Positions 1 through 64,000 of a stretch of DNA of 64,000 bases are shown piece by piece. Both the position numbers and the translations under genes were made by a program. Location of the stretch: the IMG/VR virus record IMGVR_UViG_3300044712_000991, positions 62,001 to 126,000 of that record, one strand, 5' to 3'. Numbering within the stretch: position 1 is the first letter of the stretch; the number at the start of each line of letters is the position of its first letter. The notes under the pieces were generated by a model that did no database searches, had not been told where the DNA came from, and was given only the letters and a program-made list of their open reading frames with translations. The DNA is from a virus.

Positions 1-620
1 TCAATGAACGCATCGAGGACGGTCATGATGGTCGCAGGGATGTTCTTCCTGTCCATGCTGACCTCACCCTGCAACCACTGCCCCACGGTCAAAAAGTTGA
101 ACTTCGTGGGGAACTCCAACTGCGAGATGGATGGTATTGCAGACACGGGGTCCACATCGTTGAAGACCTTGGTGTCCACCCCCTCGGGCACGACATACAC
201 GGGGACTTTCACCCCGCAAGTAATGAGGCGATCCCGCACGAACTTCGAGGGCACGATGATGGCGGTCATCTGGTTGCAGTACTCAGCCCACTTCTGTGGA
301 TACTGCTCCACCTCCAGACCGGCCGTGATCCCGATATTCGCCACAGCGGACACCCTGCGAAACTCGTGGGGGACGCCCACCTGTATCCAGGCGAACTCCA
401 CGCCCTCTGCGATACGGTTGTTGCACATGAACACCAGTGCATCCGCCACATCCTTCTCGGGCGTACAGGTCGAACTGCCTCCCCACCCCACGGGTACCAC
501 GGAGATGTTGAAGTTTCCGGAGTTGAACAGGGCCATGACGATGTCCCTGGCATGCGCTCCGTATCCGCTCAGGCTGAACACGGGGGCTTGGATGATGAGA
601 TTCTTCCGATCGGTCATCAT
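1..620 (-). CDS. GT4-like glycosyltransferase, 3' end cut by window edge
   Basis: About 206 residues are visible and the C-terminal half lies outside the window. The N-terminus has a GT-B style beginning (LIIQAPVFSLSGYGAHARDI), then a stretch matching GT4 enzymes that ends in a P-E-G-V-D-T-x-V-F-N segment typical of the loop before the nucleotide-sugar domain. By family it would transfer a sugar from an activated donor; the acceptor is unknown. The start at 620 overlaps the stop of the upstream gene (ATGA) and has AGGAGT upstream; a second ATG follows immediately. It is the second glycosyltransferase of this operon (the other is 1471-2700). DNA, tail or cell-surface glycosylation are all possible. 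Confidence 0.8.
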   Translation of the reverse strand, partial: MMTDRKNLIIQAPVFSLSGYGAHARDIVMALFNSGNFNISVVPVGWGGSSTCTPEKDVADALVFMCNNRIAEGVEFAWIQVGVPHEFRRVSAVANIGITAGLEVEQYPQKWAEYCNQMTAIIVPSKFVRDRLITCGVKVPVYVVPEGVDTKVFNDVDPVSAIPSISQLEFPTKFNFLTVGQWLQGEVSMDRKNIPATIMTVLDAFI

Positions 621-940
621 AACGGGGATACTCCTATAGCTTGGTATGGTTGAATAGAAATGTCACACTCTTCGATGTAATTCAGTACGAGGGGAGTCCG
701 CGATGACCACGGGTCTCCCGGGCGCACGGTTTTTTCATGCTCGGTGCCACCAAAACGCACCTTGCGGGTGGCGTGGGTCAGATGGATACCAGTCCACGCC
801 ATACCCTGGTTGCCATCCTCATAGAGGATAGGCTCGACCCCATCCGACAAAATCAGACCGATGAACCCCGATGAACAAGCAGCAATGGCATACTTGCGTG
901 GTGGTCTCACCACGGTCTCCACATCCTTCTGGATGCTCAT
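617..940 (-). CDS. hypothetical protein, 107 aa
   Basis: Not recognised. It is a small soluble protein without membrane segments. The start ATG overlaps the stop of the deoxyribosyltransferase-like gene (TGATG), and its own stop overlaps the start of the next glycosyltransferase, so the three genes are probably translationally coupled. AAGGGA lies about ten bases upstream as a ribosome binding site. Its place between a nucleotide enzyme and a glycosyltransferase suggests a role in the same process, but no motif supports a function. Confidence 0.7.
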   Translation of the reverse strand: MSIQKDVETVVRPPRKYAIAACSSGFIGLILSDGVEPILYEDGNQGMAWTGIHLTHATRKVRFGGTEHEKTVRPGDPWSSRTPLVLNYIEECDISIQPYQAIGVSPL

Positions 941-1290
941 CAGTTTCGTCCCTTCATACGCTGTGCGACCTTCGCGTAACTCTTTCCTTCCCCATCGGGA
1001 TGCACGAGCGTCACGACGTTCGTGGGCTTACCGAGAGCGAAGGCCATGCCGAGATCGAAATGGCTTCCCTTGCTCTCCACATCCCATATGACATGTACCT
1101 CATCCGCCGCCCTCATGGAATCCAAGTGCTCCACGCAGATGTTGTACCCCGTTGGATCGCCCTGATAGACATCGCGTACCGGGTTGTGCACCGAGTGCCC
1201 CTCGGCCTCTAGAGAGGCGACATAGAGGTCAATCATGCGCTGTACATCGGGCGCAACCCCCCGTACTGGACATATCAGATGAATACGCAT
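940..1290 (-). CDS. nucleoside 2-deoxyribosyltransferase-like protein
   Basis: This 116-residue protein begins with a beta strand IHLICPVRG and carries SKGSHFDLGMAFALGKP at about residues 73-89. That pattern is typical of the nucleoside 2-deoxyribosyltransferase / DRCAT superfamily (S-x-G-x-x-x-E/D-x-G-x-A-x-x-x-G-K-P). Members cleave or exchange the N-glycosidic bond of (deoxy)nucleosides or nucleotides, and several phage and bacterial members hydrolyse modified nucleotides. GAGGCACGA precedes the ATG as a ribosome binding site. Its neighbours, two glycosyltransferases and a dNTP diphosphohydrolase-like protein, point to nucleotide or DNA-base metabolism. The exact substrate cannot be read from sequence. 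Confidence 0.75.
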   Translation of the reverse strand: MRIHLICPVRGVAPDVQRMIDLYVASLEAEGHSVHNPVRDVYQGDPTGYNICVEHLDSMRAADEVHVIWDVESKGSHFDLGMAFALGKPTNVVTLVHPDGEGKSYAKVAQRMKGRN

Positions 1291-1297
1291 TCGTGCC

Positions 1298-1468
1298 TCA
1301 TGTAGTTTGTTTTGCGAACATCGAGCGCCACAGCCGTTTTACCGCCCGCGCAACACCCCAACCTTCTAAGCACAGCAAGAGCATGAGGACTCCCCCAAAT
1401 ACTAACGCTATCCAGAAGAGAAACCTCCATTCATCTCCCGCCTTGGTGTTGCCCAGGTCTTCCATCAT
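1298..1468 (-). CDS. small single-span membrane protein, 56 aa
   Basis: The ORF could be extended upstream, but the ATG at 1468 has a strong AGGAGTG site just before it and lies two bases beyond the glycosyltransferase stop, so this start is preferred. The protein has an acidic N-terminus (MMEDLGNTKAGDE), one hydrophobic helix (FLFWIALVFGGVLMLLLCL) and a basic C-terminus (KRLWRSMFAKQ). That arrangement fits an N-out, C-in inner-membrane protein. Function is unknown. A holin-like or inhibitor role is possible but unsupported. Confidence 0.7.
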   Translation of the reverse strand: MMEDLGNTKAGDEWRFLFWIALVFGGVLMLLLCLEGWGVARAVKRLWRSMFAKQTT

Positions 1469-1470
1469 AC

Positions 1471-2700
1471 TCACTCCTGTGTGTGAACAACCCACGACTT
1501 GAACGTAGAGGGCTTGGCGAGCACGGAGGTCAGCACCTGCTTCCACGCGGCAATCGTGTTGTCCGTGTGGTAGTTCTTGATGATGTGCTCCCGCCCCTGG
1601 AGACCCAGTCCACGCAGTTTGCCCGCCGCCTTCAGCGTGTACGCCTCCTCCATCGCCGCCTGGATGTCCTCTACGGATGTCCAGTCCTGGTTGATGTACG
1701 GATTGCCCACAACACCGAACAGCGTACGCACGGTGGGCTGAAGAAGAATGCCATTCACCGCACCATCATCGCACACCATCTGCTCCGTCAGACCTCCCGT
1801 GGAGACCGCGATGTTCGGTGTACCGGCCAGTAGGCTTTCCATACACGAGAGACCAAAGCCCTCGTTGTATGCCACGTTCAGCGTCACATCCGCAAGGTTG
1901 TAGAACCTATTCAGATCGCTCACGGAGACCTTGCTGCTGTTGATGATAACGGGGGCCGCGTTGCGCTCCACCTGCTTCATGATCATCCCGAGGTCGAACC
2001 CCTCGGCATCGACTGCGGCGGTGTTCATGATGAGCACCGAATCGGGATGCGTCTGCCAGAAGCGCCGGAAGGCGACCACGATGTCCGCCGTACGCTTGCG
2101 GAAGGTGTTGCGGTTGTTGTAGAACAGCACGAACTCGGGCTTCGTTGGGAGTTTGCCGAACACATTGCTCCTGATGGCCTCCACCTCCTCGGGCTCCAAC
2201 GGATAGAACTCCGTGGGGTCACCTCCGTGGGGCGCGAACATCACGTCCACACCGTTGTCCTTCATCAGATCGTAGGAGAACTTGGAGAGCATCACCACCT
2301 GGTCACAGGCCGCGTACCAAACCTTGTTGTACGCCGGGAACGGGCGATTGTCCCATGTGTGGTAGAACACGAGCTTGGTATGCTTCCTGATCTCATCGTC
2401 CATGATGAACGCATAGGTGAAGAACCTCGGGTCGGAGAAGAGCACCGTTATCTCGGGCTTCTCCTGACCGATGACTGCCCGGAGGAGCGAGGGGTTGCCA
2501 TACCCATCCGCCGTGGGATAGACCTTGATACCCTCGAACATCACGGGGCGTGGGTCCTGAGGGCGAATACTTCCGGCGATGGTCACAATCTCGTACTCGC
2601 CCGACTTGAGCAAGCCCTTCATGAGCATGTACGCCTGAATACCGACCCCTGTCTTCTCGCGGATATCATCGGTCACGAACAGTATCTTGGTTCTCTTCAT
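1471..2700 (-). CDS. GT4-family glycosyltransferase, 409 aa
   Basis: A full-length GT-B glycosyltransferase. The N-terminal domain opens with KILFVTDDIREKTGVGIQAY, with a glycine-rich acceptor-side loop. The C-terminal domain has the signature of family 4 enzymes: YNEGFGLSCMESLLAGTPNI, with the E-x7-E arrangement that binds the sugar nucleotide, at about residues 280-300. Retaining sugar transfer is expected. A GTG six bases upstream is open, but GAGGTGAG fits the ATG at 2700. It overlaps no other gene and leads into the small membrane protein. The acceptor is unknown: phage DNA, virion protein or host surface. Confidence 0.88.
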   Translation of the reverse strand: MKRTKILFVTDDIREKTGVGIQAYMLMKGLLKSGEYEIVTIAGSIRPQDPRPVMFEGIKVYPTADGYGNPSLLRAVIGQEKPEITVLFSDPRFFTYAFIMDDEIRKHTKLVFYHTWDNRPFPAYNKVWYAACDQVVMLSKFSYDLMKDNGVDVMFAPHGGDPTEFYPLEPEEVEAIRSNVFGKLPTKPEFVLFYNNRNTFRKRTADIVVAFRRFWQTHPDSVLIMNTAAVDAEGFDLGMIMKQVERNAAPVIINSSKVSVSDLNRFYNLADVTLNVAYNEGFGLSCMESLLAGTPNIAVSTGGLTEQMVCDDGAVNGILLQPTVRTLFGVVGNPYINQDWTSVEDIQAAMEEAYTLKAAGKLRGLGLQGREHIIKNYHTDNTIAAWKQVLTSVLAKPSTFKSWVVHTQE

Positions 2701-2702
2701 AC

Positions 2703-3221
2703 TCACCTCGTTAGTTCTGTTGGTACATCCTGAATGGTGTAATGATGCGGATTGCGGTCGGCATACAACGCCTTCAACCGAGCGACATCGGGAGTGAACT
2801 TCTGGACTGCCTCCTGGTAGCCACCCAGGAACATACGATCATCTTCCAGTTTTCCAGCAACAGTCGCATCGATGAGGATGGCAATACAGGCTATGGCGTG
2901 ACCAAGATGTGGTACGCCCGAATCTGGTGCAACCTCTTCACCCTCGAACCACGCACCCATGTGTCTCCACAGGGCATCGTAGTAGATCGAGGCACGCACC
3001 CCGACCGCACGCCAGTTGCACCGCCCGTACTTCAACGCCCCATCGAGGAGCCCGAGAGTACCGTAGATGGTCGCGGTGTTTGGCCACAAGTGCAGCGGAA
3101 GTTTGTTGCTCCCCACGATGTCTTTGGGGTTTGATGGTTTGCTGTCCGAAGGAAGACTGGTGTCAGCTACCCCTGGGTGTGACAGTCCCTCCCAGGGGCG
3201 CGAATCATTGGCAGAGGCCAT
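2703..3221 (-). CDS. dATP/dGTP diphosphohydrolase family protein (DUF5664-like)
   Basis: From about residue 31 the 172-residue protein follows the DUF5664 / dATP-dGTP diphosphohydrolase N-terminal family: NPKDIVGSNKLPLHLWP, then GALKYGRCNWR, GVRASIYYDALWRH, WFEGEE and PDSGVPHLGHAIACIAIL. Acidic and histidine residues in the last segments are expected to hold metal. Related proteins occur widely in phages, including some that replace adenine by 2-aminoadenine, where dNTP pools are edited. No PurZ-like gene is in this window, so that interpretation is open. The first 30 residues are polar and may be disordered. It overlaps the preceding membrane-protein gene by 17 bases. Confidence 0.8.
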   Translation of the reverse strand: MASANDSRPWEGLSHPGVADTSLPSDSKPSNPKDIVGSNKLPLHLWPNTATIYGTLGLLDGALKYGRCNWRAVGVRASIYYDALWRHMGAWFEGEEVAPDSGVPHLGHAIACIAILIDATVAGKLEDDRMFLGGYQEAVQKFTPDVARLKALYADRNPHHYTIQDVPTELTR

Positions 3222-3504
3222 CGCGAGAGTCCATGAAAAATTGTTTGATAGGATATGCGTAGTAGGTACCGCACCACAAACCGATCAGCCAGAAACTGAC
3301 GAGCCACTTATTGGCCATCATGCCATCGACCATCAGCCACGAACCCATGCCGAGTGCGACAGACCACCACGCGGCTCGCCTACGATACTTCCGCAGTCCC
3401 GCTGTACTCTCAACGAGCGACATGTTCAGAAGGTAGTACGCCCAAAACAGGTCAGCAAGTGCCCCGGCGAGGAACAACGTGATGATAAAAAACGCGGTCT
3501 CCAT
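3205..3504 (-). CDS. multi-span membrane protein, 99 aa
   Basis: The ATG at 3504 is chosen over the longer ORF because AGAGGTAG precedes it and it sits against the stop of the upstream gene. Three or four hydrophobic segments are visible: ETAFFIITLFLAGALADLF, WWSVALGMGSWLMVDG and LVSFWLIGLWCGTYYAY. No family is recognised. Position downstream of a membrane-anchored metallopeptidase-like protein may indicate a shared membrane function, which is inference. Confidence 0.7.
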   Translation of the reverse strand: METAFFIITLFLAGALADLFWAYYLLNMSLVESTAGLRKYRRRAAWWSVALGMGSWLMVDGMMANKWLVSFWLIGLWCGTYYAYPIKQFFMDSRDGLCQ

Positions 3505-3505
3505 G

Positions 3506-4282
3506 CTACCTCTTGCTGAACTGTACGAGATAACGAAGAATATGGGTGAAAGGTCTACGCAGATACGGGAACCCTGGAGTGGCATCCACTCCAAAGTCTA
3601 CAGGAAACGATGGATGAATATACCCATTATTTTTTTCAAATGCAAATCGAGCGTGGAAGTAGTTGAATTTACAGCCAGCATGCCACACCCGCAGGTTTTG
3701 AAAGTACTTCTCCCGTACCGCCCGCGGTGCCCACTGCATGAGATACGTCGAAGAGAACATGGTGTTCACAATGGACCGAAGTCCATCATCGGACAGCCCG
3801 AACAGTGCATCCGCATTTTTCGGCAGAGGGTGCTCGTTGTTCATCACGCACACTCGTGCGAGAATGGAGGCACAGTATGCTTCGTACTCCTCCCGAATGA
3901 CCACGGGGTTGTACACAGGGATCAGCGGGAGTAGGGCGAACAGCGTGAACCACACACTCATCGACCACAGGGCGACCCCCACGACCACGACAAGGGCGAG
4001 TAGATATGGCCATGTGCGGTGCAGGGTGAACCAGCGATTGTTCGCCCTCTGCCACATATGCACATACTCGTGGGCTAACACTTCGGTCAGCAGGGGGCTG
4101 TCGGGTCTGCTCTGCATAAGAACCTCTGGGATGTACAGGGTGTGCTTGCCGAGAATCGCCACCTGTACCGTGCCCCCTACGAGACGCTTCCACCACCGCG
4201 CCCAGCGTGAGTGCTCGATCAGTTGCAACTTGATAGTCGGAAACTCACGATGAACGACATGATGCATAAAGTTCTGGCTCAT
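3506..4282 (-). CDS. membrane-associated HEXXH (zincin-like) protein
   Basis: A 258-residue protein with LLTEVLAHEYVHMWQ at about residues 64-78. This is a canonical HEXXH zinc-binding motif preceded by a hydrophobic helix, as in minimal zincin metallopeptidases. Two adjacent hydrophobic segments follow (YLLALVVVVGVALWS and WFTLFALLPLIPVY). An E-E-Y-E-A-Y segment after them could supply a third ligand. Proteolytic activity is inferred from the motif only. The gene overlaps the dnaC-like stop by four bases (ATGA). A second short HEXXH protein lies at 7738-8184, the other side of the replication block. Confidence 0.7.
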   Translation of the reverse strand: MSQNFMHHVVHREFPTIKLQLIEHSRWARWWKRLVGGTVQVAILGKHTLYIPEVLMQSRPDSPLLTEVLAHEYVHMWQRANNRWFTLHRTWPYLLALVVVVGVALWSMSVWFTLFALLPLIPVYNPVVIREEYEAYCASILARVCVMNNEHPLPKNADALFGLSDDGLRSIVNTMFSSTYLMQWAPRAVREKYFQNLRVWHAGCKFNYFHARFAFEKNNGYIHPSFPVDFGVDATPGFPYLRRPFTHILRYLVQFSKR

Positions 4283-5187
4283 AGCGTATGTACCTCCTGC
4301 CGTTCTTGGCGATAGTCCTTCATGCTCGTGTTGTTGATGTTGATCACCATGCCCTTATTCCCATCCGACAAACGACTAAACAAGCGTTCGTCAATCTGCT
4401 TGAAGTCTTCGAGGTGGAAGTTTGAGGTGAACACGGTGCGTTTGCCTTTGGTGTTCATCCGGTTCTCTAGAACGTTCAGCACGTTCTGCCGATTGAAGTC
4501 CGTGGCCTTGATGGAGAACAGATCATCCACAACAAGGAACTCTGCCTTGTACAACTCGTCCAAGATGTCCTTCTCAGTCACCCCGTTATCCTCGTTACCG
4601 AAGGTGTCGCGGATACGGAGAGCGATGTCTGCTTCCTGGGTGAATATCATGTACCCGTCAAACACATTCGGCGTGAGAAGTCCGTGCTCGTTACGGCGAG
4701 CGACCCCCGCGTGGTCGATAAAGTGCTGCGCCATAGCGGATATGGCGAGCCGTGTCTTGCCAATGCCCTTCTGCGGAGAGAGGAGCGCGAGAAAGGCCCA
4801 CTCGGGATTGCTCGACCAACGCTGAACGAGAGACAGTAGTTTCTCGTTCTTGCCCGTGAGCGCAAATGTTCCGAACGAGGCGTGTATTTCATTCTCGGGG
4901 ACTCCGGACACATACATCCAACGGGGAGCTAGCACGATGTTCTGTATACTCGTGTCCATACGTAAGAAACACTCGTAACAGATGGGGGCGGGATAGTAGG
5001 GCACCACATAGTTAGCCCACGCCAACTGTGCGATGATGTTCTCCCAGTCTCGTGCATCACTGGGTTCGCTATGAGTACACCCCTCGCAGTCGCAACCCAT
5101 CTGTCGAATGGTCTCGCACGCCTTAGTTATAGCCTCTTGTTCCGAATACGGAACCCGAGGAGCAACTTTGAATACTCGTTCACTCAT
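4279..5187 (-). CDS. DnaC-like helicase loader, AAA+ ATPase
   Basis: A 302-residue protein with a cysteine-rich N-terminal part (CDCEGC, then CYEC, a possible zinc site) and a C-terminal AAA+ core. Walker A is QKGIGKTRLA at about residue 137-146 and Walker B is FLVVDDLF. A sensor-like FTSNF segment and RLFSRLSDG, with the arginine-finger region, follow. This is the layout of DnaC/DnaI-type loaders, which place the replicative helicase on DNA opened by the initiator. It lies directly downstream of the O-like initiator, overlapping it by eight bases, matching the O-P order of lambdoid phages. Confidence 0.85.
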   Translation of the reverse strand: MSERVFKVAPRVPYSEQEAITKACETIRQMGCDCEGCTHSEPSDARDWENIIAQLAWANYVVPYYPAPICYECFLRMDTSIQNIVLAPRWMYVSGVPENEIHASFGTFALTGKNEKLLSLVQRWSSNPEWAFLALLSPQKGIGKTRLAISAMAQHFIDHAGVARRNEHGLLTPNVFDGYMIFTQEADIALRIRDTFGNEDNGVTEKDILDELYKAEFLVVDDLFSIKATDFNRQNVLNVLENRMNTKGKRTVFTSNFHLEDFKQIDERLFSRLSDGNKGMVININNTSMKDYRQERQEVHTL

Positions 5188-6541
5188 GTGTTAGCATCTC
5201 CTGCTGAATGTTTTCACGCTCCTGTACATACGCATCCCAACCCGTATCGATGTCGGGGCGATAAAATCCCCCGCCACCATGAAGAACGATGCACGGGTGT
5301 CGGGTATCGTAGTATCGCTGCCGAGCCTGTTCCATGGTAAAGCCATCGTCCTCCAACGCCGCCGAAAGTTGTCGATTCATGCTCTGTAGATCGCGGGGCG
5401 GCCCCAGAGGGTTTTTCTGTAAAGCCTTGGCGACGTTCTTGCCCTGTGCGAGCCATGTTCTGTACAGATACGGGAGCCACGGAGTGGTCACCTTACCCGA
5501 TTCACCCGAGAAGTACTTGTCGGTGGTTGCAAAGAACCCAGGCATCGATCTCGAAAGTGTAACCAACGAGTATGTCTTGAACAAGTCCTTCCACACATCC
5601 ATCCTCACACTCTCAGCCATAACGAGATCGATAGCAGTGCCTGTTTTTGCCAAGTAATGCATGGCGAACTCACGGTCAACTTCAAGCATGTCTACCCGTT
5701 CATTACGCCTCTTCTCTGCCTCACTCATGGTATCCACCGGAGGTGGTGGTGGCTTTATTACCACCTCGTTAGATTTTTTGCGGGTCGGTAGTTTACTTTT
5801 ATTACCTTTCTTAGACGCCTGTAACGACTTGTCCTTCAAAGTGTTAGATGGGGTCTCCTGGTACTGTTGGTACCCAGTGCTTGGTACCGTTGGTACCAGG
5901 CTCTTGGTACCGTTGGTACCAGGCTCTTGGTACCGTTGGTACCAGGCTCTTGGTACCGTTGGTACCCAGTGCTTGGTACTGTTGGTACCAGGTGTTTGAC
6001 CTTCCTGGCTTGGTACCGTTGGTACCAGGCTCTTGGTACCGTTGGTACCAGGTGTTTGACCTTCCTGGCTTGGTACCGTTGGTACCAGGCTCTTGGTACC
6101 GTTGGTACCAGGTTCGGTGATGTCCTTCGAGTCTTCTCCAGCATCCGGGAATGGCCCGGGATTCAGTCGTCTGAATAGCAGTTCGATTGCCCGTTGATCC
6201 TCAGCCTCTGGTCTGCGCGGGACTCCCACCCACGTTTCGTGGTTTTTGTTGATGTACATGTAGTCATCGGGCTCGCGGACGAGGATGTTCTTGCGCACTA
6301 GTGAGTCAAGCGCACCCTTCAGTCGCTTACTGGGAATTCCTGTGTATCTCCGCAGGATGAACTGTGGAATGCGTGCTCGTTTTTGCTTGTACCACCCATA
6401 GGTGAACCGTAGGACGACCGAGATGATGTCCTTCTCCAAAACCTTGAGACCTGCTCGGTTGCTGAGTTCACATATGAGCTCGTTTGCGGTGGTCGTGAAA
6501 CCGTTCGCAAGTTGCACACCCTCTTCACGCTTCTTACTCAT
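5180..6541 (-). CDS. lambda O-like replication initiator with internal iterons
   Basis: The start at 6541 (MSKKREEGVQLANGF) is preferred to an upstream ATG because AAAGAGA lies before it and the N-terminal domain begins there. Residues about 12-90 match the phage replication protein O N-terminal winged helix (NGFTTTANELICELS, then VLRFTYGWYKQKRARIP and GIPSKRLKGALDSLVRKNIL). Residues about 140-235 are encoded by ten iteron-like repeats and read as P-G-T-N-G-T / V-P-T-V-P / Y-Q-R-Y-Q segments. A basic linker (KKGNKSKLPTRKKS) and proline run lead to a C-terminal domain likely to bind the loader or helicase. The protein would bind the iterons and recruit the DnaC-like protein. Confidence 0.85.
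   Translation of the reverse strand: MSKKREEGVQLANGFTTTANELICELSNRAGLKVLEKDIISVVLRFTYGWYKQKRARIPQFILRRYTGIPSKRLKGALDSLVRKNILVREPDDYMYINKNHETWVGVPRRPEAEDQRAIELLFRRLNPGPFPDAGEDSKDITEPGTNGTKSLVPTVPSQEGQTPGTNGTKSLVPTVPSQEGQTPGTNSTKHWVPTVPRAWYQRYQEPGTNGTKSLVPTVPSTGYQQYQETPSNTLKDKSLQASKKGNKSKLPTRKKSNEVVIKPPPPPVDTMSEAEKRRNERVDMLEVDREFAMHYLAKTGTAIDLVMAESVRMDVWKDLFKTYSLVTLSRSMPGFFATTDKYFSGESGKVTTPWLPYLYRTWLAQGKNVAKALQKNPLGPPRDLQSMNRQLSAALEDDGFTMEQARQRYYDTRHPCIVLHGGGGFYRPDIDTGWDAYVQERENIQQEMLTHE
5860..6109 (-). repeat. ten iteron-like repeats inside the initiator gene; probable origin
   Basis: On the + strand each unit reads GGTACCGTTGGTACC (two copies have GGTACT as first arm). Units start at 5860, 5883, 5906, 5929, 5952, 5975, 6012, 6035, 6072 and 6095. 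Spacing is 23 bp except for two 37-bp steps. The 23-bp period is not a multiple of three, so successive copies are read in different frames, which points to conservation as DNA rather than protein. Iterons within the O gene are the origin of lambda; origin function here is inferred by analogy. Confidence 0.85.
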
Positions 6542-6549
6542 GGGTCTCT

Positions 6550-6578
6550 TTGCTTTTTCCAGAAAATGTGTGTATATT
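6550..6578 (+). promoter_or_regulatory. sigma70-type promoter for the RNA ligase gene
   Basis: TTGCTT, a 17-bp spacer and TATATT lie in the divergent region between the initiator and RNA ligase genes, pointing rightward. The hexamers and spacing closely resemble the five minus-strand promoters at 52-60 kb. The predicted transcript start is near 6585, so the lone iteron copy at 6600-6614 lies just downstream of it. Confidence 0.6.
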
Positions 6579-6599
6579 GGGGATACGAAAACCGTGCTT

Positions 6600-6614
6600 G
6601 GTACCAACAGTACC
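6600..6614 (+). promoter_or_regulatory. eleventh iteron copy, inverted, possible operator
   Basis: GGTACCAACAGTACC is the exact reverse complement of the GGTACT-type iteron found at 5860 and 5975. It lies alone in the 106-bp divergent intergenic region, just after the predicted start of rightward transcription. Binding of the initiator here could repress the ligase gene or tie its expression to replication. Confidence 0.55.
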
Positions 6615-6647
6615 AAGGTAAGCATAACTGGAGCGAAAATCAAATCC

Positions 6648-7724
6648 ATGAACGACCAGCATTTCCGCACATACGAGCAAAACTGGCTACGACTGATCTG
6701 CCCGGGCTACGAGCAGCACCGCGATGAGGTGTGGACCCCCGACACCCTGTGGTATCGCTCTCGTGTTGAAACATTGGGAGGGACGTTGGTGTCCCAGGGT
6801 TTCGGCAAGTTCTTCAACCTCGGTATGGGTCCTGAGTGGTGCAGAACAACCGCCGAGGATATTGCCACCGCCATCACCAAGGGAGATGCTTGGGCAAGTC
6901 TGAAACTCGATGGGAGCCTACTTATACGCTCGGTGTACGGTGGGCAGGTCATGTTTCGTACCCGCGAATCCCTAGGCTACGAGCAACAACCCAACGCATC
7001 GGAGGTCGGGGACATCTTCGTCGTGAAATCTCCAAAATTGCTCGATCCTGAACTCTACGCGCAGCACTCGCTCCTTTTCGAGTGGACTACTCCTTCGAAC
7101 CAAATCGTGTTGAAGTACGATGAACCACGACTAACGCTTGTAGGGGCCGTTAATCACGCCACGATGCGATATGAGCGCTTCCAGTGGCTAGAGGAGGTTC
7201 GGGCGCACCTCGATGTACCGCTGACTCCCCACTGGCGCTTAGATCGCGCTGGATTTGAGGACCTCATGCACTCGCTGGAGACTCGTACGGATGTCGAGGG
7301 ATGGGTGGTGCGCCTCCATGATGAACAACGCCTCGTGAAAATCAAGTGCGCCCCATACTTGCTGAAACATCGTCTGCGGTTTCATCTGACGGATGATAGC
7401 CTTGTGGATATGTGGCTGACTTCAGGGAGACCTACGCGGGAACAGTTCATGCAGTCCTTCAGGACAACCTTCGATGAGGAGATTCTCATGTGGGCGTTAC
7501 CGAAAATACTTGAACTGTTTGACAAAATTGATGACTTTAACACATCGACTGCAATAGCATTACATATTGCGCATAAAGCGAAAGATGATGGTGTTTCTCG
7601 TAAAGACTTTGCCATCAACATGTTAGAGCGTCACGGAAAAGGTGCTATTTTCGCCATTCACATGAAACTCTTTTCTGGAGAAATAATTGATGACTCTATG
7701 GTCAAGAAGTTCTTGATACCGTAG
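6648..7724 (+). CDS. T4 Rnl1-like RNA ligase, 358 aa
   Basis: The ATG at 6648 is used because upstream in-frame codons give no good start; GGAG lies 13 bases before it. Nucleotidyltransferase motifs are in order: motif I SLKLDGSLL with the lysine to be adenylylated (about residue 86), motif IIIa LLFEWTTPSNQIVL, motif IV DVEGWVVRL and motif V LVKIK. The IIIa form F-E-W-x-x-P-x-N-x-I-V is characteristic of T4 RNA ligase 1, which seals tRNAs cut by host anticodon nucleases. It is the only confident plus-strand gene. A kinase and a phosphatase suited to prepare RNA ends lie at 49.6-50.8 kb. Confidence 0.88.
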   Translation: MNDQHFRTYEQNWLRLICPGYEQHRDEVWTPDTLWYRSRVETLGGTLVSQGFGKFFNLGMGPEWCRTTAEDIATAITKGDAWASLKLDGSLLIRSVYGGQVMFRTRESLGYEQQPNASEVGDIFVVKSPKLLDPELYAQHSLLFEWTTPSNQIVLKYDEPRLTLVGAVNHATMRYERFQWLEEVRAHLDVPLTPHWRLDRAGFEDLMHSLETRTDVEGWVVRLHDEQRLVKIKCAPYLLKHRLRFHLTDDSLVDMWLTSGRPTREQFMQSFRTTFDEEILMWALPKILELFDKIDDFNTSTAIALHIAHKAKDDGVSRKDFAINMLERHGKGAIFAIHMKLFSGEIIDDSMVKKFLIP

Positions 7725-7737
7725 GTTGTAAGTCGTT

Positions 7738-8184
7738 CTATTTCATTATCTTCTCCTTGTCATATGCTTCTTTTTCTAGAGGCATGTGTTTAAGTGCTAG
7801 TCCAACAATACCCATGTATCGTAGGGTATATACAATGAATTGCCACCAGTAGATGATGAAGAACTTCACACCAAACCACCCAAGTCTGTACTGCTGTTCG
7901 ACATGCACCAACTCGTGACGAATGATTTCCGCACGTCTCGCAGTATCCGCCGTTAGGTCTTCACGAATGAATATGTACTGTCCCAAGTTTTGCCCCATGA
8001 CCGCCGAGGATAATGGGAACTTCTTGACCGTGTGGACTCGAATGGTTTGGGGGTGTTGAGCGAACCAGGAGGGTTGTGTTGGGTAACTCAATGGAAACTC
8101 CACGATCTTGGGGGCTCTCCAAAGAAGTCTGAAGAGCCACCCAAGAATATTTCCAAACACTGGCTTGTCACACAGGTTGCACAT
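7738..8184 (-). CDS. short HEXXH (zincin-like) membrane protein
   Basis: The start at 8184 follows a perfect AGGAGG and is preferred to an upstream ATG. The 148-residue protein has CNLC near its N-terminus, then IIRHELVHVEQQYRLGW at about residues 88-104, a zinc-binding HEXXH with the following Q-Q typical of small DUF4157-like zincins. A hydrophobic helix follows (GVKFFIIYWWQFIVYTL). The gene is convergent with the RNA ligase gene, 13 bp apart, and begins the leftward end of the tail module. Peptidase activity is inferred from the motif. It resembles the 3506-4282 product in architecture: motif followed by membrane segment. Confidence 0.7.
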   Translation of the reverse strand: MCNLCDKPVFGNILGWLFRLLWRAPKIVEFPLSYPTQPSWFAQHPQTIRVHTVKKFPLSSAVMGQNLGQYIFIREDLTADTARRAEIIRHELVHVEQQYRLGWFGVKFFIIYWWQFIVYTLRYMGIVGLALKHMPLEKEAYDKEKIMK

Positions 8185-8195
8185 AGAGCCTCCTG

Positions 8196-9920
8196 CTAGA
8201 AGTTTTCTGTCCACCCAAGTAGCGAGACGGTCGTACCAGCATCAACCGACCCTGTGGCACGATAGTAGTGTCCTCGTGGTATGATCCCTACGATGGTGCC
8301 CACCAAGACCATCGTGTCCGCCAGGGGATGACCGCCACCGACACTTCCGAGCGTGTTGCCTAGGAAACCCTTCTGCATGATGGAGCCTGAGTTTGTAAGC
8401 AGTTCCACATACCCCTGGGCACCCGAGGCGCTTTTGTTGATCTGCGCAGTGACAGTCACGAGCATGTTGTTGTTCGTGGTGTTCTGGTATGTGGTGTTCA
8501 TTGCCCGTGTGAGGGTGCTTCCACCATTGCTCTGGAATCTTCCATTGGAGTTCCCGTAGTTGGTGTGGCTGTGATATGCGTCCGCTATACTTTGCGATCC
8601 AGAGGTCAGCGGGTTGTTGCCCGACCACATGCTGCCACTACCAGTAAGCGCCTTGCCTATTTGGAAGCGCATGCGGTTCATGTTGTCGAGCAAGGTGGCC
8701 GTGCGTGGCAAAGACCCTGTTGGATTAGAACCACTCTCCAGGAAGTCCGCTCGTATCACACCCGCACTCATGGTGTAGAAGTTTCGATAATCGTAGAAGT
8801 CACCTATGGTCTGCCCCACGGGGTTTACATCGTAGGCATATCCTAGGACTACCGATTGCGAGAGGGTCTGGGGGAACCTCGGGTCGAACCCAACAGAACT
8901 CACGGACACAAACGAAGCCTGGAGAGAATCGTTGACCACAACCCAGTAGTCACCCGTGCTCGGAGCAGAACTTGAGTACACGGGGACAGTGATGGAACCC
9001 GTAACAATACGTCCATTGACAGCTAGGGCCGCACCCACGGGTTGTGCAAAACTGATGTAGTCATCGGCACCCGTACCGAGCGTACCGAGGTAACTTAGCG
9101 GGGAGAAATCGTCACGATAGACCACAATACCGCTCACATGGGAGTCCTTGCGATGCGTGCTAGTGTAGTCAATGAACCCGAAGTCATCGAGAGTATTTCC
9201 GTGGGGATTCTTTGTCGAAGCAACTCCTGATCCAGCGGCATGAATGTGATCGTACAATGTACTCTGACCAGAAAATACAGCGGGTCCCTCAAGTTTGACG
9301 GAACTGTCCACGGTGTGTACGCGCATGAACTGCCGCATATCGGTCAAAGTCCCCGCAGTGATCATACCCGAACCATCGGATGTGAATTGCGCGAGAGGAA
9401 TTTGAGAACTTCCTGTCGGGGGAACAGCAGTAACAAGGATGCGATAGTCGCCTGTATAACGAGCGTATTCTGTGGTACCCGTGAGCGTCGTGCCCACGGA
9501 TGCAGAGGCCTCTTGGTACTCCGCCACAACATACATCGTACTGTTGGCCGTGGATGTCCACGACTTATTGAATGCCTGTTCAGTACGAAGAATAGACACA
9601 GATGAGGCGAGAGTCACGAGGTCCATGTTGTCTGTTATACCCCACCCCGCGTTAATCGCCAACTCCTCGGAGGACATTTCCGCCACCAACATAGCCGTAG
9701 ACCCATACTGCCCACCCACGCCACGGTAGGTGCCTAGCGTGGGAGAGGCATCCGCCACCGCCTGCCTGAAATTGACAGGTATGGAACCCGTGTAGTAGTG
9801 ACTAAACTTCGCGAGCACGAGGGCCGTAAGTTGTTTCATACCCAACGTTTTCGCAGTTTCGATGTAGTTGAGGTCTGATGACGTAACTCGTTGTCCATTA
9901 AAGAAGTTGGCTCTGTTCAT
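8196..9920 (-). CDS. virion structural protein, probable tail fibre/appendage
   Basis: A 574-residue, Ser/Thr/Gly-rich beta protein. The N-terminus FFNGQRVTSSDLNYIETAK resembles the virion-attachment end of several phage baseplate-attached fibres. TASVGTTLTGTTEY-like segments and an Asn/Gly-rich C-terminal third follow. It is the last gene of the tail operon, after a LamG-like and a repeat fibre protein, the usual place for receptor-binding components. GAGGAT gives a clear start. Specific receptor cannot be inferred. Confidence 0.7.
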   Translation of the reverse strand: MNRANFFNGQRVTSSDLNYIETAKTLGMKQLTALVLAKFSHYYTGSIPVNFRQAVADASPTLGTYRGVGGQYGSTAMLVAEMSSEELAINAGWGITDNMDLVTLASSVSILRTEQAFNKSWTSTANSTMYVVAEYQEASASVGTTLTGTTEYARYTGDYRILVTAVPPTGSSQIPLAQFTSDGSGMITAGTLTDMRQFMRVHTVDSSVKLEGPAVFSGQSTLYDHIHAAGSGVASTKNPHGNTLDDFGFIDYTSTHRKDSHVSGIVVYRDDFSPLSYLGTLGTGADDYISFAQPVGAALAVNGRIVTGSITVPVYSSSAPSTGDYWVVVNDSLQASFVSVSSVGFDPRFPQTLSQSVVLGYAYDVNPVGQTIGDFYDYRNFYTMSAGVIRADFLESGSNPTGSLPRTATLLDNMNRMRFQIGKALTGSGSMWSGNNPLTSGSQSIADAYHSHTNYGNSNGRFQSNGGSTLTRAMNTTYQNTTNNNMLVTVTAQINKSASGAQGYVELLTNSGSIMQKGFLGNTLGSVGGGHPLADTMVLVGTIVGIIPRGHYYRATGSVDAGTTVSLLGWTENF

Positions 9921-9947
9921 ATTATCCTCTTGTTGAATTGAAACACA

Positions 9948-10979
9948 TTACACGCTACCCGACACACTACTAAATACGGGTAACACATATAAATCTGTTG
10001 TTCGCCCATCGAATACCGAGCCCGAGTTGTGTTGGAGTCCACGGAGAGAGAAGGAGTGAAGTTCAAATTCCTGACTACCGCTAGCGTAGACTGTGAAGCG
10101 TGCCTGGTGGAAGGGCTGGAATGACCCACTGACCATCCCAAGGAAACGGAGGCGTTCCTTGGTCGTCGTGTACCGATAGAACGCCATATTCTCATCGAGA
10201 GCCCCACCCCACATTGAGAACTCATCGACAAACATGGATTCCCCACCACGTACGGCGAAGCCCACGCTTGCCGACAGCACCCCTCCGGTGTATGGAGTGT
10301 ACATCGCTTGTCGGCCATCGATGTACACATAAATACCCTGACCCTTCACGAACGATCCCGCAAAGTAATGGTAGTTCGCGGGGTAGCCTGACTCAGCTAA
10401 GACGGAGGCTATGGAGGCCGAGGCGGTACCCGAGATGGATGCAGACCCCACGGTGAACTTGAGCAACTTGTTGGGGATGTCGAAGTTTATCTGATATCCT
10501 TGAGTACCAGTTGTGTGCGAGAACAGTAGTCCCGTTGTGGTTACCGTGGCATCCAATCCGTAGACGTACATCTCCCATGTGAAATCGCTGTTGGGTACGG
10601 CCAAAGAGTGTATGCTCGATGCAGCATCCAACTGATACCCCGTTGTGCCCCCACCTAGAATGGGATAAAGACTTCTGCGGGACACCCAAAAATCGGTGGC
10701 TTCCGCGGCCACTTTGGAGTTCACTAAGGTCGCCCTGTGACCGGAGAGATCGTAGATGGAGCCCGAAGGGTGTGTGGTCATGAACGACCAGTGGGCATAG
10801 TGCGTACTCCCCGAAGGTGGTAGTAACCACGGTATGGGTGTCGATGTGTCGTAGGGCTTCCACGGAATCGAGTTCGGGATGGATTGGCTGTTGTACTGTC
10901 GAACCTCAACAGTACAGCGTGCATCATTCTTCAGAATGGTAGACCAATCGTAGTACCAATATGGGGAGAGGGTGCTCAT
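9948..10979 (-). CDS. LamG/concanavalin A-like lectin domain virion protein
   Basis: A 343-residue protein. Its centre (about residues 85-265) reads as a laminin-G-like jelly roll: DFTWEMYVYGLDATV, GYQINFDIPNKLLKFTVG, HYFAGSFVKGQGIYVYIDG and SMFVDEFSMWGGALDENMAFYRY. Such domains bind carbohydrates on cell surfaces. The start at 10979 has only a weak ribosome binding site. It lies between two fibre genes, so a role in host recognition as a tail appendage is likely. Confidence 0.7.
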   Translation of the reverse strand: MSTLSPYWYYDWSTILKNDARCTVEVRQYNSQSIPNSIPWKPYDTSTPIPWLLPPSGSTHYAHWSFMTTHPSGSIYDLSGHRATLVNSKVAAEATDFWVSRRSLYPILGGGTTGYQLDAASSIHSLAVPNSDFTWEMYVYGLDATVTTTGLLFSHTTGTQGYQINFDIPNKLLKFTVGSASISGTASASIASVLAESGYPANYHYFAGSFVKGQGIYVYIDGRQAMYTPYTGGVLSASVGFAVRGGESMFVDEFSMWGGALDENMAFYRYTTTKERLRFLGMVSGSFQPFHQARFTVYASGSQEFELHSFSLRGLQHNSGSVFDGRTTDLYVLPVFSSVSGSV

Positions 10980-10994
10980 CGAAATCTCGTGTCG

Positions 10995-13900
10995 TTAGGT
11001 TGTACCGTGGTTGCCGAAGTTATCGATATTGAACTTGTCCACGAATGTCGTACCACCATCCGAAGAGTACGCAAACCACAATTTCGATATCGGGGTGTAT
11101 GTACCATCATACCCCTTGACCTCGTGAAGCTTCCAGTTACCTATGCGTATGGATGTGGCAACAACATCCTGGACAGCCACAGTAGACTCGCTAGCAGGAT
11201 TTAGAGATATCCTATCTATCGGAGAACTGTACGCTTTGATACCCGTCTGGTTGACCTCCACCTTGGGTGTCGTGTAGCGGGTGATGGCTATATTATCCAC
11301 CTTGAGATCACATGGTGCCGAGTTTGTCCAGTAGGCACCAAAAATAAACTTCACACTCGTGGCGCTCGCAGGAACACGAACACGTAGTGTTTTTGAAACA
11401 ACTGTACCCCATGTCGGGAACGTACCTATGACCGATGGTGTACACGTAGTCATCTCCAACACGGATGTTCCATCAATCTCTATCATACCCACAGAACTGT
11501 ATGGAAGCGTGTTACCATCTCCGATAGCATCAGACCGAGAATTGGTGTCCCATGTAACAACCAACGTCTGTCCTCGCACGTCATCTGCGCCCGTTACAGG
11601 CAACGTTTTGGAGTAGCGTATACCGAAGCCATTTCCAGGTGCAGTCTCCGTGGTTGAAGTGATAATACCTGTACTCGTGTCGATGGAGAAAGTAGCTAAC
11701 TGATCATAGTCTTCCGTCCATGTACCAAGACCAGACACGGATGTTGAGGTGTACGTTTCACTAGGGTTGTCGAAGTACCCCACACGGACTACATCTGAAC
11801 CCGATACCGTCGTACGAAGTTGCATGATAGACCCCGTGACTTCCATAGCCACGGTAGCAGAAGCCCCGACATCTTGGTACAATTTCTTGCTATCGAACGA
11901 CCATCCTGCTATCTGAGACGTTCCGTTAAGACGGAGCGCAAATGACTCGGCACCGCTTGAGGTGTACCCGTAGATACCACTCGTACTCGTCGTTCCAGTC
12001 TGTGTGACCTTGATAGCAGAATTAGCGGTACCCGTGATATTTCCGAGCATGATCTGGGAGGGTCGCAGGGCAAGTGCCGATCCCGAGGGACTAATGATGA
12101 TATTGCCCTTAAAGTATCCATTCTGCGTGTAGACACCGTAGCCTGTAAGGGCGGATGTACCGAAATCTGGGTCGGTGATGTTCGTAAGAAGACCGACCTG
12201 GGTTTTTATAGTCGCGAGGTCACCAAAGTTCGTACCCACGGTGCCACCACTGTATGCACTAACGCCATCGATGACCCGCATGTACGGAGCACCCACCTCG
12301 TCTGCCGTTAGATACACCGACCCTCTCCTAGCAGCATCGCTTGTACTACCTATGCGGACGTAGTCCATACCTGGACTAGGCGGTGTTCCGTACACCAACG
12401 CGGCCGACAGACTGCCCGTATTAGCAACCGTGGCGACCTGCATCACACTCCTCCACACCGAGCCCCCAGCGATATTCGTACGCTGGGCAAGAAGGAGATC
12501 GCCCGAACTGAAGGGGTGTCCTACACCATTGGATGACACAAACTCCATAGTCCAACGGTCAAGACCCACGCTGTACACACTCGCAGACACTTGAGCACAG
12601 GCTGTAACCCACACCGATCCGTTCGTGGCTCGAATTTGCTGTATAAGTAGTTCGAACACACGCATCGTGCCACGTACAACGAGTTCATCGAGTTCGAGGC
12701 GCGACACACCAGCCACCTCGGACTCCAACTTCCATCCCGACCCAGTGAACCCACCGACGAACGAGTTTGATCCCACCACACGATTGTCCTGGACAATACC
12801 GTTGGCTTGAAGGCGCGTCAGACCGTTAATGGTAGTGATTGCGAGTGTCGTCGTACCATCAACATCAACTGCGCTTTTGAATCTCGCTGGTGCAACGACC
12901 TCCATGATACTTCCCGATATGATAGTATATCCACTACCGCCACTACCTTCCCCTGGGCGAAGTATCACGTTGCCCCCAATTTCATCCTGCTCCGCCGAGT
13001 CACCGCCTTCTATGCGAACCTCTCCCAACGATCCGCCTTGAAGGGTGTCACCAGCACGAACTACCACGCGAGCGGAATTGTATTCGGCACCACTATCGCT
13101 AGGAATCCACCCCACCCGAAAATCTCGGACATTTGAGGAGATGGCCTTTCTATTGATATCCACTTGTTGCGTATCACCATACAACACCATCGAATTACTC
13201 GTAGAGATGCTTCCAGTGACCTGCACATCCGCGTTGAAATGATTGTTCGTCGTGAAATCGTTCATAGCGGACAAGCCGGGGAAACCTGTGTGCCCCGATG
13301 TAGCGTACGATAGGTTGTTCAGTTCATTGTGGTACTGCTTTATGGAAGAACTCACGGAGTTTACGCGGGTCACCATGTTCCCGCTGACAAACTGAGCGTT
13401 CACCTGTGATTCAAATCCCGTATGTCCACTGTTGGCATAAGCGAGATTGCTAAGGAGAGCATGATTTACAGTTCCACCATTACCCCCAACCGTGACCTCG
13501 CCAGCAGCTAGGAAAACTGGAGCGGCAGCAAGTTGGCACTTACCTGTGGTCGTGGATGTTGCGGTAGTCCATGTCAAACGATATCCGAAAACCATTTCAT
13601 CTAAGGGAAACCCCGTGTAGTCCCACGATGACAGGCTTTCGGCTTGAGCGGATTCTAACGATGTAAACGTCGCCCTTCCTGGAAGGACTACAAACCCCGC
13701 ATCTCCAGTCAAGGATGTGAATAGGATGTACGAATTGACCCACTTCACAGGATCGATGAGCGTAGCCACATCAAGGATACTACCATCCACGTCATACTGA
13801 ATCCAGTTGGTGAGGGTATTGTACTTGAAGGGCATGGTGCTATATTCCCATGCCCATGTCGTGGCCGCTGTCCTGTAGAAAACCACATACGGTGCTGTTG

Positions 13901-15095
13901 CGCCGTTTGTATCGGTAAGAGCAGCCACAGTATGCTGGATGTCTTCATCCGCGACGATTGCTTCGCTAATGGAAGGCGTTTTAGCGGCATCGGTGTCGGT
14001 GTTCTCTGTGTATCCAGACAATGTACCGGCCTCGATGAGCTTGGTACCTACAGTGGTATGAAGGTAGGAGTGCATCCCCCTATCGATGAGAACAGTGTGG
14101 CGCTCATCAGATAGCCAGTATTTCGGGGTACACGCGGAGTTCCATATGATCTCGGCTACAAACACCTTGGAGGATGATAGCGACCACGGAGTGGTCGATG
14201 CTTCTAGAGTACCGTTACCATCATCGATGTAGATGTAGTGCTTCCCCGTTGTCATCGGCGTCAGATCAACGGTTTTCGATCCAGTGATGGTGTACTTTAC
14301 CCCCAACCTCCAATAACTCCAGGATGTACCTGTAGGGGCAAGCGTGAACACATCCGTGGTGTCGTTAAACGCTATGGTGGTCTCCGCCTGATTAAGGAAA
14401 CCAAACCTCTGTATGTTAGAAAAATCGGCGCGTGACAACATGTTAGTTACGATGTTGCCAGACACGAACTGAGCGTTCGCTGACGACTCAAAACCAGTGT
14501 GACCCGATGTTGCGTACGCCAGGTTCTGAAACTCGTTGTGGTACTGTTTGATTGACGCACTAATAGCGTTCGTGCGAGTAGCAAAGTTTCCACTAACAAA
14601 CTGCGCGTTGGCGGAAGATTCGAAACCTGTATGACCAGACACTGCGTATGCAAGGTTGTTCATACTGGAATGATCATATGTACCAACGACAGTGCTAGCA
14701 GCCCATTCTGCGTTTCCATCAATATCTGACGATATGAGTACTCTACCGGCCGCCGCTCCTGTTGGCATTTGAAATGCGGATGTGGATGTTTTTCCAACTA
14801 CATTGGCATCCCCACTGATATTGAAGTCGGATATGTAGTTGACATCACCTACGACCGAACCTAGCCATATCTTGCCCCAGTCTGTCTTCTTTGTACCATC
14901 GACGTACCAGTACCCAAATTTTTCTTGTTCCACCCAGGTAGCGACATACTGTCCACTTGATGCTGGGGTCTCTACTGCTGTAGCAACAAGAGATGGTGAC
15001 CCCTCATCCGTCTGGATAGTCACTGTCCAACCCGAGTCGGGCTGGAAGTTACCACCCACGAGTTTCACAATCAGACGTGTTAGTGAACGTGACAT
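10995..15095 (-). CDS. long tail fibre protein with SGHTGF repeats, 1366 aa
   Basis: The N-terminus (SRSLTRLIVKLVGGNFQPDS) precedes a beta-rich domain and then four copies of a repeat with the core Y-A-x-S-G-H-T-G-F-E-S, usually followed by N-A-Q-F-V-S-G-N. A domain of about 290 residues (from MLSRADFSNIQRFGFLNQ to the region of LTWTTATSTTTGKCQ) is clearly paralogous to one in the 2030-residue fibre at 34971-41063. The C-terminal half contains typical fibre strands and ends with an IRIGNWKLHEVKGYDG segment resembling fibre tips. AGGAGT sets the start. It is likely a trimeric fibre. Confidence 0.8.
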   Translation of the reverse strand: MSRSLTRLIVKLVGGNFQPDSGWTVTIQTDEGSPSLVATAVETPASSGQYVATWVEQEKFGYWYVDGTKKTDWGKIWLGSVVGDVNYISDFNISGDANVVGKTSTSAFQMPTGAAAGRVLISSDIDGNAEWAASTVVGTYDHSSMNNLAYAVSGHTGFESSANAQFVSGNFATRTNAISASIKQYHNEFQNLAYATSGHTGFESSANAQFVSGNIVTNMLSRADFSNIQRFGFLNQAETTIAFNDTTDVFTLAPTGTSWSYWRLGVKYTITGSKTVDLTPMTTGKHYIYIDDGNGTLEASTTPWSLSSSKVFVAEIIWNSACTPKYWLSDERHTVLIDRGMHSYLHTTVGTKLIEAGTLSGYTENTDTDAAKTPSISEAIVADEDIQHTVAALTDTNGATAPYVVFYRTAATTWAWEYSTMPFKYNTLTNWIQYDVDGSILDVATLIDPVKWVNSYILFTSLTGDAGFVVLPGRATFTSLESAQAESLSSWDYTGFPLDEMVFGYRLTWTTATSTTTGKCQLAAAPVFLAAGEVTVGGNGGTVNHALLSNLAYANSGHTGFESQVNAQFVSGNMVTRVNSVSSSIKQYHNELNNLSYATSGHTGFPGLSAMNDFTTNNHFNADVQVTGSISTSNSMVLYGDTQQVDINRKAISSNVRDFRVGWIPSDSGAEYNSARVVVRAGDTLQGGSLGEVRIEGGDSAEQDEIGGNVILRPGEGSGGSGYTIISGSIMEVVAPARFKSAVDVDGTTTLAITTINGLTRLQANGIVQDNRVVGSNSFVGGFTGSGWKLESEVAGVSRLELDELVVRGTMRVFELLIQQIRATNGSVWVTACAQVSASVYSVGLDRWTMEFVSSNGVGHPFSSGDLLLAQRTNIAGGSVWRSVMQVATVANTGSLSAALVYGTPPSPGMDYVRIGSTSDAARRGSVYLTADEVGAPYMRVIDGVSAYSGGTVGTNFGDLATIKTQVGLLTNITDPDFGTSALTGYGVYTQNGYFKGNIIISPSGSALALRPSQIMLGNITGTANSAIKVTQTGTTSTSGIYGYTSSGAESFALRLNGTSQIAGWSFDSKKLYQDVGASATVAMEVTGSIMQLRTTVSGSDVVRVGYFDNPSETYTSTSVSGLGTWTEDYDQLATFSIDTSTGIITSTTETAPGNGFGIRYSKTLPVTGADDVRGQTLVVTWDTNSRSDAIGDGNTLPYSSVGMIEIDGTSVLEMTTCTPSVIGTFPTWGTVVSKTLRVRVPASATSVKFIFGAYWTNSAPCDLKVDNIAITRYTTPKVEVNQTGIKAYSSPIDRISLNPASESTVAVQDVVATSIRIGNWKLHEVKGYDGTYTPISKLWFAYSSDGGTTFVDKFNIDNFGNHGTT

Positions 15096-15096
15096 G

Positions 15097-15519
15097 CTAT
15101 AGTACTCCTAAGTTATCATCGCTAATGGGCTCCACGTACTCACGCGGACGTAACCTGCTAGATATCACAAACGATGGTGTTCCTGTATTACGACCGTTAA
15201 CGGATACTAAACCCGCACCGATGTTCCTTACAACCCTCACCGTAATCATCGATAGAGGTGAATCGATAACCTTGTCGGCGGGATCGTCTTCAACTACAAC
15301 TTCTATGGCATACCAGTAGGTCTCCGTGTAGTTACCAAACTCTACCACATACAGCGTATTGTCTCGTGTGGGAAACACCTTAGCCGATCCATTTGGCGGC
15401 ATCTTGCCCACACTTGTGACAATGGCGTATTCAGCGCCTGATGATTGCCACGAGAGAATACACTCGCCACCGTTGAACCCTACAGTAGATGGGGTAATAC
15501 TAAGGGATGCATCTATCAT
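15097..15519 (-). CDS. Ig-like virion protein, 140 aa
   Basis: A small all-beta protein: SLSITPSTVGFNGGECILSW followed by W-Q-S-S-G-A-E-Y-A-I-V reads like an immunoglobulin-like sandwich strand pattern. GGAGAAC precedes the ATG. It is located between the baseplate protein at 15536 and the long fibre, ending two bases from the fibre start region. A fibre adaptor or decoration role is likely but not proved. Confidence 0.6.
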   Translation of the reverse strand: MIDASLSITPSTVGFNGGECILSWQSSGAEYAIVTSVGKMPPNGSAKVFPTRDNTLYVVEFGNYTETYWYAIEVVVEDDPADKVIDSPLSMITVRVVRNIGAGLVSVNGRNTGTPSFVISSRLRPREYVEPISDDNLGVL

Positions 15520-15535
15520 TGGGATGTTCTCCGTT

Positions 15536-16501
15536 TTACGGTATTTCTACGACATCTGTCACATACATCGATCCCGTGACAGAGGTTGGGGTGGCGTTAT
15601 ATATCCAACCCAATTTACTAACGGCAAACACATCCGATCCTACGACCATAGCATCTACAATGGGAGCCACGGGTCGCCATGTAACAAAATCTGTGGAGTA
15701 CTGTAACACTGCCTGAATATGTGCAGGTACGACCCGCTGGACAGCCGTGGTAAGCGCGGTCTTAATTGCCGTAGTCTGTTCCACGGAACTAGAGGGAAGA
15801 AAGAAGTACAAAAGTACCCCCGAGCGGTAGAATTCCTCGTCGTACACAGTCGTGTTGACACCGAGGACACTGTACGACAAATTGATGGTGTCTCCGACAG
15901 AGTAGATGCTCGCTGTAACTGGAAGAACATGACCGTACCTACCTATGGAGGAGTTGACATAGATGTATCTCTGTGAATCACTACCGTTAGACATTGTGAA
16001 CCTCATAGACCCCGTAATATTTGTGAGATTCCATCCAGGGTAGTTGTCTATGGGTTCGAGTATGACGGGGCTCATTCCTGTATAAGCCTGCCCCACACGC
16101 GCAATGGCATCCACGGTCGATCCCTCAGTGTGTGCAAGGGTCAAGAACCTAAGTGCCGTGCGATAACTATTAAGCAGCGACCCAGTGTTAAACTGACCGA
16201 ACTCTTGGTAAGGTAGTTTGTTGGCACCCACCTGTACACCGAAGTTCTCGTACATCTTGCTATTGGCGTGGCCATCAATTACGCCCGAACGAACGGTCTC
16301 GATGGATAGATCATCGGATACCTGCGTGGTCTCCATAGACCCAGATGAAAATTCCATACCGTACATGGACAATAGGTCATACAGAGTTGACCCTATGATG
16401 TTCACGGGGTACCACCGAGAAGACAGGCTTGAGAACAGGTTCGCTATGAATCTATCCTGGGTGTCTTTGACTGTCTGAGACCATTTTAAGTAGAGTGACA
16501 T
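15536..16501 (-). CDS. baseplate protein following gpJ (tail protein I-like position)
   Basis: A 321-residue protein immediately downstream of the baseplate J gene with a 3-bp gap, the position held by gpI (P2) or gp48 (Mu). The first half is helical (SLYLKWSQTVKDTQDRFIANLFS, then ALRFLTLAHTEGSTVDAIARVGQAYTG split by beta segments). The second half is beta-rich. No ribosome binding site is seen, so translation is probably coupled to the J gene. It likely connects wedge to fibres; the assignment rests on order more than on sequence. Confidence 0.6.
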   Translation of the reverse strand: MSLYLKWSQTVKDTQDRFIANLFSSLSSRWYPVNIIGSTLYDLLSMYGMEFSSGSMETTQVSDDLSIETVRSGVIDGHANSKMYENFGVQVGANKLPYQEFGQFNTGSLLNSYRTALRFLTLAHTEGSTVDAIARVGQAYTGMSPVILEPIDNYPGWNLTNITGSMRFTMSNGSDSQRYIYVNSSIGRYGHVLPVTASIYSVGDTINLSYSVLGVNTTVYDEEFYRSGVLLYFFLPSSSVEQTTAIKTALTTAVQRVVPAHIQAVLQYSTDFVTWRPVAPIVDAMVVGSDVFAVSKLGWIYNATPTSVTGSMYVTDVVEIP

Positions 16502-16504
16502 AGG

Positions 16505-17908
16505 CTACACTATGGATACCGTGATTGTCCCTGCCGAGGCGTATGACTTGGAGGGTATAGTCAGATTATTGAACGAGTTTCGCACAACCGACCCATCGGC
16601 TGCTTGGAATGTGTTGAAGGGCAGAAAAACGTCATCGACACCTGCCGTGTTCAAAACTTCACGAGCAACGTCGGCCTGCTGAACCTCTTCCCCAATACCC
16701 ATAGTGCTGAGGAAGTCTGTCACAACAGAAACCACGGCATCGGCAACATCCGATCCTGAAAAACCATCGAGGATGCGAACATTCATGGATATGTTGATAG
16801 GTACTTCGGTGGCCCACTTGATGAGCGTGTCGGAGTTGAGGATGTCTTGATTATCCCTCGCCATCATGGATTGAAGGTCTTCCACAAGACCGTTGTACTG
16901 GTAATTGACCACAATAGACCCAGATGATGTTGGGACTGCTGTGTTCCATGCTAGGGAGTCTTGTCCTAGGATGGAACCCCCATATCCGCTACTATCCTTG
17001 GATAGCATCCACGATGCGGATGGCAATGTACCCGAGGCACTCGCGAGAACCGACGATACCGTGTTCGGTATGACAGGCTGCTTTGAGAACACGAATGCTG
17101 GGTATGGAGAGAACGGGTCAGAAAATTCATCCGTGAAGTTCCTATAGGTCTTTCCCTTCACATAGATATCCACAGCACCGATATCCGCTCTGTCTGTAGC
17201 ACCTCCTCCGACAACTAGCACATCCTCCACAGCATCCTGTTCGAGGACGAAAGAGGTGAGCCCTGCGGAAGTACCTATGGCCACCCCGGCAAGCGCCGTG
17301 CTTAGTCGTGCCTGTAGTTGTTGGGATGTCTCTTCTGGAAGACCACCTGTGGTTGCAAAAGGATTGTAGATACCGTTTATGCCACCCACAGAACCGTTGA
17401 CGATCAGAATCGTACCAGCACCGACGTTTCCAAGGATGCCCCCAGAAATAGCCTCGACCTCCACCGACACTTCGTACTTGGCGGTCGATGTATTGAAGTA
17501 ACTCAGCGCCTGGGTGTAGCGCATGGTAACCGTCTGGGTGGTGCGGAACTGTACGGGACTTGTCGTTCCCTCACTAACCGTGGTCACAATGGTTCCTGCT
17601 GGAATAGTGATGTCAGCGGTTGGAGCGGAGTTGCTGTAGAATCTGACAAGACCACGCGATCTCCGAGCACCCTTTTTAACCTTCGAGAAATTACGTGCTA
17701 TAGCATCAAGACCGACTTCACTAGCGGTGTCTATACCTTGGTCAGCAGACACCTGATCTATCCTGCTGTACAAGTTCTCGAACTCTTTGGCTGGGGCATC
17801 TATCACCACATCGCGTGTGAAAGTACCTTCGGATATCTCAATCTTGGAGTTCTTCGCACGAATGAAGTTCTTGAACCCCTGTACAATGGTTAGAAAGTCG
17901 CGTGACAT
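16505..17908 (-). CDS. baseplate J-like protein (Mu gp47 family)
   Basis: A 467-residue protein with the hallmarks of baseplate J: EFENLYSRIDQVSADQGIDTASEVGLD, then an early beta barrel (TIPAGTIVTTVSEG), ILGNVGAGTI, GINGIYNPFATTGGLPEETS and a 'LPEET...LQARL' segment preceding a permuted domain. It forms the baseplate wedge that couples to the tube and fibres. AAGGAAC precedes the start. It sits between a gp25-like gene and the tail protein I position, as in Mu, P2 and many myoviruses. Confidence 0.9.
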   Translation of the reverse strand: MSRDFLTIVQGFKNFIRAKNSKIEISEGTFTRDVVIDAPAKEFENLYSRIDQVSADQGIDTASEVGLDAIARNFSKVKKGARRSRGLVRFYSNSAPTADITIPAGTIVTTVSEGTTSPVQFRTTQTVTMRYTQALSYFNTSTAKYEVSVEVEAISGGILGNVGAGTILIVNGSVGGINGIYNPFATTGGLPEETSQQLQARLSTALAGVAIGTSAGLTSFVLEQDAVEDVLVVGGGATDRADIGAVDIYVKGKTYRNFTDEFSDPFSPYPAFVFSKQPVIPNTVSSVLASASGTLPSASWMLSKDSSGYGGSILGQDSLAWNTAVPTSSGSIVVNYQYNGLVEDLQSMMARDNQDILNSDTLIKWATEVPINISMNVRILDGFSGSDVADAVVSVVTDFLSTMGIGEEVQQADVAREVLNTAGVDDVFLPFNTFQAADGSVVRNSFNNLTIPSKSYASAGTITVSIV

Positions 17909-17911
17909 TTT

Positions 17912-18400
17912 CTAGTTCCTTATGGGGATGTTTGATACGGCTGCGGTAGTCCCCGCCTTCGTCACAACAGCCACGGATACGTACATCTTACGAGGATCAT
18001 CGCTCGCTATATACGCATCGAGAGATGACACACTCGATATCTCCTCTGAAGGTATGTATGCGTACCCTTCAAGACGTTCCTGGTTCTGGATACTCATCAG
18101 ATACTGCATACAACGAAACACCTCAGATTTTACGGCCGTTATTGATGACTGATCTAAGGTACCAGTGAGAACCGATAAATCAAAACCGTAGCCCGTAGTG
18201 CGCTTTTTCTCGGTTAGTATTTTGGCTATCTGCTGCGCAAGTTTGTTAGAGCCCGCGACAACTACTATCTTTCCGTCATGCCCTATGGAGTACGCGTGGT
18301 ACTCGTCTGTGCCCAAACACCTAGGACACGTCAGCGTGCGAAGACGCTGCGCTGGGATACCAACCACGTGATCACACTGTACGGAGAACTTGGCGTCCAT
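17912..18400 (-). CDS. gp25/W-like baseplate wedge protein with zinc ribbon-like N-terminus
   Basis: The 162-residue protein contains KILTEKKRTTGYGFDLSVLTGTLD and a following helix-strand pattern reminiscent of gp25/XkdS baseplate wedge proteins, encoded next to baseplate J as here. The N-terminal 40 residues hold C-x-H near residue 9 and CPRC near residue 25, a possible metal site that the usual family lacks. Start and upstream stop overlap (TAATG). The family call is moderate. Confidence 0.55.
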   Translation of the reverse strand: MDAKFSVQCDHVVGIPAQRLRTLTCPRCLGTDEYHAYSIGHDGKIVVVAGSNKLAQQIAKILTEKKRTTGYGFDLSVLTGTLDQSSITAVKSEVFRCMQYLMSIQNQERLEGYAYIPSEEISSVSSLDAYIASDDPRKMYVSVAVVTKAGTTAAVSNIPIRN

Positions 18401-18960
18401 TATTGTGTCCTAGAAAGTATGTCGAGATACTGATCCATGAGTTCCAACGCTCTGTCGAGCTCCGCAGACTGTTTGCTCAACCTATCGGATGCCGATAACG
18501 CCCGTTGAGAACGAAACGCCAGTTCATCAAGTTTATTGGTCATACTGTTGTAGTCCGTGACACCCGCGAAGATATCGAAACCATCAATGTTCGCCGCCTG
18601 TGAGATAAATGTAGAGGGAATCTGGGTGGGTAGCGCATCTATTATCTGACCCATCTCTCCCACAATGAGGGGGCAGTTTTCCGCCATTTGCGCAAAAGGG
18701 ATGGCTCCTAGAATGGTGTCGAAGGGTGCCATTGCCGCTCTACCTGCGTTGGCTACAACCGCTATCTGCTCGGCCACGACGTTTGCTTGAGAAATAAGCC
18801 CCACCAGTTTTGCTTTGTCCTGGATGAGGATAACACGGTAAGCATTGAAGAAAGCGATAAGAGCAGCCCTGAGAGGGAACGACAGACCGACCAAGGCCGA
18901 CACCACACACCTTGAGTATCCCGTCTCATCCACTATTTTGTCAACCAGAGTGTCTGCCAT
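18400..18960 (-). CDS. hypothetical baseplate-region protein, 186 aa
   Basis: Largely helical: a hydrophobic N-terminal half (VVSALVGLSFPLRAALIAFFNAYRV split by charges) and a C-terminal coiled-coil-like stretch (ALSASDRLSKQSAELDRALELMDQYL region). No family recognised. GAGGT ten bases upstream gives the start. Its place between spike and wedge genes makes it a candidate minor baseplate or chaperone component. The 56 bp upstream of it hold only this leader. Confidence 0.6.
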   Translation of the reverse strand: MADTLVDKIVDETGYSRCVVSALVGLSFPLRAALIAFFNAYRVILIQDKAKLVGLISQANVVAEQIAVVANAGRAAMAPFDTILGAIPFAQMAENCPLIVGEMGQIIDALPTQIPSTFISQAANIDGFDIFAGVTDYNSMTNKLDELAFRSQRALSASDRLSKQSAELDRALELMDQYLDILSRTQ

Positions 18961-19016
18961 ACAAAATATACCTCAAAGTACAAGAATTTGTAGTTGTTGG
19001 GGTCTATGATTCCGAA

Positions 19017-20171
19017 TTATGCATCACCCACTACGATATTCGGGGCACCCGAGGTGATCTCTCCCTGTAATTCAAGATTTCCAGACAAAAGTGCGGGGTT
19101 CAGGGTGCATGGAGAGCCCGCGGCGATGATTGCTCCCGCCAAAGATTGCAAAAATGCAATATTGTGCTGACTCTTGATGGAAAGTTGTGCATTTTCGCTG
19201 TCAGAGTAGCCAACACCACATGGTATGGTCACAGTATCGTGCTGACGAGCCACATGTTGCCCCTTGGTCCCCAAACTCGCGGTGTTGGTCTCAATTCCGA
19301 GCGCGACATCGGGGTCCGTGGCATCCACACTACCTCCGTTGATGTTCATTTTGACGTTCTTGATGCTCAAACGGCCTTCTTTGTCAATGTCTATCTGCAC
19401 ACCACTAGCTAGCGAGATGCGAGCCGCCAGTTGTTTCGTTGGGGTGGTGGCAGGATTGTCGTTTTTGTCAACCACAACCCCAGAGGAATCCACGATGGTG
19501 CCTATGGTCATCTTCAAGATGGGTGTGGTATCACCCTGCTTAGCTAGTACGGATACCGAGTGCTCGGTGTACGGGGTGCCGGAGGTGAAAACTGGGGTCG
19601 GAATACCATCGGTGATGATCTTAGAGTTTTCCCCGAAGACCCACCGTCTAACAACGCCCGCTGTTTGCACGCCTCCTGCCGTGGATGCCTGCCAGTTCAC
19701 GGACTTGCTCTTGACCTGGTGCATATCGGGATCAAGTTCGAGCATATCATCCAATGCGGAGGACATGATGATGCGCCCTTTGTCGGTCATGTACATGTAC
19801 GCACCACCGACACTCTCCCAGAACTTCTCACCAGGCTTTAGTTTTGGTAGGTCACCGTAGCCTTGTTCGGCCTTGGATAGAATTCTCTGCGCCTGGTTGA
19901 TGTTCGCGTAGCGCATTATACGCACACGATCGAAGAGGTCACACTGGCAGAACACAATGGCACCCTTCACCGGGACATGGTACTCCCCCCACGCTCCTTG
20001 GAGAAGTTCCACATCCTGCCGACCTCCTGGATTGTCCAACCATCGAATGGAGCACGTGCCCTTTTCTGGGCTGACAGTATCCACAACTGCCATACGGGTG
20101 TACTTCGACAGGTGTTGCTGCGGATGATGTGCATCGAACTCAAATGTGCGTTTGAATCGCATACGTGGCAT
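19017..20171 (-). CDS. baseplate spike protein (gpV/gp5-like OB fold)
   Basis: A 384-residue protein. Residues about 25-110 read as the OB fold of tail spikes: TRMAVVDTVSPEKGTCSIRWL, QDVELLQGAWG, VPVKGAIVFCQ and RVRIMRYANIN. C-terminal segments with KGRLSIKNVKMNINGG and VDATDP resemble beta-helix needle strands. Spikes sit at the tip of the tube and pierce the outer envelope. The gene is between the amidase-fusion gene and wedge genes. A lysozyme domain is absent; murein cleavage may be provided by the adjacent amidase fusion. Confidence 0.75.
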   Translation of the reverse strand: MPRMRFKRTFEFDAHHPQQHLSKYTRMAVVDTVSPEKGTCSIRWLDNPGGRQDVELLQGAWGEYHVPVKGAIVFCQCDLFDRVRIMRYANINQAQRILSKAEQGYGDLPKLKPGEKFWESVGGAYMYMTDKGRIIMSSALDDMLELDPDMHQVKSKSVNWQASTAGGVQTAGVVRRWVFGENSKIITDGIPTPVFTSGTPYTEHSVSVLAKQGDTTPILKMTIGTIVDSSGVVVDKNDNPATTPTKQLAARISLASGVQIDIDKEGRLSIKNVKMNINGGSVDATDPDVALGIETNTASLGTKGQHVARQHDTVTIPCGVGYSDSENAQLSIKSQHNIAFLQSLAGAIIAAGSPCTLNPALLSGNLELQGEITSGAPNIVVGDA

Positions 20172-20179
20172 AGGATTCT

Positions 20180-22114
20180 CTAGGATGCTGATATGTACCC
20201 GTTATACCCCGACCTCTGGGAAGATGTGTTGCTAGCCACACAGCAGGACATGGTTGCCCCTAGACCAGCAAGGTTCACAGTAGACACCGTCACTGGAGAA
20301 GCGATGTTCGTTATGTCAACGACGGTGATGTTCTTATTGGTTGTCCCCAAGAGATACGCGTACTTCGTCACACCGTCGTAGGTAATGATGAGGTCGGATA
20401 CAGGACTGTTTACACTACCCAAATCACACACAAACGAGGGGATTGCGGGGTTCTGAACATCCCATACCGTAACACCATAGGTTGTTCCTGTAGTAGCTGT
20501 TCTACAGATGAACATGTATCGGTTGTCCATGATGTACACCCTGCCGATGGCAGAACTCGCGGGGTTTCCACTAGTATTAAACGTCCCAATGACACTTCCG
20601 CCGGAGGTCAGTGGTAGTTCATATGATCTCCACCCAGCCGATGATGTGAGAGACCAGAGAATGTTGGGAGATGCTGGCATCCTACGCTGAACCACTTGGC
20701 GAGTTTGAGATATTGCCGTGGATATGCCAGCCACCTGTAACGGGGACACGTAAGTGGCCGCCAGCGGAATGCTTAGATTTTCATCAAGATGTGCGGAAGA
20801 GAATCTGTCTGTGACCGAGTTTCCATCACCGTAGATAGCCCATAGCACATGGTCATCGGGGTCGAAAATCATGGAATCGGGGTGACGGTTTCCTGTCATC
20901 GCCCCCACATTAAGTTGTTGTAACATCGTGGGAGATGAGGGATCACTGAGTTCCCACGCTTGGTACCCTGTGTTGTACTGCGTGACGACCAACAATGGGG
21001 CGGCTAAAACGACGCCATACCCATCTGTAGATGTTGGAAACTTACTCCTGTATATAAGCGACCCAGGTGTGGCTGTCCAATCAAATGCGTACACCTGCCC
21101 GGAGGATGCCGTTCCCACAGCCATGTATATCAACGAGTCATCGTGCACCATGCGTATGGGCGGAGAACTATTGGTAATCTGCGTAGTGAAGTCGTGATCC
21201 ACAACGAGCGATGGTGCGGCACGAGAACTGATGTCTATGACATACAGGTGCTTGTTGTTGCTCGCGGCATACATGTATGTCGGAAGACTCAATGGTGTTA
21301 TGGTTACCTCCACAGCGTTTGAAAACGGTCCAGCGCCAGAAATGGGTATCTGTGCACTAACCTCGTAGGAGTAGGTAGCCCCAAGAGAAATACTTGAGTC
21401 GGTGTACGTCGTGGATGCTGAGTCACCAATAAGCACGTAATCTCCATCAACACCTATACACTTTCGGTATACGCTGTATGTGGTGGCTGATGGTATGCTA
21501 GACCATACGAGAACAACGGAAGAAGTTGTTGCCTCCTGGATGTATAGAACGGGTGTCACGACAGGTGGGGGCTCATACGACTGTGGAATGTTGATAGATC
21601 GCAGTCCATCAAACAGTTTTCGAATCTCTAGTTTGGAGGGTACCATTCGCACCCCAGGACACGATGTACCAACGACATCGCTGTGAAACAGAACATCCAC
21701 AAGATTAGGTAATTTTGCCACAGCCTCAGCTATTATGGCCCTCACCGAGTTTTGCTGTGCTATTGTGGGAACACCATCATCAAAGTTTCCAATGATGAGC
21801 ACATGCATGGCCTGGTAATTCATTTGCTTCTGTTCACAGGAGTCCGACACATCATGTACGTTGTATCGAAAAATATTGTGCAGGGGGACATTCTTTTCAT
21901 ACTGTAGAGGAGTTCCTCCTCGAATCCACCGCGAGGAAAGATCGAATCTACCGTTGGTGTTGATGACCACATCCTGACCGAGACCAAAGAAGCCTTCCTG
22001 GACAGCCGACTTGTTCACATCTTCTCCCGTTACAGGATAGAAGTGCTCCGACTGATGAAGCATGATGTACCGGATGTCGCTATTGTAGCGTATGTTCCGA
22101 CTGAGTTGTGCCAT
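20180..22114 (-). CDS. tail lysin: amidase-FN3-LVIVD propeller fusion
   Basis: A 644-residue protein of three parts. Residues 1-185 read as an N-acetylmuramoyl-L-alanine amidase (Amidase_2/PGRP): YIMLHQSEHF with the first zinc histidine, VLIIGNFDDGVPTIAQQNSV, and VLFHSDVVGTSCPG with the second histidine and cysteine ligands. Residues about 190-275 form a fibronectin type III domain (SSVVLVWSSIPSATTYSVYR). The rest is a beta-propeller of LVIVD-like repeats (KHLYVIDISSRAAPSLV, GVTVWDVQNPAIPSFV, NITVVDITNIASPVTV). Being between hub and spike genes, it is likely a virion enzyme that opens peptidoglycan during injection. The start lacks a ribosome binding site and is coupled to the hub gene. Confidence 0.8.
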   Translation of the reverse strand: MAQLSRNIRYNSDIRYIMLHQSEHFYPVTGEDVNKSAVQEGFFGLGQDVVINTNGRFDLSSRWIRGGTPLQYEKNVPLHNIFRYNVHDVSDSCEQKQMNYQAMHVLIIGNFDDGVPTIAQQNSVRAIIAEAVAKLPNLVDVLFHSDVVGTSCPGVRMVPSKLEIRKLFDGLRSINIPQSYEPPPVVTPVLYIQEATTSSVVLVWSSIPSATTYSVYRKCIGVDGDYVLIGDSASTTYTDSSISLGATYSYEVSAQIPISGAGPFSNAVEVTITPLSLPTYMYAASNNKHLYVIDISSRAAPSLVVDHDFTTQITNSSPPIRMVHDDSLIYMAVGTASSGQVYAFDWTATPGSLIYRSKFPTSTDGYGVVLAAPLLVVTQYNTGYQAWELSDPSSPTMLQQLNVGAMTGNRHPDSMIFDPDDHVLWAIYGDGNSVTDRFSSAHLDENLSIPLAATYVSPLQVAGISTAISQTRQVVQRRMPASPNILWSLTSSAGWRSYELPLTSGGSVIGTFNTSGNPASSAIGRVYIMDNRYMFICRTATTGTTYGVTVWDVQNPAIPSFVCDLGSVNSPVSDLIITYDGVTKYAYLLGTTNKNITVVDITNIASPVTVSTVNLAGLGATMSCCVASNTSSQRSGYNGYISAS

Positions 22115-22115
22115 G

Positions 22116-24260
22116 CTAGTTGGTAATTACCTTAGGAATAGGCGCGACCGTCGTGCGCGTGGAGGTGCGTTTTCCCTTGTTAGTAGTTTTCGGCTGGTTA
22201 ACCGATGTGTCGCGTTCGAGTTTGATGTGACCATCCGTGGAATGGATCATATCGAACGATTGAGTGATTATCTCGGGTATGACCTCCCACGGTTTTCTAC
22301 CGTAGGACAGATGCAGCACGGTCTCATACCGACCACCGAACTGCAAAGAGTGGTCAACGCTCTCCACCCAGTACACCATGTTCCTGAACGGTATGTACAC
22401 AGGATACCCAGGATCGATCTCTGCCCTGCCCGTGATGGTTATCTGCCCCTGCATCTTGTTCGCCAAGAGTTTCTGAAGCGTGGCCTTGGCATAGAACAGA
22501 GCCTCCTCGGATGAAAAGGTAGTTGATCCCCCACCGAGAGACGATATGAAGGGGTTGGATACCGTGATGATCTTCGTGCCAAACTTGTACATCAGCATCT
22601 CATCGACGTACGAACCACGGTTGTAGTCAGATGATCCTTCGGACACGTTCTTACGTATATCTGGCTCTGAGGACACAACACACGCAGAGTACACATTGGT
22701 GTCATCCTCGACAAAACCGTAACTGATGATGGAGTCATCATCGACAATGTACAACTTGTCATTCTCCTGCGTGAGTAGCCACGCGTTAGAGTATCTCGGG
22801 GGATGAAACCATATGTGACCCTTCCTATCCGCATAGAAGTTGAAATTGGAGTCCGCCGCAGCCGAGTAGCAAATCTCCCGCCTGTTCTTGAACTCCGTTT
22901 GTACACTATCGGAGGTCTTGTAATTCATGTTATACGCTAGATACACATCCATCCCCGTCTCTGTGGGATCAACGACATGCACAGAGGACTTTGAAAACAA
23001 CGACCCAAGCATACCCTTGAAGTCTATGATGGAAAAGGTCGAGACATCCGTGTTGTTTCGGCGGACTACGAACATCCCTGTTTGCGGGTCGAACACGATG
23101 TTCTCGTTGCTGGTGTTCTTGGTCTTAGCCGCAGTGTACGTACCTATCCCTCTGAGTTTGATGTTCTTCAGACCATGTAGTTTGGACTTGGAATTCCCTT
23201 CGAACCCCTCCGACCCTATGGTGAGGAGACGAATAAGGTCAGGTGTGGTAAGACCTTGAAAAAGATTGGTATAGTAGTTGATGTAGTAGTTGTCACCGGC
23301 CGCAAAACGGAGAACCCCACCCACCTGGTCTGTTTCTGGGATGGCTGTCGGACTAAGAGGCACCACGGATAGTCTCATCCACTTCGTGACATCCTCCCCG
23401 TTGACGGTCACAACATTTCCCGTGTCCGAATAACTCATCTGCACCGTATTGACCAACCCCGTGAAGGCCTGCACGAGTTCCGTACGGGCTTGTTCACACA
23501 CTTGGTACTTTCCATCCGAGGACTTCTGAAACCTTCGCGACAGGAAGATTACCACGCGATCCATGGGCTCGATCTTACACCTACCGACCATGTTCTGGTC
23601 TGTGACGGATGCTTGATATTTCGTAGAGAAGTCGGAGTTGCTGTACTTCAAGAAAATGAACGTCCTAGGATGTGAAACACCATCTTGGTTCTTGACGTTG
23701 ATTGTAACAGAACTTCCATTGCTTGTGGGGCTGGTGAAAAACTCCTCGTTGTAGGTATCGGAGAAGCGTATGACGCGCCCACGGGAGTCAAATGCCCACC
23801 TCTCAGCCACAGTACCGTTGGGCAACCGTCGATACTGCATCACGCAGCGATCTTGTGTTTCAGTGTCGATAAGCACACCGTACTCGAAGGATAGCCACGG
23901 ACTCTTTCCATCCTTGTACCCATCGAATTCGTAGTAGGATACACCACCGCGAGCCCGTAATTTGTATGAGCGCTGTTCCATGTCACGCTTGACTTGAAAC
24001 TCGGAGTTGTTCCTGATGTTGCTTACCTCTTGGACAGGATCATCTGGTACGGAAAACTTGTTTGCCACATCATTCAACGTCAGACTGAACGTGCATGGAT
24101 TAGCCCCCACGGTGGTGGATATCTGCACGGACATGATCTCCTTGGCATATCCTGATGCCGTTAGAAGGTCTTCGGGCTTGAAGTTCTCAACATCTAGGTC
24201 TTTGAAGGACTTGAGAAACACCACGAGTGCATCGGGGTAGTAGTGGATGGTGGAGCCCAT
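22116..24260 (-). CDS. baseplate hub protein, 714 aa
   Basis: A large protein directly after the tape-measure and tube-initiator-like genes and before the lysin and spike, the position of T4 gp27 / P2 gpD / XkdQ hubs. Beta-rich N-terminal segment IMSVQISTTVGANPCTFSLTLND fits a hub barrel domain. Residues about 640-675 (AEIDPGYPVYIPFRNMVYWVESVDHSL) match the end of hub domains that contact the spike. The C-terminus is basic and likely disordered (KTTNKGKRTSTRTT). It would form the trimeric hub below the tube. Confidence 0.7.
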   Translation of the reverse strand: MGSTIHYYPDALVVFLKSFKDLDVENFKPEDLLTASGYAKEIMSVQISTTVGANPCTFSLTLNDVANKFSVPDDPVQEVSNIRNNSEFQVKRDMEQRSYKLRARGGVSYYEFDGYKDGKSPWLSFEYGVLIDTETQDRCVMQYRRLPNGTVAERWAFDSRGRVIRFSDTYNEEFFTSPTSNGSSVTINVKNQDGVSHPRTFIFLKYSNSDFSTKYQASVTDQNMVGRCKIEPMDRVVIFLSRRFQKSSDGKYQVCEQARTELVQAFTGLVNTVQMSYSDTGNVVTVNGEDVTKWMRLSVVPLSPTAIPETDQVGGVLRFAAGDNYYINYYTNLFQGLTTPDLIRLLTIGSEGFEGNSKSKLHGLKNIKLRGIGTYTAAKTKNTSNENIVFDPQTGMFVVRRNNTDVSTFSIIDFKGMLGSLFSKSSVHVVDPTETGMDVYLAYNMNYKTSDSVQTEFKNRREICYSAAADSNFNFYADRKGHIWFHPPRYSNAWLLTQENDKLYIVDDDSIISYGFVEDDTNVYSACVVSSEPDIRKNVSEGSSDYNRGSYVDEMLMYKFGTKIITVSNPFISSLGGGSTTFSSEEALFYAKATLQKLLANKMQGQITITGRAEIDPGYPVYIPFRNMVYWVESVDHSLQFGGRYETVLHLSYGRKPWEVIPEIITQSFDMIHSTDGHIKLERDTSVNQPKTTNKGKRTSTRTTVAPIPKVITN

Positions 24261-24265
24261 GAGGT

Positions 24266-25102
24266 CTAGTTCCCATACTTGGTGTACGGTGCCATGGTCT
24301 GTGTTGAAACGGCTACTTCGCCACGGATGCTCGGAGAGAGAGATGACACATTCATCTCGTTCAATATCTTCATAGTGAAACTATAGGAGAACTGGAATGG
24401 TTTTTCGGCATCATGTACTGGTCCCGTAAATCCCGTGAAGTATCCTACATAGAACGTATCGTACACGGATATGCCGAGAAGACTCAACTGATCCCTGTTT
24501 CTTACAGCATGGTCTACATCGTACAGTTGCCGAAGCTCCACGAGCCTATTCCACGCTTTTGTATTGGTTATGGACTCGAAGTTCTCGATACCATCTACGC
24601 CAGTAGTTATGTTCTTTGTAGACACCGCATCATTGGGGTTTGAAACAATGGCGACCGTAGATCGCCTGTGAGTTCCTCCGGACACCCCATCTATAGTGAG
24701 GTCTGTAAGAGCATCCCCCCAGTGCTGAACTTCCCAACCACCGCGTGTGCGTATCTCCGAGTGCAATTTTTGGTATGTGGGTGTAAGTCGTTGGGGGTTG
24801 ACATAGAACGTGAACACTTGGTATGTCTTATCCTCGGGCTTTCCTGTAGGGATATACAACTTCTCCGCCCCTCCGAGAATGACGTACTGCCCACGGAAGT
24901 CCAAGTATACCCTGGTAGGTGTAGAGGCTGCGAGTGGTTGCCCGACAGGCCGTTCCCCGAGGTCTATGGATTGCGTTCCGTCGCCATTGTCGAACACCTT
25001 GTCCGCCGTAACCCCCTGAAGATAGCGTGTCGGAGCAACATCGAGGCGACCATCGCTACCTCGGACGAGTTTGAATATCTTTATGGGGATGCGCTGTGGC
25101 AT
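24266..25102 (-). CDS. tail tube-initiator/baseplate hub-proximal protein
   Basis: A 278-residue protein with VNPQRLTPTYQKLHSEIRTR followed by GGWEVQHWGDALTDLTIDGVSGG. This N-P-x-x-L / R-T-x-x-G-W / x-x-W-G-D pattern is shared by proteins that lie between tape measure and hub in many myoviruses and siphoviruses. AAGG nine bases upstream supports the start. It likely bridges the hub to the tube; no enzymatic motif is present. Confidence 0.65.
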   Translation of the reverse strand: MPQRIPIKIFKLVRGSDGRLDVAPTRYLQGVTADKVFDNGDGTQSIDLGERPVGQPLAASTPTRVYLDFRGQYVILGGAEKLYIPTGKPEDKTYQVFTFYVNPQRLTPTYQKLHSEIRTRGGWEVQHWGDALTDLTIDGVSGGTHRRSTVAIVSNPNDAVSTKNITTGVDGIENFESITNTKAWNRLVELRQLYDVDHAVRNRDQLSLLGISVYDTFYVGYFTGFTGPVHDAEKPFQFSYSFTMKILNEMNVSSLSPSIRGEVAVSTQTMAPYTKYGN

Positions 25103-25128
25103 GATTCAAGCCTTACTTGATATGCAAA

Positions 25129-27105
25129 TCATTTGTTCATGGTACGAGGAGTAACATAGTTCTGGCGAGTGGCGGCATCTTTCATAAGACTCGCTACATA
25201 CTCCCCATCGATGTAGTTATGCACCACAACATTCACCGATTGCCCAGCACTACCTCCGCCAGATTGATTTTGTGATTGTGCGCCACTAGATGGTGTGCCC
25301 CTAGGTGTCTGGACCCCATTACGTTCGGCTTCTTTTTTTAAGAATTCAGTCGAAAATCTATTTGTCTCATCCATGAAATCCTGATCCAAAAAACCGAGAC
25401 TCATACTACCAGCACCTTTGAATATTCTACCGAGAGTTCCCGCTATTTTACCTAGTATACCAGGTTGTTTGGCTACTTCTTCGGCTACTTTGGCTGCCTT
25501 GAGAGCACCTGTTGATGTCGAGGTGGTGGTTGCATCCTGTAGATAGCTTGGAGCGACCGTTGTGACTTTAGAGGCTGTCTCTGCTGCTGTCTCAGCGACT
25601 TTACCTGCTACTGCGGGGACTTTGGTTCTCCACTTTTTTACCATGCTCCATGCTATGCCACCGAGCACCATAGGTAGAGCACCAGACCCCAGGACTGTAT
25701 CGATACCTGTTCCAAGAACGTCCTGCATGGGACCCATCATTTTGAACTGCTTGAAGAACGCATCTAGAGCATCTTGCCACGATGCTGCTTTCGCTATCAT
25801 GTCATCAAGGGCTTTGGCAAAATCAGCTAGATTTTTATCCGCAATTTCTTTCATTTTGGCATCAATGCTTTGACCAGGAGTCAACTTCGATATGTCGATA
25901 TCCTCAGACATACCGAGTTGGAGCATGCTCGGTACATCATACCCCGGGGATACACGAGGTTTGAGAAAACTTTGATACTGGAAAGAACTCGCACGAGCGT
26001 AGTCAATTTTGCCATCGGGCGTTGTTGGTAGAAGACTCCGAGCATATTGTTGTTGCACGGCCGCAAGTTTACCGGGGTCTTGGGCTTGCATGGCACCCAA
26101 TGCATCTGCCATGGACTGCCCCTTATCCGTATACGGTTTGAACGCTGCTTTTATGACGGGGTTGTTTTTCAGAGGCTCCAAGAACATCGCTAGGTGTTGT
26201 CTAGCAGTAGCTGCCTCTTGTCCTTGCCCAACGAGAGTATTATTCCTCTCGTACATCTCAACCATACCCTGAGGAGACAACTTCAACTGCCTAGCAACAA
26301 GGTTGAGTTGCTGGATGTTCGCCATGGCCTGATGGGGTCCCATGTTCTTCCCCATATCTGTCATGAGACGGATATTGGTTTCCATGGTATCATTCAGGTT
26401 ACCCATAACAGAGTTACCGCTCGCCCACATATCGTGAAGCATCACGGTCTCCGCCAACGCCATCTCCATCGTGTTCCCGTACTGCGCAAACGTGTCTTGT
26501 AGTTGTGATATGAAACGACTGTAGTCGGCACCCGTGCGAGACAGACCTGCCACAAGTTCCAGATAGTCTTCTTTCCTGGAGGCTGTCATATCCTTTTCAT
26601 ACTTCAGCCTGTATCCGATATCGTTGACCGTCTTCATATACAATTGTACGAACTCCTTGCCGTACTTGTACTGAAGATCGAGGGTCTTCTTAGTGAACCC
26701 AAACGCCGCAGCAAATCCCCCCTCGCCCGACATATCACCGCCCCGTACAGCATAAAGGGACAACCGAGTCTGGTTTATCTCCTGCCGGAGAGTCTTGAGA
26801 TTCATGACTACGCCAAGAACGGCGGCGGAGACCATTGTGACGTTCTGTGAATTGAACGCCCCCTTGATACCACCTCCAGCGGCCTTGCTCTCGTCCCGCA
26901 CACGGCGCAGAGCACCGACAACAGTCTCCAACTGCTTGTTCAACTGGTACACAGCGAACGTGGCTGTCAGAGGGTTCTTGCTCATGTCATACAGAAGACC
27001 CTTCATCTGTGTCAGCAGGGATATTCCCGACTGCATGGATGCTAGGGTGGCTCCTGTGAGAGCAGCAGAGGTATCTGCACTATTTGGTTTTTCTTCTTCG
27101 GCCAT
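25129..27105 (-). CDS. tail tape measure protein, 658 aa
   Basis: Predominantly helical with a long alpha N-terminal half and hydrophobic patches (LPMVLGGIAWSMVKKW and AGTLGRIFKGAGSMSLGFL), an alanine/threonine-rich linker (AETAAETASKVTTVAP) and a low-complexity Gly/Ser C-terminal section. It follows the two chaperone-position genes and precedes hub genes, as tape measures do. At the usual 1.5 angstroms per residue the tail would be near 100 nm, an estimate from family knowledge. No lytic domain is seen within it. Confidence 0.85.
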   Translation of the reverse strand: MAEEEKPNSADTSAALTGATLASMQSGISLLTQMKGLLYDMSKNPLTATFAVYQLNKQLETVVGALRRVRDESKAAGGGIKGAFNSQNVTMVSAAVLGVVMNLKTLRQEINQTRLSLYAVRGGDMSGEGGFAAAFGFTKKTLDLQYKYGKEFVQLYMKTVNDIGYRLKYEKDMTASRKEDYLELVAGLSRTGADYSRFISQLQDTFAQYGNTMEMALAETVMLHDMWASGNSVMGNLNDTMETNIRLMTDMGKNMGPHQAMANIQQLNLVARQLKLSPQGMVEMYERNNTLVGQGQEAATARQHLAMFLEPLKNNPVIKAAFKPYTDKGQSMADALGAMQAQDPGKLAAVQQQYARSLLPTTPDGKIDYARASSFQYQSFLKPRVSPGYDVPSMLQLGMSEDIDISKLTPGQSIDAKMKEIADKNLADFAKALDDMIAKAASWQDALDAFFKQFKMMGPMQDVLGTGIDTVLGSGALPMVLGGIAWSMVKKWRTKVPAVAGKVAETAAETASKVTTVAPSYLQDATTTSTSTGALKAAKVAEEVAKQPGILGKIAGTLGRIFKGAGSMSLGFLDQDFMDETNRFSTEFLKKEAERNGVQTPRGTPSSGAQSQNQSGGGSAGQSVNVVVHNYIDGEYVASLMKDAATRQNYVTPRTMNK

Positions 27106-27106
27106 G

Positions 27107-27826
27107 TTAGACTATGATATCCAAATCTTGGGATGACTGTTCGTTACCTTCATCATCGGACTTCTTTAGTTCACGAAACACCTTCTTGTCGGACTCCGAT
27201 ACTCCAAACGTACCAGAGATCATGCGCGTTCGTGCCTCTTCGTAGTTGACGTTCTTACGCTTTCCGCCCTCGCTCTTTTGTTGTGCACGGTAGAGTTCGA
27301 TGTCCAACCACGGTTTAAGACTCTCCACGATATCGATGGTGAACTTGCGCTCACCATTCTTGTGGGTCATACTCGCGAAGGCTATCCACAGGCGCTGTTC
27401 CATAGACAGCGGTGGTGGCATAATGGTCGAAATACCTATGGATGTCGCTATCTCCCACTGGAACTTTGAGTACGTGGTGCTCACATACTCCCCTATCTCC
27501 TTTTGAAAGTAGGTATACCATGCGCCGTACTTCTCAACAACTGCCACGGATATCATGTCCACCACAACAACGCCCGAGGACAAAATGAACTCCCTAAGTT
27601 CATCCTTGCTGATACTAGACTCCTTGACCTTCACGACACAGTTCACAAGCTTGTCCACGGCATCCATGGTGTCCGCTACGGGAGCGAGGCTTATGGTGAA
27701 CCCCATGGACTGCAACGGACTCACGCACGATCCATAGAAGGGGTAAACCACCACCTGAGGGTAGACCCCGAAGAACAAGAACTGCTCAATGTCCCTATGG
27801 GTGAACTTCGGGTTCTGTGGTGTCAC
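27107..27826 (-). CDS. tail assembly chaperone-position protein 2, 239 aa
   Basis: Lies between the first chaperone-position gene and the tape measure, where the GT-type chaperone is encoded. It starts with GTG at 27826, preceded by GGAG at good spacing, and overlaps the previous gene by 32 bp in a +1 relative frame. The C-terminal half is charged and helical (RAQQKSEGGKRKNVNYEEARTR split by context) and ends in an acidic tail. Independent initiation is plausible from the ribosome binding site; a frameshift fusion is the alternative. The assignment rests on order. Confidence 0.6.
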   Translation of the reverse strand: MTPQNPKFTHRDIEQFLFFGVYPQVVVYPFYGSCVSPLQSMGFTISLAPVADTMDAVDKLVNCVVKVKESSISKDELREFILSSGVVVVDMISVAVVEKYGAWYTYFQKEIGEYVSTTYSKFQWEIATSIGISTIMPPPLSMEQRLWIAFASMTHKNGERKFTIDIVESLKPWLDIELYRAQQKSEGGKRKNVNYEEARTRMISGTFGVSESDKKVFRELKKSDDEGNEQSSQDLDIIV

Positions 27827-28526
27827 CGCTGTCTCCGAGTTCTATGAGATACGTCTTATAGTCCTCAAGCGATGTGAAGTCAGCCTGAGTCAGGATGCGT
27901 GGGGTTGCCACTTCTGGTGCCGCACCCGCATCTTCTTTCTTGGGTGTGTCATCTACCCTTGGGGTTTCAAAATCAAACCCATCTTCATCCACGACAGTTT
28001 GATCACACGCCGCACACACGTATTCGGCGGTGTTGAAGCGTATCTTTCTATCCTTGTCTCCCAACGCCGTGGTCTGCTTCTTACACACCGCGCACTGGTG
28101 GAGACCCATGACCTTCCGTACCTGCTTGTTCTGAAGTTCTGTGTACAGGGTATACAGGTAGTCCAGAAAGTATTGTTCGAAGTCCTGGATGAACACCCGT
28201 TTGTACTCCACCTCACTTAGGAGGGTCTTGTGCGCCTGATTGTACGCATCGAGGTCTTCCTTGTTGGCCACGGTCTGACCATCTATCGCCCACAACGCCC
28301 TCGCCATGACTTCCTTCTTGAGAGCCTGTTCCTGAGCGGTTGCGGACACGGTGGACACCGCTTCTAGAGCGGACTCTATTTCCTTGACGTTCAGAAGGCG
28401 GAGACTCACCGTACGCCCGCGCCAGGATTCTATACCGTACCACGGTCGAAAAGGCTTTAGGACGGTGATGCCAGATGAACTGAGTGCAGTGAGTTCTGTG
28501 AGGACTTTGAGGATGGAGGTAGACAT
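27795..28526 (-). CDS. tail assembly chaperone-position protein 1 with zinc ribbon, 243 aa
   Basis: The ATG at 28526 with AAGG upstream is chosen; the longer ORF would run through the terminator stem. Residues about 140-180 contain CAVC and CAAC spaced by about 30 residues, a likely zinc ribbon. The N-terminal part is helical with a tail-assembly-like distribution. It is encoded between tail tube and tape measure, the classic place of the G-type chaperone, and overlaps the following ORF. A bacterial tail chaperone with a zinc ribbon is unusual. Confidence 0.6.
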   Translation of the reverse strand: MSTSILKVLTELTALSSSGITVLKPFRPWYGIESWRGRTVSLRLLNVKEIESALEAVSTVSATAQEQALKKEVMARALWAIDGQTVANKEDLDAYNQAHKTLLSEVEYKRVFIQDFEQYFLDYLYTLYTELQNKQVRKVMGLHQCAVCKKQTTALGDKDRKIRFNTAEYVCAACDQTVVDEDGFDFETPRVDDTPKKEDAGAAPEVATPRILTQADFTSLEDYKTYLIELGDSGDTTEPEVHP

Positions 28527-28548
28527 ACGACGTACCTTATACTGTGAG

Positions 28549-28594
28549 GAAGAAAAACACCCGGCGACGTCTTGAGTCGCCATCGCCGGGTGTT
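28549..28594 (-). terminator. rho-independent terminator after tail tube
   Basis: A 12-bp GC-rich stem (arms 28556-28567 and 28583-28594, AACACCCGGCGA with its complement) is followed on the minus strand by TTTCTTCC. It lies 50 bp after the tube gene and before the chaperone gene, so abundant sheath/tube mRNA ends here and only read-through reaches the less needed tail genes. Confidence 0.85.
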
Positions 28595-28643
28595 GTAGTG
28601 GTCATTGCCACGGGTGTAATGAGGGGGAAGTGTTTGAGGTGCA

Positions 28644-29102
28644 CTAGGACATGAAGATGCGCTCTACTTCGAGTGCCACGTTCTCCTTGGTGGTTATCTG
28701 ACCTTCCTGGATGGTCTTTGTCCACGAGGTGATCCAGCACCTGTCGTACGTGATGATACGGGACTCCCCATTGGGTCCCGTGAGTTGCTCGACGATGGTG
28801 ATGGGGTCGCGAATCTGCGCCATGGACTCCCCGAAAATGTTGAACCCGAGTGCCTGAGTGACGCTCTTGTTGTAGGTCTCGATGCGGTCGATGGTGATCT
28901 TGAACTCCGACCTCCCTGGCACAATCTCAAATGTGTCTTCCAGGGTGTTGAGAATCTCACGTACGCGCTCGACAGCACGACTCCCGCTCGGATTGAACCC
29001 CTGAAGGGTACCGATCTCCACGCCGTTCGCCTTGATCGTGTACGCATAACTCACGACGGACTGTGTGTTCGGGATGACTGTGGCTGGATGAATGTTAAGC
29101 AT
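28644..29102 (-). CDS. tail tube protein, 152 aa
   Basis: The ATG at 29102 is preferred (AGGAGAC upstream); the longer ORF prefix is spurious. The protein is of usual tube size, with a beta pattern VVSYAYTIKANGVEIGTLQGF, a helix around VERVREILNTLED, and ITIDRIETYNKSVTQALG. It directly follows the sheath gene and precedes a strong terminator, as expected of the major inner-tube protein in a contractile tail. Confidence 0.85.
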   Translation of the reverse strand: MLNIHPATVIPNTQSVVSYAYTIKANGVEIGTLQGFNPSGSRAVERVREILNTLEDTFEIVPGRSEFKITIDRIETYNKSVTQALGFNIFGESMAQIRDPITIVEQLTGPNGESRIITYDRCWITSWTKTIQEGQITTKENVALEVERIFMS

Positions 29103-29125
29103 GGGCTGTCTCCTATGATTCGATG

Positions 29126-30616
29126 TTAGACGTACGTGCTGACCGTGACGGTGATGTACTTCAACGGATACAGGTACTTGATGGAGCACGTGGCGTTGAT
29201 ACGCCGTGGCTCCTGCGGGTCCTGTACCGCCGTGATCTTGGTCTCACCTGTCGTGGGGTCATCCTTGGTGCCGTACCCGAAAATCTCACCCTCCGTGCGC
29301 ATAGCGTTCAGAATTGACCGGATGGTCGCCTCCACATCCCGTGGAGTGCTCGGGTTGATGGTCTTGCCCTTGTTCGTGTACGTCTCGAACAGCTTGGTCT
29401 CCAACGTACGTTGCACATTGCGCTTCTGACCAATGACACTCTGTTCTTGCGTATCAGCCGATGTGGAGTCGGTGGTGATGGCATCACGGATGGTATTCAC
29501 CCCCGCGACATTCTGCACGACACACACACCACCTGCTCCGAGGGAATCCATCTGGAACATGTCCCACTTCTCTTCCTCGATGGTGAAGCCCACAAGCGTA
29601 GCGCCTGTGATTGGTGTTGACCTCAGGTCTTCCGCCGAGCGACGACCACCGATGGCGCACGCAAGGTACGATGCATCGAGTTCGATGCGGTTGTTGTTCG
29701 AGTCAAAACGCCACACGTACGATGGGGCAGGGACGATAACATCTTCATGCCCGTACGCCGAGGCCTTGCCAAGGTACGATGCGGGAGTCGATGAGTCACC
29801 GATGGTGTCGAACCCTGTAGGGTTGTAGTACGGAGATGCACATCCGTAGAACATCCCGCGCCAGCGACCCTTCATACCCATGAGTTGGGTGTGCTGGAAC
29901 AGGTAGGTCTGCACATCATCCCTGAGAGTACTCGGTGTGAGCGACCCACTCGGGAAGATACACACGATCTCCTCGATGTTGCTCTTCTTGCGGAGTTTGT
30001 CGATGGCATCCCGATAGGCGGCAGCCGTGGGGTTCGTGGATGAGCCCGATACTTGGACACAGATGACTGCGGGGGCACCGTTCTCAAGTGCCAGACTACC
30101 GGCCACTGAGAGGCTTCCCGAGGTGTTGTTCTCTGGACCGAAGAAACTCACGAGGTCGTTTTTGTCGGAGAACGTTGTTGGCAGGAACTGTGTCGAGGGC
30201 ACGCTGTACGAGTAACTCACGTAGTACACACTGCCCGATGCAGGTACACTGCCTGTCGCGACCATCACCGGGTCTTGCGACCAATTGAGGCGACCATCAC
30301 CGACACTTCCGTACATCGATCCGCTGTACAGACTTCCGTACAGACCGGGAATGGCATCGATGTCGTTGCTCGATGATCCTGCGGTATACACGAGACCCGT
30401 GCGTTTGGCGATCTTGGAGATGACCACATTGGTCGTGGGGTATCCTGCGAGATAGTCCGTACCCCCGAGACCGCGTGTGACACTCTCGTCTACAACTGTG
30501 CGAAATGTCGGGCCTGTGCCAACGATGGCAAGAAGGCGTGCGTCCCCTGCGATGTTGATTACACGCGGATTGGGGACAACATTGACATCCACTTTCGGCG
30601 GCGAATATTGACTCAT
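29126..30616 (-). CDS. tail sheath protein, 496 aa
   Basis: The ATG at 30616 with AAGGAGAC is used rather than an upstream one. The sequence has the sheath C-terminal domain layout: ATIRSILNAMRTEGEIFGYGT region preceded by KLFETYTNKGKTINPSTPRD, then YLYPLKYITVTV at the end, the strand that donates to neighbouring subunits. It forms the contractile outer tail cylinder. It is transcribed from a T4-late-like element at 30690-30705 together with the tube gene. Confidence 0.92.
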   Translation of the reverse strand: MSQYSPPKVDVNVVPNPRVINIAGDARLLAIVGTGPTFRTVVDESVTRGLGGTDYLAGYPTTNVVISKIAKRTGLVYTAGSSSNDIDAIPGLYGSLYSGSMYGSVGDGRLNWSQDPVMVATGSVPASGSVYYVSYSYSVPSTQFLPTTFSDKNDLVSFFGPENNTSGSLSVAGSLALENGAPAVICVQVSGSSTNPTAAAYRDAIDKLRKKSNIEEIVCIFPSGSLTPSTLRDDVQTYLFQHTQLMGMKGRWRGMFYGCASPYYNPTGFDTIGDSSTPASYLGKASAYGHEDVIVPAPSYVWRFDSNNNRIELDASYLACAIGGRRSAEDLRSTPITGATLVGFTIEEEKWDMFQMDSLGAGGVCVVQNVAGVNTIRDAITTDSTSADTQEQSVIGQKRNVQRTLETKLFETYTNKGKTINPSTPRDVEATIRSILNAMRTEGEIFGYGTKDDPTTGETKITAVQDPQEPRRINATCSIKYLYPLKYITVTVSTYV

Positions 30617-30689
30617 ACGAGGTCTCCTTACGGCTGTATTCGATGAATAGGGGCAACGGCTTACCATCCTATACTTAACCAAATACAGA

Positions 30690-30705
30690 CCAAATTTATA
30701 GGGGG
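30690..30705 (-). promoter_or_regulatory. late-promoter-like element before sheath gene
   Basis: Minus-strand CCCCCTATAAATTTGG, identical over 16 bp to the element at 48125-48140. TATAAAT resembles the T4 late promoter TATAAATA, which needs no -35. It lies 74 bp before the sheath start in a 101-bp gap that otherwise holds no gene. Confidence 0.65.
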
Positions 30706-30717
30706 AGCACGTTTTTT

Positions 30718-31794
30718 CTACTGATAACTTGTGATGTCCCCACTCACATCGATGTCAAGGATGTGCTGTTCATCGTAATCCACAAACCACTCCGATCTGA
30801 GCTCGACGGTAACGCCCGTGGTGAACACAATGTCGTTGTCGCCACGTTTTCTGTCGGTCATTCCCAGTTTGTTGACCGATTTTACTGAAAAACCTCGGTC
30901 TGTGAGGTACTTCGCACCATCCACATACAACCTAGCGAGGTCTGTGCGCGTGATGTTCGTACTTGCTCGGTTGATGTCCCCATGTTGGGCGAGCCTAGTG
31001 TAGATTTCAGCCAAATCTGCCAAATCTTGAGCTTTTTTCATGCTATTTTTGGCAGAACACTTGATGTTCAGCAGGACTTCATGTGCGCCTCCCATGCGCA
31101 TCACGGGAGAGTACCGCACACCCCCCGCCAAACTGCCTGAGACGAGGTCTCCGAGGGGTGCTGGGGTGATATAACCGTATGTAGAGGTCGTGTCCACGGC
31201 TATTTTGTACACAGACCCCGACTGTGGCGTGAACACCACCCAGTACTCGGTGCCTCTGTTGAGATACACGTGGGGGTAGACCCCCGCAAAGAAGGTTTTG
31301 AGCACCTCGGTGTCGGTATTTTGGATACTTCCAGAGGAGAGTAAGACACTTCCTGTGGAAGTGTATCCTGAGTAGACTTCGATACCAATGTCATCGACAT
31401 TGTACCCCCGTTTCCAGATGAGATCGACCTCGAAACCACTGACAGACCCCGTGACTGTCGAAGGCAAACGAAACGCCACGGGCGCATCCGTGGAGAACTC
31501 CACGAGACCGAGTGAGCGCTCCCCCATGGGATACACCACATCGTACAAATTTTCGATCTGATTGTTGAGGCTCATAGGAACATTCTGCCCCGCGCCTGTA
31601 CTTACGGTCACCACGGGGTAGTGCTCGGCTTCTTCGAAGAATGCTTCGTATACGGTGTCCGTGACAGACCCACTGAGAGACACAATTTCGAGGTCTGTGT
31701 TAGCCCACGGGCCACCGTAACGGTACACCCTTCGCAGGAACTCCACGAATGTGTCCCTCGCCGTTTGTTCGAATCTGTAATAGAGTTTGCTCAT
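30718..31794 (-). CDS. virion structural protein, neck/tail-terminator region, 358 aa
   Basis: A Ser/Gly-rich beta protein with a helical C-terminal third (KNSMKKAQDLADLAEIYTRL). It is immediately before the sheath in transcription order and after a connector-like gene, where tail terminator or neck proteins are encoded. The N-terminal YYRFEQTARDTFVEFLRRVY helix could contact the connector. No specific family is recognised. Start coupled to the upstream stop. Confidence 0.6.
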   Translation of the reverse strand: MSKLYYRFEQTARDTFVEFLRRVYRYGGPWANTDLEIVSLSGSVTDTVYEAFFEEAEHYPVVTVSTGAGQNVPMSLNNQIENLYDVVYPMGERSLGLVEFSTDAPVAFRLPSTVTGSVSGFEVDLIWKRGYNVDDIGIEVYSGYTSTGSVLLSSGSIQNTDTEVLKTFFAGVYPHVYLNRGTEYWVVFTPQSGSVYKIAVDTTSTYGYITPAPLGDLVSGSLAGGVRYSPVMRMGGAHEVLLNIKCSAKNSMKKAQDLADLAEIYTRLAQHGDINRASTNITRTDLARLYVDGAKYLTDRGFSVKSVNKLGMTDRKRGDNDIVFTTGVTVELRSEWFVDYDEQHILDIDVSGDITSYQ

Positions 31795-31796
31795 GG

Positions 31797-32693
31797 CTAT
31801 GCCGAGGTGACGTAAGGAATATTGTATCGAGGATCAGAGGCCTCGATGAGGTTTAGTTTGAAACGCTGACTCACTAGTTCCCTCTGGATGATGGAGTTCG
31901 TGGAATTCACGATTTCATAGCGATGTTCCTGACCATCCGGGCTATCATCAGCCGCTAGCACGAGAATGTCGAAGTCATCCACATAGGGATACCATATCAT
32001 CCACGAGTCCCTGTTCTCGATGACCGTGCGACCTTCATCCATGATCACGATGTCGTTGAGATTTATGGGGAACCTCACGAGCACCTGGTTCGGTCGCTGA
32101 AAGTCATCCCAATGGGAGGACTTGTACTGACTCCACCCAAACACAGACTGTGCTACGCTGTCACCCCGCTTGTTCGCCAAGTCTTCCACGCCATCCTCCC
32201 AAGTAAGGTAGTGGTAGGTGACGTTTGATGTGTCGGTAAACCCTCGATTGAACACCACTTCCACCCGCGTGGGAGAGACATCTCTGCGCTCGACCACTGC
32301 GAACTCGGTGTTCGCTATGATGTCCTCGGGGGTTAACACGCGTGTCATGGGTGTACCCGAGTAATACACATGGATATTGCCCCGACCATTGTTGACATAC
32401 TGCCGCATGTCGGGATGATTGCTACCACCCTCCCAGAGCGTAAGACGATACTGTGCATCCGATACCACCCACGCTGCGGACAGGGGAGTGATGCGAGCGC
32501 CAGGATATCCAACGGGCATCCCCCCTGTCACCTGCTGTATGAGATAGCATGGTGTGGGGGATATCCGCGACTGGATGATGTGCGACTGCTTGATGTACTG
32601 AATGTGCACAGGATCAAGACCTAGACCGTAGTCGTAGCCGAAGCCCGTTGTGCGCGGAGGTAGTTCACCAAGTCGATATGGTGTGTTGTGCAT
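31797..32693 (-). CDS. virion structural protein, head-tail connector region, 298 aa
   Basis: Mixed alpha/beta protein; characteristic stretches include GMPVGYPGARITPLSAAWVV, FSRRDVSPTRVEVVFNRGF-like segment with variant residues, and YVDDFDILVLAADDSPDG. The start overlaps the previous stop (TAATG). Unknown function; the position between neck and fibre genes suggests a connector or adaptor. Confidence 0.6.
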   Translation of the reverse strand: MHNTPYRLGELPPRTTGFGYDYGLGLDPVHIQYIKQSHIIQSRISPTPCYLIQQVTGGMPVGYPGARITPLSAAWVVSDAQYRLTLWEGGSNHPDMRQYVNNGRGNIHVYYSGTPMTRVLTPEDIIANTEFAVVERRDVSPTRVEVVFNRGFTDTSNVTYHYLTWEDGVEDLANKRGDSVAQSVFGWSQYKSSHWDDFQRPNQVLVRFPINLNDIVIMDEGRTVIENRDSWMIWYPYVDDFDILVLAADDSPDGQEHRYEIVNSTNSIIQRELVSQRFKLNLIEASDPRYNIPYVTSA

Positions 32694-32908
32694 TACTGTG
32701 CCCCATTGTTTTTACTTCGAGGAGAGTTCGTAGGGAGTTTCATATGCGAGAAGAGCACGCTCGCGGCGTTCTGGAGTTGTGCTTCCGTCACACTCTGCCC
32801 ATCCTTAGGTGTCTCCCATTCGTGTATATCCTGCCGAAACACAGGCTCATCACTGGTGCTTATCTCTTCGATTATCTCCACGTACACTATTTTGCGTGTC
32901 TCACCCAT
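32693..32908 (-). CDS. hypothetical small protein, 71 aa
   Basis: The ATG at 32908 (MGETRKIVYVE) has GAGGA upstream at normal spacing; a GTG four codons earlier is less likely. An acidic protein with one amphipathic helix (VTEAQLQNAASVLFSHMKL) and a polar tail. It overlaps the next structural gene by one base. No family recognised. Confidence 0.6.
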   Translation of the reverse strand: MGETRKIVYVEIIEEISTSDEPVFRQDIHEWETPKDGQSVTEAQLQNAASVLFSHMKLPTNSPRSKNNGAQ

Positions 32909-32938
32909 GGTGATCCTCACTGTGCGCTGTATGTTGGG

Positions 32939-33313
32939 TTACGTCGGTGACGACCCACCGTTTGGGGACGACTCTCTGGCCCGTGTCTCCATCACAGACT
33001 GCGCCGCCCGTATACCGAGACCCACAAGGAAAAACGTGAGCCAGTTCGCGGGCATGTCGGGTATGATGGTGGCCTTAGTTGCGACCACCACACGCATAAA
33101 GGACACAAAGAACGCCCATGCACCAATGAGCATCACGAGGTTCTTGTGTGATGGTTTGTTCGGCTGCCCAGCAGTTTCCTCGAAGAAACCCTTGAACCAG
33201 TCGAATTGGGCTGACAGCCACGTGCGTGATCCATTGCCACGGACAATAATACCCACGATGGTCAGGAACAACGTAGCCAATATGAATGCGAATAACCAAG
33301 CTGTGATAGTCAT
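32939..33313 (-). CDS. small membrane protein with about three spans, 124 aa
   Basis: The ATG at 33313 is preferred. Three hydrophobic segments appear: TAWLFAFILATLFLTIVGII, NLVMLIGAWAFFVSFMRVV and NWLTFFLVGLGIRAAQS, separated by charged loops, with a polar C-terminus. This is unexpected within a block of virion genes and could be a second holin-like or a membrane-anchoring accessory protein; sequence alone does not decide. Confidence 0.6.
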   Translation of the reverse strand: MTITAWLFAFILATLFLTIVGIIVRGNGSRTWLSAQFDWFKGFFEETAGQPNKPSHKNLVMLIGAWAFFVSFMRVVVATKATIIPDMPANWLTFFLVGLGIRAAQSVMETRARESSPNGGSSPT

Positions 33314-33326
33314 GACGTACTCACGG

Positions 33327-34139
33327 TTAACATATGAAGACCCTGCGTTTTGTACGCACGGGTGATGCTGGTATGAATGCCGCTCCACACACAGACCACT
33401 GCTGAGTTCCACTCATATTCCAATTCAACTGATTGGTGCCAGCGGTGGCACTCTCGATATACACGCCACAACCTATTTCGTTGTCAACATCGTTGTACTG
33501 TAACCACAACTGGGTGTCCACGGCTGACAAATCAGACCCGTTACGAAGACACACCCCCGCTACAAAATCTCCCGCCAAGCAGTTTGGGACATCGATGTAG
33601 GGCACGACGCTCGACACATCATCCGTGGAGAAAGATGATTCAGTACCTGTTCGCACGGGTGTAGTTTGATTGACGTTGGCGAACGTAGATGCCCCAGCAG
33701 TGGCTCCAATAACGAAGTCCGAGAAGGTTACTTCAACATTCGCCGTTATCTCAGGCGGAGCTAACAGATACCACATCGCTGTCTTCCACGAGGTGGTGGT
33801 TATAGATTCTACAATCTTGGTAAGACCCACACCATTGAAGGTCACATTGGTGATTGTAGGATTACCAAACATAGCCACCTCTACAAGCAACACCTTCGAC
33901 TGTCCAGCCGCCACAGTATGGCTGAATATCAGAGATGTTGCATAGGCGGTCGTGTATCCTGTAGATGACGATCCGACAACAGATATGGGAGTAGATTGGT
34001 TCGGTGGCGGGTCTGGGGGTGCAGGTGCAGGAGCTTCAAAAAATTCACCCAAAAGAATGGTTTTCGAAGGACCGTATAACCAAGATGAATCACCACCGCG
34101 TAATCGTGCCCATTGATATTTTTGTAATGTGGTGGCCAT
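33327..34139 (-). CDS. virion beta-sandwich protein, 270 aa
   Basis: After a short basic N-terminus and a proline-rich linker (FEAPAPAPPDPPPNQ) the protein is a beta-rich domain of about 200 residues (SKVLLVEVAMFGNPTITNVT, FNGVGLTKIVESITTTSWKT, MWYLLAPPEITANVEVTF). Such domains resemble surface-decoration or appendage proteins. The C-terminus is basic. AAGGCTA precedes its ATG, and it overlaps the neighbouring stop. Confidence 0.6.
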   Translation of the reverse strand: MATTLQKYQWARLRGGDSSWLYGPSKTILLGEFFEAPAPAPPDPPPNQSTPISVVGSSSTGYTTAYATSLIFSHTVAAGQSKVLLVEVAMFGNPTITNVTFNGVGLTKIVESITTTSWKTAMWYLLAPPEITANVEVTFSDFVIGATAGASTFANVNQTTPVRTGTESSFSTDDVSSVVPYIDVPNCLAGDFVAGVCLRNGSDLSAVDTQLWLQYNDVDNEIGCGVYIESATAGTNQLNWNMSGTQQWSVCGAAFIPASPVRTKRRVFIC

Positions 34140-34957
34140 TAGCCTTGCACTAACTTGAGATCACCCACTAGTGTTCCAGAGGAAGTAGTGCCTGTCATCA
34201 ATATGAAGAACAGGCATGCCTGGTCGTGTACACGAGGGAACCCAAGTTGCGCCCAATCGCGTTCGTTCGGGTAGTTTGCAAGCGGAGCACCTATGGTAGC
34301 GAGCCTTCTCGTGGCCGTTATACCGTAACTTCCAGCCGTGCCTGTAGTGGCGTGGATGATGTTGCCAATGGCGCGTATCTTTTCACCGTTATTGCCAGTG
34401 ATGGGGAAGATACGGCTATCTTGGTTAAGTGGAGACGTCCCACCTATCGTAAGGGTCGTACTTCCCGGGGAACCCGATGCGTTTTCATACGATATGGTTG
34501 CCGTTGCGCCTGTGGTGCCGATGTCGGTGTAAATTTCAAGCCACCATTCGACATCCGAATAATCTGAGGCACCTCTACGGTTGTTCATGTTGCTTGTACT
34601 GCCAGAGACACCCACACCCACCACCTGAGCGGTTGTGGTTGTACCGCTGAGACCCCCCATGTGGGCAAGACGATCGTATACATAGATTGTTGTACCAGAG
34701 TTACTTGAATTTAACATGCCTCTTGCAAAGTAACTCATACTTCCTGTTACGGGGTCTGTAAATAACCACGCTCCGGTCAGCGTGTCATCACATATGGCGG
34801 CCGTACTTGGTATGGCCCCTTGCCCAGGAGTGCCAGTGGCACGCCACAGGGATGTGAATCCTGCCGTACCCTGAGTAGCGATACTTGCCTTGTTGACAAC
34901 CATGGTCTGCCCACTAGCATAAGCGGCAACAATACCATCGAGAGTTGTAATAGCCAT
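34139..34957 (-). CDS. virion structural protein, 272 aa
   Basis: The ATG at 34957 follows GGAGAAC; the longer ORF prefix is rejected. N-terminal MAITTLDGIVAAYASGQ and then a beta-rich body (TGATATISYENASGSPGSTT). Similar N-termini are found on phage head or appendage proteins placed near fibres. It directly precedes the 33327-34139 gene with one-base overlap. Function not assigned. Confidence 0.6.
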   Translation of the reverse strand: MAITTLDGIVAAYASGQTMVVNKASIATQGTAGFTSLWRATGTPGQGAIPSTAAICDDTLTGAWLFTDPVTGSMSYFARGMLNSSNSGTTIYVYDRLAHMGGLSGTTTTAQVVGVGVSGSTSNMNNRRGASDYSDVEWWLEIYTDIGTTGATATISYENASGSPGSTTLTIGGTSPLNQDSRIFPITGNNGEKIRAIGNIIHATTGTAGSYGITATRRLATIGAPLANYPNERDWAQLGFPRVHDQACLFFILMTGTTSSGTLVGDLKLVQG

Positions 34958-34970
34958 ACTTAGTTCTCCG

Positions 34971-37900
34971 TTAGAAATACATATCGCAGTGGAAACTCGT
35001 GACAGCCGCACCCACAGAACCCGAGATAGCCAGCCACACAACGGAACCCGAGGGGATGGCGGATGCACTGAACGACCGCACAATTTGAGGATTTGTGGTG
35101 CTCGTAACTATCGTGGTACCCACGAGAGTACCCGATGCCCTCGATGCTCCGTAGTACACCGAGGCCGTTACAGGAGACCCTCCCGTGAGCACGTACGCAA
35201 TTTCCGAGATAAACAACGGGTTCGGCGTACGGAACCACGTGATGTTGTCCCCCGACACGGGGGAGTCCACGGTGATAGACCGTGGAATGTTCATCTGCGA
35301 GCCCTGTACGGTCAGCGACCCCGAGACGTTCACACTCCCACTCGGGACATGCACGTTGCCCATGAACTTCGTCCACCCCGACTCCCAGCGACCAGTCTCG
35401 CGCCCACCACTGTAGATACTCACGGGCTGCGTGCCCACGACATCCGTGCGACCGATGGTCGTGCTGTCAGTACTTGCCGTACCGAGGAGGAGATTCCCAG
35501 CGGGCTGTATTGTCAGGCTACCTACACTACCCACGACATCGATGGTCGTACTCCCATCTGCTGCCACGGTGGTCTTGTAGTAGTTCGACACATCGTACTG
35601 CGTTTGGGAGGATGTGGTGAAGACCGCCGCGTAGTTCCACACGAGTTGCTTGGTGGTCGCCACGTACCCCGCGAGCGACCCAGACTGCATGAACTCCACG
35701 GTGTACCCCTGGGTCGTTCCAATCTGGAAGGCCTTACCGTAGGCCATGGAGGTAACATACGAGGAAGTCGTTTGGACATCCAAGTACTCACCACTGTTGC
35801 GGGCGATGCGGAAAATCCCCGTATTGCCAATAAAAAGCGTGTGGTTCGTAGGAACATCGGCCACACCTGCTGTGAGTGCTGAACTAATATACACCGACCC
35901 CGTGACCTGGAGGTTGCCCGTTATGCGCTGCCCTGCGGAGAAGGCGTTCACCACATCTGTGCCAGCGAATCCTGTATGACCAGATGTAGCATACGCAAGA
36001 TTTGTGAGACCCGCGTGATCCTTGGTAAGGGAGCCCGTGACGTTCGTGAGCAACGCGCCATCACCAATGATTGAGGAACTAAAGCGAACGGAGCCCGTGA
36101 CCACAAGGTCACCCGTTATCTTCGTCCTCCCAGTGACCACCAATGGGTCTGTCGGAGCCGCCGTGTTTCCCACTCCAAGCCAACCACCCACGATGTTCAA
36201 GTCCGAAGTGCCTGGTATGTACAGACCGTAGGCATTCGAGATATCGGCGGTCTTTACGGGATCGATGTACAGTCCATAGGCTGTAGTTATTGTTGCCGGG
36301 GCTCCGAGACCGTTGCTGACCGTGATGTACTCACCTGCCACTTGATTGTGGTTGCCCGTTGCTCCCCAGAAAGCCACCTCCACCCTGTGACCAATCATCT
36401 GAATAGTGGAGCCCGTCATGGCCTTCGTAGACCTATTCTGCACCGTACTGTATGCCCCAATGTACGCCCCCGATAGGGTGGTGGGAGCCCCAGTGACCGT
36501 ATCGGGTATCATCGCACGGTTGTACGTACCGATAACATTGCCCGATGAATCCAAGGCATCCATTAGCACGGCTTCGTTTTCCTGAGCAATCGCCCATCCG
36601 CTTGAAGCAGGCCACGCAAGTGCAAGCGTATTGGCCGTAGCACGCATACTCCACGCGGAGTACGGGGTGTAGTTCGAGAAGTTTCCAATAGACAGACTTC
36701 CACTTACAACCACGCCTCCCGATATGTGCTGTATGGGGATGAAGGTGTTGCTCACGGCGGTGCCAGCGAAACCAGTGTGACCAGAGGTAGCGTACGGCAA
36801 GTTCGACAGACCCGCATGATCCGTTATGACCGCAGGTAGCCCAGCAAACCTAGAGTTGATACCCGAACTCACATACTGTGCGTGGTCGGAGGATTCAAAA
36901 CCAGTGTGACCGGATGAAGCGTAGTCCAATGCTGTAAGACCCGAGTGGACTGTCACTACAGCAGGTAGCGCATTGAACCGAGAGTTGATACCTGAACTGA
37001 CATACTGAGCATCTGCTGAGGACTGAAAGCCTGTGTGCCCTGATGTAGCATACGCTAGGTTCTGAAGTTCATTGTGGTACTCGTGAATCGAGGAGCTCAC
37101 GCCATTGATACGAGTCACGAGGTTCCCACTCACGAACTGCGCGTTCGTTTGGGATTCAAACCCAGTATGCCCTGATGTAGCGTACGATAGGTTCTGGAGT
37201 TCGTTGTGGTACTCGTGTATTGATGCGCTCACGTTGTTGATACGTGTTACGAGGTTACCACTAACGAACTGAGCATTGGTTTGCGATTCAAATCCAGTAT
37301 GCCCCGAAGATGCATAAGTAAGGTTGGACAGTCCGGCATGGTCGGTAATGACCGCTGGCAAGGCATTGAACCGCGAGTTGATACCAGAACTAACATACTG
37401 TGCATTGGCTGAGGATTCGAAACCCGTATGACCTGAGGATGCGTAGTCCAACGCCGAGAGACTAGAGTGGACGGTCACGACCGCAGGTAGTGCATTGAAA
37501 CGAGCATTGATACCCGAACTCACATACTGTGCATCCGCAGAGGACTGGAACCCTGTGTGGCCCGATGTGGCGTACGCTAGGTTCGTGAGACCCGCATGGT
37601 CTTTGGTGAGGGAACCCGTGACGTTGGTCAGCAGGGAGCCATCCCCTGACAGGGTACCAAGAACTGCTAGCGATCCGCTTACAGTGACCGAGCCTGTAAC
37701 GCGTAGTCCACCCACAGTGACCTGACGGTTGGCGAGGTTCCCCGAGTACTCCTCGCTCGATAGGTGGTAGTACTCTGATGGATAGAGACCTCCTTGTAAG
37801 GTCGTAAGTGAGTTGTGATCTATCGCCGCACCGGAGCCTACAGTATTCACCGAGCCGATGGACAGGAACGTCGGTGTGGCAGCCAAACGGCATTGCCCGG

Positions 37901-40900
37901 TAGATGTAGATGTTATGGTACTCCATGTCAGACGATAGGCGAACGATGCTTCTATAAGAGGGAACCCCGTGTAGTCCCACGCGGATAGATTTTCCGCCTC
38001 GGCTGCCGCTAGAGATGTGTACGTGGCTCTCCCCGGTATGATGGTATACGCGGCACTCCCCGAGAGGTTCGTGAACAACAGATACGAGTTCACCCACCGG
38101 ACTAATCCACCTCCACCACCTCCCGTAGCATCTATGAGTGCACCACTGTTATCCCACTGAATCCAGTTGGTTGCCGTGTTGTACTTAAACGGTACGCTAC
38201 TTGATGTCCACGCCCAGACCGTGGGTGCTGTTCTGTACATCACGGTGTACACAGGGAGAGTACCATTTTGGTCTGTCAAAGCTGGTAAACTGTGTACAAT
38301 ATCCTCATCTGCAATTACCGTGGCACTCACCCCAAACGTTTTAGCCGCATCATTATCGGTATCCACCGTAAGGCCGGATAACGCTCCTGCGGTAACAACC
38401 TGTGTTCCGTTTGTAGAGTGCTCGTAGTAATGGCTACGCCTATCGATGAGAACCGTGTGGCGTTCATCTCCGATCCAGTACTTGGGTACACTGCCCGAGT
38501 TCCACAAAATCTCAGCCACGGGTACTACAGTCGATAGCAGAGACCACGGAGAACTCGATACGCTGAGAGTACCTGCGGTGTCATCGATATAGATGAAGTT
38601 CTGCCCCTGGGTGAGCGGTGCCAACGATATGTTCTTAGAACCCGTTATCGTGTGCTTCAAGCCCATTCGCCAATAACTCCATGTGCTGCTCACAGGAGCC
38701 ACGGTGAACACTGAACTCCCATCGAACGAAAGCGTGGTCTCGGTCTGGTTGAGGAACCCATAGCGCCCAATGTTTGCAAAATCTGCACGGGAGAGCAAGG
38801 TCAGGTCGGCAGCAGCACGGTCAGACACTTCCTGTACCACGGAGGCCGAGATGGAGTTCATGCGGGTCACGATGTTGCCCGACACGAACTGGGCGTTCAC
38901 CTTGGTCTCCATGGTGGACACCATGTTCCCACTCACGAACTGCGCGTTTACCTGAGATTCGAAACCCGTGTGACCTGATGTAGCGTACGAGAGATTCTGG
39001 AGTTCGTTGTGGTACTCATGAATAGAGGAACTCACGCTATTGATGCGGGTCACTAGGTTACCACTCACAAACTGTGCGTTCGTCTGCGATTCAAACCCTG
39101 TGTGACCTGATGTAGCGTACGAGAGATTCTGGAGTTCGTTATGATATTCGTGGATTGATGCGCTCACATTGTTGATGCGCGTCACGAGATTGCCACTGAC
39201 GAACTGAGCATTCGTTTGCGATTCGAACCCCGTATGACCAGAAGCAGCATATGTCAGGTTCGACAGACCCGCGTGATCGGTGATGACCGCAGGCAAGGCC
39301 GCGAAGCGGGCATTGATACCCGAACTCACGTACTGTGCATCCGCCGCCGACTGAAATCCCGTATGGCCGCTGGAAGCGTAGTCGAGGTTCAGGAGAGCCG
39401 CGTGATTGGTGGTACCCCCACCAACGGATGCGGATGTCCACCGCGCATTACCTGCATTGTCGGAGGCCACGAGGTAGTACCCCGCGACAGCACCCGAAGC
39501 CATCTGTAGGCGTTGGGTGTTAACCGATCCCGTGACGGTCACACCCCCCTGGAAAGTCTGCGAGGAGGTGAAGGTGTTTCCTACTCCAGTGCCAGCGAAA
39601 CCCGTATGACCCGCCGAGGCGTAATCAAGTTGAGTAAGCTCCGAGTGAGCCACGACGCTCGATGTCGGGAGAGCCGATATGCGTGCGTTGATCCCTGAAC
39701 TCACATACTGCGCATTGGCAGAAGATTCAAAGCCCGTATGACCGGAGGAAGCGTAGTCGAGTGCTGTGAGGGATGAGTGGACTGTCACGACCGCAGGTAG
39801 AGCGTTGAATCGTGCGTTGATCCCTGAACTCACATACTGTGCATTTGCTTGGGACTCAAAACCCGTATGACCCGAGGTAGCGTATGCTAGGTTCTGAAGT
39901 TCATTGTGGTACTCATGAATAGAGGAACTCACGCCATTGATGCGGGTGACGAGATTGCCACTGACGAACTGGGCATTGGTTTGCGATTCAAACCCCGTAT
40001 GACCGGAAGAAGCGTACGAAAGGTTTTGGAGTTCATTGTGATACTCATGTATCGAGGAACTCACACCATTGATACGGGTCACGAGATTACCCGACACAAA
40101 CTGAGCATTCGTTTGCGACTCGAATCCCGTGTGTCCCGAGGATGCGTAGGTCAGGTTCGATAGGGCTGCATGATCGGTGATAACGGATGGCAAGGCATTG
40201 AAACGAGAGTTGATACCCGAACTGACGTACTGAGCATTCGCTTGAGACTCAAACCCCGTATGCCCCGATGCAGTGTACGATAGGTTCTGGAGTTCGTTGT
40301 GATACTCATGGATCGAGGAACTCACGCTATTGATGCGCGTCACAAGGTTCCCCGATACAAACTGAGCATTCGCCTCGGACTCAAAACCCGTATGACCCGA
40401 TGAGGCGTACGACAGCCCTTGCAGACTAGCGTGTGGTATGCTGCTCGATGTGAAGTGTATGGAGGTATCGAGGACATGCTGCGCCACGCTCGCACTGAGC
40501 GCTTGCAGACCTATCGAGGTCGCCACGGCAGATGAGGATACGAGTTGTAGTGTGGCTTGTGTGCCGACCAAACTGCCTGACACGAGGTTCAGCGTATAGA
40601 TGGTGCTGTCCAAACTGCTCGACACGAGTTGCAGGGTAGCCTGGGTGCTGACAAGACTTCCACTGATGGACATCACGAGCAGGGAGGTGCTGTCTACACT
40701 GCCCGAGAGGAGTGCGAGTGCCTGTTGCGTGCTTACGAGGCTCCCCGACACCACTGCTAGTGTGTACCACGCGGCATCCACCGAGGAACTCACAAGTTGG
40801 AGCTCGACTGAACTAGCGAACCCCGTGTGACCCGAGGAGGTGTAGTCCAGGTGTGCGAGGAGTTCGTGGGCTCCTCCCGCTATGCTACCCGTAAAGGGCA

Positions 40901-41063
40901 GTCCCACAGGCCCCTGGGGTCCAGGGGGACCCTGTACCCCGACCTGGATCACATGGGGGACCACGATGCTATTTGGTCGGACTTCAACCACTGTATTGGC
41001 GACACTCAATTGATTGGCGGTGACCAATTCAGGCGAGTTGATTTCGACATTGATGGTGGGCAT
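34971..41063 (-). CDS. giant tail fibre with twenty SGHTGF repeats, 2030 aa
   Basis: The longest gene. The N-terminus has a short collagen-like run (GPPGPQGPVG at about residue 49). Twenty copies of a repeat centred on Y-A-x-S/A-G-H-T-G-F follow, alternating with S-S-S-I-H-E-Y-H-N-E-L-Q-N-L segments that look like short trimeric coiled-coil linkers. A paralogue of the 290-residue domain of the 1366-residue fibre lies near the middle (LLSRADFANIGRYGFLNQ onwards). The C-terminal 110 residues form a distinct tip. No ribosome binding site is seen at its ATG. It is a long fibre likely to bind the host surface; the repeats give scope for length change by recombination. Confidence 0.85.
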   Translation of the reverse strand: MPTINVEINSPELVTANQLSVANTVVEVRPNSIVVPHVIQVGVQGPPGPQGPVGLPFTGSIAGGAHELLAHLDYTSSGHTGFASSVELQLVSSSVDAAWYTLAVVSGSLVSTQQALALLSGSVDSTSLLVMSISGSLVSTQATLQLVSSSLDSTIYTLNLVSGSLVGTQATLQLVSSSAVATSIGLQALSASVAQHVLDTSIHFTSSSIPHASLQGLSYASSGHTGFESEANAQFVSGNLVTRINSVSSSIHEYHNELQNLSYTASGHTGFESQANAQYVSSGINSRFNALPSVITDHAALSNLTYASSGHTGFESQTNAQFVSGNLVTRINGVSSSIHEYHNELQNLSYASSGHTGFESQTNAQFVSGNLVTRINGVSSSIHEYHNELQNLAYATSGHTGFESQANAQYVSSGINARFNALPAVVTVHSSLTALDYASSGHTGFESSANAQYVSSGINARISALPTSSVVAHSELTQLDYASAGHTGFAGTGVGNTFTSSQTFQGGVTVTGSVNTQRLQMASGAVAGYYLVASDNAGNARWTSASVGGGTTNHAALLNLDYASSGHTGFQSAADAQYVSSGINARFAALPAVITDHAGLSNLTYAASGHTGFESQTNAQFVSGNLVTRINNVSASIHEYHNELQNLSYATSGHTGFESQTNAQFVSGNLVTRINSVSSSIHEYHNELQNLSYATSGHTGFESQVNAQFVSGNMVSTMETKVNAQFVSGNIVTRMNSISASVVQEVSDRAAADLTLLSRADFANIGRYGFLNQTETTLSFDGSSVFTVAPVSSTWSYWRMGLKHTITGSKNISLAPLTQGQNFIYIDDTAGTLSVSSSPWSLLSTVVPVAEILWNSGSVPKYWIGDERHTVLIDRRSHYYEHSTNGTQVVTAGALSGLTVDTDNDAAKTFGVSATVIADEDIVHSLPALTDQNGTLPVYTVMYRTAPTVWAWTSSSVPFKYNTATNWIQWDNSGALIDATGGGGGGLVRWVNSYLLFTNLSGSAAYTIIPGRATYTSLAAAEAENLSAWDYTGFPLIEASFAYRLTWSTITSTSTGQCRLAATPTFLSIGSVNTVGSGAAIDHNSLTTLQGGLYPSEYYHLSSEEYSGNLANRQVTVGGLRVTGSVTVSGSLAVLGTLSGDGSLLTNVTGSLTKDHAGLTNLAYATSGHTGFQSSADAQYVSSGINARFNALPAVVTVHSSLSALDYASSGHTGFESSANAQYVSSGINSRFNALPAVITDHAGLSNLTYASSGHTGFESQTNAQFVSGNLVTRINNVSASIHEYHNELQNLSYATSGHTGFESQTNAQFVSGNLVTRINGVSSSIHEYHNELQNLAYATSGHTGFQSSADAQYVSSGINSRFNALPAVVTVHSGLTALDYASSGHTGFESSDHAQYVSSGINSRFAGLPAVITDHAGLSNLPYATSGHTGFAGTAVSNTFIPIQHISGGVVVSGSLSIGNFSNYTPYSAWSMRATANTLALAWPASSGWAIAQENEAVLMDALDSSGNVIGTYNRAMIPDTVTGAPTTLSGAYIGAYSTVQNRSTKAMTGSTIQMIGHRVEVAFWGATGNHNQVAGEYITVSNGLGAPATITTAYGLYIDPVKTADISNAYGLYIPGTSDLNIVGGWLGVGNTAAPTDPLVVTGRTKITGDLVVTGSVRFSSSIIGDGALLTNVTGSLTKDHAGLTNLAYATSGHTGFAGTDVVNAFSAGQRITGNLQVTGSVYISSALTAGVADVPTNHTLFIGNTGIFRIARNSGEYLDVQTTSSYVTSMAYGKAFQIGTTQGYTVEFMQSGSLAGYVATTKQLVWNYAAVFTTSSQTQYDVSNYYKTTVAADGSTTIDVVGSVGSLTIQPAGNLLLGTASTDSTTIGRTDVVGTQPVSIYSGGRETGRWESGWTKFMGNVHVPSGSVNVSGSLTVQGSQMNIPRSITVDSPVSGDNITWFRTPNPLFISEIAYVLTGGSPVTASVYYGASRASGTLVGTTIVTSTTNPQIVRSFSASAIPSGSVVWLAISGSVGAAVTSFHCDMYF

Positions 41064-41078
41064 AAGGTAGTCTGAACG

Positions 41079-41465
41079 TTATGGGCGTGTCACAGCAGGG
41101 CGTATCCAGGCATCGCCTTGAAGGATACGTATTTCGGAGGCTCCGATGTAAAGTTTCATGTCCCACACTGCGCGGATATACGGCATACTGGCTGTCTGAG
41201 AGGCGGTCAGGGACAGAACAACCGATCCAGATGAGCCAGCACTTCCGGTAACAACACCGCTACTGCTCGATCCAAAGTTCACACCGAACTCCGCGAGCAC
41301 GCTTGGGTTGTTGTAGAAATCACGAATCTGAGCCCGACAAGTATAGCCTGTCAAGTCCATCGGGACTAGCGTCGGGTCGGAAACAGATAGGGGTACCTGA
41401 AGTGTCAGAGGAAGTTCGAAGGTCGCGCCTTGGTCTATCGTGATGTCATATTTTCCTGCTGGCAT
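41079..41465 (-). CDS. small fibre-associated beta-sandwich protein, 128 aa
   Basis: The ATG at 41465 with AGAGGAC is used. MPAGKYDITIDQGATFELPL followed by VPMDLTGYTCRAQIRDFYN is a pattern often seen in short phage proteins encoded next to tail fibres or upper baseplate proteins. It is probably an Ig-like fibre attachment or chaperone protein. It lies between the holin and the giant fibre genes. Confidence 0.6.
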   Translation of the reverse strand: MPAGKYDITIDQGATFELPLTLQVPLSVSDPTLVPMDLTGYTCRAQIRDFYNNPSVLAEFGVNFGSSSSGVVTGSAGSSGSVVLSLTASQTASMPYIRAVWDMKLYIGASEIRILQGDAWIRPAVTRP

Positions 41466-41466
41466 A

Positions 41467-41991
41467 CTAGTCCTCTGATTTTCTACGCATCCCCTTGGTC
41501 TTCCACTCACCAAACTTCACATACACTCTGAGTTTGTCAAGCAACCAGTTGGGGAATGGGATGTTCAGGAGAGTGCACGAATTTTCAACAACGGATATCG
41601 CCTCGGTCATCGCGAGCCACATCAAGGCCGCCTTGTCCAAGGACAGGAAACCGAAGATCGCGCTATTCACATACTCCAGGGAATGAAATGTGGCTATGAT
41701 GATACAGTAGAACAGGAGCTTTATCAGACCGTTCCTGAACGCCGAGGAACTGAGGGTGCGTTTGCGTAGTGCCACCCACACACCCGTAACCTGATCAACA
41801 AGCACGAGACCCACGAGCACGGAGAGACCGATGAGGTTCTCGTGAATGAGATACTCCACAGCGCCCAACATGAACACCAGGGCAGTTTTGACCCACGAGA
41901 GGTCTATTGCCGCATCCCAGGCTTTCTGTATAGGTAACAGCAGTAGACGGGTGTAGGACATGGTTGTCATAGTGTATTCCGATGTACACAT
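41467..41991 (-). CDS. phage holin (Phage_holin_4-like), 174 aa
   Basis: The ATG at 41991 follows a perfect GGAGGT, so it is preferred over one 15 bases upstream. Hydrophobic segments: ALVFMLGAVEYLIHENLIGL, SVLVGLVLVDQVTGVWVAL, LIKLLFYCIIIATFHSLEYV and a later one. The D-x-x-T-G-V-W-V-A-L followed by a basic turn is characteristic of the Phage_holin_4 / toxin-secretion holin family. It would permeabilise the inner membrane at lysis. No endolysin is directly adjacent. The C-terminus is basic. Confidence 0.8.
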   Translation of the reverse strand: MCTSEYTMTTMSYTRLLLLPIQKAWDAAIDLSWVKTALVFMLGAVEYLIHENLIGLSVLVGLVLVDQVTGVWVALRKRTLSSSAFRNGLIKLLFYCIIIATFHSLEYVNSAIFGFLSLDKAALMWLAMTEAISVVENSCTLLNIPFPNWLLDKLRVYVKFGEWKTKGMRRKSED

Positions 41992-42062
41992 GAAATATAC
42001 CTCCATCCACCCAGTTTTGACAGCCCTACTGGGAGCAGAGTACGAAACAGGTTATCCGCAGG

Positions 42063-43445
42063 TTAGTTCTTAACCATCAACACACCTGCCGATGTTTTGT
42101 AGAGCATTCCAGAGGTTAATCCGGCAGTACCCGCAGCCGTATCATCAGCGTAAGTAGGAAGACCTCCGATATATCCACTGTCTCCGCGTATCTTGAATAC
42201 TGTGTTTGCAAGTAGAGTGTCATTTGTGGCGGGGAGTATTGGTTCGTACCCGTTCACGTATATCTTATCCTGCGGAGGCTTGAACCTCCATCCAGCGTAT
42301 CCAGATGGAGCCCCGCCCACGAACCATGTATCATACGGCCCAGGATACTGTGCAGGTTTGAATAGCGTCCCATCCGCGCCATTTTGTGCGGAGACTATGA
42401 CGTTGTTCGTTCCTCCGACGTTTGCCAAGTCAAACCAATATCCTGAGTTGCCTGTCATGGTGATGATGAGATTTGCCGATCCACCATCGATTTTCACCCC
42501 CGTGTCGGTGGTGTTTTGTACTATGCCTGTGATGACTTGACCAACGGCACGTATCTCCACGCCGATAGGACCAGTGGCCGAAATGTCCGAGATAGAGTTG
42601 CACCCCACACCCGCATCGATGAGCATCCCCCATCCCGTTGCGGTCGTGGCATGAATGTCCGATCCGAAGATCACGCCGCTGTAACAGATGTGGACCGCCC
42701 CAGTGTCGTTCAGATACCCATTGTATTGCGAGAGGTGCATCGGGGACATGACCTTGATGCCCCAGGCTTTGTTCTGATACGACAACATCCCCGAAACTTC
42801 AATATCACCGGGACCATCAAATCTCCACCCATTGCCATCGTTGAAGATGGTTTTGATGCGACCCACAAACGCCTCTTGATCTTCCGAGGGGTTGTTGTAA
42901 CTTGCTACACCGCCCCACTCCGTATACAGTCCATCCTTTTTCGCATTCTGTATTGTCACATCGAATATCTTGAACCTCTTTCCATACACTCTCACACCAT
43001 ACCCCGAGTCGGGGTTTGAAGCCTTGTTCGCATCTATGGTCATGTGAGAGATTTCAAAGTCCACATTCCCGCCGAAGGTAGATGTTCCAGTCCAGGTATA
43101 GAATGAATCTGATTGCACGACGGCTCTATTTGATCCTGCACGTGACTTAAGGGTAGTGAGATTAAATCCAGCGCCCCTAAGTTTCACACGACTTTTGATT
43201 TTCACATTGGCGATGTATGTGCCAGAAGGAATGTAGACCACACCACCACCTACCGCGTATGCTGTGTTGATTGCAGTCTGTATGGACGCAGAATCCGATG
43301 CCACACCATTTCCCACCGCTCCATAATCTAGCACGTTGTAGATTTTGAGATTTGCGGTATTACCGCCACCGCCTCTCCGCATAATACCATCCCCGTAGGA
43401 TAGGGAGGCGCAGAAAACAAACAGAAGTATGAGTAGTCGCTTCAT
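42063..43445 (-). CDS. secreted pectate-lyase-like beta-helix protein
   Basis: The ATG at 43445 gives a canonical signal peptide (MKRLLILLFVFCASLSYG, cleavage near residue 18-20) and has GAGG upstream. Residues about 38-75 match Pectate_lyase_3: NVLDYGAVGNGVASDSASIQ, then AINTAYAVGGGVVYIPSGTY. The rest reads as a parallel beta-helix with Asn/Gly turns. The C-terminus (AGLTSGMLYKTSAGVLMV) resembles a motif common at phage tail-spike ends. Such enzymes degrade surface polysaccharide. A Sec signal on a probable depolymerase is unusual, since tail spikes are assembled in the cytoplasm. Confidence 0.78.
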   Translation of the reverse strand: MKRLLILLFVFCASLSYGDGIMRRGGGGNTANLKIYNVLDYGAVGNGVASDSASIQTAINTAYAVGGGVVYIPSGTYIANVKIKSRVKLRGAGFNLTTLKSRAGSNRAVVQSDSFYTWTGTSTFGGNVDFEISHMTIDANKASNPDSGYGVRVYGKRFKIFDVTIQNAKKDGLYTEWGGVASYNNPSEDQEAFVGRIKTIFNDGNGWRFDGPGDIEVSGMLSYQNKAWGIKVMSPMHLSQYNGYLNDTGAVHICYSGVIFGSDIHATTATGWGMLIDAGVGCNSISDISATGPIGVEIRAVGQVITGIVQNTTDTGVKIDGGSANLIITMTGNSGYWFDLANVGGTNNVIVSAQNGADGTLFKPAQYPGPYDTWFVGGAPSGYAGWRFKPPQDKIYVNGYEPILPATNDTLLANTVFKIRGDSGYIGGLPTYADDTAAGTAGLTSGMLYKTSAGVLMVKN

Positions 43446-43486
43446 AGGAATCCTCAATGTCTTGCAGATGTAGTGTGGGACGACAG

Positions 43487-43843
43487 TTATTCAATGGTCA
43501 CCGTGAGTGGTACCTCCCCCTTTACCCTGTAGAACGTTTGGTCTCGCGTCAAAAACGGTCGGGCATCACCGTATGAACCACCAGTACCTGGGCGAATCGG
43601 AATAGCGTTTAGGCTGTCGTTACCGAAACATATCCACGCAGTTGTTGTTCCAGCAGTTGAATCTAGCGCCGCTGTGACTTTATTCCATCCGTTAGGAGTG
43701 GCGAAAAAGTTACTGTCTACCGCAAACGATGCCCCGCCGTACTTCGTGCGTGAGTACGGTTTGCCATAGCGTTCGACGTATGATTGCGGTATCGTAATAG
43801 ATACGCAGAGCATAAGCATAAGGACTACAGTGAATGCTTTCAT
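43487..43843 (-). CDS. secreted protein with signal peptide, 118 aa
   Basis: MKAFTVVLMLMLCVSITIPQS is a clear signal peptide; the mature part is about 95 residues with beta character (WNKVTAALDSTAGTTTAWICFG, QTFYRVKGEVPLTVTIE). TAGGAGAC precedes the ATG. It lies just before the secreted beta-helix gene, so the two may act together outside the cytoplasm. No family recognised. Confidence 0.7.
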   Translation of the reverse strand: MKAFTVVLMLMLCVSITIPQSYVERYGKPYSRTKYGGASFAVDSNFFATPNGWNKVTAALDSTAGTTTAWICFGNDSLNAIPIRPGTGGSYGDARPFLTRDQTFYRVKGEVPLTVTIE

Positions 43844-43868
43844 TACAGTCTCCTAGAAAGTGTATATC

Positions 43869-44423
43869 CTATCCACCCATACCAAGGCGTGTACCACGCA
43901 AACCCCGCGTAAGACTCCTGGGGAAGCCCACCTGCCCCGAGAACTGACCCTTCGGGGATATCCTGTCGAATGCTATGGCCTTCTTCAAAATAGGAACGGT
44001 CGCGTTGATGAACGAGAGTATGGAGCCGTTGGCGATTGAAGCGTAATCCTGCTGCTTCTTGCGCATGAGGCTGATGCCGTTATCATTGTACTCGAAGTGC
44101 ACCCCAGCCTCAAACCACTGGAGACGGATGCCCACGAAGAACTCCGCGCACATCATGACCGCCGTGGACAGCGCAGACTGTGGGTCTTCCGATGCAGGAT
44201 TAGCCGATCCTGCGTACAAGTCGGTCGAGGAGTAGGTGGTAATCACAGGGGGGAACATGTTGAAGTAGTTCAGTCCCAACCTGAAGTCCTCCCACAGTTC
44301 ATCGTTGCCCAACTGCCCTGGGAGGCGCATGGATGATCCCGATGCGAGTTGCGTTCGCATACTCATCCGACTCCGGAGCAAGTCTACGAAAAACTGCTGT
44401 TCCGTGGAAAGTTCGTATCCCAT
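43869..44423 (-). CDS. head/connector-region structural protein, 184 aa
   Basis: Follows the major capsid gene in transcription order and starts after the terminator at 44482. Helical and beta parts (TEQQFFVDLLRSRMSMRTQL, then LMRKKQQDYASIANGSILS and FINATVPILKKAIAF) resemble proteins encoded next to capsid genes in several large myoviruses. GAGGAACC supports the start. A head completion or neck role is likely by position. Confidence 0.65.
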   Translation of the reverse strand: MGYELSTEQQFFVDLLRSRMSMRTQLASGSSMRLPGQLGNDELWEDFRLGLNYFNMFPPVITTYSSTDLYAGSANPASEDPQSALSTAVMMCAEFFVGIRLQWFEAGVHFEYNDNGISLMRKKQQDYASIANGSILSFINATVPILKKAIAFDRISPKGQFSGQVGFPRSLTRGLRGTRLGMGG

Positions 44424-44481
44424 GGGGTTCCTCAGAATGTGGTCGCACTCGTACGAGTATGCGTACAGGGTGTACTGCGTG

Positions 44482-44527
44482 TTAGAAAGACAAAAGGGTT
44501 AACCTTTTTTGAAGGTTAACCCTTTTG
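44482..44527 (-). terminator. terminator after major capsid gene
   Basis: A long perfect stem (arms 44491-44506 and 44512-44527; CAAAAGGGTTAACCTT with its complement) around a short loop; on the minus strand the arm ends in TTTTG and a pyrimidine-rich run. It lies 42 bp after the capsid stop and before the next gene, closing the scaffold-decoration-capsid unit. Confidence 0.8.
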
Positions 44528-44568
44528 AAAGGTTACTACGGTTCAACTTCGGACTGCCGCATCACCCA

Positions 44569-45516
44569 TTACTGGCTGATGGTGCCGGAGTGTGTACCGC
44601 GTGCCACGCCGTTTGCGACCAGCGCCGCCATACCGATCTCTTCGTAGGCCACGTAACCAATCGAGGCCTGCTTCGGAGCATCATCCGGCATGAGGATCAG
44701 TTCGGTACGGACAGGCATCACACCGAAGAAGCGGGGCTCCGCAAGGGAGTACACGCTACCACGCTGGATGAGGCGGCTGACGATGAGGTCAATCCCCCAG
44801 ATCGAGCCGTACAGGCCGGTCTCAAGGACTTCACGCAACGACACCGGATCGAGGTCCTTGGTGGACCACACGCGGATATCCGCGAACGAACGGAAGCGCA
44901 TGAGGAACGCGTACTGAGGCAGATCGTTGTCCATCACACTCGTGCTCAGGTCGTTCAGGAACGTCTTGGACGCACCGGCCGCACCGACCACGTACGGAAC
45001 TGCGGTCGTGTTGCCAGCGGTGGTGGCGTTCAGGAGGGCGATGAACTGAAGGTCTTCCTGCTCCTGCACGGAAATCTTCAACGCCTCTTGGGTACGATCG
45101 AGGATGTTGAAGCGCCGTTGCTGGATTTCGCTCAGACGGATGTTGGCATCCGCGAAGATTTCCCAGGTTGTGGGCTCAACGTACGTGCCGTTGATGTCCA
45201 CCTGGTTCACTGCGCCCTGCTTGGCCACCACGAACGCCGCGATCTGGGACTTGATGTCCTTATCGTAGCGGACGATCTGACCCTGTGCCAGGATGTCGAT
45301 CTCCAGGAACTTCCGAGCCACACCGACGTAGTCGAGTTGCTCGCGGATCGGGACTGCCATCTGCGCACCGACTGCCTGCCGACCTGCTTCGGTCTGGAGG
45401 GCATCGAATACCTGGTCAACGCCCATTGCGGCGTCGTTGTACGTCTGGTACGCATCGTTCATCGGGGCATCGCTCGATGTGGTGGCAAACCCTGCTTGGG
45501 GTTGGTTCTTGCTCAT
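44569..45516 (-). CDS. major capsid protein, 315 aa
   Basis: The sequence fits an HK97-fold capsid: an N-terminal arm, then IREQLDYVGVARKFLEIDIL, the E-loop-like VRYDKDIKSQIAAFVVAKQG, TWEIFADANIRLSEIQQRR with a spine helix NILDRTQEALKISVQEQEDL and a C-terminal A-domain-like portion. The lack of a long cleavable delta domain agrees with a separate scaffold gene upstream. AGAGAGGTAGATC precedes the start, the same leader pattern as the decoration gene. It is flanked by a hairpin-rich 125-bp leader and a strong terminator. Confidence 0.88.
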   Translation of the reverse strand: MSKNQPQAGFATTSSDAPMNDAYQTYNDAAMGVDQVFDALQTEAGRQAVGAQMAVPIREQLDYVGVARKFLEIDILAQGQIVRYDKDIKSQIAAFVVAKQGAVNQVDINGTYVEPTTWEIFADANIRLSEIQQRRFNILDRTQEALKISVQEQEDLQFIALLNATTAGNTTAVPYVVGAAGASKTFLNDLSTSVMDNDLPQYAFLMRFRSFADIRVWSTKDLDPVSLREVLETGLYGSIWGIDLIVSRLIQRGSVYSLAEPRFFGVMPVRTELILMPDDAPKQASIGYVAYEEIGMAALVANGVARGTHSGTISQ

Positions 45517-45641
45517 GATCTACCTCTCTCATGTGATGATGGTGAATATGTCTGCGGGAGTACCGCAGTTATGGAACAGCGTGCAGCCATGGGGGTGGAG
45601 TTTACGGTACCCCACCCAGACCGTGTGGATCGCGCCGAGTG

Positions 45642-46115
45642 TTAGATGCGGAACAGCACGCCCAACGTGTAGTCGTTGGCGGCCGAAGGCACCTGGATGA
45701 CCTTGGCGATGACCGAGGCCGACCCCGGGTTGTTCGGTACACCCGATGCCACGGAGGCCGTGACAGTCAGGCGACCGAGGGAGTTCACCCACAGGCTCTG
45801 ACCGACCGAGGCGCTCTCGACATCGAGGGCATACGCACGCGTGGCGCTGGATGTAGCGACTTCCGTGCTGTGATTGATGTACACCTTGGTACCCGAACCG
45901 TAGATACCCGACAGCACAGACCCCGTTGGGGGTGCGCTCAGGTTGGTCGTCGGATCGGTGCCCATGAACAGTGCGTTGTCGCCGGAAGCCAGGGATGCCT
46001 CACCACTTGCATTGAGGGTGAAGAAGTTTCCCGGCTGCCAGCCAGTGGTGATCGTGGTCGCGGTGACCTTGAAGGTGTCCTTGGCGAACGTGCGTTGAAC
46101 CAGTACTTTACTCAT
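45642..46115 (-). CDS. capsid decoration/stabilisation protein, 157 aa
   Basis: A Ala/Thr/Ser-rich beta protein located between scaffold and major capsid genes, where decoration or head fibre proteins (for example DUF2190-like) sit. Segments NFFTLNASGEASLASGDNAL and SVGQSLWVNSLGRLTVTASV fit a small beta barrel. GAGAGGTATCAC gives a strong start. Likely a highly expressed head surface protein; the family call rests mainly on order and composition. Confidence 0.72.
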   Translation of the reverse strand: MSKVLVQRTFAKDTFKVTATTITTGWQPGNFFTLNASGEASLASGDNALFMGTDPTTNLSAPPTGSVLSGIYGSGTKVYINHSTEVATSSATRAYALDVESASVGQSLWVNSLGRLTVTASVASGVPNNPGSASVIAKVIQVPSAANDYTLGVLFRI

Positions 46116-46167
46116 GTGATACCTCTCTCAGAATGAAACAGTGGACGAGCGAACGACTTGTGTCTCA

Positions 46168-46197
46168 GGGTGACCCCCGCGCAAACGGAGGTCACCC
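46168..46197 (-). other. hairpin between scaffold and decoration genes
   Basis: Arms GGGTGACC (46168-46175) and GGTCACCC (46190-46197) can pair, in the 96-bp gap between the scaffold stop and decoration start. No T-run follows on the minus strand, so it is not a typical terminator. It may stabilise the abundant decoration/capsid mRNA or attenuate transcription. Confidence 0.5.
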
Positions 46198-46211
46198 GAC
46201 GAGCGTGCTTC

Positions 46212-48044
46212 TTACTTCTGCCGATACGTGGCCTTCACGCGCCGCGTGGCCTCGGTCTCGGGATTGATACCCTTCTTCCGCAGCCTGTTCGCAATGGTGT
46301 TCAGACCATGCACGAAGGACTTCGGAGCCAGGGAGGACGTGGTGTGCATCTGTGGCACGAGCGAACTCGCCGCGCTGATCTTGCCTTCGGACTTCACTTC
46401 CGGCTTCAGACCATCCGTACTGACCGAACTGTTCTTCGGGTCACGGACGCTCTCGTGGGTGTTCGCGAGAATACCCGTTTCCACCTCTTCGTTCTCGGGG
46501 ATGCGTGCCTCTTTGATGGCCGCTTCCTTCACGATGGGCAGGGTGTTCAGGAGTTCGAGTTGCGCAGCGAACTTCTCGTTCGAGTACGCCACGACCTCAC
46601 GCGCCTTCGTAGCAATGGCCTGCTTCGTGAACGGAATCACGCCACGGGAGGCTGCCACGCGGGCGAAGTCCACAGCCTTGCGGGCGCGAGCTGCGCGTAC
46701 CTGGAGCGATGCTTCGGTCTTGACCGAGCCCGTACCAACGGACTCCCCGGTGTTCCCGCCTTCGAGACCGCCTTCGGTATCATTCGCGGACTCTGTTTCG
46801 GGCTTGTATGCGACGTTCATCTCCGCACCACCCTTGGTCACCGCACCGGCCTTGTCCTGATTGATGCCCATGCCGAGGTCGGTGGCCTGCTTCTGGCTCG
46901 ATGTCAGTTCGCGTGCGAACTCCGAATCACCGAATGCATCGGCGTAGTACGCACGGAGCTTCGACTTGTCCTTCACCTTCGGTTCACGCGCCGTGGTCTG
47001 CAACCCGAGGGAATCCAGTTCGGCGTTCATGAACGATGCGACGGTCTCAATGCCGTTCTTGCGGATGTGCTCCTCCACGTTCCGAGCAAAACTCGGGGAG
47101 GTGAAGATTTCGTAGTTCGCGGCGGTCTTCGGACCGATGGCGGGGCTCAGTTGCTCCCATGTGGCGACCGCATAGCGACCCTTGCCATCCTTGTTGAGCG
47201 AACGCATGACGATCGCGGAGCCGAACACGGGGTTCTTCTTCACGACCTTCGCATTGACATACGCGCCGAACTCGTGGGGGTTACCCTCATCGATCAGCCG
47301 TGGGTCGGACGAGGGGTTGGGCATCCGATCTTCTTTGCCCTTGTTACGCTTGAACTCCTCGTTACCCGCCTCGAACTGCTTGATCTCCTTGCGAGCCGAG
47401 TAGTTGATGTCGCCGTTGATACCCTTGTCACCCGAGAACTCTGCGCCCGTTGGGGGCACGGCAGTCGCCAGGACTTTCCCGAGCTCGTTCCACACGCGGA
47501 TACCCTCGCGGACGTTCTGCACGATCTCGTGGGTGGAACCCGCCTGGGCCGACCCTTGCTTCCGACGCAGGAGGTACGCCCAGTGCCGAATGCTGTCCTT
47601 CGCATCGTCAATGGCCGAGGCCGCTTGCTTGGTCAGAAGACCGAACTCGTTCTGCATCTTCGAGGAGAACCGCGCCGTTTGGCTGGCAGTCTTCTCTTCC
47701 ATCTCTTCTCCCTGCCCGGTGATGGCATCGATGCCATCCACAACGGCCTTGAGGTCTGTGATAGCTTCATTCACGACCTTCTTCGCCTCTTCGGGGGTCT
47801 TGATCTCTTCTTCCTTCTTCTCACCCTTTTCGCCACCGATTTCATCCGGCACGGGCGTGGCCATCTCGGGTCCACCCAGTCCAGCCTCATCTTCGGGAGC
47901 CATGTCACCATCACCCGCACCAACGAACTGCTCGGGCATTGAGTCCGCGATCTTCTTCAGGAGGAAACTCGCCCACTTCCGTGTGGTGTGAAGTTCGGAG
48001 AGCATCGACTTGAGATTCGAGTTGACTTGCGCTGTACTGAGCAT
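46212..48044 (-). CDS. capsid scaffolding protein (possibly with maturation domain), 610 aa
   Basis: The ATG at 48044 has GGAG six bases upstream and is preferred over the two earlier ATGs. A very charged, Glu/Lys-rich helical protein with long coiled-coil-like parts (EEAKKVVNEAITDLKAVVDG; TEASLQVRAARARKAVDFAR). It directly precedes the decoration and capsid genes and is driven by the late-like element at 48125. This is the usual place and composition of a scaffold, at twice the usual length; a protease-like active site was not recognised. Alternative: a large internal head protein. Confidence 0.65.
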   Translation of the reverse strand: MLSTAQVNSNLKSMLSELHTTRKWASFLLKKIADSMPEQFVGAGDGDMAPEDEAGLGGPEMATPVPDEIGGEKGEKKEEEIKTPEEAKKVVNEAITDLKAVVDGIDAITGQGEEMEEKTASQTARFSSKMQNEFGLLTKQAASAIDDAKDSIRHWAYLLRRKQGSAQAGSTHEIVQNVREGIRVWNELGKVLATAVPPTGAEFSGDKGINGDINYSARKEIKQFEAGNEEFKRNKGKEDRMPNPSSDPRLIDEGNPHEFGAYVNAKVVKKNPVFGSAIVMRSLNKDGKGRYAVATWEQLSPAIGPKTAANYEIFTSPSFARNVEEHIRKNGIETVASFMNAELDSLGLQTTAREPKVKDKSKLRAYYADAFGDSEFARELTSSQKQATDLGMGINQDKAGAVTKGGAEMNVAYKPETESANDTEGGLEGGNTGESVGTGSVKTEASLQVRAARARKAVDFARVAASRGVIPFTKQAIATKAREVVAYSNEKFAAQLELLNTLPIVKEAAIKEARIPENEEVETGILANTHESVRDPKNSSVSTDGLKPEVKSEGKISAASSLVPQMHTTSSLAPKSFVHGLNTIANRLRKKGINPETEATRRVKATYRQK

Positions 48045-48124
48045 AGGGCACTCCATGGAAAATTGACAGTATCGTATCGGCGGGTAGTAGTTCGCCATTC
48101 AACATATACATAGGCGGGAGACCC

Positions 48125-48140
48125 CCAAATTTATAGGGGG
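48125..48140 (-). promoter_or_regulatory. late-promoter-like element before head genes
   Basis: Minus-strand CCCCCTATAAATTTGG, identical to the element at 30690-30705, lying 81 bp before the chosen scaffold start and just after the terminator at 48147. TATAAAT matches the T4 late -10 shape; no convincing -35 is present. Confidence 0.65.
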
Positions 48141-48146
48141 TGGGGA

Positions 48147-48183
48147 CAAAAAAATACGTTGCCCCCTGGGAGGGCAACGTATT
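48147..48183 (-). terminator. terminator of the zinc-ribbon gene
   Basis: Arms AATACGTTGCCC (48153-48164) and its complement (48172-48183) with an 8-base loop, followed on the minus strand by a T-run (48148-48154). It separates the 48223-49071 gene from the head promoter next to it. Confidence 0.88.
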
Positions 48184-48222
48184 GTTTACCTGTAAGCCTG
48201 TAACGGGTAGACCCCGTTGGGG

Positions 48223-49071
48223 TTAACCCTTGTTGACTGGTTCCCCACATGAACCACAGAATTTGTCCCGTAATTCAAGGGGTTCCCGACATTGTGTGCA
48301 GAACTTCCTGAGGGTCATGCAGGTTTCCTTGACCGTCACGGGCTGCCCTAGAGCGGGGGCGTTGATTTGGAACTCCATCGTGACCTCCGTATCACCGAGA
48401 GCCTGGGCGTAGGTGTAGGAGAACTTCTGGTTGGACCCCCCTCCCTCGACCGTCGCACCCTTCAGCGTGCCCGAGGTGTATTCGGGGGCAAAGGAGGTCG
48501 AGCAGTTTAGGGCAGTGTTGCCAATCATTCCCTGCTCCATGACGACCCCTGCGCTCGATGTACTACAGGGCATAGATTGCGCGGAGTCATGTACAGCATC
48601 GGGACAGTATGACAGGGGTTCGATACGCACGGATCGGATGCTGATGCGCGGTCGCGGGGCTTCCCACTGGGCGGTAATACGTACGAGGCCGTTTGCGTTC
48701 GATGTGGGATTCTGCACTTCAGATGAGGTCAGGGACACGAATTTGAACTTCCGCCCCTTATCGAGCCGCCCATCGAGAACGAAGCGTTCGAGGTGAGTCT
48801 CGGCCTTACCATCCACGACGAGTTTGTTTCCACCGAGAACATCCGTACCATCGATCTCGACACCGATGATGGCGCGTTCAGTGGACATGTTCTTGAAGAA
48901 CAACACGTACTCCGAGTCGAAGGGTAGGTACAAGAAGGCCTTCTTGCGGAAATGTGTTTTGCTGTGGAGGAGAGAGTTTGAGACCGATGCTCCTGAGGAG
49001 TAAATGTTGGTCTCGCGGAGAGTGGAGCCATCAGTCTTCTGAACGGCTACCACGAGTTGGTGGAGATGCAT
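48223..49071 (-). CDS. C-terminal zinc-ribbon protein, isolated gene, 282 aa
   Basis: The ATG at 49071 with AAAGGA upstream is used rather than a GTG six codons earlier. About 230 residues of beta-rich sequence (KKAFLYLPFDSEYVLFFKNM; ERAIIGVEIDGTDVLGGNKL) lead to a C-terminal zinc ribbon, CTQC and CGSC about 15 residues apart. The family is not recognised. It is bracketed by terminators at 49219 and 48147, so it forms its own transcription unit, like a moron. Its leader (49072-49218) includes a short hairpin at 49090-49112. Confidence 0.65.
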   Translation of the reverse strand: MHLHQLVVAVQKTDGSTLRETNIYSSGASVSNSLLHSKTHFRKKAFLYLPFDSEYVLFFKNMSTERAIIGVEIDGTDVLGGNKLVVDGKAETHLERFVLDGRLDKGRKFKFVSLTSSEVQNPTSNANGLVRITAQWEAPRPRISIRSVRIEPLSYCPDAVHDSAQSMPCSTSSAGVVMEQGMIGNTALNCSTSFAPEYTSGTLKGATVEGGGSNQKFSYTYAQALGDTEVTMEFQINAPALGQPVTVKETCMTLRKFCTQCREPLELRDKFCGSCGEPVNKG

Positions 49072-49218
49072 AGAGGTGTATCCTTTCACACGACTGTTCC
49101 AACGGCAGTCGTACTTTTTTGAGTTGGAGGTCTACAATGGGGGAGTTGGGGCGGCACCATTATCGCCCGTTGGACTCTGTGTTCGCAGATTATCGCATAT
49201 CGCGATTTGCAAACTGGA
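49072..49218 (-). other. leader region of the zinc-ribbon gene
   Basis: No gene is seen. On the minus strand the region contains an imperfect palindrome around 49189-49206 (TATCGCATATCGCGAT on +) and a hairpin with arms ACGACTG / CAGTCGT at about 49090-49112. A promoter must lie here or in the terminator upstream, but no clear sigma70 pair was found; CTATAAATT at 49257-49265 is the closest late-like match. Confidence 0.4.
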
Positions 49219-49259
49219 ATAAAAATTCTACCCCATAGATAGGCTCCATGGGGTAGAAT
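49219..49259 (-). terminator. terminator of the accessory/early operon
   Basis: Perfect 12-bp arms ATTCTACCCCAT (49225-49236) and its complement (49248-49259), followed on the minus strand by TTTTTATT. It ends the transcript that carries the kinase, phosphatase and small acidic protein genes. Confidence 0.88.
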
Positions 49260-49290
49260 TTATAGCCTACGGGAGGGTCTTGTGCGAGGA

Positions 49291-49593
49291 TCACCACCCG
49301 TTGTCGGGTGGGTCTCCCTCCTTGCGCTCCTTGGCTTCAGCGGTGTAGTTGTAACTGACATACGCGCTGACCACAAAGCGCTCAGGTTCCTCCGTACCGG
49401 GTTCGGCCTCGGCGTGCTTGATGTACACCACGACCGACTCGCTCTCATCCCTGAGGAGTGGATGTTCATCTTCATCATACAACTTCCCTGCCTCCGATGC
49501 TGCATCCTCGGCATCGAGACCCTCAATGGGACGCCACTCATCCTCCCCATGATACCCAGGAATGTTGTACAAGAACTTGATGGTGCTACCCAT
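49291..49593 (-). CDS. small acidic hypothetical protein, 100 aa
   Basis: A strongly acidic protein (DAEDAASEAGKLYDEDEHPL; HAEAEPGTEEPERF) with short beta segments (SESVVVYIKH, FVVSAYVSYNY). AAGGAGT precedes the ATG. It follows the phosphatase gene with an eight-base overlap and is the last gene before the terminator. Function unknown; DNA mimicry is possible only in the general sense of its charge. Confidence 0.65.
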   Translation of the reverse strand: MGSTIKFLYNIPGYHGEDEWRPIEGLDAEDAASEAGKLYDEDEHPLLRDESESVVVYIKHAEAEPGTEEPERFVVSAYVSYNYTAEAKERKEGDPPDNGW

Positions 49594-50362
49594 GAGCGGG
49601 TACTCCTTTCACTTGAAGTACATGTAGTTCAGGGAAGGACACAGCGGTCAGTACACCAGACTCGTAGCATCCTGTGTCCACCCCGCACGTGTGGTTCACG
49701 AACCTCGGGGTCTCCCCGATGATGCGGTGACCGTAGAACACGAAGTCCTTCCCTTCGTATGTGTTCTCCCACTCAATGCGATTGGGGAACCCCTCGGGGG
49801 TCACGCCATCCCTCGGACCGAACAGCGCGTACGGTGCGACCTTCTCCACCGGATCGTTGAGCATGCCCTCGTAGTACCCCGCGTGCACCACGACCGCCTG
49901 TTGACCATCGGGTGTGCGCAGGACAGCCATGAGAGGCCACTTGGCAAGCAATCTCCTGTAGTTCTCGACCCACGGGTGACCCACCCCCGTGACTTGGAAC
50001 ATCGTCTGCTCCAGACCGTTCGTGAGTTGCACCTGTGCACCCCCGAGAGCCCTCATGAGTTTGTGGTCGTGATTGCCGAGCACGACCTCGAACGCCGAGT
50101 GGGGATTGTCATCGTACACCCCCACGGTGTACGCCTTGTAGTACGCCGTGTGCAAGGCCATCAGCGAGTCGGGTCCACGGTCGCAGATGTCCCCCGCACA
50201 GACCACCGCGCTCTGTACAGGCACCTCCCCACCGAGATCGTACTCCTTGATCTGTTGCAGGAGTTGCTCGAACTGCGTGTTCATCCCGTGCACATCTCCG
50301 ATGATCCAGAAGCGCGGGGCTTCGATGACCTTCGTCTTCAACAGATTACTGAACTTCGCCAT
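49586..50362 (-). CDS. calcineurin-like phosphatase, Pnkp-phosphatase-like
   Basis: A complete 258-residue metallophosphoesterase: GDVHGMNTQFEQLLQQI (residues about 22-38), GDICDRGPDS, GNHDHKLMRAL, VVVHAG and YGHRIIGETPRF, which supply the two-metal site. The end (GVDTGCYESGVLTAVSFPEL) matches phosphatases of the ApaH/PrpA and bacterial Pnkp central-domain type, which remove 2',3'-cyclic or 3' phosphates from RNA ends or act on proteins. It overlaps the kinase gene by 17 bases, recalling the kinase-phosphatase order of Pnkp. AAGGTGAG gives the start. Protein phosphatase activity is the alternative. Confidence 0.85.
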   Translation of the reverse strand: MAKFSNLLKTKVIEAPRFWIIGDVHGMNTQFEQLLQQIKEYDLGGEVPVQSAVVCAGDICDRGPDSLMALHTAYYKAYTVGVYDDNPHSAFEVVLGNHDHKLMRALGGAQVQLTNGLEQTMFQVTGVGHPWVENYRRLLAKWPLMAVLRTPDGQQAVVVHAGYYEGMLNDPVEKVAPYALFGPRDGVTPEGFPNRIEWENTYEGKDFVFYGHRIIGETPRFVNHTCGVDTGCYESGVLTAVSFPELHVLQVKGVPAHG

Positions 50363-50840
50363 TGCTCACCTTGTCCTCGTTGATGAATGGAAACGATCTC
50401 TGGAGATCGATGTGATATCTCGCCACAACATCCTCGGGCACCTTGCGGTCTCGCAGGGCGTTCGCCGCGAGAGCCTCCTCCACGGAGGTGTCGATGATGA
50501 TGTACACCACGCGGTAGCCGTACTTGCGTGCGTAGTCCTGCATGATCTTCCGTGTGCGTGCCTTCACCATGTACGCCGCATCGAAGATGACATCCACACG
50601 GGCGGTCATCGTGGCGTGCATGCGTTCGTACGCGAGTGCCCAGGCACGACCGTTCACCGACTGGTCGGACTCATTACCCACGAGTTCCCCACGGATGGTG
50701 TCGGGGCAGATGACGTTCACCCTCAGGAGATCGGCGTGCGTGAGCAGACCGTACTCCAGGATTTTGGCTAGCGTGGACTTCCCGCTCGCGATACCCCCGA
50801 TAAGGAGGTACAACACGGGGGTTCTGTTCGGCATCTCCAT
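50346..50840 (-). CDS. P-loop polynucleotide kinase-like protein, 164 aa
   Basis: The ATG at 50840 overlaps the upstream stop and has AAGGAA eight bases before it. Walker A is IGGIASGKSTLAK near residue 12. ICPDTIRGELVGN follows, then a lid-like YARKYGYRVVYIIIDTS and LRDRKVPEDVVARY. This is the pattern of T4 Pnk / Pnkp N-terminal 5'-OH kinases and related AAA_33 proteins, with an Asp-Arg general-base region. It would phosphorylate 5'-OH RNA ends after nuclease cleavage. Nucleoside or other small-molecule kinase is an alternative. Neighbouring phosphatase and the distant Rnl1-like ligase favour RNA repair. Confidence 0.78.
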   Translation of the reverse strand: MEMPNRTPVLYLLIGGIASGKSTLAKILEYGLLTHADLLRVNVICPDTIRGELVGNESDQSVNGRAWALAYERMHATMTARVDVIFDAAYMVKARTRKIMQDYARKYGYRVVYIIIDTSVEEALAANALRDRKVPEDVVARYHIDLQRSFPFINEDKVSNGEVQ

Positions 50841-51259
50841 CAGTCTTCTTCCTTTTCTGCTTTCGGGCGTGCCACCTTCTTCACGAGTTCCGCGTGTTTC
50901 GCGGGGTCGTACGGGATGACCTCTGTGTTGGGCGAGATGCCCGTGGTACTTCCTGTGGCGGGGTACGCAACATCTATGGTGCCCCACCCAACACCGAGAA
51001 TCTTGACCACCTTGTTGCACTCGGGGATGACGTACATCTCCCCCACCTTCCCCTCGTAGAGAAAGAACACCCCCTTGGGGAGTGCGTACGGGCGTTCGGT
51101 CGGGACATCCGATTCCTCGGGCGCTGGTGTTTGCGGGGGCGCTTGCCGTGCCTTCTCTTCCTCAAGCATCTCCTGGATTGCGATGGCCTTCTGCCCCTCG
51201 TACTCCGCCTCCACCAACTGCTCAGTCTGTTCTTCGGACATCTGTTGCTGCTCTGACAT
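50840..51259 (-). CDS. hypothetical acidic protein, 139 aa
   Basis: The ATG at 51259 is chosen (AAGGAGCG). The first 50 residues are Glu/Gln-rich (SEQQQMSEEQTEQLVEAEYE) followed by a Pro-rich linker and a small beta domain (KGVFFLYEGKVGEMYVIPE; KVVKILGVGWGTIDVAYP). The C-terminus is basic-acidic. No family recognised. It leads the kinase-phosphatase group in the same transcript. Confidence 0.65.
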   Translation of the reverse strand: MSEQQQMSEEQTEQLVEAEYEGQKAIAIQEMLEEEKARQAPPQTPAPEESDVPTERPYALPKGVFFLYEGKVGEMYVIPECNKVVKILGVGWGTIDVAYPATGSTTGISPNTEVIPYDPAKHAELVKKVARPKAEKEED

Positions 51260-51333
51260 ACAGTACGCTCCTTGTGCGTAATACAAGAGGGGTGCCCCGA
51301 AGGAGCGCCCCCGTGCTGTGTGCGTTCAGTGAG

Positions 51334-52386
51334 TTAGTTACTGCTGATCGACATTCCTGTACTCTGCATGGGCTTCAGGCGCTCCGAGTACTCGACCGCG
51401 AGGTCGAACGCCTTCTGCTTGTTCGCCCGTGCGGGGCCGGTGAGGATGCTCAACGCCCGCGTGTCTGCCGAGCGGAAGTTCGACGCGTGATCCACGAACT
51501 CCGTGTACGCGTTGTACGCTCCCCAGACCGTGCCGTGCGTGGTCTCCAACTGCGCACCATGACCGACCTCCGCGAGCTTCATCACCAGCTCACGACGCTC
51601 CTTGATCCGTCCGACCACGAGCTCGGACACAGCCTCCTCGTTCTCCTTCTTCTCGGGCATCGGGAGCAGAGTCTCCACATACTTCACGAGATCATCGGCA
51701 GACATCCGTGCGACTGCCATCGAGTTGAACGCCCGTTCGAGTTCCTTGTTGTACTGATTGACGAGTCCCATCGTGCGCGAGGCCTCCTTCATGCGCTCCT
51801 CGGCGGATGCGGTGTGCCTGATGGCGACCTGCGAGACTGCCGAGCGCAGAGCGGCGTTGAGAGTGTTGTTGCACACCACGCGCACGTCGGTGAACATCGC
51901 GAGCAACGAGCTTGTACCATCATGCCAGTTCGCCAACAGCACGAACTTCTTGATCTTGTCCTCATCCGACCCGAGAATCTTGATGTACTCGGGGAGTGCC
52001 GCGAGGAGGAACACCGAGCGACCGGCCTTGAGGATGCCCGCGGTTTCGTAGATCGCTTCACCCGCGCCGACCACATGGTCGAAGAACCCGAAGGCCGCCG
52101 TATTCTGAATGGGCGTGTAGTCCCGACCCACCCGACCGCACAGGACGCTCTCCGAGCCATCCTTGTTCACCCGCACCGTGGAGAAACTGTCGCGGAGGGT
52201 CACCACCTGGGGGCGTCCAGCGACCATCAGGTGCGTCTGGTTCGGACGCTTCTCGACCTTGAAGTCAAACCCGATGGCCTCGATGATCTCCTGCGCGTTC
52301 ACCAGGTCCTTGGGGGTGACGACCCCCAACTCGTGCCACGGCAGGATACCCTTGGCGCTGATCATGTTCTCGACTTCGTGTGACAT
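51334..52386 (-). CDS. DUF932 (phage/plasmid-like TIGR03299) protein
   Basis: The ATG at 52386 follows AAAGG; the longer ORF prefix is rejected. MSHEVENMISAKGILPWHEL is the typical beginning of the DUF932 family; further segments YTPIQNTAAFGFFDHVVG, FTDVRVVCNNTLNAAL and TAYNAYTEFVDH-like helix also fit. Family size is about 300-370 residues. The biochemical role of DUF932 is unknown; it is common on plasmids and phages. Its promoter is the consensus element at 52440-52468. Confidence 0.88.
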   Translation of the reverse strand: MSHEVENMISAKGILPWHELGVVTPKDLVNAQEIIEAIGFDFKVEKRPNQTHLMVAGRPQVVTLRDSFSTVRVNKDGSESVLCGRVGRDYTPIQNTAAFGFFDHVVGAGEAIYETAGILKAGRSVFLLAALPEYIKILGSDEDKIKKFVLLANWHDGTSSLLAMFTDVRVVCNNTLNAALRSAVSQVAIRHTASAEERMKEASRTMGLVNQYNKELERAFNSMAVARMSADDLVKYVETLLPMPEKKENEEAVSELVVGRIKERRELVMKLAEVGHGAQLETTHGTVWGAYNAYTEFVDHASNFRSADTRALSILTGPARANKQKAFDLAVEYSERLKPMQSTGMSISSN

Positions 52387-52439
52387 AGTGTGCCTTTCTT
52401 CGTTGTGTGCTACGATCGGTTGTTTATTAAGTACGTACC

Positions 52440-52468
52440 AATATAGCACACGCAGGACTGAAAGTCAA
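52440..52468 (-). promoter_or_regulatory. early sigma70-type promoter P1
   Basis: Minus strand: TTGACT (52463-52468), 17-bp spacer, TATATT (52440-52445), within ACTTGACTT. The leader to the DUF932 start is about 45 bases. Confidence 0.9.
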
Positions 52469-52482
52469 GTACAAAATGCAGT

Positions 52483-52704
52483 CTACCGAACTTTTTTCTT
52501 GAACTTCCGGAGGTGGTTGTAGTGCCTGATGTGCGTGACCCCCTTGGTCTCCCCGCACACACAGCACACACCCTCGTGCATCGTGACCACCCAGTCCGCC
52601 ATACCCCTGCGATGTATCTGCTCGGCGGTCAGGAAGCGTATCCCGCATGAGGGACACACATAGTTCGGGTCGTGCTTAGGCTTCTTTTTTCGGGGTGCGC
52701 CCAC
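52483..52704 (-). CDS. zinc-finger protein, 73 aa
   Basis: GTG start at 52704 with a perfect AGGAGG. CPSC at about residue 17 and CCVCGE at about residue 47, with H-x-x-H-x-x-x-H later, form a plausible zinc-binding fold between basic ends (RKKKPKH and KKKVR). Basic termini suggest nucleic-acid binding. It overlaps the upstream gene by 29 bases. Confidence 0.7.
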   Translation of the reverse strand: MGAPRKKKPKHDPNYVCPSCGIRFLTAEQIHRRGMADWVVTMHEGVCCVCGETKGVTHIRHYNHLRKFKKKVR

Positions 52705-53005
52705 TGCGTTCCTCCTTGAGCCGCTTGTTTCTTCGCTTCACGACCTCAAACGCTTCATCCGCATCGACCATCGTCTCGTACGTCCCCCGTGTGGGGCGGA
52801 TGGTCGTGTACTCCCACTCAGGGAGCCCCGTAGTGGGGCTGTCCCTGAGAAAGATGTACGCACGCTCTTCCTGTTTGTGCGTGGAGTCCGAAAGAGAGAA
52901 CGCATCTCCTGCTCCTCCCGTGTCCTGTGCTGGTTCTGCTGCAAGTAGTTCCATCAGCGCCATGTCCTCTCTTGTTGGTAGATCAAAATCATGTTCGGTG
53001 TCCAT
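52676..53005 (-). CDS. hypothetical protein, 109 aa
   Basis: Acidic N-terminus (DTEHDFDLPTREDMALMEL), then a basic C-terminus (KRRNKRLKEERSGRTPKKEA). Middle part YIFLRDSPTTGLPEWEYTTI looks like a short beta hairpin. CGAGGAA supports the start. No family recognised. Confidence 0.65.
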   Translation of the reverse strand: MDTEHDFDLPTREDMALMELLAAEPAQDTGGAGDAFSLSDSTHKQEERAYIFLRDSPTTGLPEWEYTTIRPTRGTYETMVDADEAFEVVKRRNKRLKEERSGRTPKKEA

Positions 53006-53029
53006 AGGGTGTTCCTCGGGAGTTGTTTC

Positions 53030-53857
53030 TCACAACTCCGGCAAGTACAACATTTCCGCGTCCCATGCGCCGAGGATGTGGTAGTAGAACCCGAACGGCG
53101 AGGAGGCGAGCAAGATGGGGTCGCGCTTCCCGTACGCTTCGTTGAACGACTCGGGGGTCGCGATGACGAACAGCAGGGGCTTCTTGCCCGTGAGTTCCTT
53201 GCACTTCTTGATGTACGCGGTCATGATGCGCGTGGCATCCGCAGGGAACTCAGGGATGAAGATGTCCGCAGGGCGCTTCACAAGCCCGTGCTTGGTGCAC
53301 AGCGCCTGGACCTTGGCATCATCCGTGGTGTCGAACTGAGCGAAGAACTGCCCGAACGGGGTGCCCGTGGAGTCCAGTTCCTCGACCTTCTTCCGGTTCT
53401 CCAGGAGGTCGATGAGCGCTTGGAGTTCGTTGCGAGCAACATGCTGCTGTGTGATCTCCAGTTTCTCCTTCAGGAGGTCGATCTTGGAGTCCAGACCGTT
53501 GAGTGCCCACATGGTAGGGCGACGTTCGAGTTCCGCTAGGACGGACTTGGGGGTCACGGGGACTTCGATGGTCTGCCGTTTCACGCGCTTCCGCCTTGAG
53601 GAGGCTTTTGTGCGCCCCCGCCGACCAGGAAAGTCGTTCTGCGAAACTTCCACAACCCCTCCCGAGCCATAACGGTCGGGGCTGAAGTCCATGAGATACT
53701 CCGCCTCCTGCTTGAAGAACACGTCATTCGGGGGGGATGTGATGTACATGGAGCCCGAGGACACTGTGCTCGTTTCTGGCACGGGCACATCAACTACGGG
53801 CGCACTCGGTGCGATGCCAATCAGCTTCTGAAACATCTGTGCGATATACTGGAACAT
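53030..53857 (-). CDS. hypothetical protein with coiled coil, 275 aa
   Basis: AGGAGG precedes the ATG. Residues about 1-75 are low complexity; a very basic stretch follows (GRRGRTKASSRRKRVKRQT). A coiled coil (LDSKIDLLKEKLEITQQHVA) and an alpha/beta C-terminal domain (KKPLLFVIATPESFNEAYGK) complete it. The family is unknown to me. It is preceded by the peptide deformylase gene with 23 bp between. Confidence 0.65.
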   Translation of the reverse strand: MFQYIAQMFQKLIGIAPSAPVVDVPVPETSTVSSGSMYITSPPNDVFFKQEAEYLMDFSPDRYGSGGVVEVSQNDFPGRRGRTKASSRRKRVKRQTIEVPVTPKSVLAELERRPTMWALNGLDSKIDLLKEKLEITQQHVARNELQALIDLLENRKKVEELDSTGTPFGQFFAQFDTTDDAKVQALCTKHGLVKRPADIFIPEFPADATRIMTAYIKKCKELTGKKPLLFVIATPESFNEAYGKRDPILLASSPFGFYYHILGAWDAEMLYLPEL

Positions 53858-53880
53858 GTGAACCTCCTGTGATTGAATGG

Positions 53881-54384
53881 TTATTTACCGTGACACTTCT
53901 TGTACTTCTCGCCGCTTCCGCAGAAACAGGGGTCGTTGCGACCGATGTTCGTCGGGATAACGACCCCTGTGTCGGTCATCAGAAGACCATCGAGGTGGTC
54001 GAGTTCGTGCTGGTAGACGATGGCATCCATCTCGGTCAGCACGTACGTCCCACCGAGGTCATCCGAGGCCTCGCACTGAGAGTAGCGTGGGACGAGACAT
54101 TGTACTCCGGGAAGGCTGAGGCAACCCTCGCGGGACTCCACGAGGGGCTCCCGGAGTTCGCGCATCATGGGGTTCGCCACCCTGATGATCTTCCGCTCGT
54201 CCTCAACCATCGAGTAGTACACGAACGCCCTGCGCTGGATACCCACCTGTGGGGCGGACACTCCAATGGCCTCCGAGCATCCTCTGAGCGTTTCTTCGAG
54301 GATGCGGAAGACCTGCTCCTGTTCCTCGACCGCAAGGGGGAGGCAGATGAGACTCAACTGCTGCCTGTCGGTCACGATGCGCAT
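53881..54384 (-). CDS. peptide deformylase with C-terminal SEC-C motif
   Basis: The ATG at 54384 with AGGAGG is used. Three deformylase motifs are present: AIGVSAPQVGI (motif 1), REGCLSLPG with the metal-binding cysteine, and YQHELDHLDG with the two histidines and catalytic glutamate. At 167 residues including its tail the enzyme core is compact. The C-terminal 19 residues RNDPCFCGSGEKYKKCHGK are a SEC-C zinc motif known from SecA and fused proteins. The enzyme removes the formyl group of new polypeptides. Phage deformylases are known; the SEC-C tail is unusual and may guide it to ribosomes or SecB. Confidence 0.9.
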   Translation of the reverse strand: MRIVTDRQQLSLICLPLAVEEQEQVFRILEETLRGCSEAIGVSAPQVGIQRRAFVYYSMVEDERKIIRVANPMMRELREPLVESREGCLSLPGVQCLVPRYSQCEASDDLGGTYVLTEMDAIVYQHELDHLDGLLMTDTGVVIPTNIGRNDPCFCGSGEKYKKCHGK

Positions 54385-54632
54385 GTGCACCCTCCTGCAT
54401 CGCACAGCGTAGGCGCTTCAATCGTGGAGGTGGATAAGACCTTCACGAACAGCACGCCCCGATGTTTCTGCTCCTCAGGGGCATCCTCGACACCCACACT
54501 GACAAGTCCTGCCAGGGGTGGGACTTCCTTGTACGCCACCTGTGTCGAGATAGAAGCGAGCAGTTGCTTCGCATCATCCTCCGACAGCAGGAGAGTCCAG
54601 CGCTTCATGCTCTCATTGTATTCCAGAGTCAT
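54372..54632 (-). CDS. hypothetical protein, 86 aa
   Basis: Short protein with DDAKQLLASISTQVAYKEVP and VLFVKVLSTSTIEAPTLC, ending in a Cys-rich tail CDAGGCTCAS. GAGGAGGAAC lies upstream at slightly long spacing. It overlaps the deformylase start by 13 bases, suggesting coupling. No family recognised. Confidence 0.6.
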   Translation of the reverse strand: MTLEYNESMKRWTLLLSEDDAKQLLASISTQVAYKEVPPLAGLVSVGVEDAPEEQKHRGVLFVKVLSTSTIEAPTLCDAGGCTCAS

Positions 54633-55251
54633 CCGTACGTTCCTCCTCAGTTGTTCGTTGATTTTCCACTGCGTTTGCGTAGTACTTCCAGACCATGCTG
54701 TCGGCCTCGACGCTAGAGAGGCACATCAGATCACAGGCGGCCAACCACAGGCGTTCGAGTTCATCGTACTGCTTGGGGCTGGTCGGGGTGCTCTTGGGAA
54801 TCACGCGCTCGGGATGTATCTTTTGCAGGTATTTCAGGATGTGGGTGTCCAGCACGGCCATGCGTAGGTTCAGGCGGCTGTGGAGCAGGAAGAACCTGCT
54901 CGTCTTCGGTCCCACCCCGTGGAACTTCCGCAGGTCTTCCAAGGTGCACATTCTAAGGTTGATCCCCGAGGTGACTATCTGCTTGTACGACTTGGTCAGC
55001 ACATCATACCGACCGAGGTGTGCGCGTTGAAGGTTGATCCGGAGAGTCCCGTTACCGACCATGTGGCGTACACGACCAAACGGGGTGCCACCCTTGTCCA
55101 TCGCTAGGAACTTGTCAAGTGCCTTCTCTATCATGGTTGCCCTTTTTCCGGCCACTGCGACCGCAAAGAGGAGGAAGCGTTCAAGTTGTTCCTGGGTGAG
55201 GGTAGTATGGGGATCAGGTGACTTGACATCGAATGGTCGTTCGTTTATCAT
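54613..55251 (-). CDS. HhH-GPD DNA glycosylase (8-oxoguanine type)
   Basis: The 212-residue protein contains a helix-hairpin-helix FHGVGPKTSRFFLL with the lysine at the position of catalytic Schiff-base lysine, and AVLDTHILKYLQ with the conserved aspartate about 20 residues later. The N-terminal part (LERFLLFAVAVAGKRATMIE) fits phage 8-oxoguanine glycosylase / endonuclease III relatives. It would excise oxidised bases. The ATG at 55251 lies exactly where a transcript from promoter P2 should begin, so its mRNA may be leaderless; GAGAG is only a weak ribosome site. Confidence 0.78.
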   Translation of the reverse strand: MINERPFDVKSPDPHTTLTQEQLERFLLFAVAVAGKRATMIEKALDKFLAMDKGGTPFGRVRHMVGNGTLRINLQRAHLGRYDVLTKSYKQIVTSGINLRMCTLEDLRKFHGVGPKTSRFFLLHSRLNLRMAVLDTHILKYLQKIHPERVIPKSTPTSPKQYDELERLWLAACDLMCLSSVEADSMVWKYYANAVENQRTTEEERTDDSGIQ

Positions 55252-55257
55252 GCTCTC

Positions 55258-55286
55258 AATATACAACATTTTTTGCGAGAAGTCAA
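55258..55286 (-). promoter_or_regulatory. early sigma70-type promoter P2
   Basis: Minus strand: TTGACT (55281-55286), 17-bp spacer, TATATT (55258-55263). Only six bases separate the -10 from the glycosylase ATG. Confidence 0.88.
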
Positions 55287-55288
55287 GT

Positions 55289-55753
55289 TCAATTTACGCT
55301 CACCTTCGCGTTCAGTGGTATTGGGCGTGCGCCAAGTACACCTCGTTCAATCCCTTGTGCAAGGAGGATACATGTATCCGCCACGCAGCAGATACCGAGA
55401 GCGTACTGTGCCGAGGCAACAAACTCCCGTACCTCCGCAAAGCGACCTTCCGGGGGAGCGCTTGCGGTTGCCCAAGTGAACAAACAATCATCGATGAATC
55501 GCGTGATCTCCGCGTACAGTGCGACCTTATCGGTCTCAGGTCTAATCATGTCCACGAGGTAGTCATCCACAGGGTATCCCTCATCTCTGAGAACTTCTCC
55601 ACCCACACGGTCTCGTACGGCCATCAGGAAGCGCATATACACTTGAGCGGGTGTGTACTCCTCCACAGGAATGAGCGACCCATCCTCCCGCGTACGGGCG
55701 AGGGGTCCCATGGTAGATGAATACAACTTCAGAGCTTCCGCCATGGGCATCAT
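55289..55753 (-). CDS. hypothetical protein, 154 aa
   Basis: Helical protein with two Met-Ala segments at the start and PVDDYLVDMIRPETDKVALY, then FIDDCLFTWATASAPPEG. AAGGA is nine bases upstream; the start overlaps the stop of the previous gene (GATGATG). Not recognised. Confidence 0.65.
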   Translation of the reverse strand: MMPMAEALKLYSSTMGPLARTREDGSLIPVEEYTPAQVYMRFLMAVRDRVGGEVLRDEGYPVDDYLVDMIRPETDKVALYAEITRFIDDCLFTWATASAPPEGRFAEVREFVASAQYALGICCVADTCILLAQGIERGVLGARPIPLNAKVSVN

Positions 55754-56226
55754 CGGGGACTGTCCTTCACATGGTAGTACGTACTCACGGGTCTACTGTG
55801 ATACGTGGATTGCTGTAGCACGTTGGACACCGTAATGAACGCGTACACAAGACCCCCTATCTTTGTGTACTGTGCCAGATAGGTCACGGTGTACATCTGT
55901 CCATCCGATCCCACACAGCGAAACTCCCGTACCACCCCGTTCACGGCCACGAAGTTCTGCACGGTCGCGGCGATACGGAACTTGGTCTCCCCGATGTGGA
56001 TGGTCTGTCCCTCGTGGTACACCCGAAGGGACTTCGGGGCAGGTCCAGAACTCTCATACTTTGGTGTACGCACGACCACCCCCTGGGGGTAGAACATGAA
56101 TGCGGGGGGCTTCCTGGGTTCCCCGTGTGCGCTTGAGATAGCGAGCAACCACAGACCGCCGATCAACAGGAGCAGTACGACGATTGTCGCGGATGCCCAC
56201 ACGTAGTCCTTTGTTCTCTGTGTCAT
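55750..56226 (-). CDS. membrane-anchored hypothetical protein, 158 aa
   Basis: N-terminal membrane helix WASATIVVLLLLIGGLWLLA, then a soluble beta-rich part (TIHIGETKFRIAATVQNFVA; QMYTVTYLAQYTKIGGLVYA). Orientation is probably N-in with the domain outside. Start has GGGAGAAC and overlaps the previous stop. Not recognised. Confidence 0.65.
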   Translation of the reverse strand: MTQRTKDYVWASATIVVLLLLIGGLWLLAISSAHGEPRKPPAFMFYPQGVVVRTPKYESSGPAPKSLRVYHEGQTIHIGETKFRIAATVQNFVAVNGVVREFRCVGSDGQMYTVTYLAQYTKIGGLVYAFITVSNVLQQSTYHSRPVSTYYHVKDSPR

Positions 56227-56939
56227 ACTTCGTTCTCCCTCGGTAGTGCTGCGCGTATCTTACGACCAACACGGGATTGTACGACCTTCCACACTCGTTT
56301 GTCCTCGGAGATCAGGGGGCGCAACAATCCCACTTCTGCTCTCCATTTGGATCGCGCTTCGAGGCACAGTCCGAGGATTTCCACGCGGGACATCGGGCAG
56401 TCCCCACCAAACCCATCGTGGAGCTTATCCACGACGTCCATGAGGAGCGTGTGCTCGATGAGCATCTCCTGCGTGTACTGATCCCGCACCGCCCACAGTT
56501 GGGGCATCTCCGCCCGAAACTCGGGGATATCGGGACACACCTCTTCCACGAAGTACCGCATGTCCTCGCAGTCCATGAGGTCGTAGTTCACAACGTTCGC
56601 ATCATGCCAGTAGACCCACAGACGCACGGGGAGAGTCCATCCCTCGGGGACGTACTCGATGAGGTACTTGAGGTTCGTGTTCCCCTGCTCGTGCCGGACG
56701 TCCTTAACGGCGTACACCCCGATAGCTGGCAGAGGTACACTCATGGTCAACGCGACAGGTAGCGAGGAGTCCACTCGGGACTGCCAGTCGATGATAAGGT
56801 CCCCCTTGAGGGGTGGGAGCCACAACAATTTGGTTCCCTGGGATACTCTGCGCATCCCATCGTTCTTCCACTGTTCGAAGGTCTTTCGGCTCGGTTGCCA
56901 CGCGGAGCGTTTGACGGTTTGATATGATTGGTAGTCCAT
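56223..56939 (-). CDS. hypothetical protein, 238 aa
   Basis: First gene after promoter P3. Beta-rich N-terminal half (LPVALTMSVPLPAIGVYAVK; YLIEYVPEGWTLPVRLWVYW) and helical C-terminal half (SRVEILGLCLEARSKWRAEV). The ATG at 56939 lies five bases past the -10, implying a leaderless mRNA, or else translation from the ATG at residue 29 of this ORF. Not recognised. Confidence 0.6.
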   Translation of the reverse strand: MDYQSYQTVKRSAWQPSRKTFEQWKNDGMRRVSQGTKLLWLPPLKGDLIIDWQSRVDSSLPVALTMSVPLPAIGVYAVKDVRHEQGNTNLKYLIEYVPEGWTLPVRLWVYWHDANVVNYDLMDCEDMRYFVEEVCPDIPEFRAEMPQLWAVRDQYTQEMLIEHTLLMDVVDKLHDGFGGDCPMSRVEILGLCLEARSKWRAEVGLLRPLISEDKRVWKVVQSRVGRKIRAALPRENEV

Positions 56940-56944
56940 GGTCT

Positions 56945-56973
56945 AATATACAACAACTGCTGGAAAAAGTCAA
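56945..56973 (-). promoter_or_regulatory. early sigma70-type promoter P3
   Basis: Minus strand: TTGACT (56968-56973), 17-bp spacer, TATATT (56945-56950). It directly follows a terminator, so it must start the 56223-56939 transcript. Confidence 0.9.
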
Positions 56974-56982
56974 GTCCCTAGG

Positions 56983-57023
56983 CAAAGAAAAACCCAGGAT
57001 GACCGTTACGCGCATCCTGGGTT
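56983..57023 (-). terminator. terminator after the 57049 lipoprotein gene
   Basis: Arms AACCCAGGATG (56991-57001) and its complement (57013-57023), followed on the minus strand by TTTCTTTG. It divides the early region into two transcripts. Confidence 0.88.
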
Positions 57024-57048
57024 GAGGTCTCTTTATCGGGTATGCCTT

Positions 57049-57468
57049 CTACTGAAGCGCGTACACCCATTGATAGTTCGCATCTCTGACCCTCAAGAAC
57101 ATCAGCTTCTTCTGCAACAATACATGGAGGGTGACGAGTACGGGGGTGTTCTGTTCATCCCGACATATCCACGACACGGATTTCTCCTGCTCGGTGTCCA
57201 AGCCTTGCCCGTGGGAGACAATGGTATACTGCTGTGACTCCTCGGAATTGATGGTAATGACCCCCGTGGTGATGCTGATGGCCACCCGAGGGACGACTTC
57301 GGAGGTTCGCGTTTCGCCCGTGTTGAGATCAGTACGCGAGATCGCCACAGCCCAGACGGTCTTGTACTCCGCAAACTGCGTGTAGGCCGGTGTACAGGAA
57401 ATCATCTGTGTCAAGGGAAGGAGGATGCTCAGAATGAACACCGCTCGCAGTGAGGTACGTGTGTGCAT
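57049..57468 (-). CDS. predicted lipoprotein, 139 aa
   Basis: N-terminal signal LRAVFILSILLPLTQMISC gives a possible lipobox (MISC), with a mature domain of mixed beta character (KTVWAVAISRTDLNTGETRT; TPVLVTLHVLLQKKLMFLRV). AAAGGA supports the start. It is followed by a terminator. Such phage lipoproteins often act in superinfection exclusion, but nothing here proves that. Confidence 0.65.
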   Translation of the reverse strand: MHTRTSLRAVFILSILLPLTQMISCTPAYTQFAEYKTVWAVAISRTDLNTGETRTSEVVPRVAISITTGVITINSEESQQYTIVSHGQGLDTEQEKSVSWICRDEQNTPVLVTLHVLLQKKLMFLRVRDANYQWVYALQ

Positions 57469-57485
57469 ATACTACTATCCTTTCG

Positions 57486-57893
57486 TTAGGTGGTGATGAT
57501 GATGTATAGCACGAGCGCCGCGATGTTCACGACCCACAGGAGTCCCCACAAGAGTTTCTTGTCCCCCCACCATTTGCCGTGGTTAGCATCCGTGTGAAAC
57601 ACCCGATCGACCACGAAGTGTGACCAGCAGTGGGGAATCCACTGAGCGATCTTGTACAACTTGCCATCTGGCCGGTGGAAACTGCTGTACAGATTCCAGG
57701 TCCCGAACGCATAGAGTTCGAGACTGAAACTAATGTCGGGCGCAGCGCCCAGCACCCAGTTGACCGTGGTGTACACCCCCAACCAGAGGGGCGCGAGGTG
57801 CACGCCGAACAGCGAGAGCACCAGGAGATCGAGGTAGAGCCCAACGAGGGCGGTGAATGTACCGTGCCAAACGAAATCCGTAGCGATAGCCAT
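57486..57893 (-). CDS. membrane protein with about three spans, 135 aa
   Basis: The ATG at 57893 with a perfect AAGGAGG is used; the longer ORF would run through the tRNA-Gln gene. Hydrophobic segments ALVGLYLDLLVLSLFGVHLA, LWLGVYTTVNWVLGA and LWGLLWVVNIAALVLYIII; between them HCWSHFVVDRVFHTDANHG has several His and Asp residues. No family recognised. Confidence 0.65.
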   Translation of the reverse strand: MAIATDFVWHGTFTALVGLYLDLLVLSLFGVHLAPLWLGVYTTVNWVLGAAPDISFSLELYAFGTWNLYSSFHRPDGKLYKIAQWIPHCWSHFVVDRVFHTDANHGKWWGDKKLLWGLLWVVNIAALVLYIIITT

Positions 57894-57913
57894 ATGTTTC
57901 CTCCTTAGATAAG

Positions 57914-57987
57914 TGGCTGTGGGCAAAGGAGTCGAACCTCTACTAGCGCCTCCAAAGGGCGCTGTCCTGCCATTAGACGAGCCCACA
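57914..57987 (-). tRNA. tRNA-Gln (anticodon UUG)
   Basis: Cloverleaf fits: acceptor TGTGGGC/GCCCACA with the U1-A72 pair usual for tRNA-Gln, anticodon stem GCGCC/GGCGC with loop CTTTGGA (anticodon TTG), T-stem AGAGG/CCTTT around TTCGACT. Discriminator G73, and the 3' CCA is encoded. Confidence 0.93.
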
Positions 57988-57994
57988 ATGTGTA

Positions 57995-58378
57995 CTACTG
58001 GTGTATCCATGTATTCACACGCGCCCTGTACTCACGTGATCTCTCCGCTCTCGCAGTACGGCATTCCGGGCATCGACAACCTTTTCTATAAGCGGTCGAT
58101 GTACCATGTTTCAGGGGCTTCTTCAACAATTTTGATGTTTCCTCCTGATGATGCTTTGCACATAGTACAATACATTTCGCAAGTTCCTCGTCTCTGCGCA
58201 CTTGTGACCAGGACCATATGCGGTGGGATACCTTCTGTTCGGAATCTACGTGATGGAGTTCCAGCCCATCGGTCTCTGTGCAGCGTGCGCAGGTCTTACC
58301 AATGAAGTAGTAGGCACGCCGTTCAGCGTACCACCGTCTCTGGAATGCTCGCTGTTTATCCCGATTCTTATACCCCAC
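57995..58378 (-). CDS. HNH endonuclease-like protein, 127 aa
   Basis: GTG start at 58378 with GGAGCAACTCC. CARCTETDGLELHHVDSEQK holds the first zinc cysteines and the HH of the HNH motif; IVLCAKHHQEE completes it, and a second pair CRCPEC follows. The first 25 residues are basic. HNH proteins of this size are free-standing nicking endonucleases, or stand-alone DNA-binding nucleases in phage lysis of host DNA. It lies just upstream of tRNA-Gln. Confidence 0.8.
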   Translation of the reverse strand: MGYKNRDKQRAFQRRWYAERRAYYFIGKTCARCTETDGLELHHVDSEQKVSHRIWSWSQVRRDEELAKCIVLCAKHHQEETSKLLKKPLKHGTSTAYRKGCRCPECRTARAERSREYRARVNTWIHQ

Positions 58379-58682
58379 GGAGTTGCTCCATTATTGGACG
58401 ACCGTAACCTTCGGCTCGTAGTTTCTTCACGAGTTTGGTAGACAACAGGGTCTCGTTGCGCCCAATGTGGTACAGATGACACTCCGAGCACTTGTAGGCC
58501 ACCAACTTGTATGTGCTTGTGCCCATGGCGTTCATGTGCTTCGCGGCCTCCACAGCCTGATCGTGGTTCGCGAACTTCTTCTTCGGGAGTTTAATCAGCA
58601 GTCCATCGGGACCCATACCGAGCGTCTTGTTGCAGGGGTTGTGGTGGACTACCTTCGGCTTGTCATTCTTGTCTGGTTGCAT
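58368..58682 (-). CDS. small CxxC protein, 104 aa
   Basis: The ATG at 58682 has AGGAG very close; an in-frame ATG at 58706 is the alternative start. VAYKCSECHLYHIGRNE gives a half zinc ribbon (CSEC and H-x-x-H). DNA-binding-like helices AKHMNAMGTSTYKLVA and LVKKLRAEGYGRPIME surround it. It overlaps the HNH gene by 11 bases. Function unknown. Confidence 0.6.
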   Translation of the reverse strand: MQPDKNDKPKVVHHNPCNKTLGMGPDGLLIKLPKKKFANHDQAVEAAKHMNAMGTSTYKLVAYKCSECHLYHIGRNETLLSTKLVKKLRAEGYGRPIMEQLRGV

Positions 58683-58706
58683 ACTCCTGTCGGATGTTAA
58701 CAACAT

Positions 58707-59012
58707 ACGCGCACGATAACGCCGTGAATGTTACTATGCACCACACATGTTACTACGATGAAAAAGAAGCGCCCGTTAGCACGTTGTCCCTCTACGGAAT
58801 CAGAGAAGGTTGGAGTCGCCCGGGGAGAAAGGGTAAGCCCTGGGTCGGTATAAGGCACGTGCCCTCACCTGATAAACAACAGCGCATGTCCTTGGCGTTC
58901 ATCTCACTCCCGTGCACATGCTGATCTGCCCACGGGTCATCGAATGATTTGCATTGGTGGCATTAAGCCAGTCCTGATCAGACTTCTGCTGGCACCAAGG
59001 ACACGCGCTAGT
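58707..59012. other. 306-bp region without a confident gene
   Basis: On the minus strand 58792-58902 could encode a 36-residue peptide (MNAKDMRCCLSGEGTC...) with GGGAG four to five bases upstream, and an overlapping open stretch without a start contains CPWC. Codon patterns are not convincing, and a decayed zinc-ribbon gene is possible. No tRNA or promoter could be supported. Confidence 0.35.
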
Positions 59013-59237
59013 CTACGGCTTCCCGCCGTTGGTGTTCTCGGGATGCGCCGCGTGGCGCTCTTCATACTGATCCCGAGCGAGAATCTCGCGCCGCACGGCG
59101 GCATCCGTGCTGTCCACGCTCCGTTGATACTCGGAGGCCGACCGCACGGTCTTCTGCGTTGTGCATCCGCTCGTGAGTACGCCTACGGTCACCATAAGCA
59201 GAAGCACAGTGAGTGTCGAAAACTTATGAGTTCGCAT
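59013..59237 (-). CDS. predicted lipoprotein, 74 aa
   Basis: The ATG at 59237 follows AAAGG. Signal peptide TLTVLLLMVTVGVLTSGC ends in a good lipobox (LTSGC), and the mature part is charged and helical (SASEYQRSVDSTDAAVRREI). Size and form recall o-spanins, but the neighbouring small protein lacks i-spanin features. Confidence 0.72.
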   Translation of the reverse strand: MRTHKFSTLTVLLLMVTVGVLTSGCTTQKTVRSASEYQRSVDSTDAAVRREILARDQYEERHAAHPENTNGGKP

Positions 59238-59264
59238 ACTAGCCTTTCGTTGGGTACCACACAT

Positions 59265-59366
59265 CTACAACGCGTTGCCTATCAAGGAGAACACAGCCAC
59301 CACTATCGCATCCCACACGAGGAACAACCCTATCCACGTCAGCCTCTCCCGCGAGTCCTCTAGCAT
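59265..59366 (-). CDS. 33-aa single-span membrane peptide
   Basis: MLEDSRERLTWIGLFLVWDA continuing into IVVAVFSLIGNAL: a charged N-terminus and one hydrophobic helix. A perfect AAGGAGG lies eight bases upstream and promoter P5 lies just before. It ends 28 bp before the lipoprotein gene. Too short for gene finders, but the strong translation signal makes it credible. Confidence 0.65.
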   Translation of the reverse strand: MLEDSRERLTWIGLFLVWDAIVVAVFSLIGNAL

Positions 59367-59390
59367 GGCGACCTCCTTGTGCTTGTATGG

Positions 59391-59419
59391 AATATACCAC
59401 ATCCTGTGGTGAAAGTCAA
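59391..59419 (-). promoter_or_regulatory. early sigma70-type promoter P5
   Basis: Minus strand: TTGACT (59414-59419), 17-bp spacer, TATATT (59391-59396). It drives the 33-aa membrane peptide and lipoprotein. Confidence 0.9.
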
Positions 59420-59453
59420 GTCCCCTTGAAAATAAAGTTGCCCCCGCGCAGGT

Positions 59454-59705
59454 CTAGAGCGAGGCGTGGACTGCCTCCTGAATATCGACCGTACTGTGAG
59501 AGCATGTGGTATCCAAGCGATGCCGAAGCCTTTCTAGGACAAGGTCGCTCTCATGCTCCTGCGCCTCATCGCGTTCCCATTCCATGAGCTTCGCCAGGAC
59601 TTCCTCTTCCCACGAAGCCAACTGTCGTTTGATCTCCTTCTGTCCTTCCCGACGAAGGTGTTTACTGTTCTGTCGCGCACGAATACGGTTGGACACTTCC
59701 TGCAT
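59454..59705 (-). CDS. hypothetical helical protein, 83 aa
   Basis: Highly charged and helical throughout (RREGQKEIKRQLASWEEEVL; AKLMEWERDEAQEHESDLVL), a probable coiled coil. GGAGAAC is nine bases upstream. No family recognised. Confidence 0.6.
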   Translation of the reverse strand: MQEVSNRIRARQNSKHLRREGQKEIKRQLASWEEEVLAKLMEWERDEAQEHESDLVLERLRHRLDTTCSHSTVDIQEAVHASL

Positions 59706-59728
59706 AGACCTGTTCTCCGTGATAATGA

Positions 59729-59911
59729 TTAGTCAACTAGTAGAATATCGACTACCGTGGGATGGAAAGAACCCCACTCCAGCGTGAACACTCTGAGCGC
59801 CTCTTCCTTGTTGTTTGCGAGAAAGAAGGCATCCCCGTGCACTAGTCTTCCCGAGCGTTTGGATGTGTACGCAAAGCGCACACGCCACGATCCGAACTCC
59901 GACTCACGCAT
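59729..59911 (-). CDS. hypothetical protein, 60 aa
   Basis: The ATG at 59911 overlaps the stop of the previous gene (ATGCGTGA), suggesting coupled translation; 59923 is an alternative. Sequence SWRVRFAYTSKRSGRLVHGD followed by FFLANNKEEALRVF looks like a small beta-beta-alpha fold. No ribosome site is seen. Not recognised. Confidence 0.55.
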   Translation of the reverse strand: MRESEFGSWRVRFAYTSKRSGRLVHGDAFFLANNKEEALRVFTLEWGSFHPTVVDILLVD

Positions 59912-60167
59912 GGGGGTTGTCATTTTTGGGTGCCGTGTTGTTGGGTTCGAAGTTGCGCCCATCCGTACAGTACTCCACGAGGGCGTTTGCCACGAGTTCC
60001 GCCTGTTGGCGGGTCATTACCACGCGTTCCGCGATCTCATCCTTGCCTGTGACCGAGCGAAGTTCCACGAGGTCGAGTCCATCGGCATCGGGTGCGACTT
60101 CGAGGTATTCACCACTCGCATCATCGTAGATGCGGATGTGTCGTTCGATTGAGTACTGCTGTGCCAT
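59904..60167 (-). CDS. hypothetical protein, 87 aa
   Basis: First gene after promoter P4, with AAAGGAG eight bases before the ATG. N-terminal strands (YSIERHIRIYDDASGEYLEV) and a helix (MTRQQAELVANALVEYC). No family recognised. Confidence 0.68.
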   Translation of the reverse strand: MAQQYSIERHIRIYDDASGEYLEVAPDADGLDLVELRSVTGKDEIAERVVMTRQQAELVANALVEYCTDGRNFEPNNTAPKNDNPHA

Positions 60168-60193
60168 AGAGAACTCTCCTTTGTGTAGGACTC

Positions 60194-60222
60194 AATATAC
60201 ACAACAAGAGGTCAAAAGTCAA
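60194..60222 (-). promoter_or_regulatory. early sigma70-type promoter P4
   Basis: Minus strand: TTGACT (60217-60222), 17-bp spacer, TATATT (60194-60199). Leader to the 60167 start is about 20 bases with a good ribosome site. Confidence 0.9.
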
Positions 60223-60264
60223 GTCTATCTGTCCGAAAAAAGTGCTATATCTCGGACAAATACC

Positions 60265-60858
60265 TTAGACTTCCACGCGCTCGTAGACCTTCTTCATCAC
60301 ACCCATCCCCTCAAGATTCTGACAAATCTTGAGGATATCCCCAGGGTGTACGGCGTTCTGATCATACCCCTGGATGTTGATGGCCGCCACGACGATAGGA
60401 GAATCCGTGGTGAGAAGCATGCCCACAAACTCGACCTCCGAACAAATCTCGTTGTCGGGGAAGAAGTTTTTGTGTGCCCAGCGTGCGGGGAGGTGCAAGC
60501 CCGTGACCATCCAGCGCCACATGAACCAGAACAACTGTGCCCACCCGTAGGTGTTCCCCACATACTTGTGGTAGACTGACCACATAGCTTTCTCAGCGTT
60601 CCGTGCGTGCTTGAGCCAACGGTAGACCATCACGTCGTAGTGTGGGTTGGCGGCAGTCCTCTCCCACGGAGTGACGCTCACTGTGAGGTTGGCCTCGAAG
60701 ATTGTCTGCTCACCGTTCTGCTGATTGAAGAACCCGAGAGCGCAGTGGGACCATGGGCTACCAGTGAAGAACCGAATAGCCTTGGACAGGAAATTACCAT
60801 CCCTGTTGTTCACGAAGATGACATCCCCGGGGTTGATAACAAACGTCGTTTTCTGCAT
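60265..60858 (-). CDS. YiiX-like NlpC/P60-superfamily cysteine hydrolase
   Basis: The ATG at 60858 with AAGGAGAAC is used. INPGDVIFVNNRDGNFLSKA, then SPWSHCALGF with the histidine, FEANLTVSVTPW, and further EICSEVEFVGMLL with the probable catalytic cysteine: the circularly permuted YiiX/DUF830 pattern of the NlpC/P60 superfamily. Family members cleave peptide or ester bonds in cell wall or lipids. A role in lysis or host envelope modification is possible. The membrane-like FWFMWRWMVTGLHLP segment may associate with membranes. Confidence 0.75.
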   Translation of the reverse strand: MQKTTFVINPGDVIFVNNRDGNFLSKAIRFFTGSPWSHCALGFFNQQNGEQTIFEANLTVSVTPWERTAANPHYDVMVYRWLKHARNAEKAMWSVYHKYVGNTYGWAQLFWFMWRWMVTGLHLPARWAHKNFFPDNEICSEVEFVGMLLTTDSPIVVAAINIQGYDQNAVHPGDILKICQNLEGMGVMKKVYERVEV

Positions 60859-60892
60859 TGGGGTTCTCCTTGACAGATGGAAGTACTGTGGA

Positions 60893-60967
60893 TGGCACAT
60901 CCACCTCGATTCGAACGAGGAAAACAGGATTTGGAGTCCTGCGGTTTACCGTTGAGCCTATGGATGC
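60893..60967 (-). tRNA. tRNA-Trp (anticodon CCA)
   Basis: Acceptor GCATCCA/TGGATGT (one G-U), anticodon stem CAGGA/TCCTG with loop CTCCAAA (anticodon CCA), T-stem CCTCG/CGAGG around TTCGAAT, discriminator G, encoded CCA. The D-stem is imperfect. Confidence 0.9.
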
Positions 60968-60979
60968 GAGTACATAAAG

Positions 60980-61053
60980 TTGCGGGGACGAGATTTGAAC
61001 TCGCGACCTCCTGGCTATGAACCAGGCGGGATACCAGACTTCCCCACCCCGCG
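60980..61053 (-). tRNA. initiator-like tRNA-Met (CAU)
   Basis: Loop TTCATAG gives anticodon CAU. The acceptor CGCGGGG pairs with CCCCGCA except at the first position, leaving the C1xA72 mismatch of bacterial initiator tRNAs. G2-C71, C3-G70, G4-C69 and A73, the formylase determinants of E. coli tRNA-fMet, are all present, and the D-stem has G11-C24 (purine-pyrimidine, as in initiators). The anticodon stem has only two of the three usual G-C pairs (G30, G31; U29-A41). CCA is not encoded, unlike the Gln and Trp genes. Confidence 0.92.
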
Positions 61054-61059
61054 ATTGAA

Positions 61060-61335
61060 CTACAAGTCTTGAGGCTGTTGCCCAAGCCATTCGACGTACA
61101 GCATCACCGGCCAGAAGACCCAGCTCACACCGAACACGAGTGCCGCATGCTGGAAGGAAGGATCATCTTCACGCCCCCTGATGACCGCCCCGATAGTCCA
61201 GGAGACCCCGAACGCGAAGTACGTCATGAACGGGAGGAAGAAGTACAGCACGAGCAGAATGCCGAGTATCCAGAGGATGTCCTTCAGCGTGAGTGGCACG
61301 CCGAGGAAGTCCGTGATGCGCGAGAAGATGGACAT
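61060..61335 (-). CDS. membrane protein with about three spans, 91 aa
   Basis: The ATG at 61335 follows AAAGGAA; the upstream extension would run into the tmRNA gene. Hydrophobic segments LKDILWILGILLVLYFFLPF, MTYFAFGVSWTIGAVI and AALVFGVSWVFWPVMLYVEW. It sits between the tmRNA and initiator-like tRNA genes. No family recognised. Confidence 0.65.
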   Translation of the reverse strand: MSIFSRITDFLGVPLTLKDILWILGILLVLYFFLPFMTYFAFGVSWTIGAVIRGREDDPSFQHAALVFGVSWVFWPVMLYVEWLGQQPQDL

Positions 61336-61355
61336 GGTGTTTCCTTTCCGAAATG

Positions 61356-61815
61356 TGGTGGACATGCCGGGAGTCGAACCCGGTTCTACCAAGTACCACG
61401 TACAGAGTCTTTCACAGGTTTGGTCGGTTTACCACGCATCCTGAGGCAAGGACTCCGACAAACCTCCGTCCTCGGATGTTGCGTTCCCACAGCACAATCC
61501 CCAGGGAACGCCATGGGGTACAACACGTACCGCGATCGATCGGCTTTTGTTATCGTGAGGCAAGAGCATTTGCTGTGTCCGTCCGGGTGGAAACGGTCTT
61601 GCGACCTCGGTGCCTACTCTTGAGCCGACTACCCCACACCCTAGTGGCTGTTAGGCCAGTTCGAGTTCACCCGCGCCGACCAACGCCAGAGCGTCGTCGA
61701 AGGTGAAGGCAGAGATTTGTTCTGCGTTTGTTTTTTGAACCCTGATTTACGTGGTGTGTTCACCCACGACCTGCACCCTGGACATAACACTCAGTATCGA
61801 GGCCAAGTCATGCCC
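61356..61815 (-). ncRNA. ssrA: tmRNA (ssrA), phage-encoded
   Basis: Both tRNA-like ends are present: 5' GGGCATG pairs with 3' CATGTCC, including G3-U70, the alanyl-tRNA synthetase signal; A73 and encoded CCA follow. The T-arm CCGGG/CCCGG around TTCGACT is perfect. The 5' D-loop-like TGACTTGGCCTCGATACTGA matches the tmRNA consensus, as does the CAGGGTGCAGGTCGTGGG region. After an A-rich stretch, an open frame from GCA (61727) to TAA gives a long tag (24 residues, ending ELELA). Near the 3' end TGAAAGACTCTGTACGTGGT resembles the E. coli region before its T-arm. Length 460 nt is above average. Confidence 0.92.
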
Positions 61816-61817
61816 AT

Positions 61818-61872
61818 ATGTGGCTGTCTTCCTATTCGAACGACCGAGGCTCCCAAGGTGTCACAGCCACAT
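61818..61872 (-). other. hairpin abutting the tmRNA 5' end
   Basis: A 10-bp perfect stem, ATGTGGCTGT (61818-61827 on +) with ACAGCCACAT (61863-61872), encloses 35 bases that include TTCGAA. It ends two bases before the tmRNA 5' terminus on the minus-strand transcript. It may direct 5' processing, or be a remnant of a tRNA reduced to acceptor and T-arm parts. Confidence 0.55.
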
Positions 61873-61922
61873 GGCTCACTAGGGAGTCGTTTGGTGACTT
61901 TTAGGGCTACCCCAACCAAAAT

Positions 61923-62135
61923 CTAACCTTTTTGCGTGGTCTTTATAGTCTCCTCCTGTAGTCGTTTGTTGAATGAGCACTGGTCGCACACAACCCTCTG
62001 AGATGCACCGAACGCCGCGTGATCTGTCACGAGTTTCACATGCCCACACTCCAGTTCCACATTGACGTGGTTGAGGTCTGTCTCACCGAACTTTGAGACC
62101 ACGCGCACGATCTTGCGTATCACCCTGCGTTTCAT
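61923..62135 (-). CDS. small zinc-ribbon-like protein, 70 aa
   Basis: Basic N-terminus (MKRRVIRKIVRVVSKFG), then ELECGHVKLV and VVCDQCSF giving four potential metal ligands. AAAGG lies ten bases upstream, and the start overlaps the previous stop. Likely nucleic-acid binding by composition; no family recognised. Confidence 0.65.
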   Translation of the reverse strand: MKRRVIRKIVRVVSKFGETDLNHVNVELECGHVKLVTDHAAFGASQRVVCDQCSFNKRLQEETIKTTQKG

Positions 62136-62536
62136 GCGCGGGAGGCCTTTCGCTCAGCCTTGTACTTCCGGCAGCAGTCCGCCGAGCAGAAGGCGTTCGA
62201 GTGCGAATGCTCGTGCCCACAGCGTACGCACTTCTTGGGTGCCACACCTTGGCTGGGATTGCCCATCAAGCGCGTGGTCAACGGGAACTGTGCCCCCACC
62301 CCCATCGCCATCGCTAGGAGCATCCCGATCGCTCCCGCACCCCTGCTCCGCCTGCCCATCATGTACGGATCGGGCGGGAGCGGTGGAGGCGGAGGTGGCA
62401 TGGCAACCACAAGACTGTCATCGGCTGCCTTGGAGAGACCGTAGGGGATACCATCCTCATCCACAACGAGCACCTTCTTCGACTTCTCTGCCCCGAGTAG
62501 TTCATCCTTCTTGGCGGACATCATACGCTGGGTCAT
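62132..62536 (-). CDS. zinc-binding hypothetical protein, 134 aa
   Basis: Start at 62536 by ATGA coupling; 62524 is an alternative with AAAGGA. A central Pro-rich, Gly/Met-rich segment (MPPPPPPLPPDPYMM; GAIGMLLAMAMGVGA, possibly membrane-inserting) leads to a C-terminal zinc site, CVRCGHEHSHSNAFCSADCC, with a basic end. No family recognised. Confidence 0.65.
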   Translation of the reverse strand: MTQRMMSAKKDELLGAEKSKKVLVVDEDGIPYGLSKAADDSLVVAMPPPPPPLPPDPYMMGRRSRGAGAIGMLLAMAMGVGAQFPLTTRLMGNPSQGVAPKKCVRCGHEHSHSNAFCSADCCRKYKAERKASRA

Positions 62537-62790
62537 CCTTTCTTCTTATACCGCGCTGTGAGTTTGTAGACCGTGGTGGGGAACGCCCCCGCCCCGACAT
62601 CCTGTTCGATGATACCATCCTGGAACATGTTGAACACAACATTCGTGCGCACCGTCTTCGTCTCTCCGCCCTGCCCCGCACCATCCTTCTGGAGCCACGC
62701 GTACCTACTCGCGGATCGCATGCGGGAGGCCGTGCAAAGTGCCCACCCGAGGTTCATCATGTCCACCACCGCTTGCTGTGCTTTGGTCAT
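62533..62790 (-). CDS. hypothetical protein, 85 aa
   Basis: The ATG at 62790 with GGGAG is chosen. Helical with MTKAQQAVVDMMNLGWALCT and a beta end (GAFPTTVYKLTARYKKKG). Could be a small winged-helix protein; no family recognised. Confidence 0.6.
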   Translation of the reverse strand: MTKAQQAVVDMMNLGWALCTASRMRSASRYAWLQKDGAGQGGETKTVRTNVVFNMFQDGIIEQDVGAGAFPTTVYKLTARYKKKG

Positions 62791-63332
62791 CCTACTAGTC
62801 TCCCATCTCGTTCGGCTGTCCAATCTAACATAGCCTGGGAAAGTGTGGGATGCTTCCGGCAGAACAGGCGACTCCGAGGTTCTCGCTTGTGGAGCGCTAT
62901 CCGAAGGCGTGCTCCACGCACCCCACTGATCTCCACACGAATGCCCTTCTCGTGCGCGAGGAACACCATGCGGGTGAGAAGCGAGTCATCGTACGTTGCG
63001 GGCGCTCCCTGGATAACGATCGCCCACCCGAAGCCGTACGGCTGTAGCCCACACTTCTTGCCTCGGGGGATATGATGCTCTCCTCTGAAGATAATCGAGA
63101 AGAACAGCGTGGCTTCCATTTCGGACATCCTTGGAGCCTCCCGAGCGAGGTCGCGCTTGCGCTGCTCAGCGATCAACCGCGCCCGTTCCACGAGTTGCAT
63201 CGTACCCTCCATGGGAGTCCCATGGAAGCGCACACCCTCCGCGTTCAGTTCCTGGAAGGCTTCCTCCCAGTACGGGCTCTCCTTGAGCTCCGCCTTGAGC
63301 TCCTCGTGGGTCATATCGTGCAGGGCTTTCAC
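62787..63332 (-). CDS. hypothetical protein, 181 aa
   Basis: GTG start at 63332 with AGAGG. The N-terminus KALHDMTHEELKAEL repeats that of the 24-aa ORF at 63669-63743. The middle has helices (LVERARLIAEQRKRDLAREA) and the C-terminal half is beta/alpha (FGWAIVIQGAPATYDDSLLT). No family recognised. Confidence 0.65.
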   Translation of the reverse strand: MKALHDMTHEELKAELKESPYWEEAFQELNAEGVRFHGTPMEGTMQLVERARLIAEQRKRDLAREAPRMSEMEATLFFSIIFRGEHHIPRGKKCGLQPYGFGWAIVIQGAPATYDDSLLTRMVFLAHEKGIRVEISGVRGARLRIALHKREPRSRLFCRKHPTLSQAMLDWTAERDGRLVG

Positions 63333-63676
63333 GGTCGCCTCTCAAAGTACCGCGATATCCGTGAGGTCATGTTGTTCCATTGGCGAGCGATCGATGGCGT
63401 GATGGTGACAAGAGCCAGTAACCCCTTCACTCCGATCAGGATGTCCCGCAGTTCCTTCACATGTCGCTGTTCCTCCGCAAGCTGGCACACGGCGCACACA
63501 TGGGTGCCCTCAAACCCGCAGGAGTTCGTCCCACGCTCACCCGTGGTATGGCAGTCGAGCCAGTAGTCTGTCGCAGCCTTAGCCGCTAATTCTTGCACAC
63601 GCTTCTTGAGCGCCTCGTTCTCTTCCTCAATATCTTGCGGTTTGATCTGTGTACGTACGCGCTTCATGTTAGGCAT
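63329..63676 (-). CDS. coiled-coil protein with CxxC sites, 115 aa
   Basis: The ATG at 63676 has GAGGG upstream. KPQDIEEENEALKKRVQELA is a coiled coil; DCHTTGERGTNSCGFEGTH and VCAVCQL give several Cys/His that may bind zinc. C-terminal helix-turn. Function unknown. Confidence 0.62.
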   Translation of the reverse strand: MPNMKRVRTQIKPQDIEEENEALKKRVQELAAKAATDYWLDCHTTGERGTNSCGFEGTHVCAVCQLAEEQRHVKELRDILIGVKGLLALVTITPSIARQWNNMTSRISRYFERRP

Positions 63677-63743
63677 ATCGTGCCCTCTTGATGAACTCGT
63701 TAAGTTCCTTGTCATCGTGGGTCATGTCGTGCAGGGCTGTCAT
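63669..63743 (-). CDS. 24-aa microprotein, duplicated N-terminus
   Basis: MTALHDMTHDDKELNEFIKR plus four residues, preceded by a strong GGAGG. Its first eight residues almost match those of the 181-residue protein at 62787-63332 (MKALHDMTH). It overlaps the upstream stop (ATGA) and the next start. It may be a genuine small protein, a leader peptide for coupling, or the remains of a duplicated gene. Confidence 0.55.
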   Translation of the reverse strand: MTALHDMTHDDKELNEFIKRARYA

Positions 63744-64000
63744 CGGGGGTTCCTCCGACGATGTTCAAGAATCGACTGTATCTCTCGTTCGGCGGCTTCC
63801 CGCATATCCTGTGGGCGCGTATCATCCATCGGGGGTGCTGCGTAGCCGTAGATGTATTTTTTGAGATGCGCCTCAATCTGTTGATACACCCCCGTGGATG
63901 TCCCATACTGGTGGATGATCTTCAACAAGTGTCGCGCCGCGGCCGCTTCTTCTCTTGCGCCATCCCGCTCGTTCATGAAGCGCTCGTCGTTCTCGGACTT
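63740..64000 (-). CDS. hypothetical protein, 5' end beyond window
   Basis: Open to the window edge; an internal ATG at 63976 gives 78 residues, but the frame continues upstream without a stop. Helical, charged (GAREEAAAARHLLKIIHQYG; AAEREIQSILEHRRRN). Stop overlaps the microprotein start. Not recognised. Confidence 0.55.
   Translation of the reverse strand, partial: KSENDERFMNERDGAREEAAAARHLLKIIHQYGTSTGVYQQIEAHLKKYIYGYAAPPMDDTRPQDMREAAEREIQSILEHRRRNPR

Follow-up and report, generated by a model that had tools for sequence, protein, structure and literature searches.

The window analysed here, a stretch of 64,000 bases, corresponds to bases 62001-126000 of a 194,278-base IMG/VR virus record (IMGVR_UViG_3300044712_000991). 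Comparison with all Rfam families by cmscan revealed a match to tmRNA (RF00023) at 61815..61356 on the minus strand, with a score of 83.1 bits (gathering score 47; E = 9.9e-31) and an alignment spanning the whole model (positions 1-374 of 374), which places the gene in the tmRNA family. Read 5′ to 3′, the tmRNA starts GGGCATGACTTGGCCTCGA and finishes CCGGGTTCGACTCCCGGCATGTCCACCA. An earlier sequence-only reading had put a complete tmRNA at 61356-61815 and proposed Infernal with Rfam and ARAGORN as checks; cmscan bore out the gene with exactly these ends and supplied the strand, which had not been given. The features of the gene are as follows:

61356..61815, minus strand: tmRNA (ssrA) gene, one-piece, 460 nt including the encoded CCA (full-length RF00023 match)
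61809..61815, minus strand: 5′ strand of the acceptor stem, GGGCATG (full pairing with 61360-61366)
61770..61774, minus strand: inner part of helix 2, 5′ strand GCAGG, pairing with CCUGU (cmscan alignment; identical in the relative G004, see below)
61736..61768, minus strand: pseudoknot PK1, CGTGG/CCACG and TGAAC/GTTCA (both stems pair)
61651..61725, minus strand: tag frame from resume codon GCA to TAA, AEQISAFTFDDALALVGAGELELA and stop (translation; frame 0 best against the G004 tag)
61645..61658, minus strand: helix 5, a TGGC/GCCA hairpin whose loop holds the stop codon (pairing and fold)
61481..61511, minus strand: 8-bp hairpin GCGTTCCC/GGGAACGC in the 3′ pseudoknot region (minimum free energy and centroid folds of the whole RNA)
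61414..61418, minus strand: inner part of helix 2, 3′ strand CCUGU (cmscan alignment)
61367..61383, minus strand: T-arm CCGGG TTCGACT CCCGG (stem of 5 bp, perfect; compensatory changes in G004)
61356..61366, minus strand: 3′ strand of the acceptor stem, CATGTCC, with A73 and the encoded CCA, holding U70 of the G3.U70 pair (sequence and helix check)

The molecule has a tRNA-like acceptor stem of 7 pairs, G3.U70 among them, and a T-arm of five pairs (CCGGG/CCCGG); the paired ends GGGCATG/CATGTCC with G3-U70, followed by ACCA, and the perfect T-arm had both been pointed out in the sequence-only reading. That reading had also described a reading frame after an A-rich stretch, and this too was confirmed: PK1 is followed by the A-rich stretch CAAAAAACAAAC, the GCA resume codon, an open tag frame of 24 codons and a TAA located at helix 5. 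In the PK2-PK4 region, 3′ of the tag, the 8-bp hairpin is predicted to be stable, RF00023 aligns poorly and one relative was compared; agreement with the model was low in the middle third of the RNA. The minimum free energy of the whole RNA was unremarkable (z -1.19), as expected because tmRNA is built on pseudoknots, and tmRNA identity is supported by the covariance model and by the relative, not by plain folding energy. It was also noticed that a 10-bp inverted repeat (ATGTGGCTGT/ACAGCCACAT, 61818-61872, minus strand), situated two bases upstream of the mature 5′ end, folds as a hairpin; this is possibly a leader or processing element, with a weak fold signal (z -1.64).

Under its default settings ARAGORN gave no call at the locus; when the settings were relaxed, its sole call was a permuted form on the other strand, which is spurious. 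The D-loop is diverged (TTGGCCTCGAT vs the usual TGGATTCGAC), and the miss is probably due to this divergence together with the 460-base length. An intron was considered as the source of the extra length and dropped, the 5′ domain, 3′ domain and tag being intact and the G004 tmRNA being similarly long.

The gene lies within a phage genome, since structural genes in the window matched tail sheath and baseplate wedge families and a terminase-family match was found elsewhere in the IMG/VR record. Eight tRNA genes in the record scored above the Rfam cut-off, of which those for Met and Trp have the orientation of the tmRNA and lie downstream of it by less than 0.5 kb, with a short reading frame (61060-61335) between. 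Three other genes of this region, all on the minus strand, were noted: 1) a peptide deformylase (53881-54405) that carries a SEC-C motif at its C-terminus and is translation-related, close to the tRNA and tmRNA genes and also present in G004, 2) an AAA_33 P-loop protein, zeta-toxin-like or polynucleotide-kinase-like (50346-50957), and 3) a YaeF/YiiX-like permuted papain amidase (60265-60900; sub-threshold in Pfam), which adjoins the tRNA genes and has a 32% identical relative in the sheath-bearing contig G003. In the phage collection, no record had DNA similarity to 41000-64000, the tmRNA DNA gave only short T-arm matches (to tRNA genes where annotated), and the nearest sheath was that of Bacillus phage G, with 27% identity.

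Searching IMG/VR with the sheath, and then with an alignment of its relatives, yielded four contigs with 66-68% sheath identity. One of these, G004 (IMGVR_UViG_3300033233_000004; 171,836 bases), whose sheath is about 68% identical to that of the window phage, contained a tmRNA at 135595-136010 (105.2 bits). From sheath to tmRNA the distance is about 35 kb in G004 vs about 31 kb in the window, strand and side being the same, and a deformylase and a helix-hairpin-helix DNA-glycosylase-like gene in this interval are common to both phages (51-55% identity). The two tmRNAs are much diverged, with TGCAGGTCG, ACAAACGCAGAA and AAACCTGTGAA kept. G3.U70 is present in both, and the acceptor pair A5-U68 of the window is replaced by G5-C68 in G004, a compensatory change; the T-arm pairs are likewise kept with changed bases. 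Stem 2 of PK1 is TGAAC/GTTCA in the window vs GTTAC/GTAAC in G004, again compensatory, whereas stem 1, complete in the window, has one mismatch in G004. The G004 gene was observed to end in ACTA, not ACCA (L019:1501-1504, minus strand), and its CCA would therefore have to be added after transcription. In G003 (L005; 69,657 bases), a sheath relative expected to reach the matching place, no tmRNA was found anywhere and no tRNA genes were called in the last 34 kb. Therefore, the tmRNA gene is not universal or fixed in this group of phages, in which tmRNA and tRNA content varies.

Further relatives were sought in several ways. A strict tmRNA pattern gave no match in the viral contigs, and a pattern built from the window and G004 tmRNAs recovered only G004 from them. 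Eight bacterial loci carrying the shared motif were rejected as chance occurrences, none of the eight being a tmRNA by ARAGORN, and DUF932 relatives were too distant to be useful. Of the four compared myoviruses whose structural genes are related, Astraea had a tmRNA above the cut-off, Tunturi_5 and Rctr197k had sub-threshold matches that were mostly tRNA-sized, and Skog had no tmRNA match.

The tag frame of G004 reads AEAKSSTAFVDEAGILVFADESELVPVMV and stop; it was called independently by ARAGORN and has the same layout. The tags are 24 (window) and 29 (G004) residues long and neither ends in the usual -AA, the window tag finishing -ELELA, not the common -LAA, which is a common and not a defining feature. 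SsrA tags commonly end in LAA, and the last three residues have been described as critical (PMC9382460). Alignment of the two tags scored 31 in the predicted frame vs 20 and 15 in the two other in-phase frames, and once the AE start common to both was left out, 36 of 5000 residue shuffles did as well. These values are modest evidence that the tag peptide itself is conserved between the two phages. A search of phage records with the window tag peptide gave no match. For comparison, we took viral contigs in which the tmRNA 5′ end is close to the consensus, a convenience sample that favours canonical genes and could contain some host DNA; of the 63 tags that ARAGORN called in it, most were 10-15 residues long, six were at least 23 residues, and 55 ended in AA (8/63 did not). 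The window tag is thus unusual and not unique, because some of the sampled tags, and those of phage G and Astraea, are also long or without -AA.

Phage tmRNAs are already known, and the window gene adds one well-supported member. They had been described for eight mycobacteriophages and phage G, with a tRNA-like domain in DS6A (PMC4131195), and in 2021 were present in 402 of 18,146 phage genomes (about 2%), as 133 distinct genes (PMC9004378). The sequence-only reading, which held them to be known only in a minority of large phages, was right as to rarity, which is less extreme than it implied. Comparison with the known cases indicates that 1) the G004 tmRNA is also one-piece, with resume codons GCA GAA, a long tag and the shared pattern A-E...S...F.D.A..LV.A.E.EL, but has 416 nt, a 29-residue tag ending PVMV, ACTA at the gene end and a D-loop nearer the consensus, 2) Astraea, a cluster C mycobacteriophage (Bixzunavirus) whose sheath matches that of phage G, which in turn matches that of the window phage, has a full-length tmRNA with a long acid-rich tag (ATDTDATVTDAEIEAFFAEEAAALV) ending -LV and not AA, but it is 435 nt long with a different tag and had no DNA match to the window tmRNA among the matches listed, 3) Bacillus phage G is a myovirus with a full-length tmRNA and a tag (AKLNITNNELQVA) ending -VA, but the molecule has 312 nt and the tag is short, and 4) Melnitz-like marine phages carry a two-piece, permuted ssrA together with a glutamine riboswitch (PMC9004378), unlike the one-piece tmRNA of the window.

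The gene is anatomically complete, it lies in a virus, its structure is conserved and a relative has a tag resembling its own; we consider it highly probable (about 0.88) that the window gene is a functional phage-encoded tmRNA. Weighing against this are the ARAGORN miss, the non-consensus D-loop, the failure to find SmpB in the virus record, the -ELELA end of the tag and the absence of the tmRNA from G003. The diverged D-loop and the low agreement with RF00023 in the middle third would also fit a decoy or decaying molecule, one that is inert or that blocks trans-translation in the host by binding its SmpB or AlaRS; mycobacteriophage DS6A has the tmRNA-like domain alone, and tmRNA is inhibited by a molecule of similar kind, perhaps through titration of SmpB (PMC4131195). 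This is unlikely, as the acceptor stem and T-arm pair perfectly, an open tag frame, PK1 and the stop-bearing helix 5 are all present, and PK1 and the tag are kept in G004. A host ssrA remnant acquired through an integration site, or misassembled host DNA, is less likely still: ssrA is a common attachment site, with integration there well established, and fragments of it can be carried by phages (PMC9004378), but here the whole gene is present, 5′ half included, between phage genes on the same strand, G004 carries a copy of its own about as far from the sheath, and the search of bacterial genomes turned up no tmRNA with the shared motif.

For a functional phage tmRNA, charging, use of SmpB, tagging and a benefit from tagging can be predicted by analogy, as can the rescue of stalled ribosomes and the possible redirection of tagged host or phage proteins that the sequence-only reading put forward. 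tmRNA is alanylated via G3.U70, and SmpB and EF-Tu bring it to ribosomes that have stalled on truncated mRNA, where the nascent protein is tagged and released at the stop codon. Accordingly modelled, the window transcript would be trimmed to GGGCAUG...CCA, alanylated through G3.U70 by the AlaRS of the host and bound by host SmpB and host EF-Tu. SmpB was not found in the virus record, nor ClpP in the window phage and G004, and host proteins would therefore have to serve. The charged tmRNA would enter ribosomes stalled on cut or truncated mRNA, translation would switch to the GCA resume codon, and (A)AEQISAFTFDDALALVGAGELELA would be added to the stalled protein, with a stop at UAA. The phage might gain by keeping ribosomes cycling while mRNA is degraded during infection; roles suggested for phage tmRNAs include maintenance of the hijacked machinery or the tagging of host proteins so that they are recycled (PMC9004378). 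Host proteases may read the tag, or, given its atypical end, may read it more weakly or differently than the host tag. A tentative and rather doubtful extension is that the long, conserved, non -LAA tag has a changed role, in which ribosomes would be freed while the tagged proteins are spared host ClpXP or sent to another protease or partner.

Annotation by ARAGORN with default settings would overlook the tmRNA of the window phage. Its recognition brings a full tmRNA to light in a group of large myoviruses about which little is known. With the window phage and G004, which are diverged and have similar long tags, selection on phage tags beyond the standard degradation signal of the host becomes testable.
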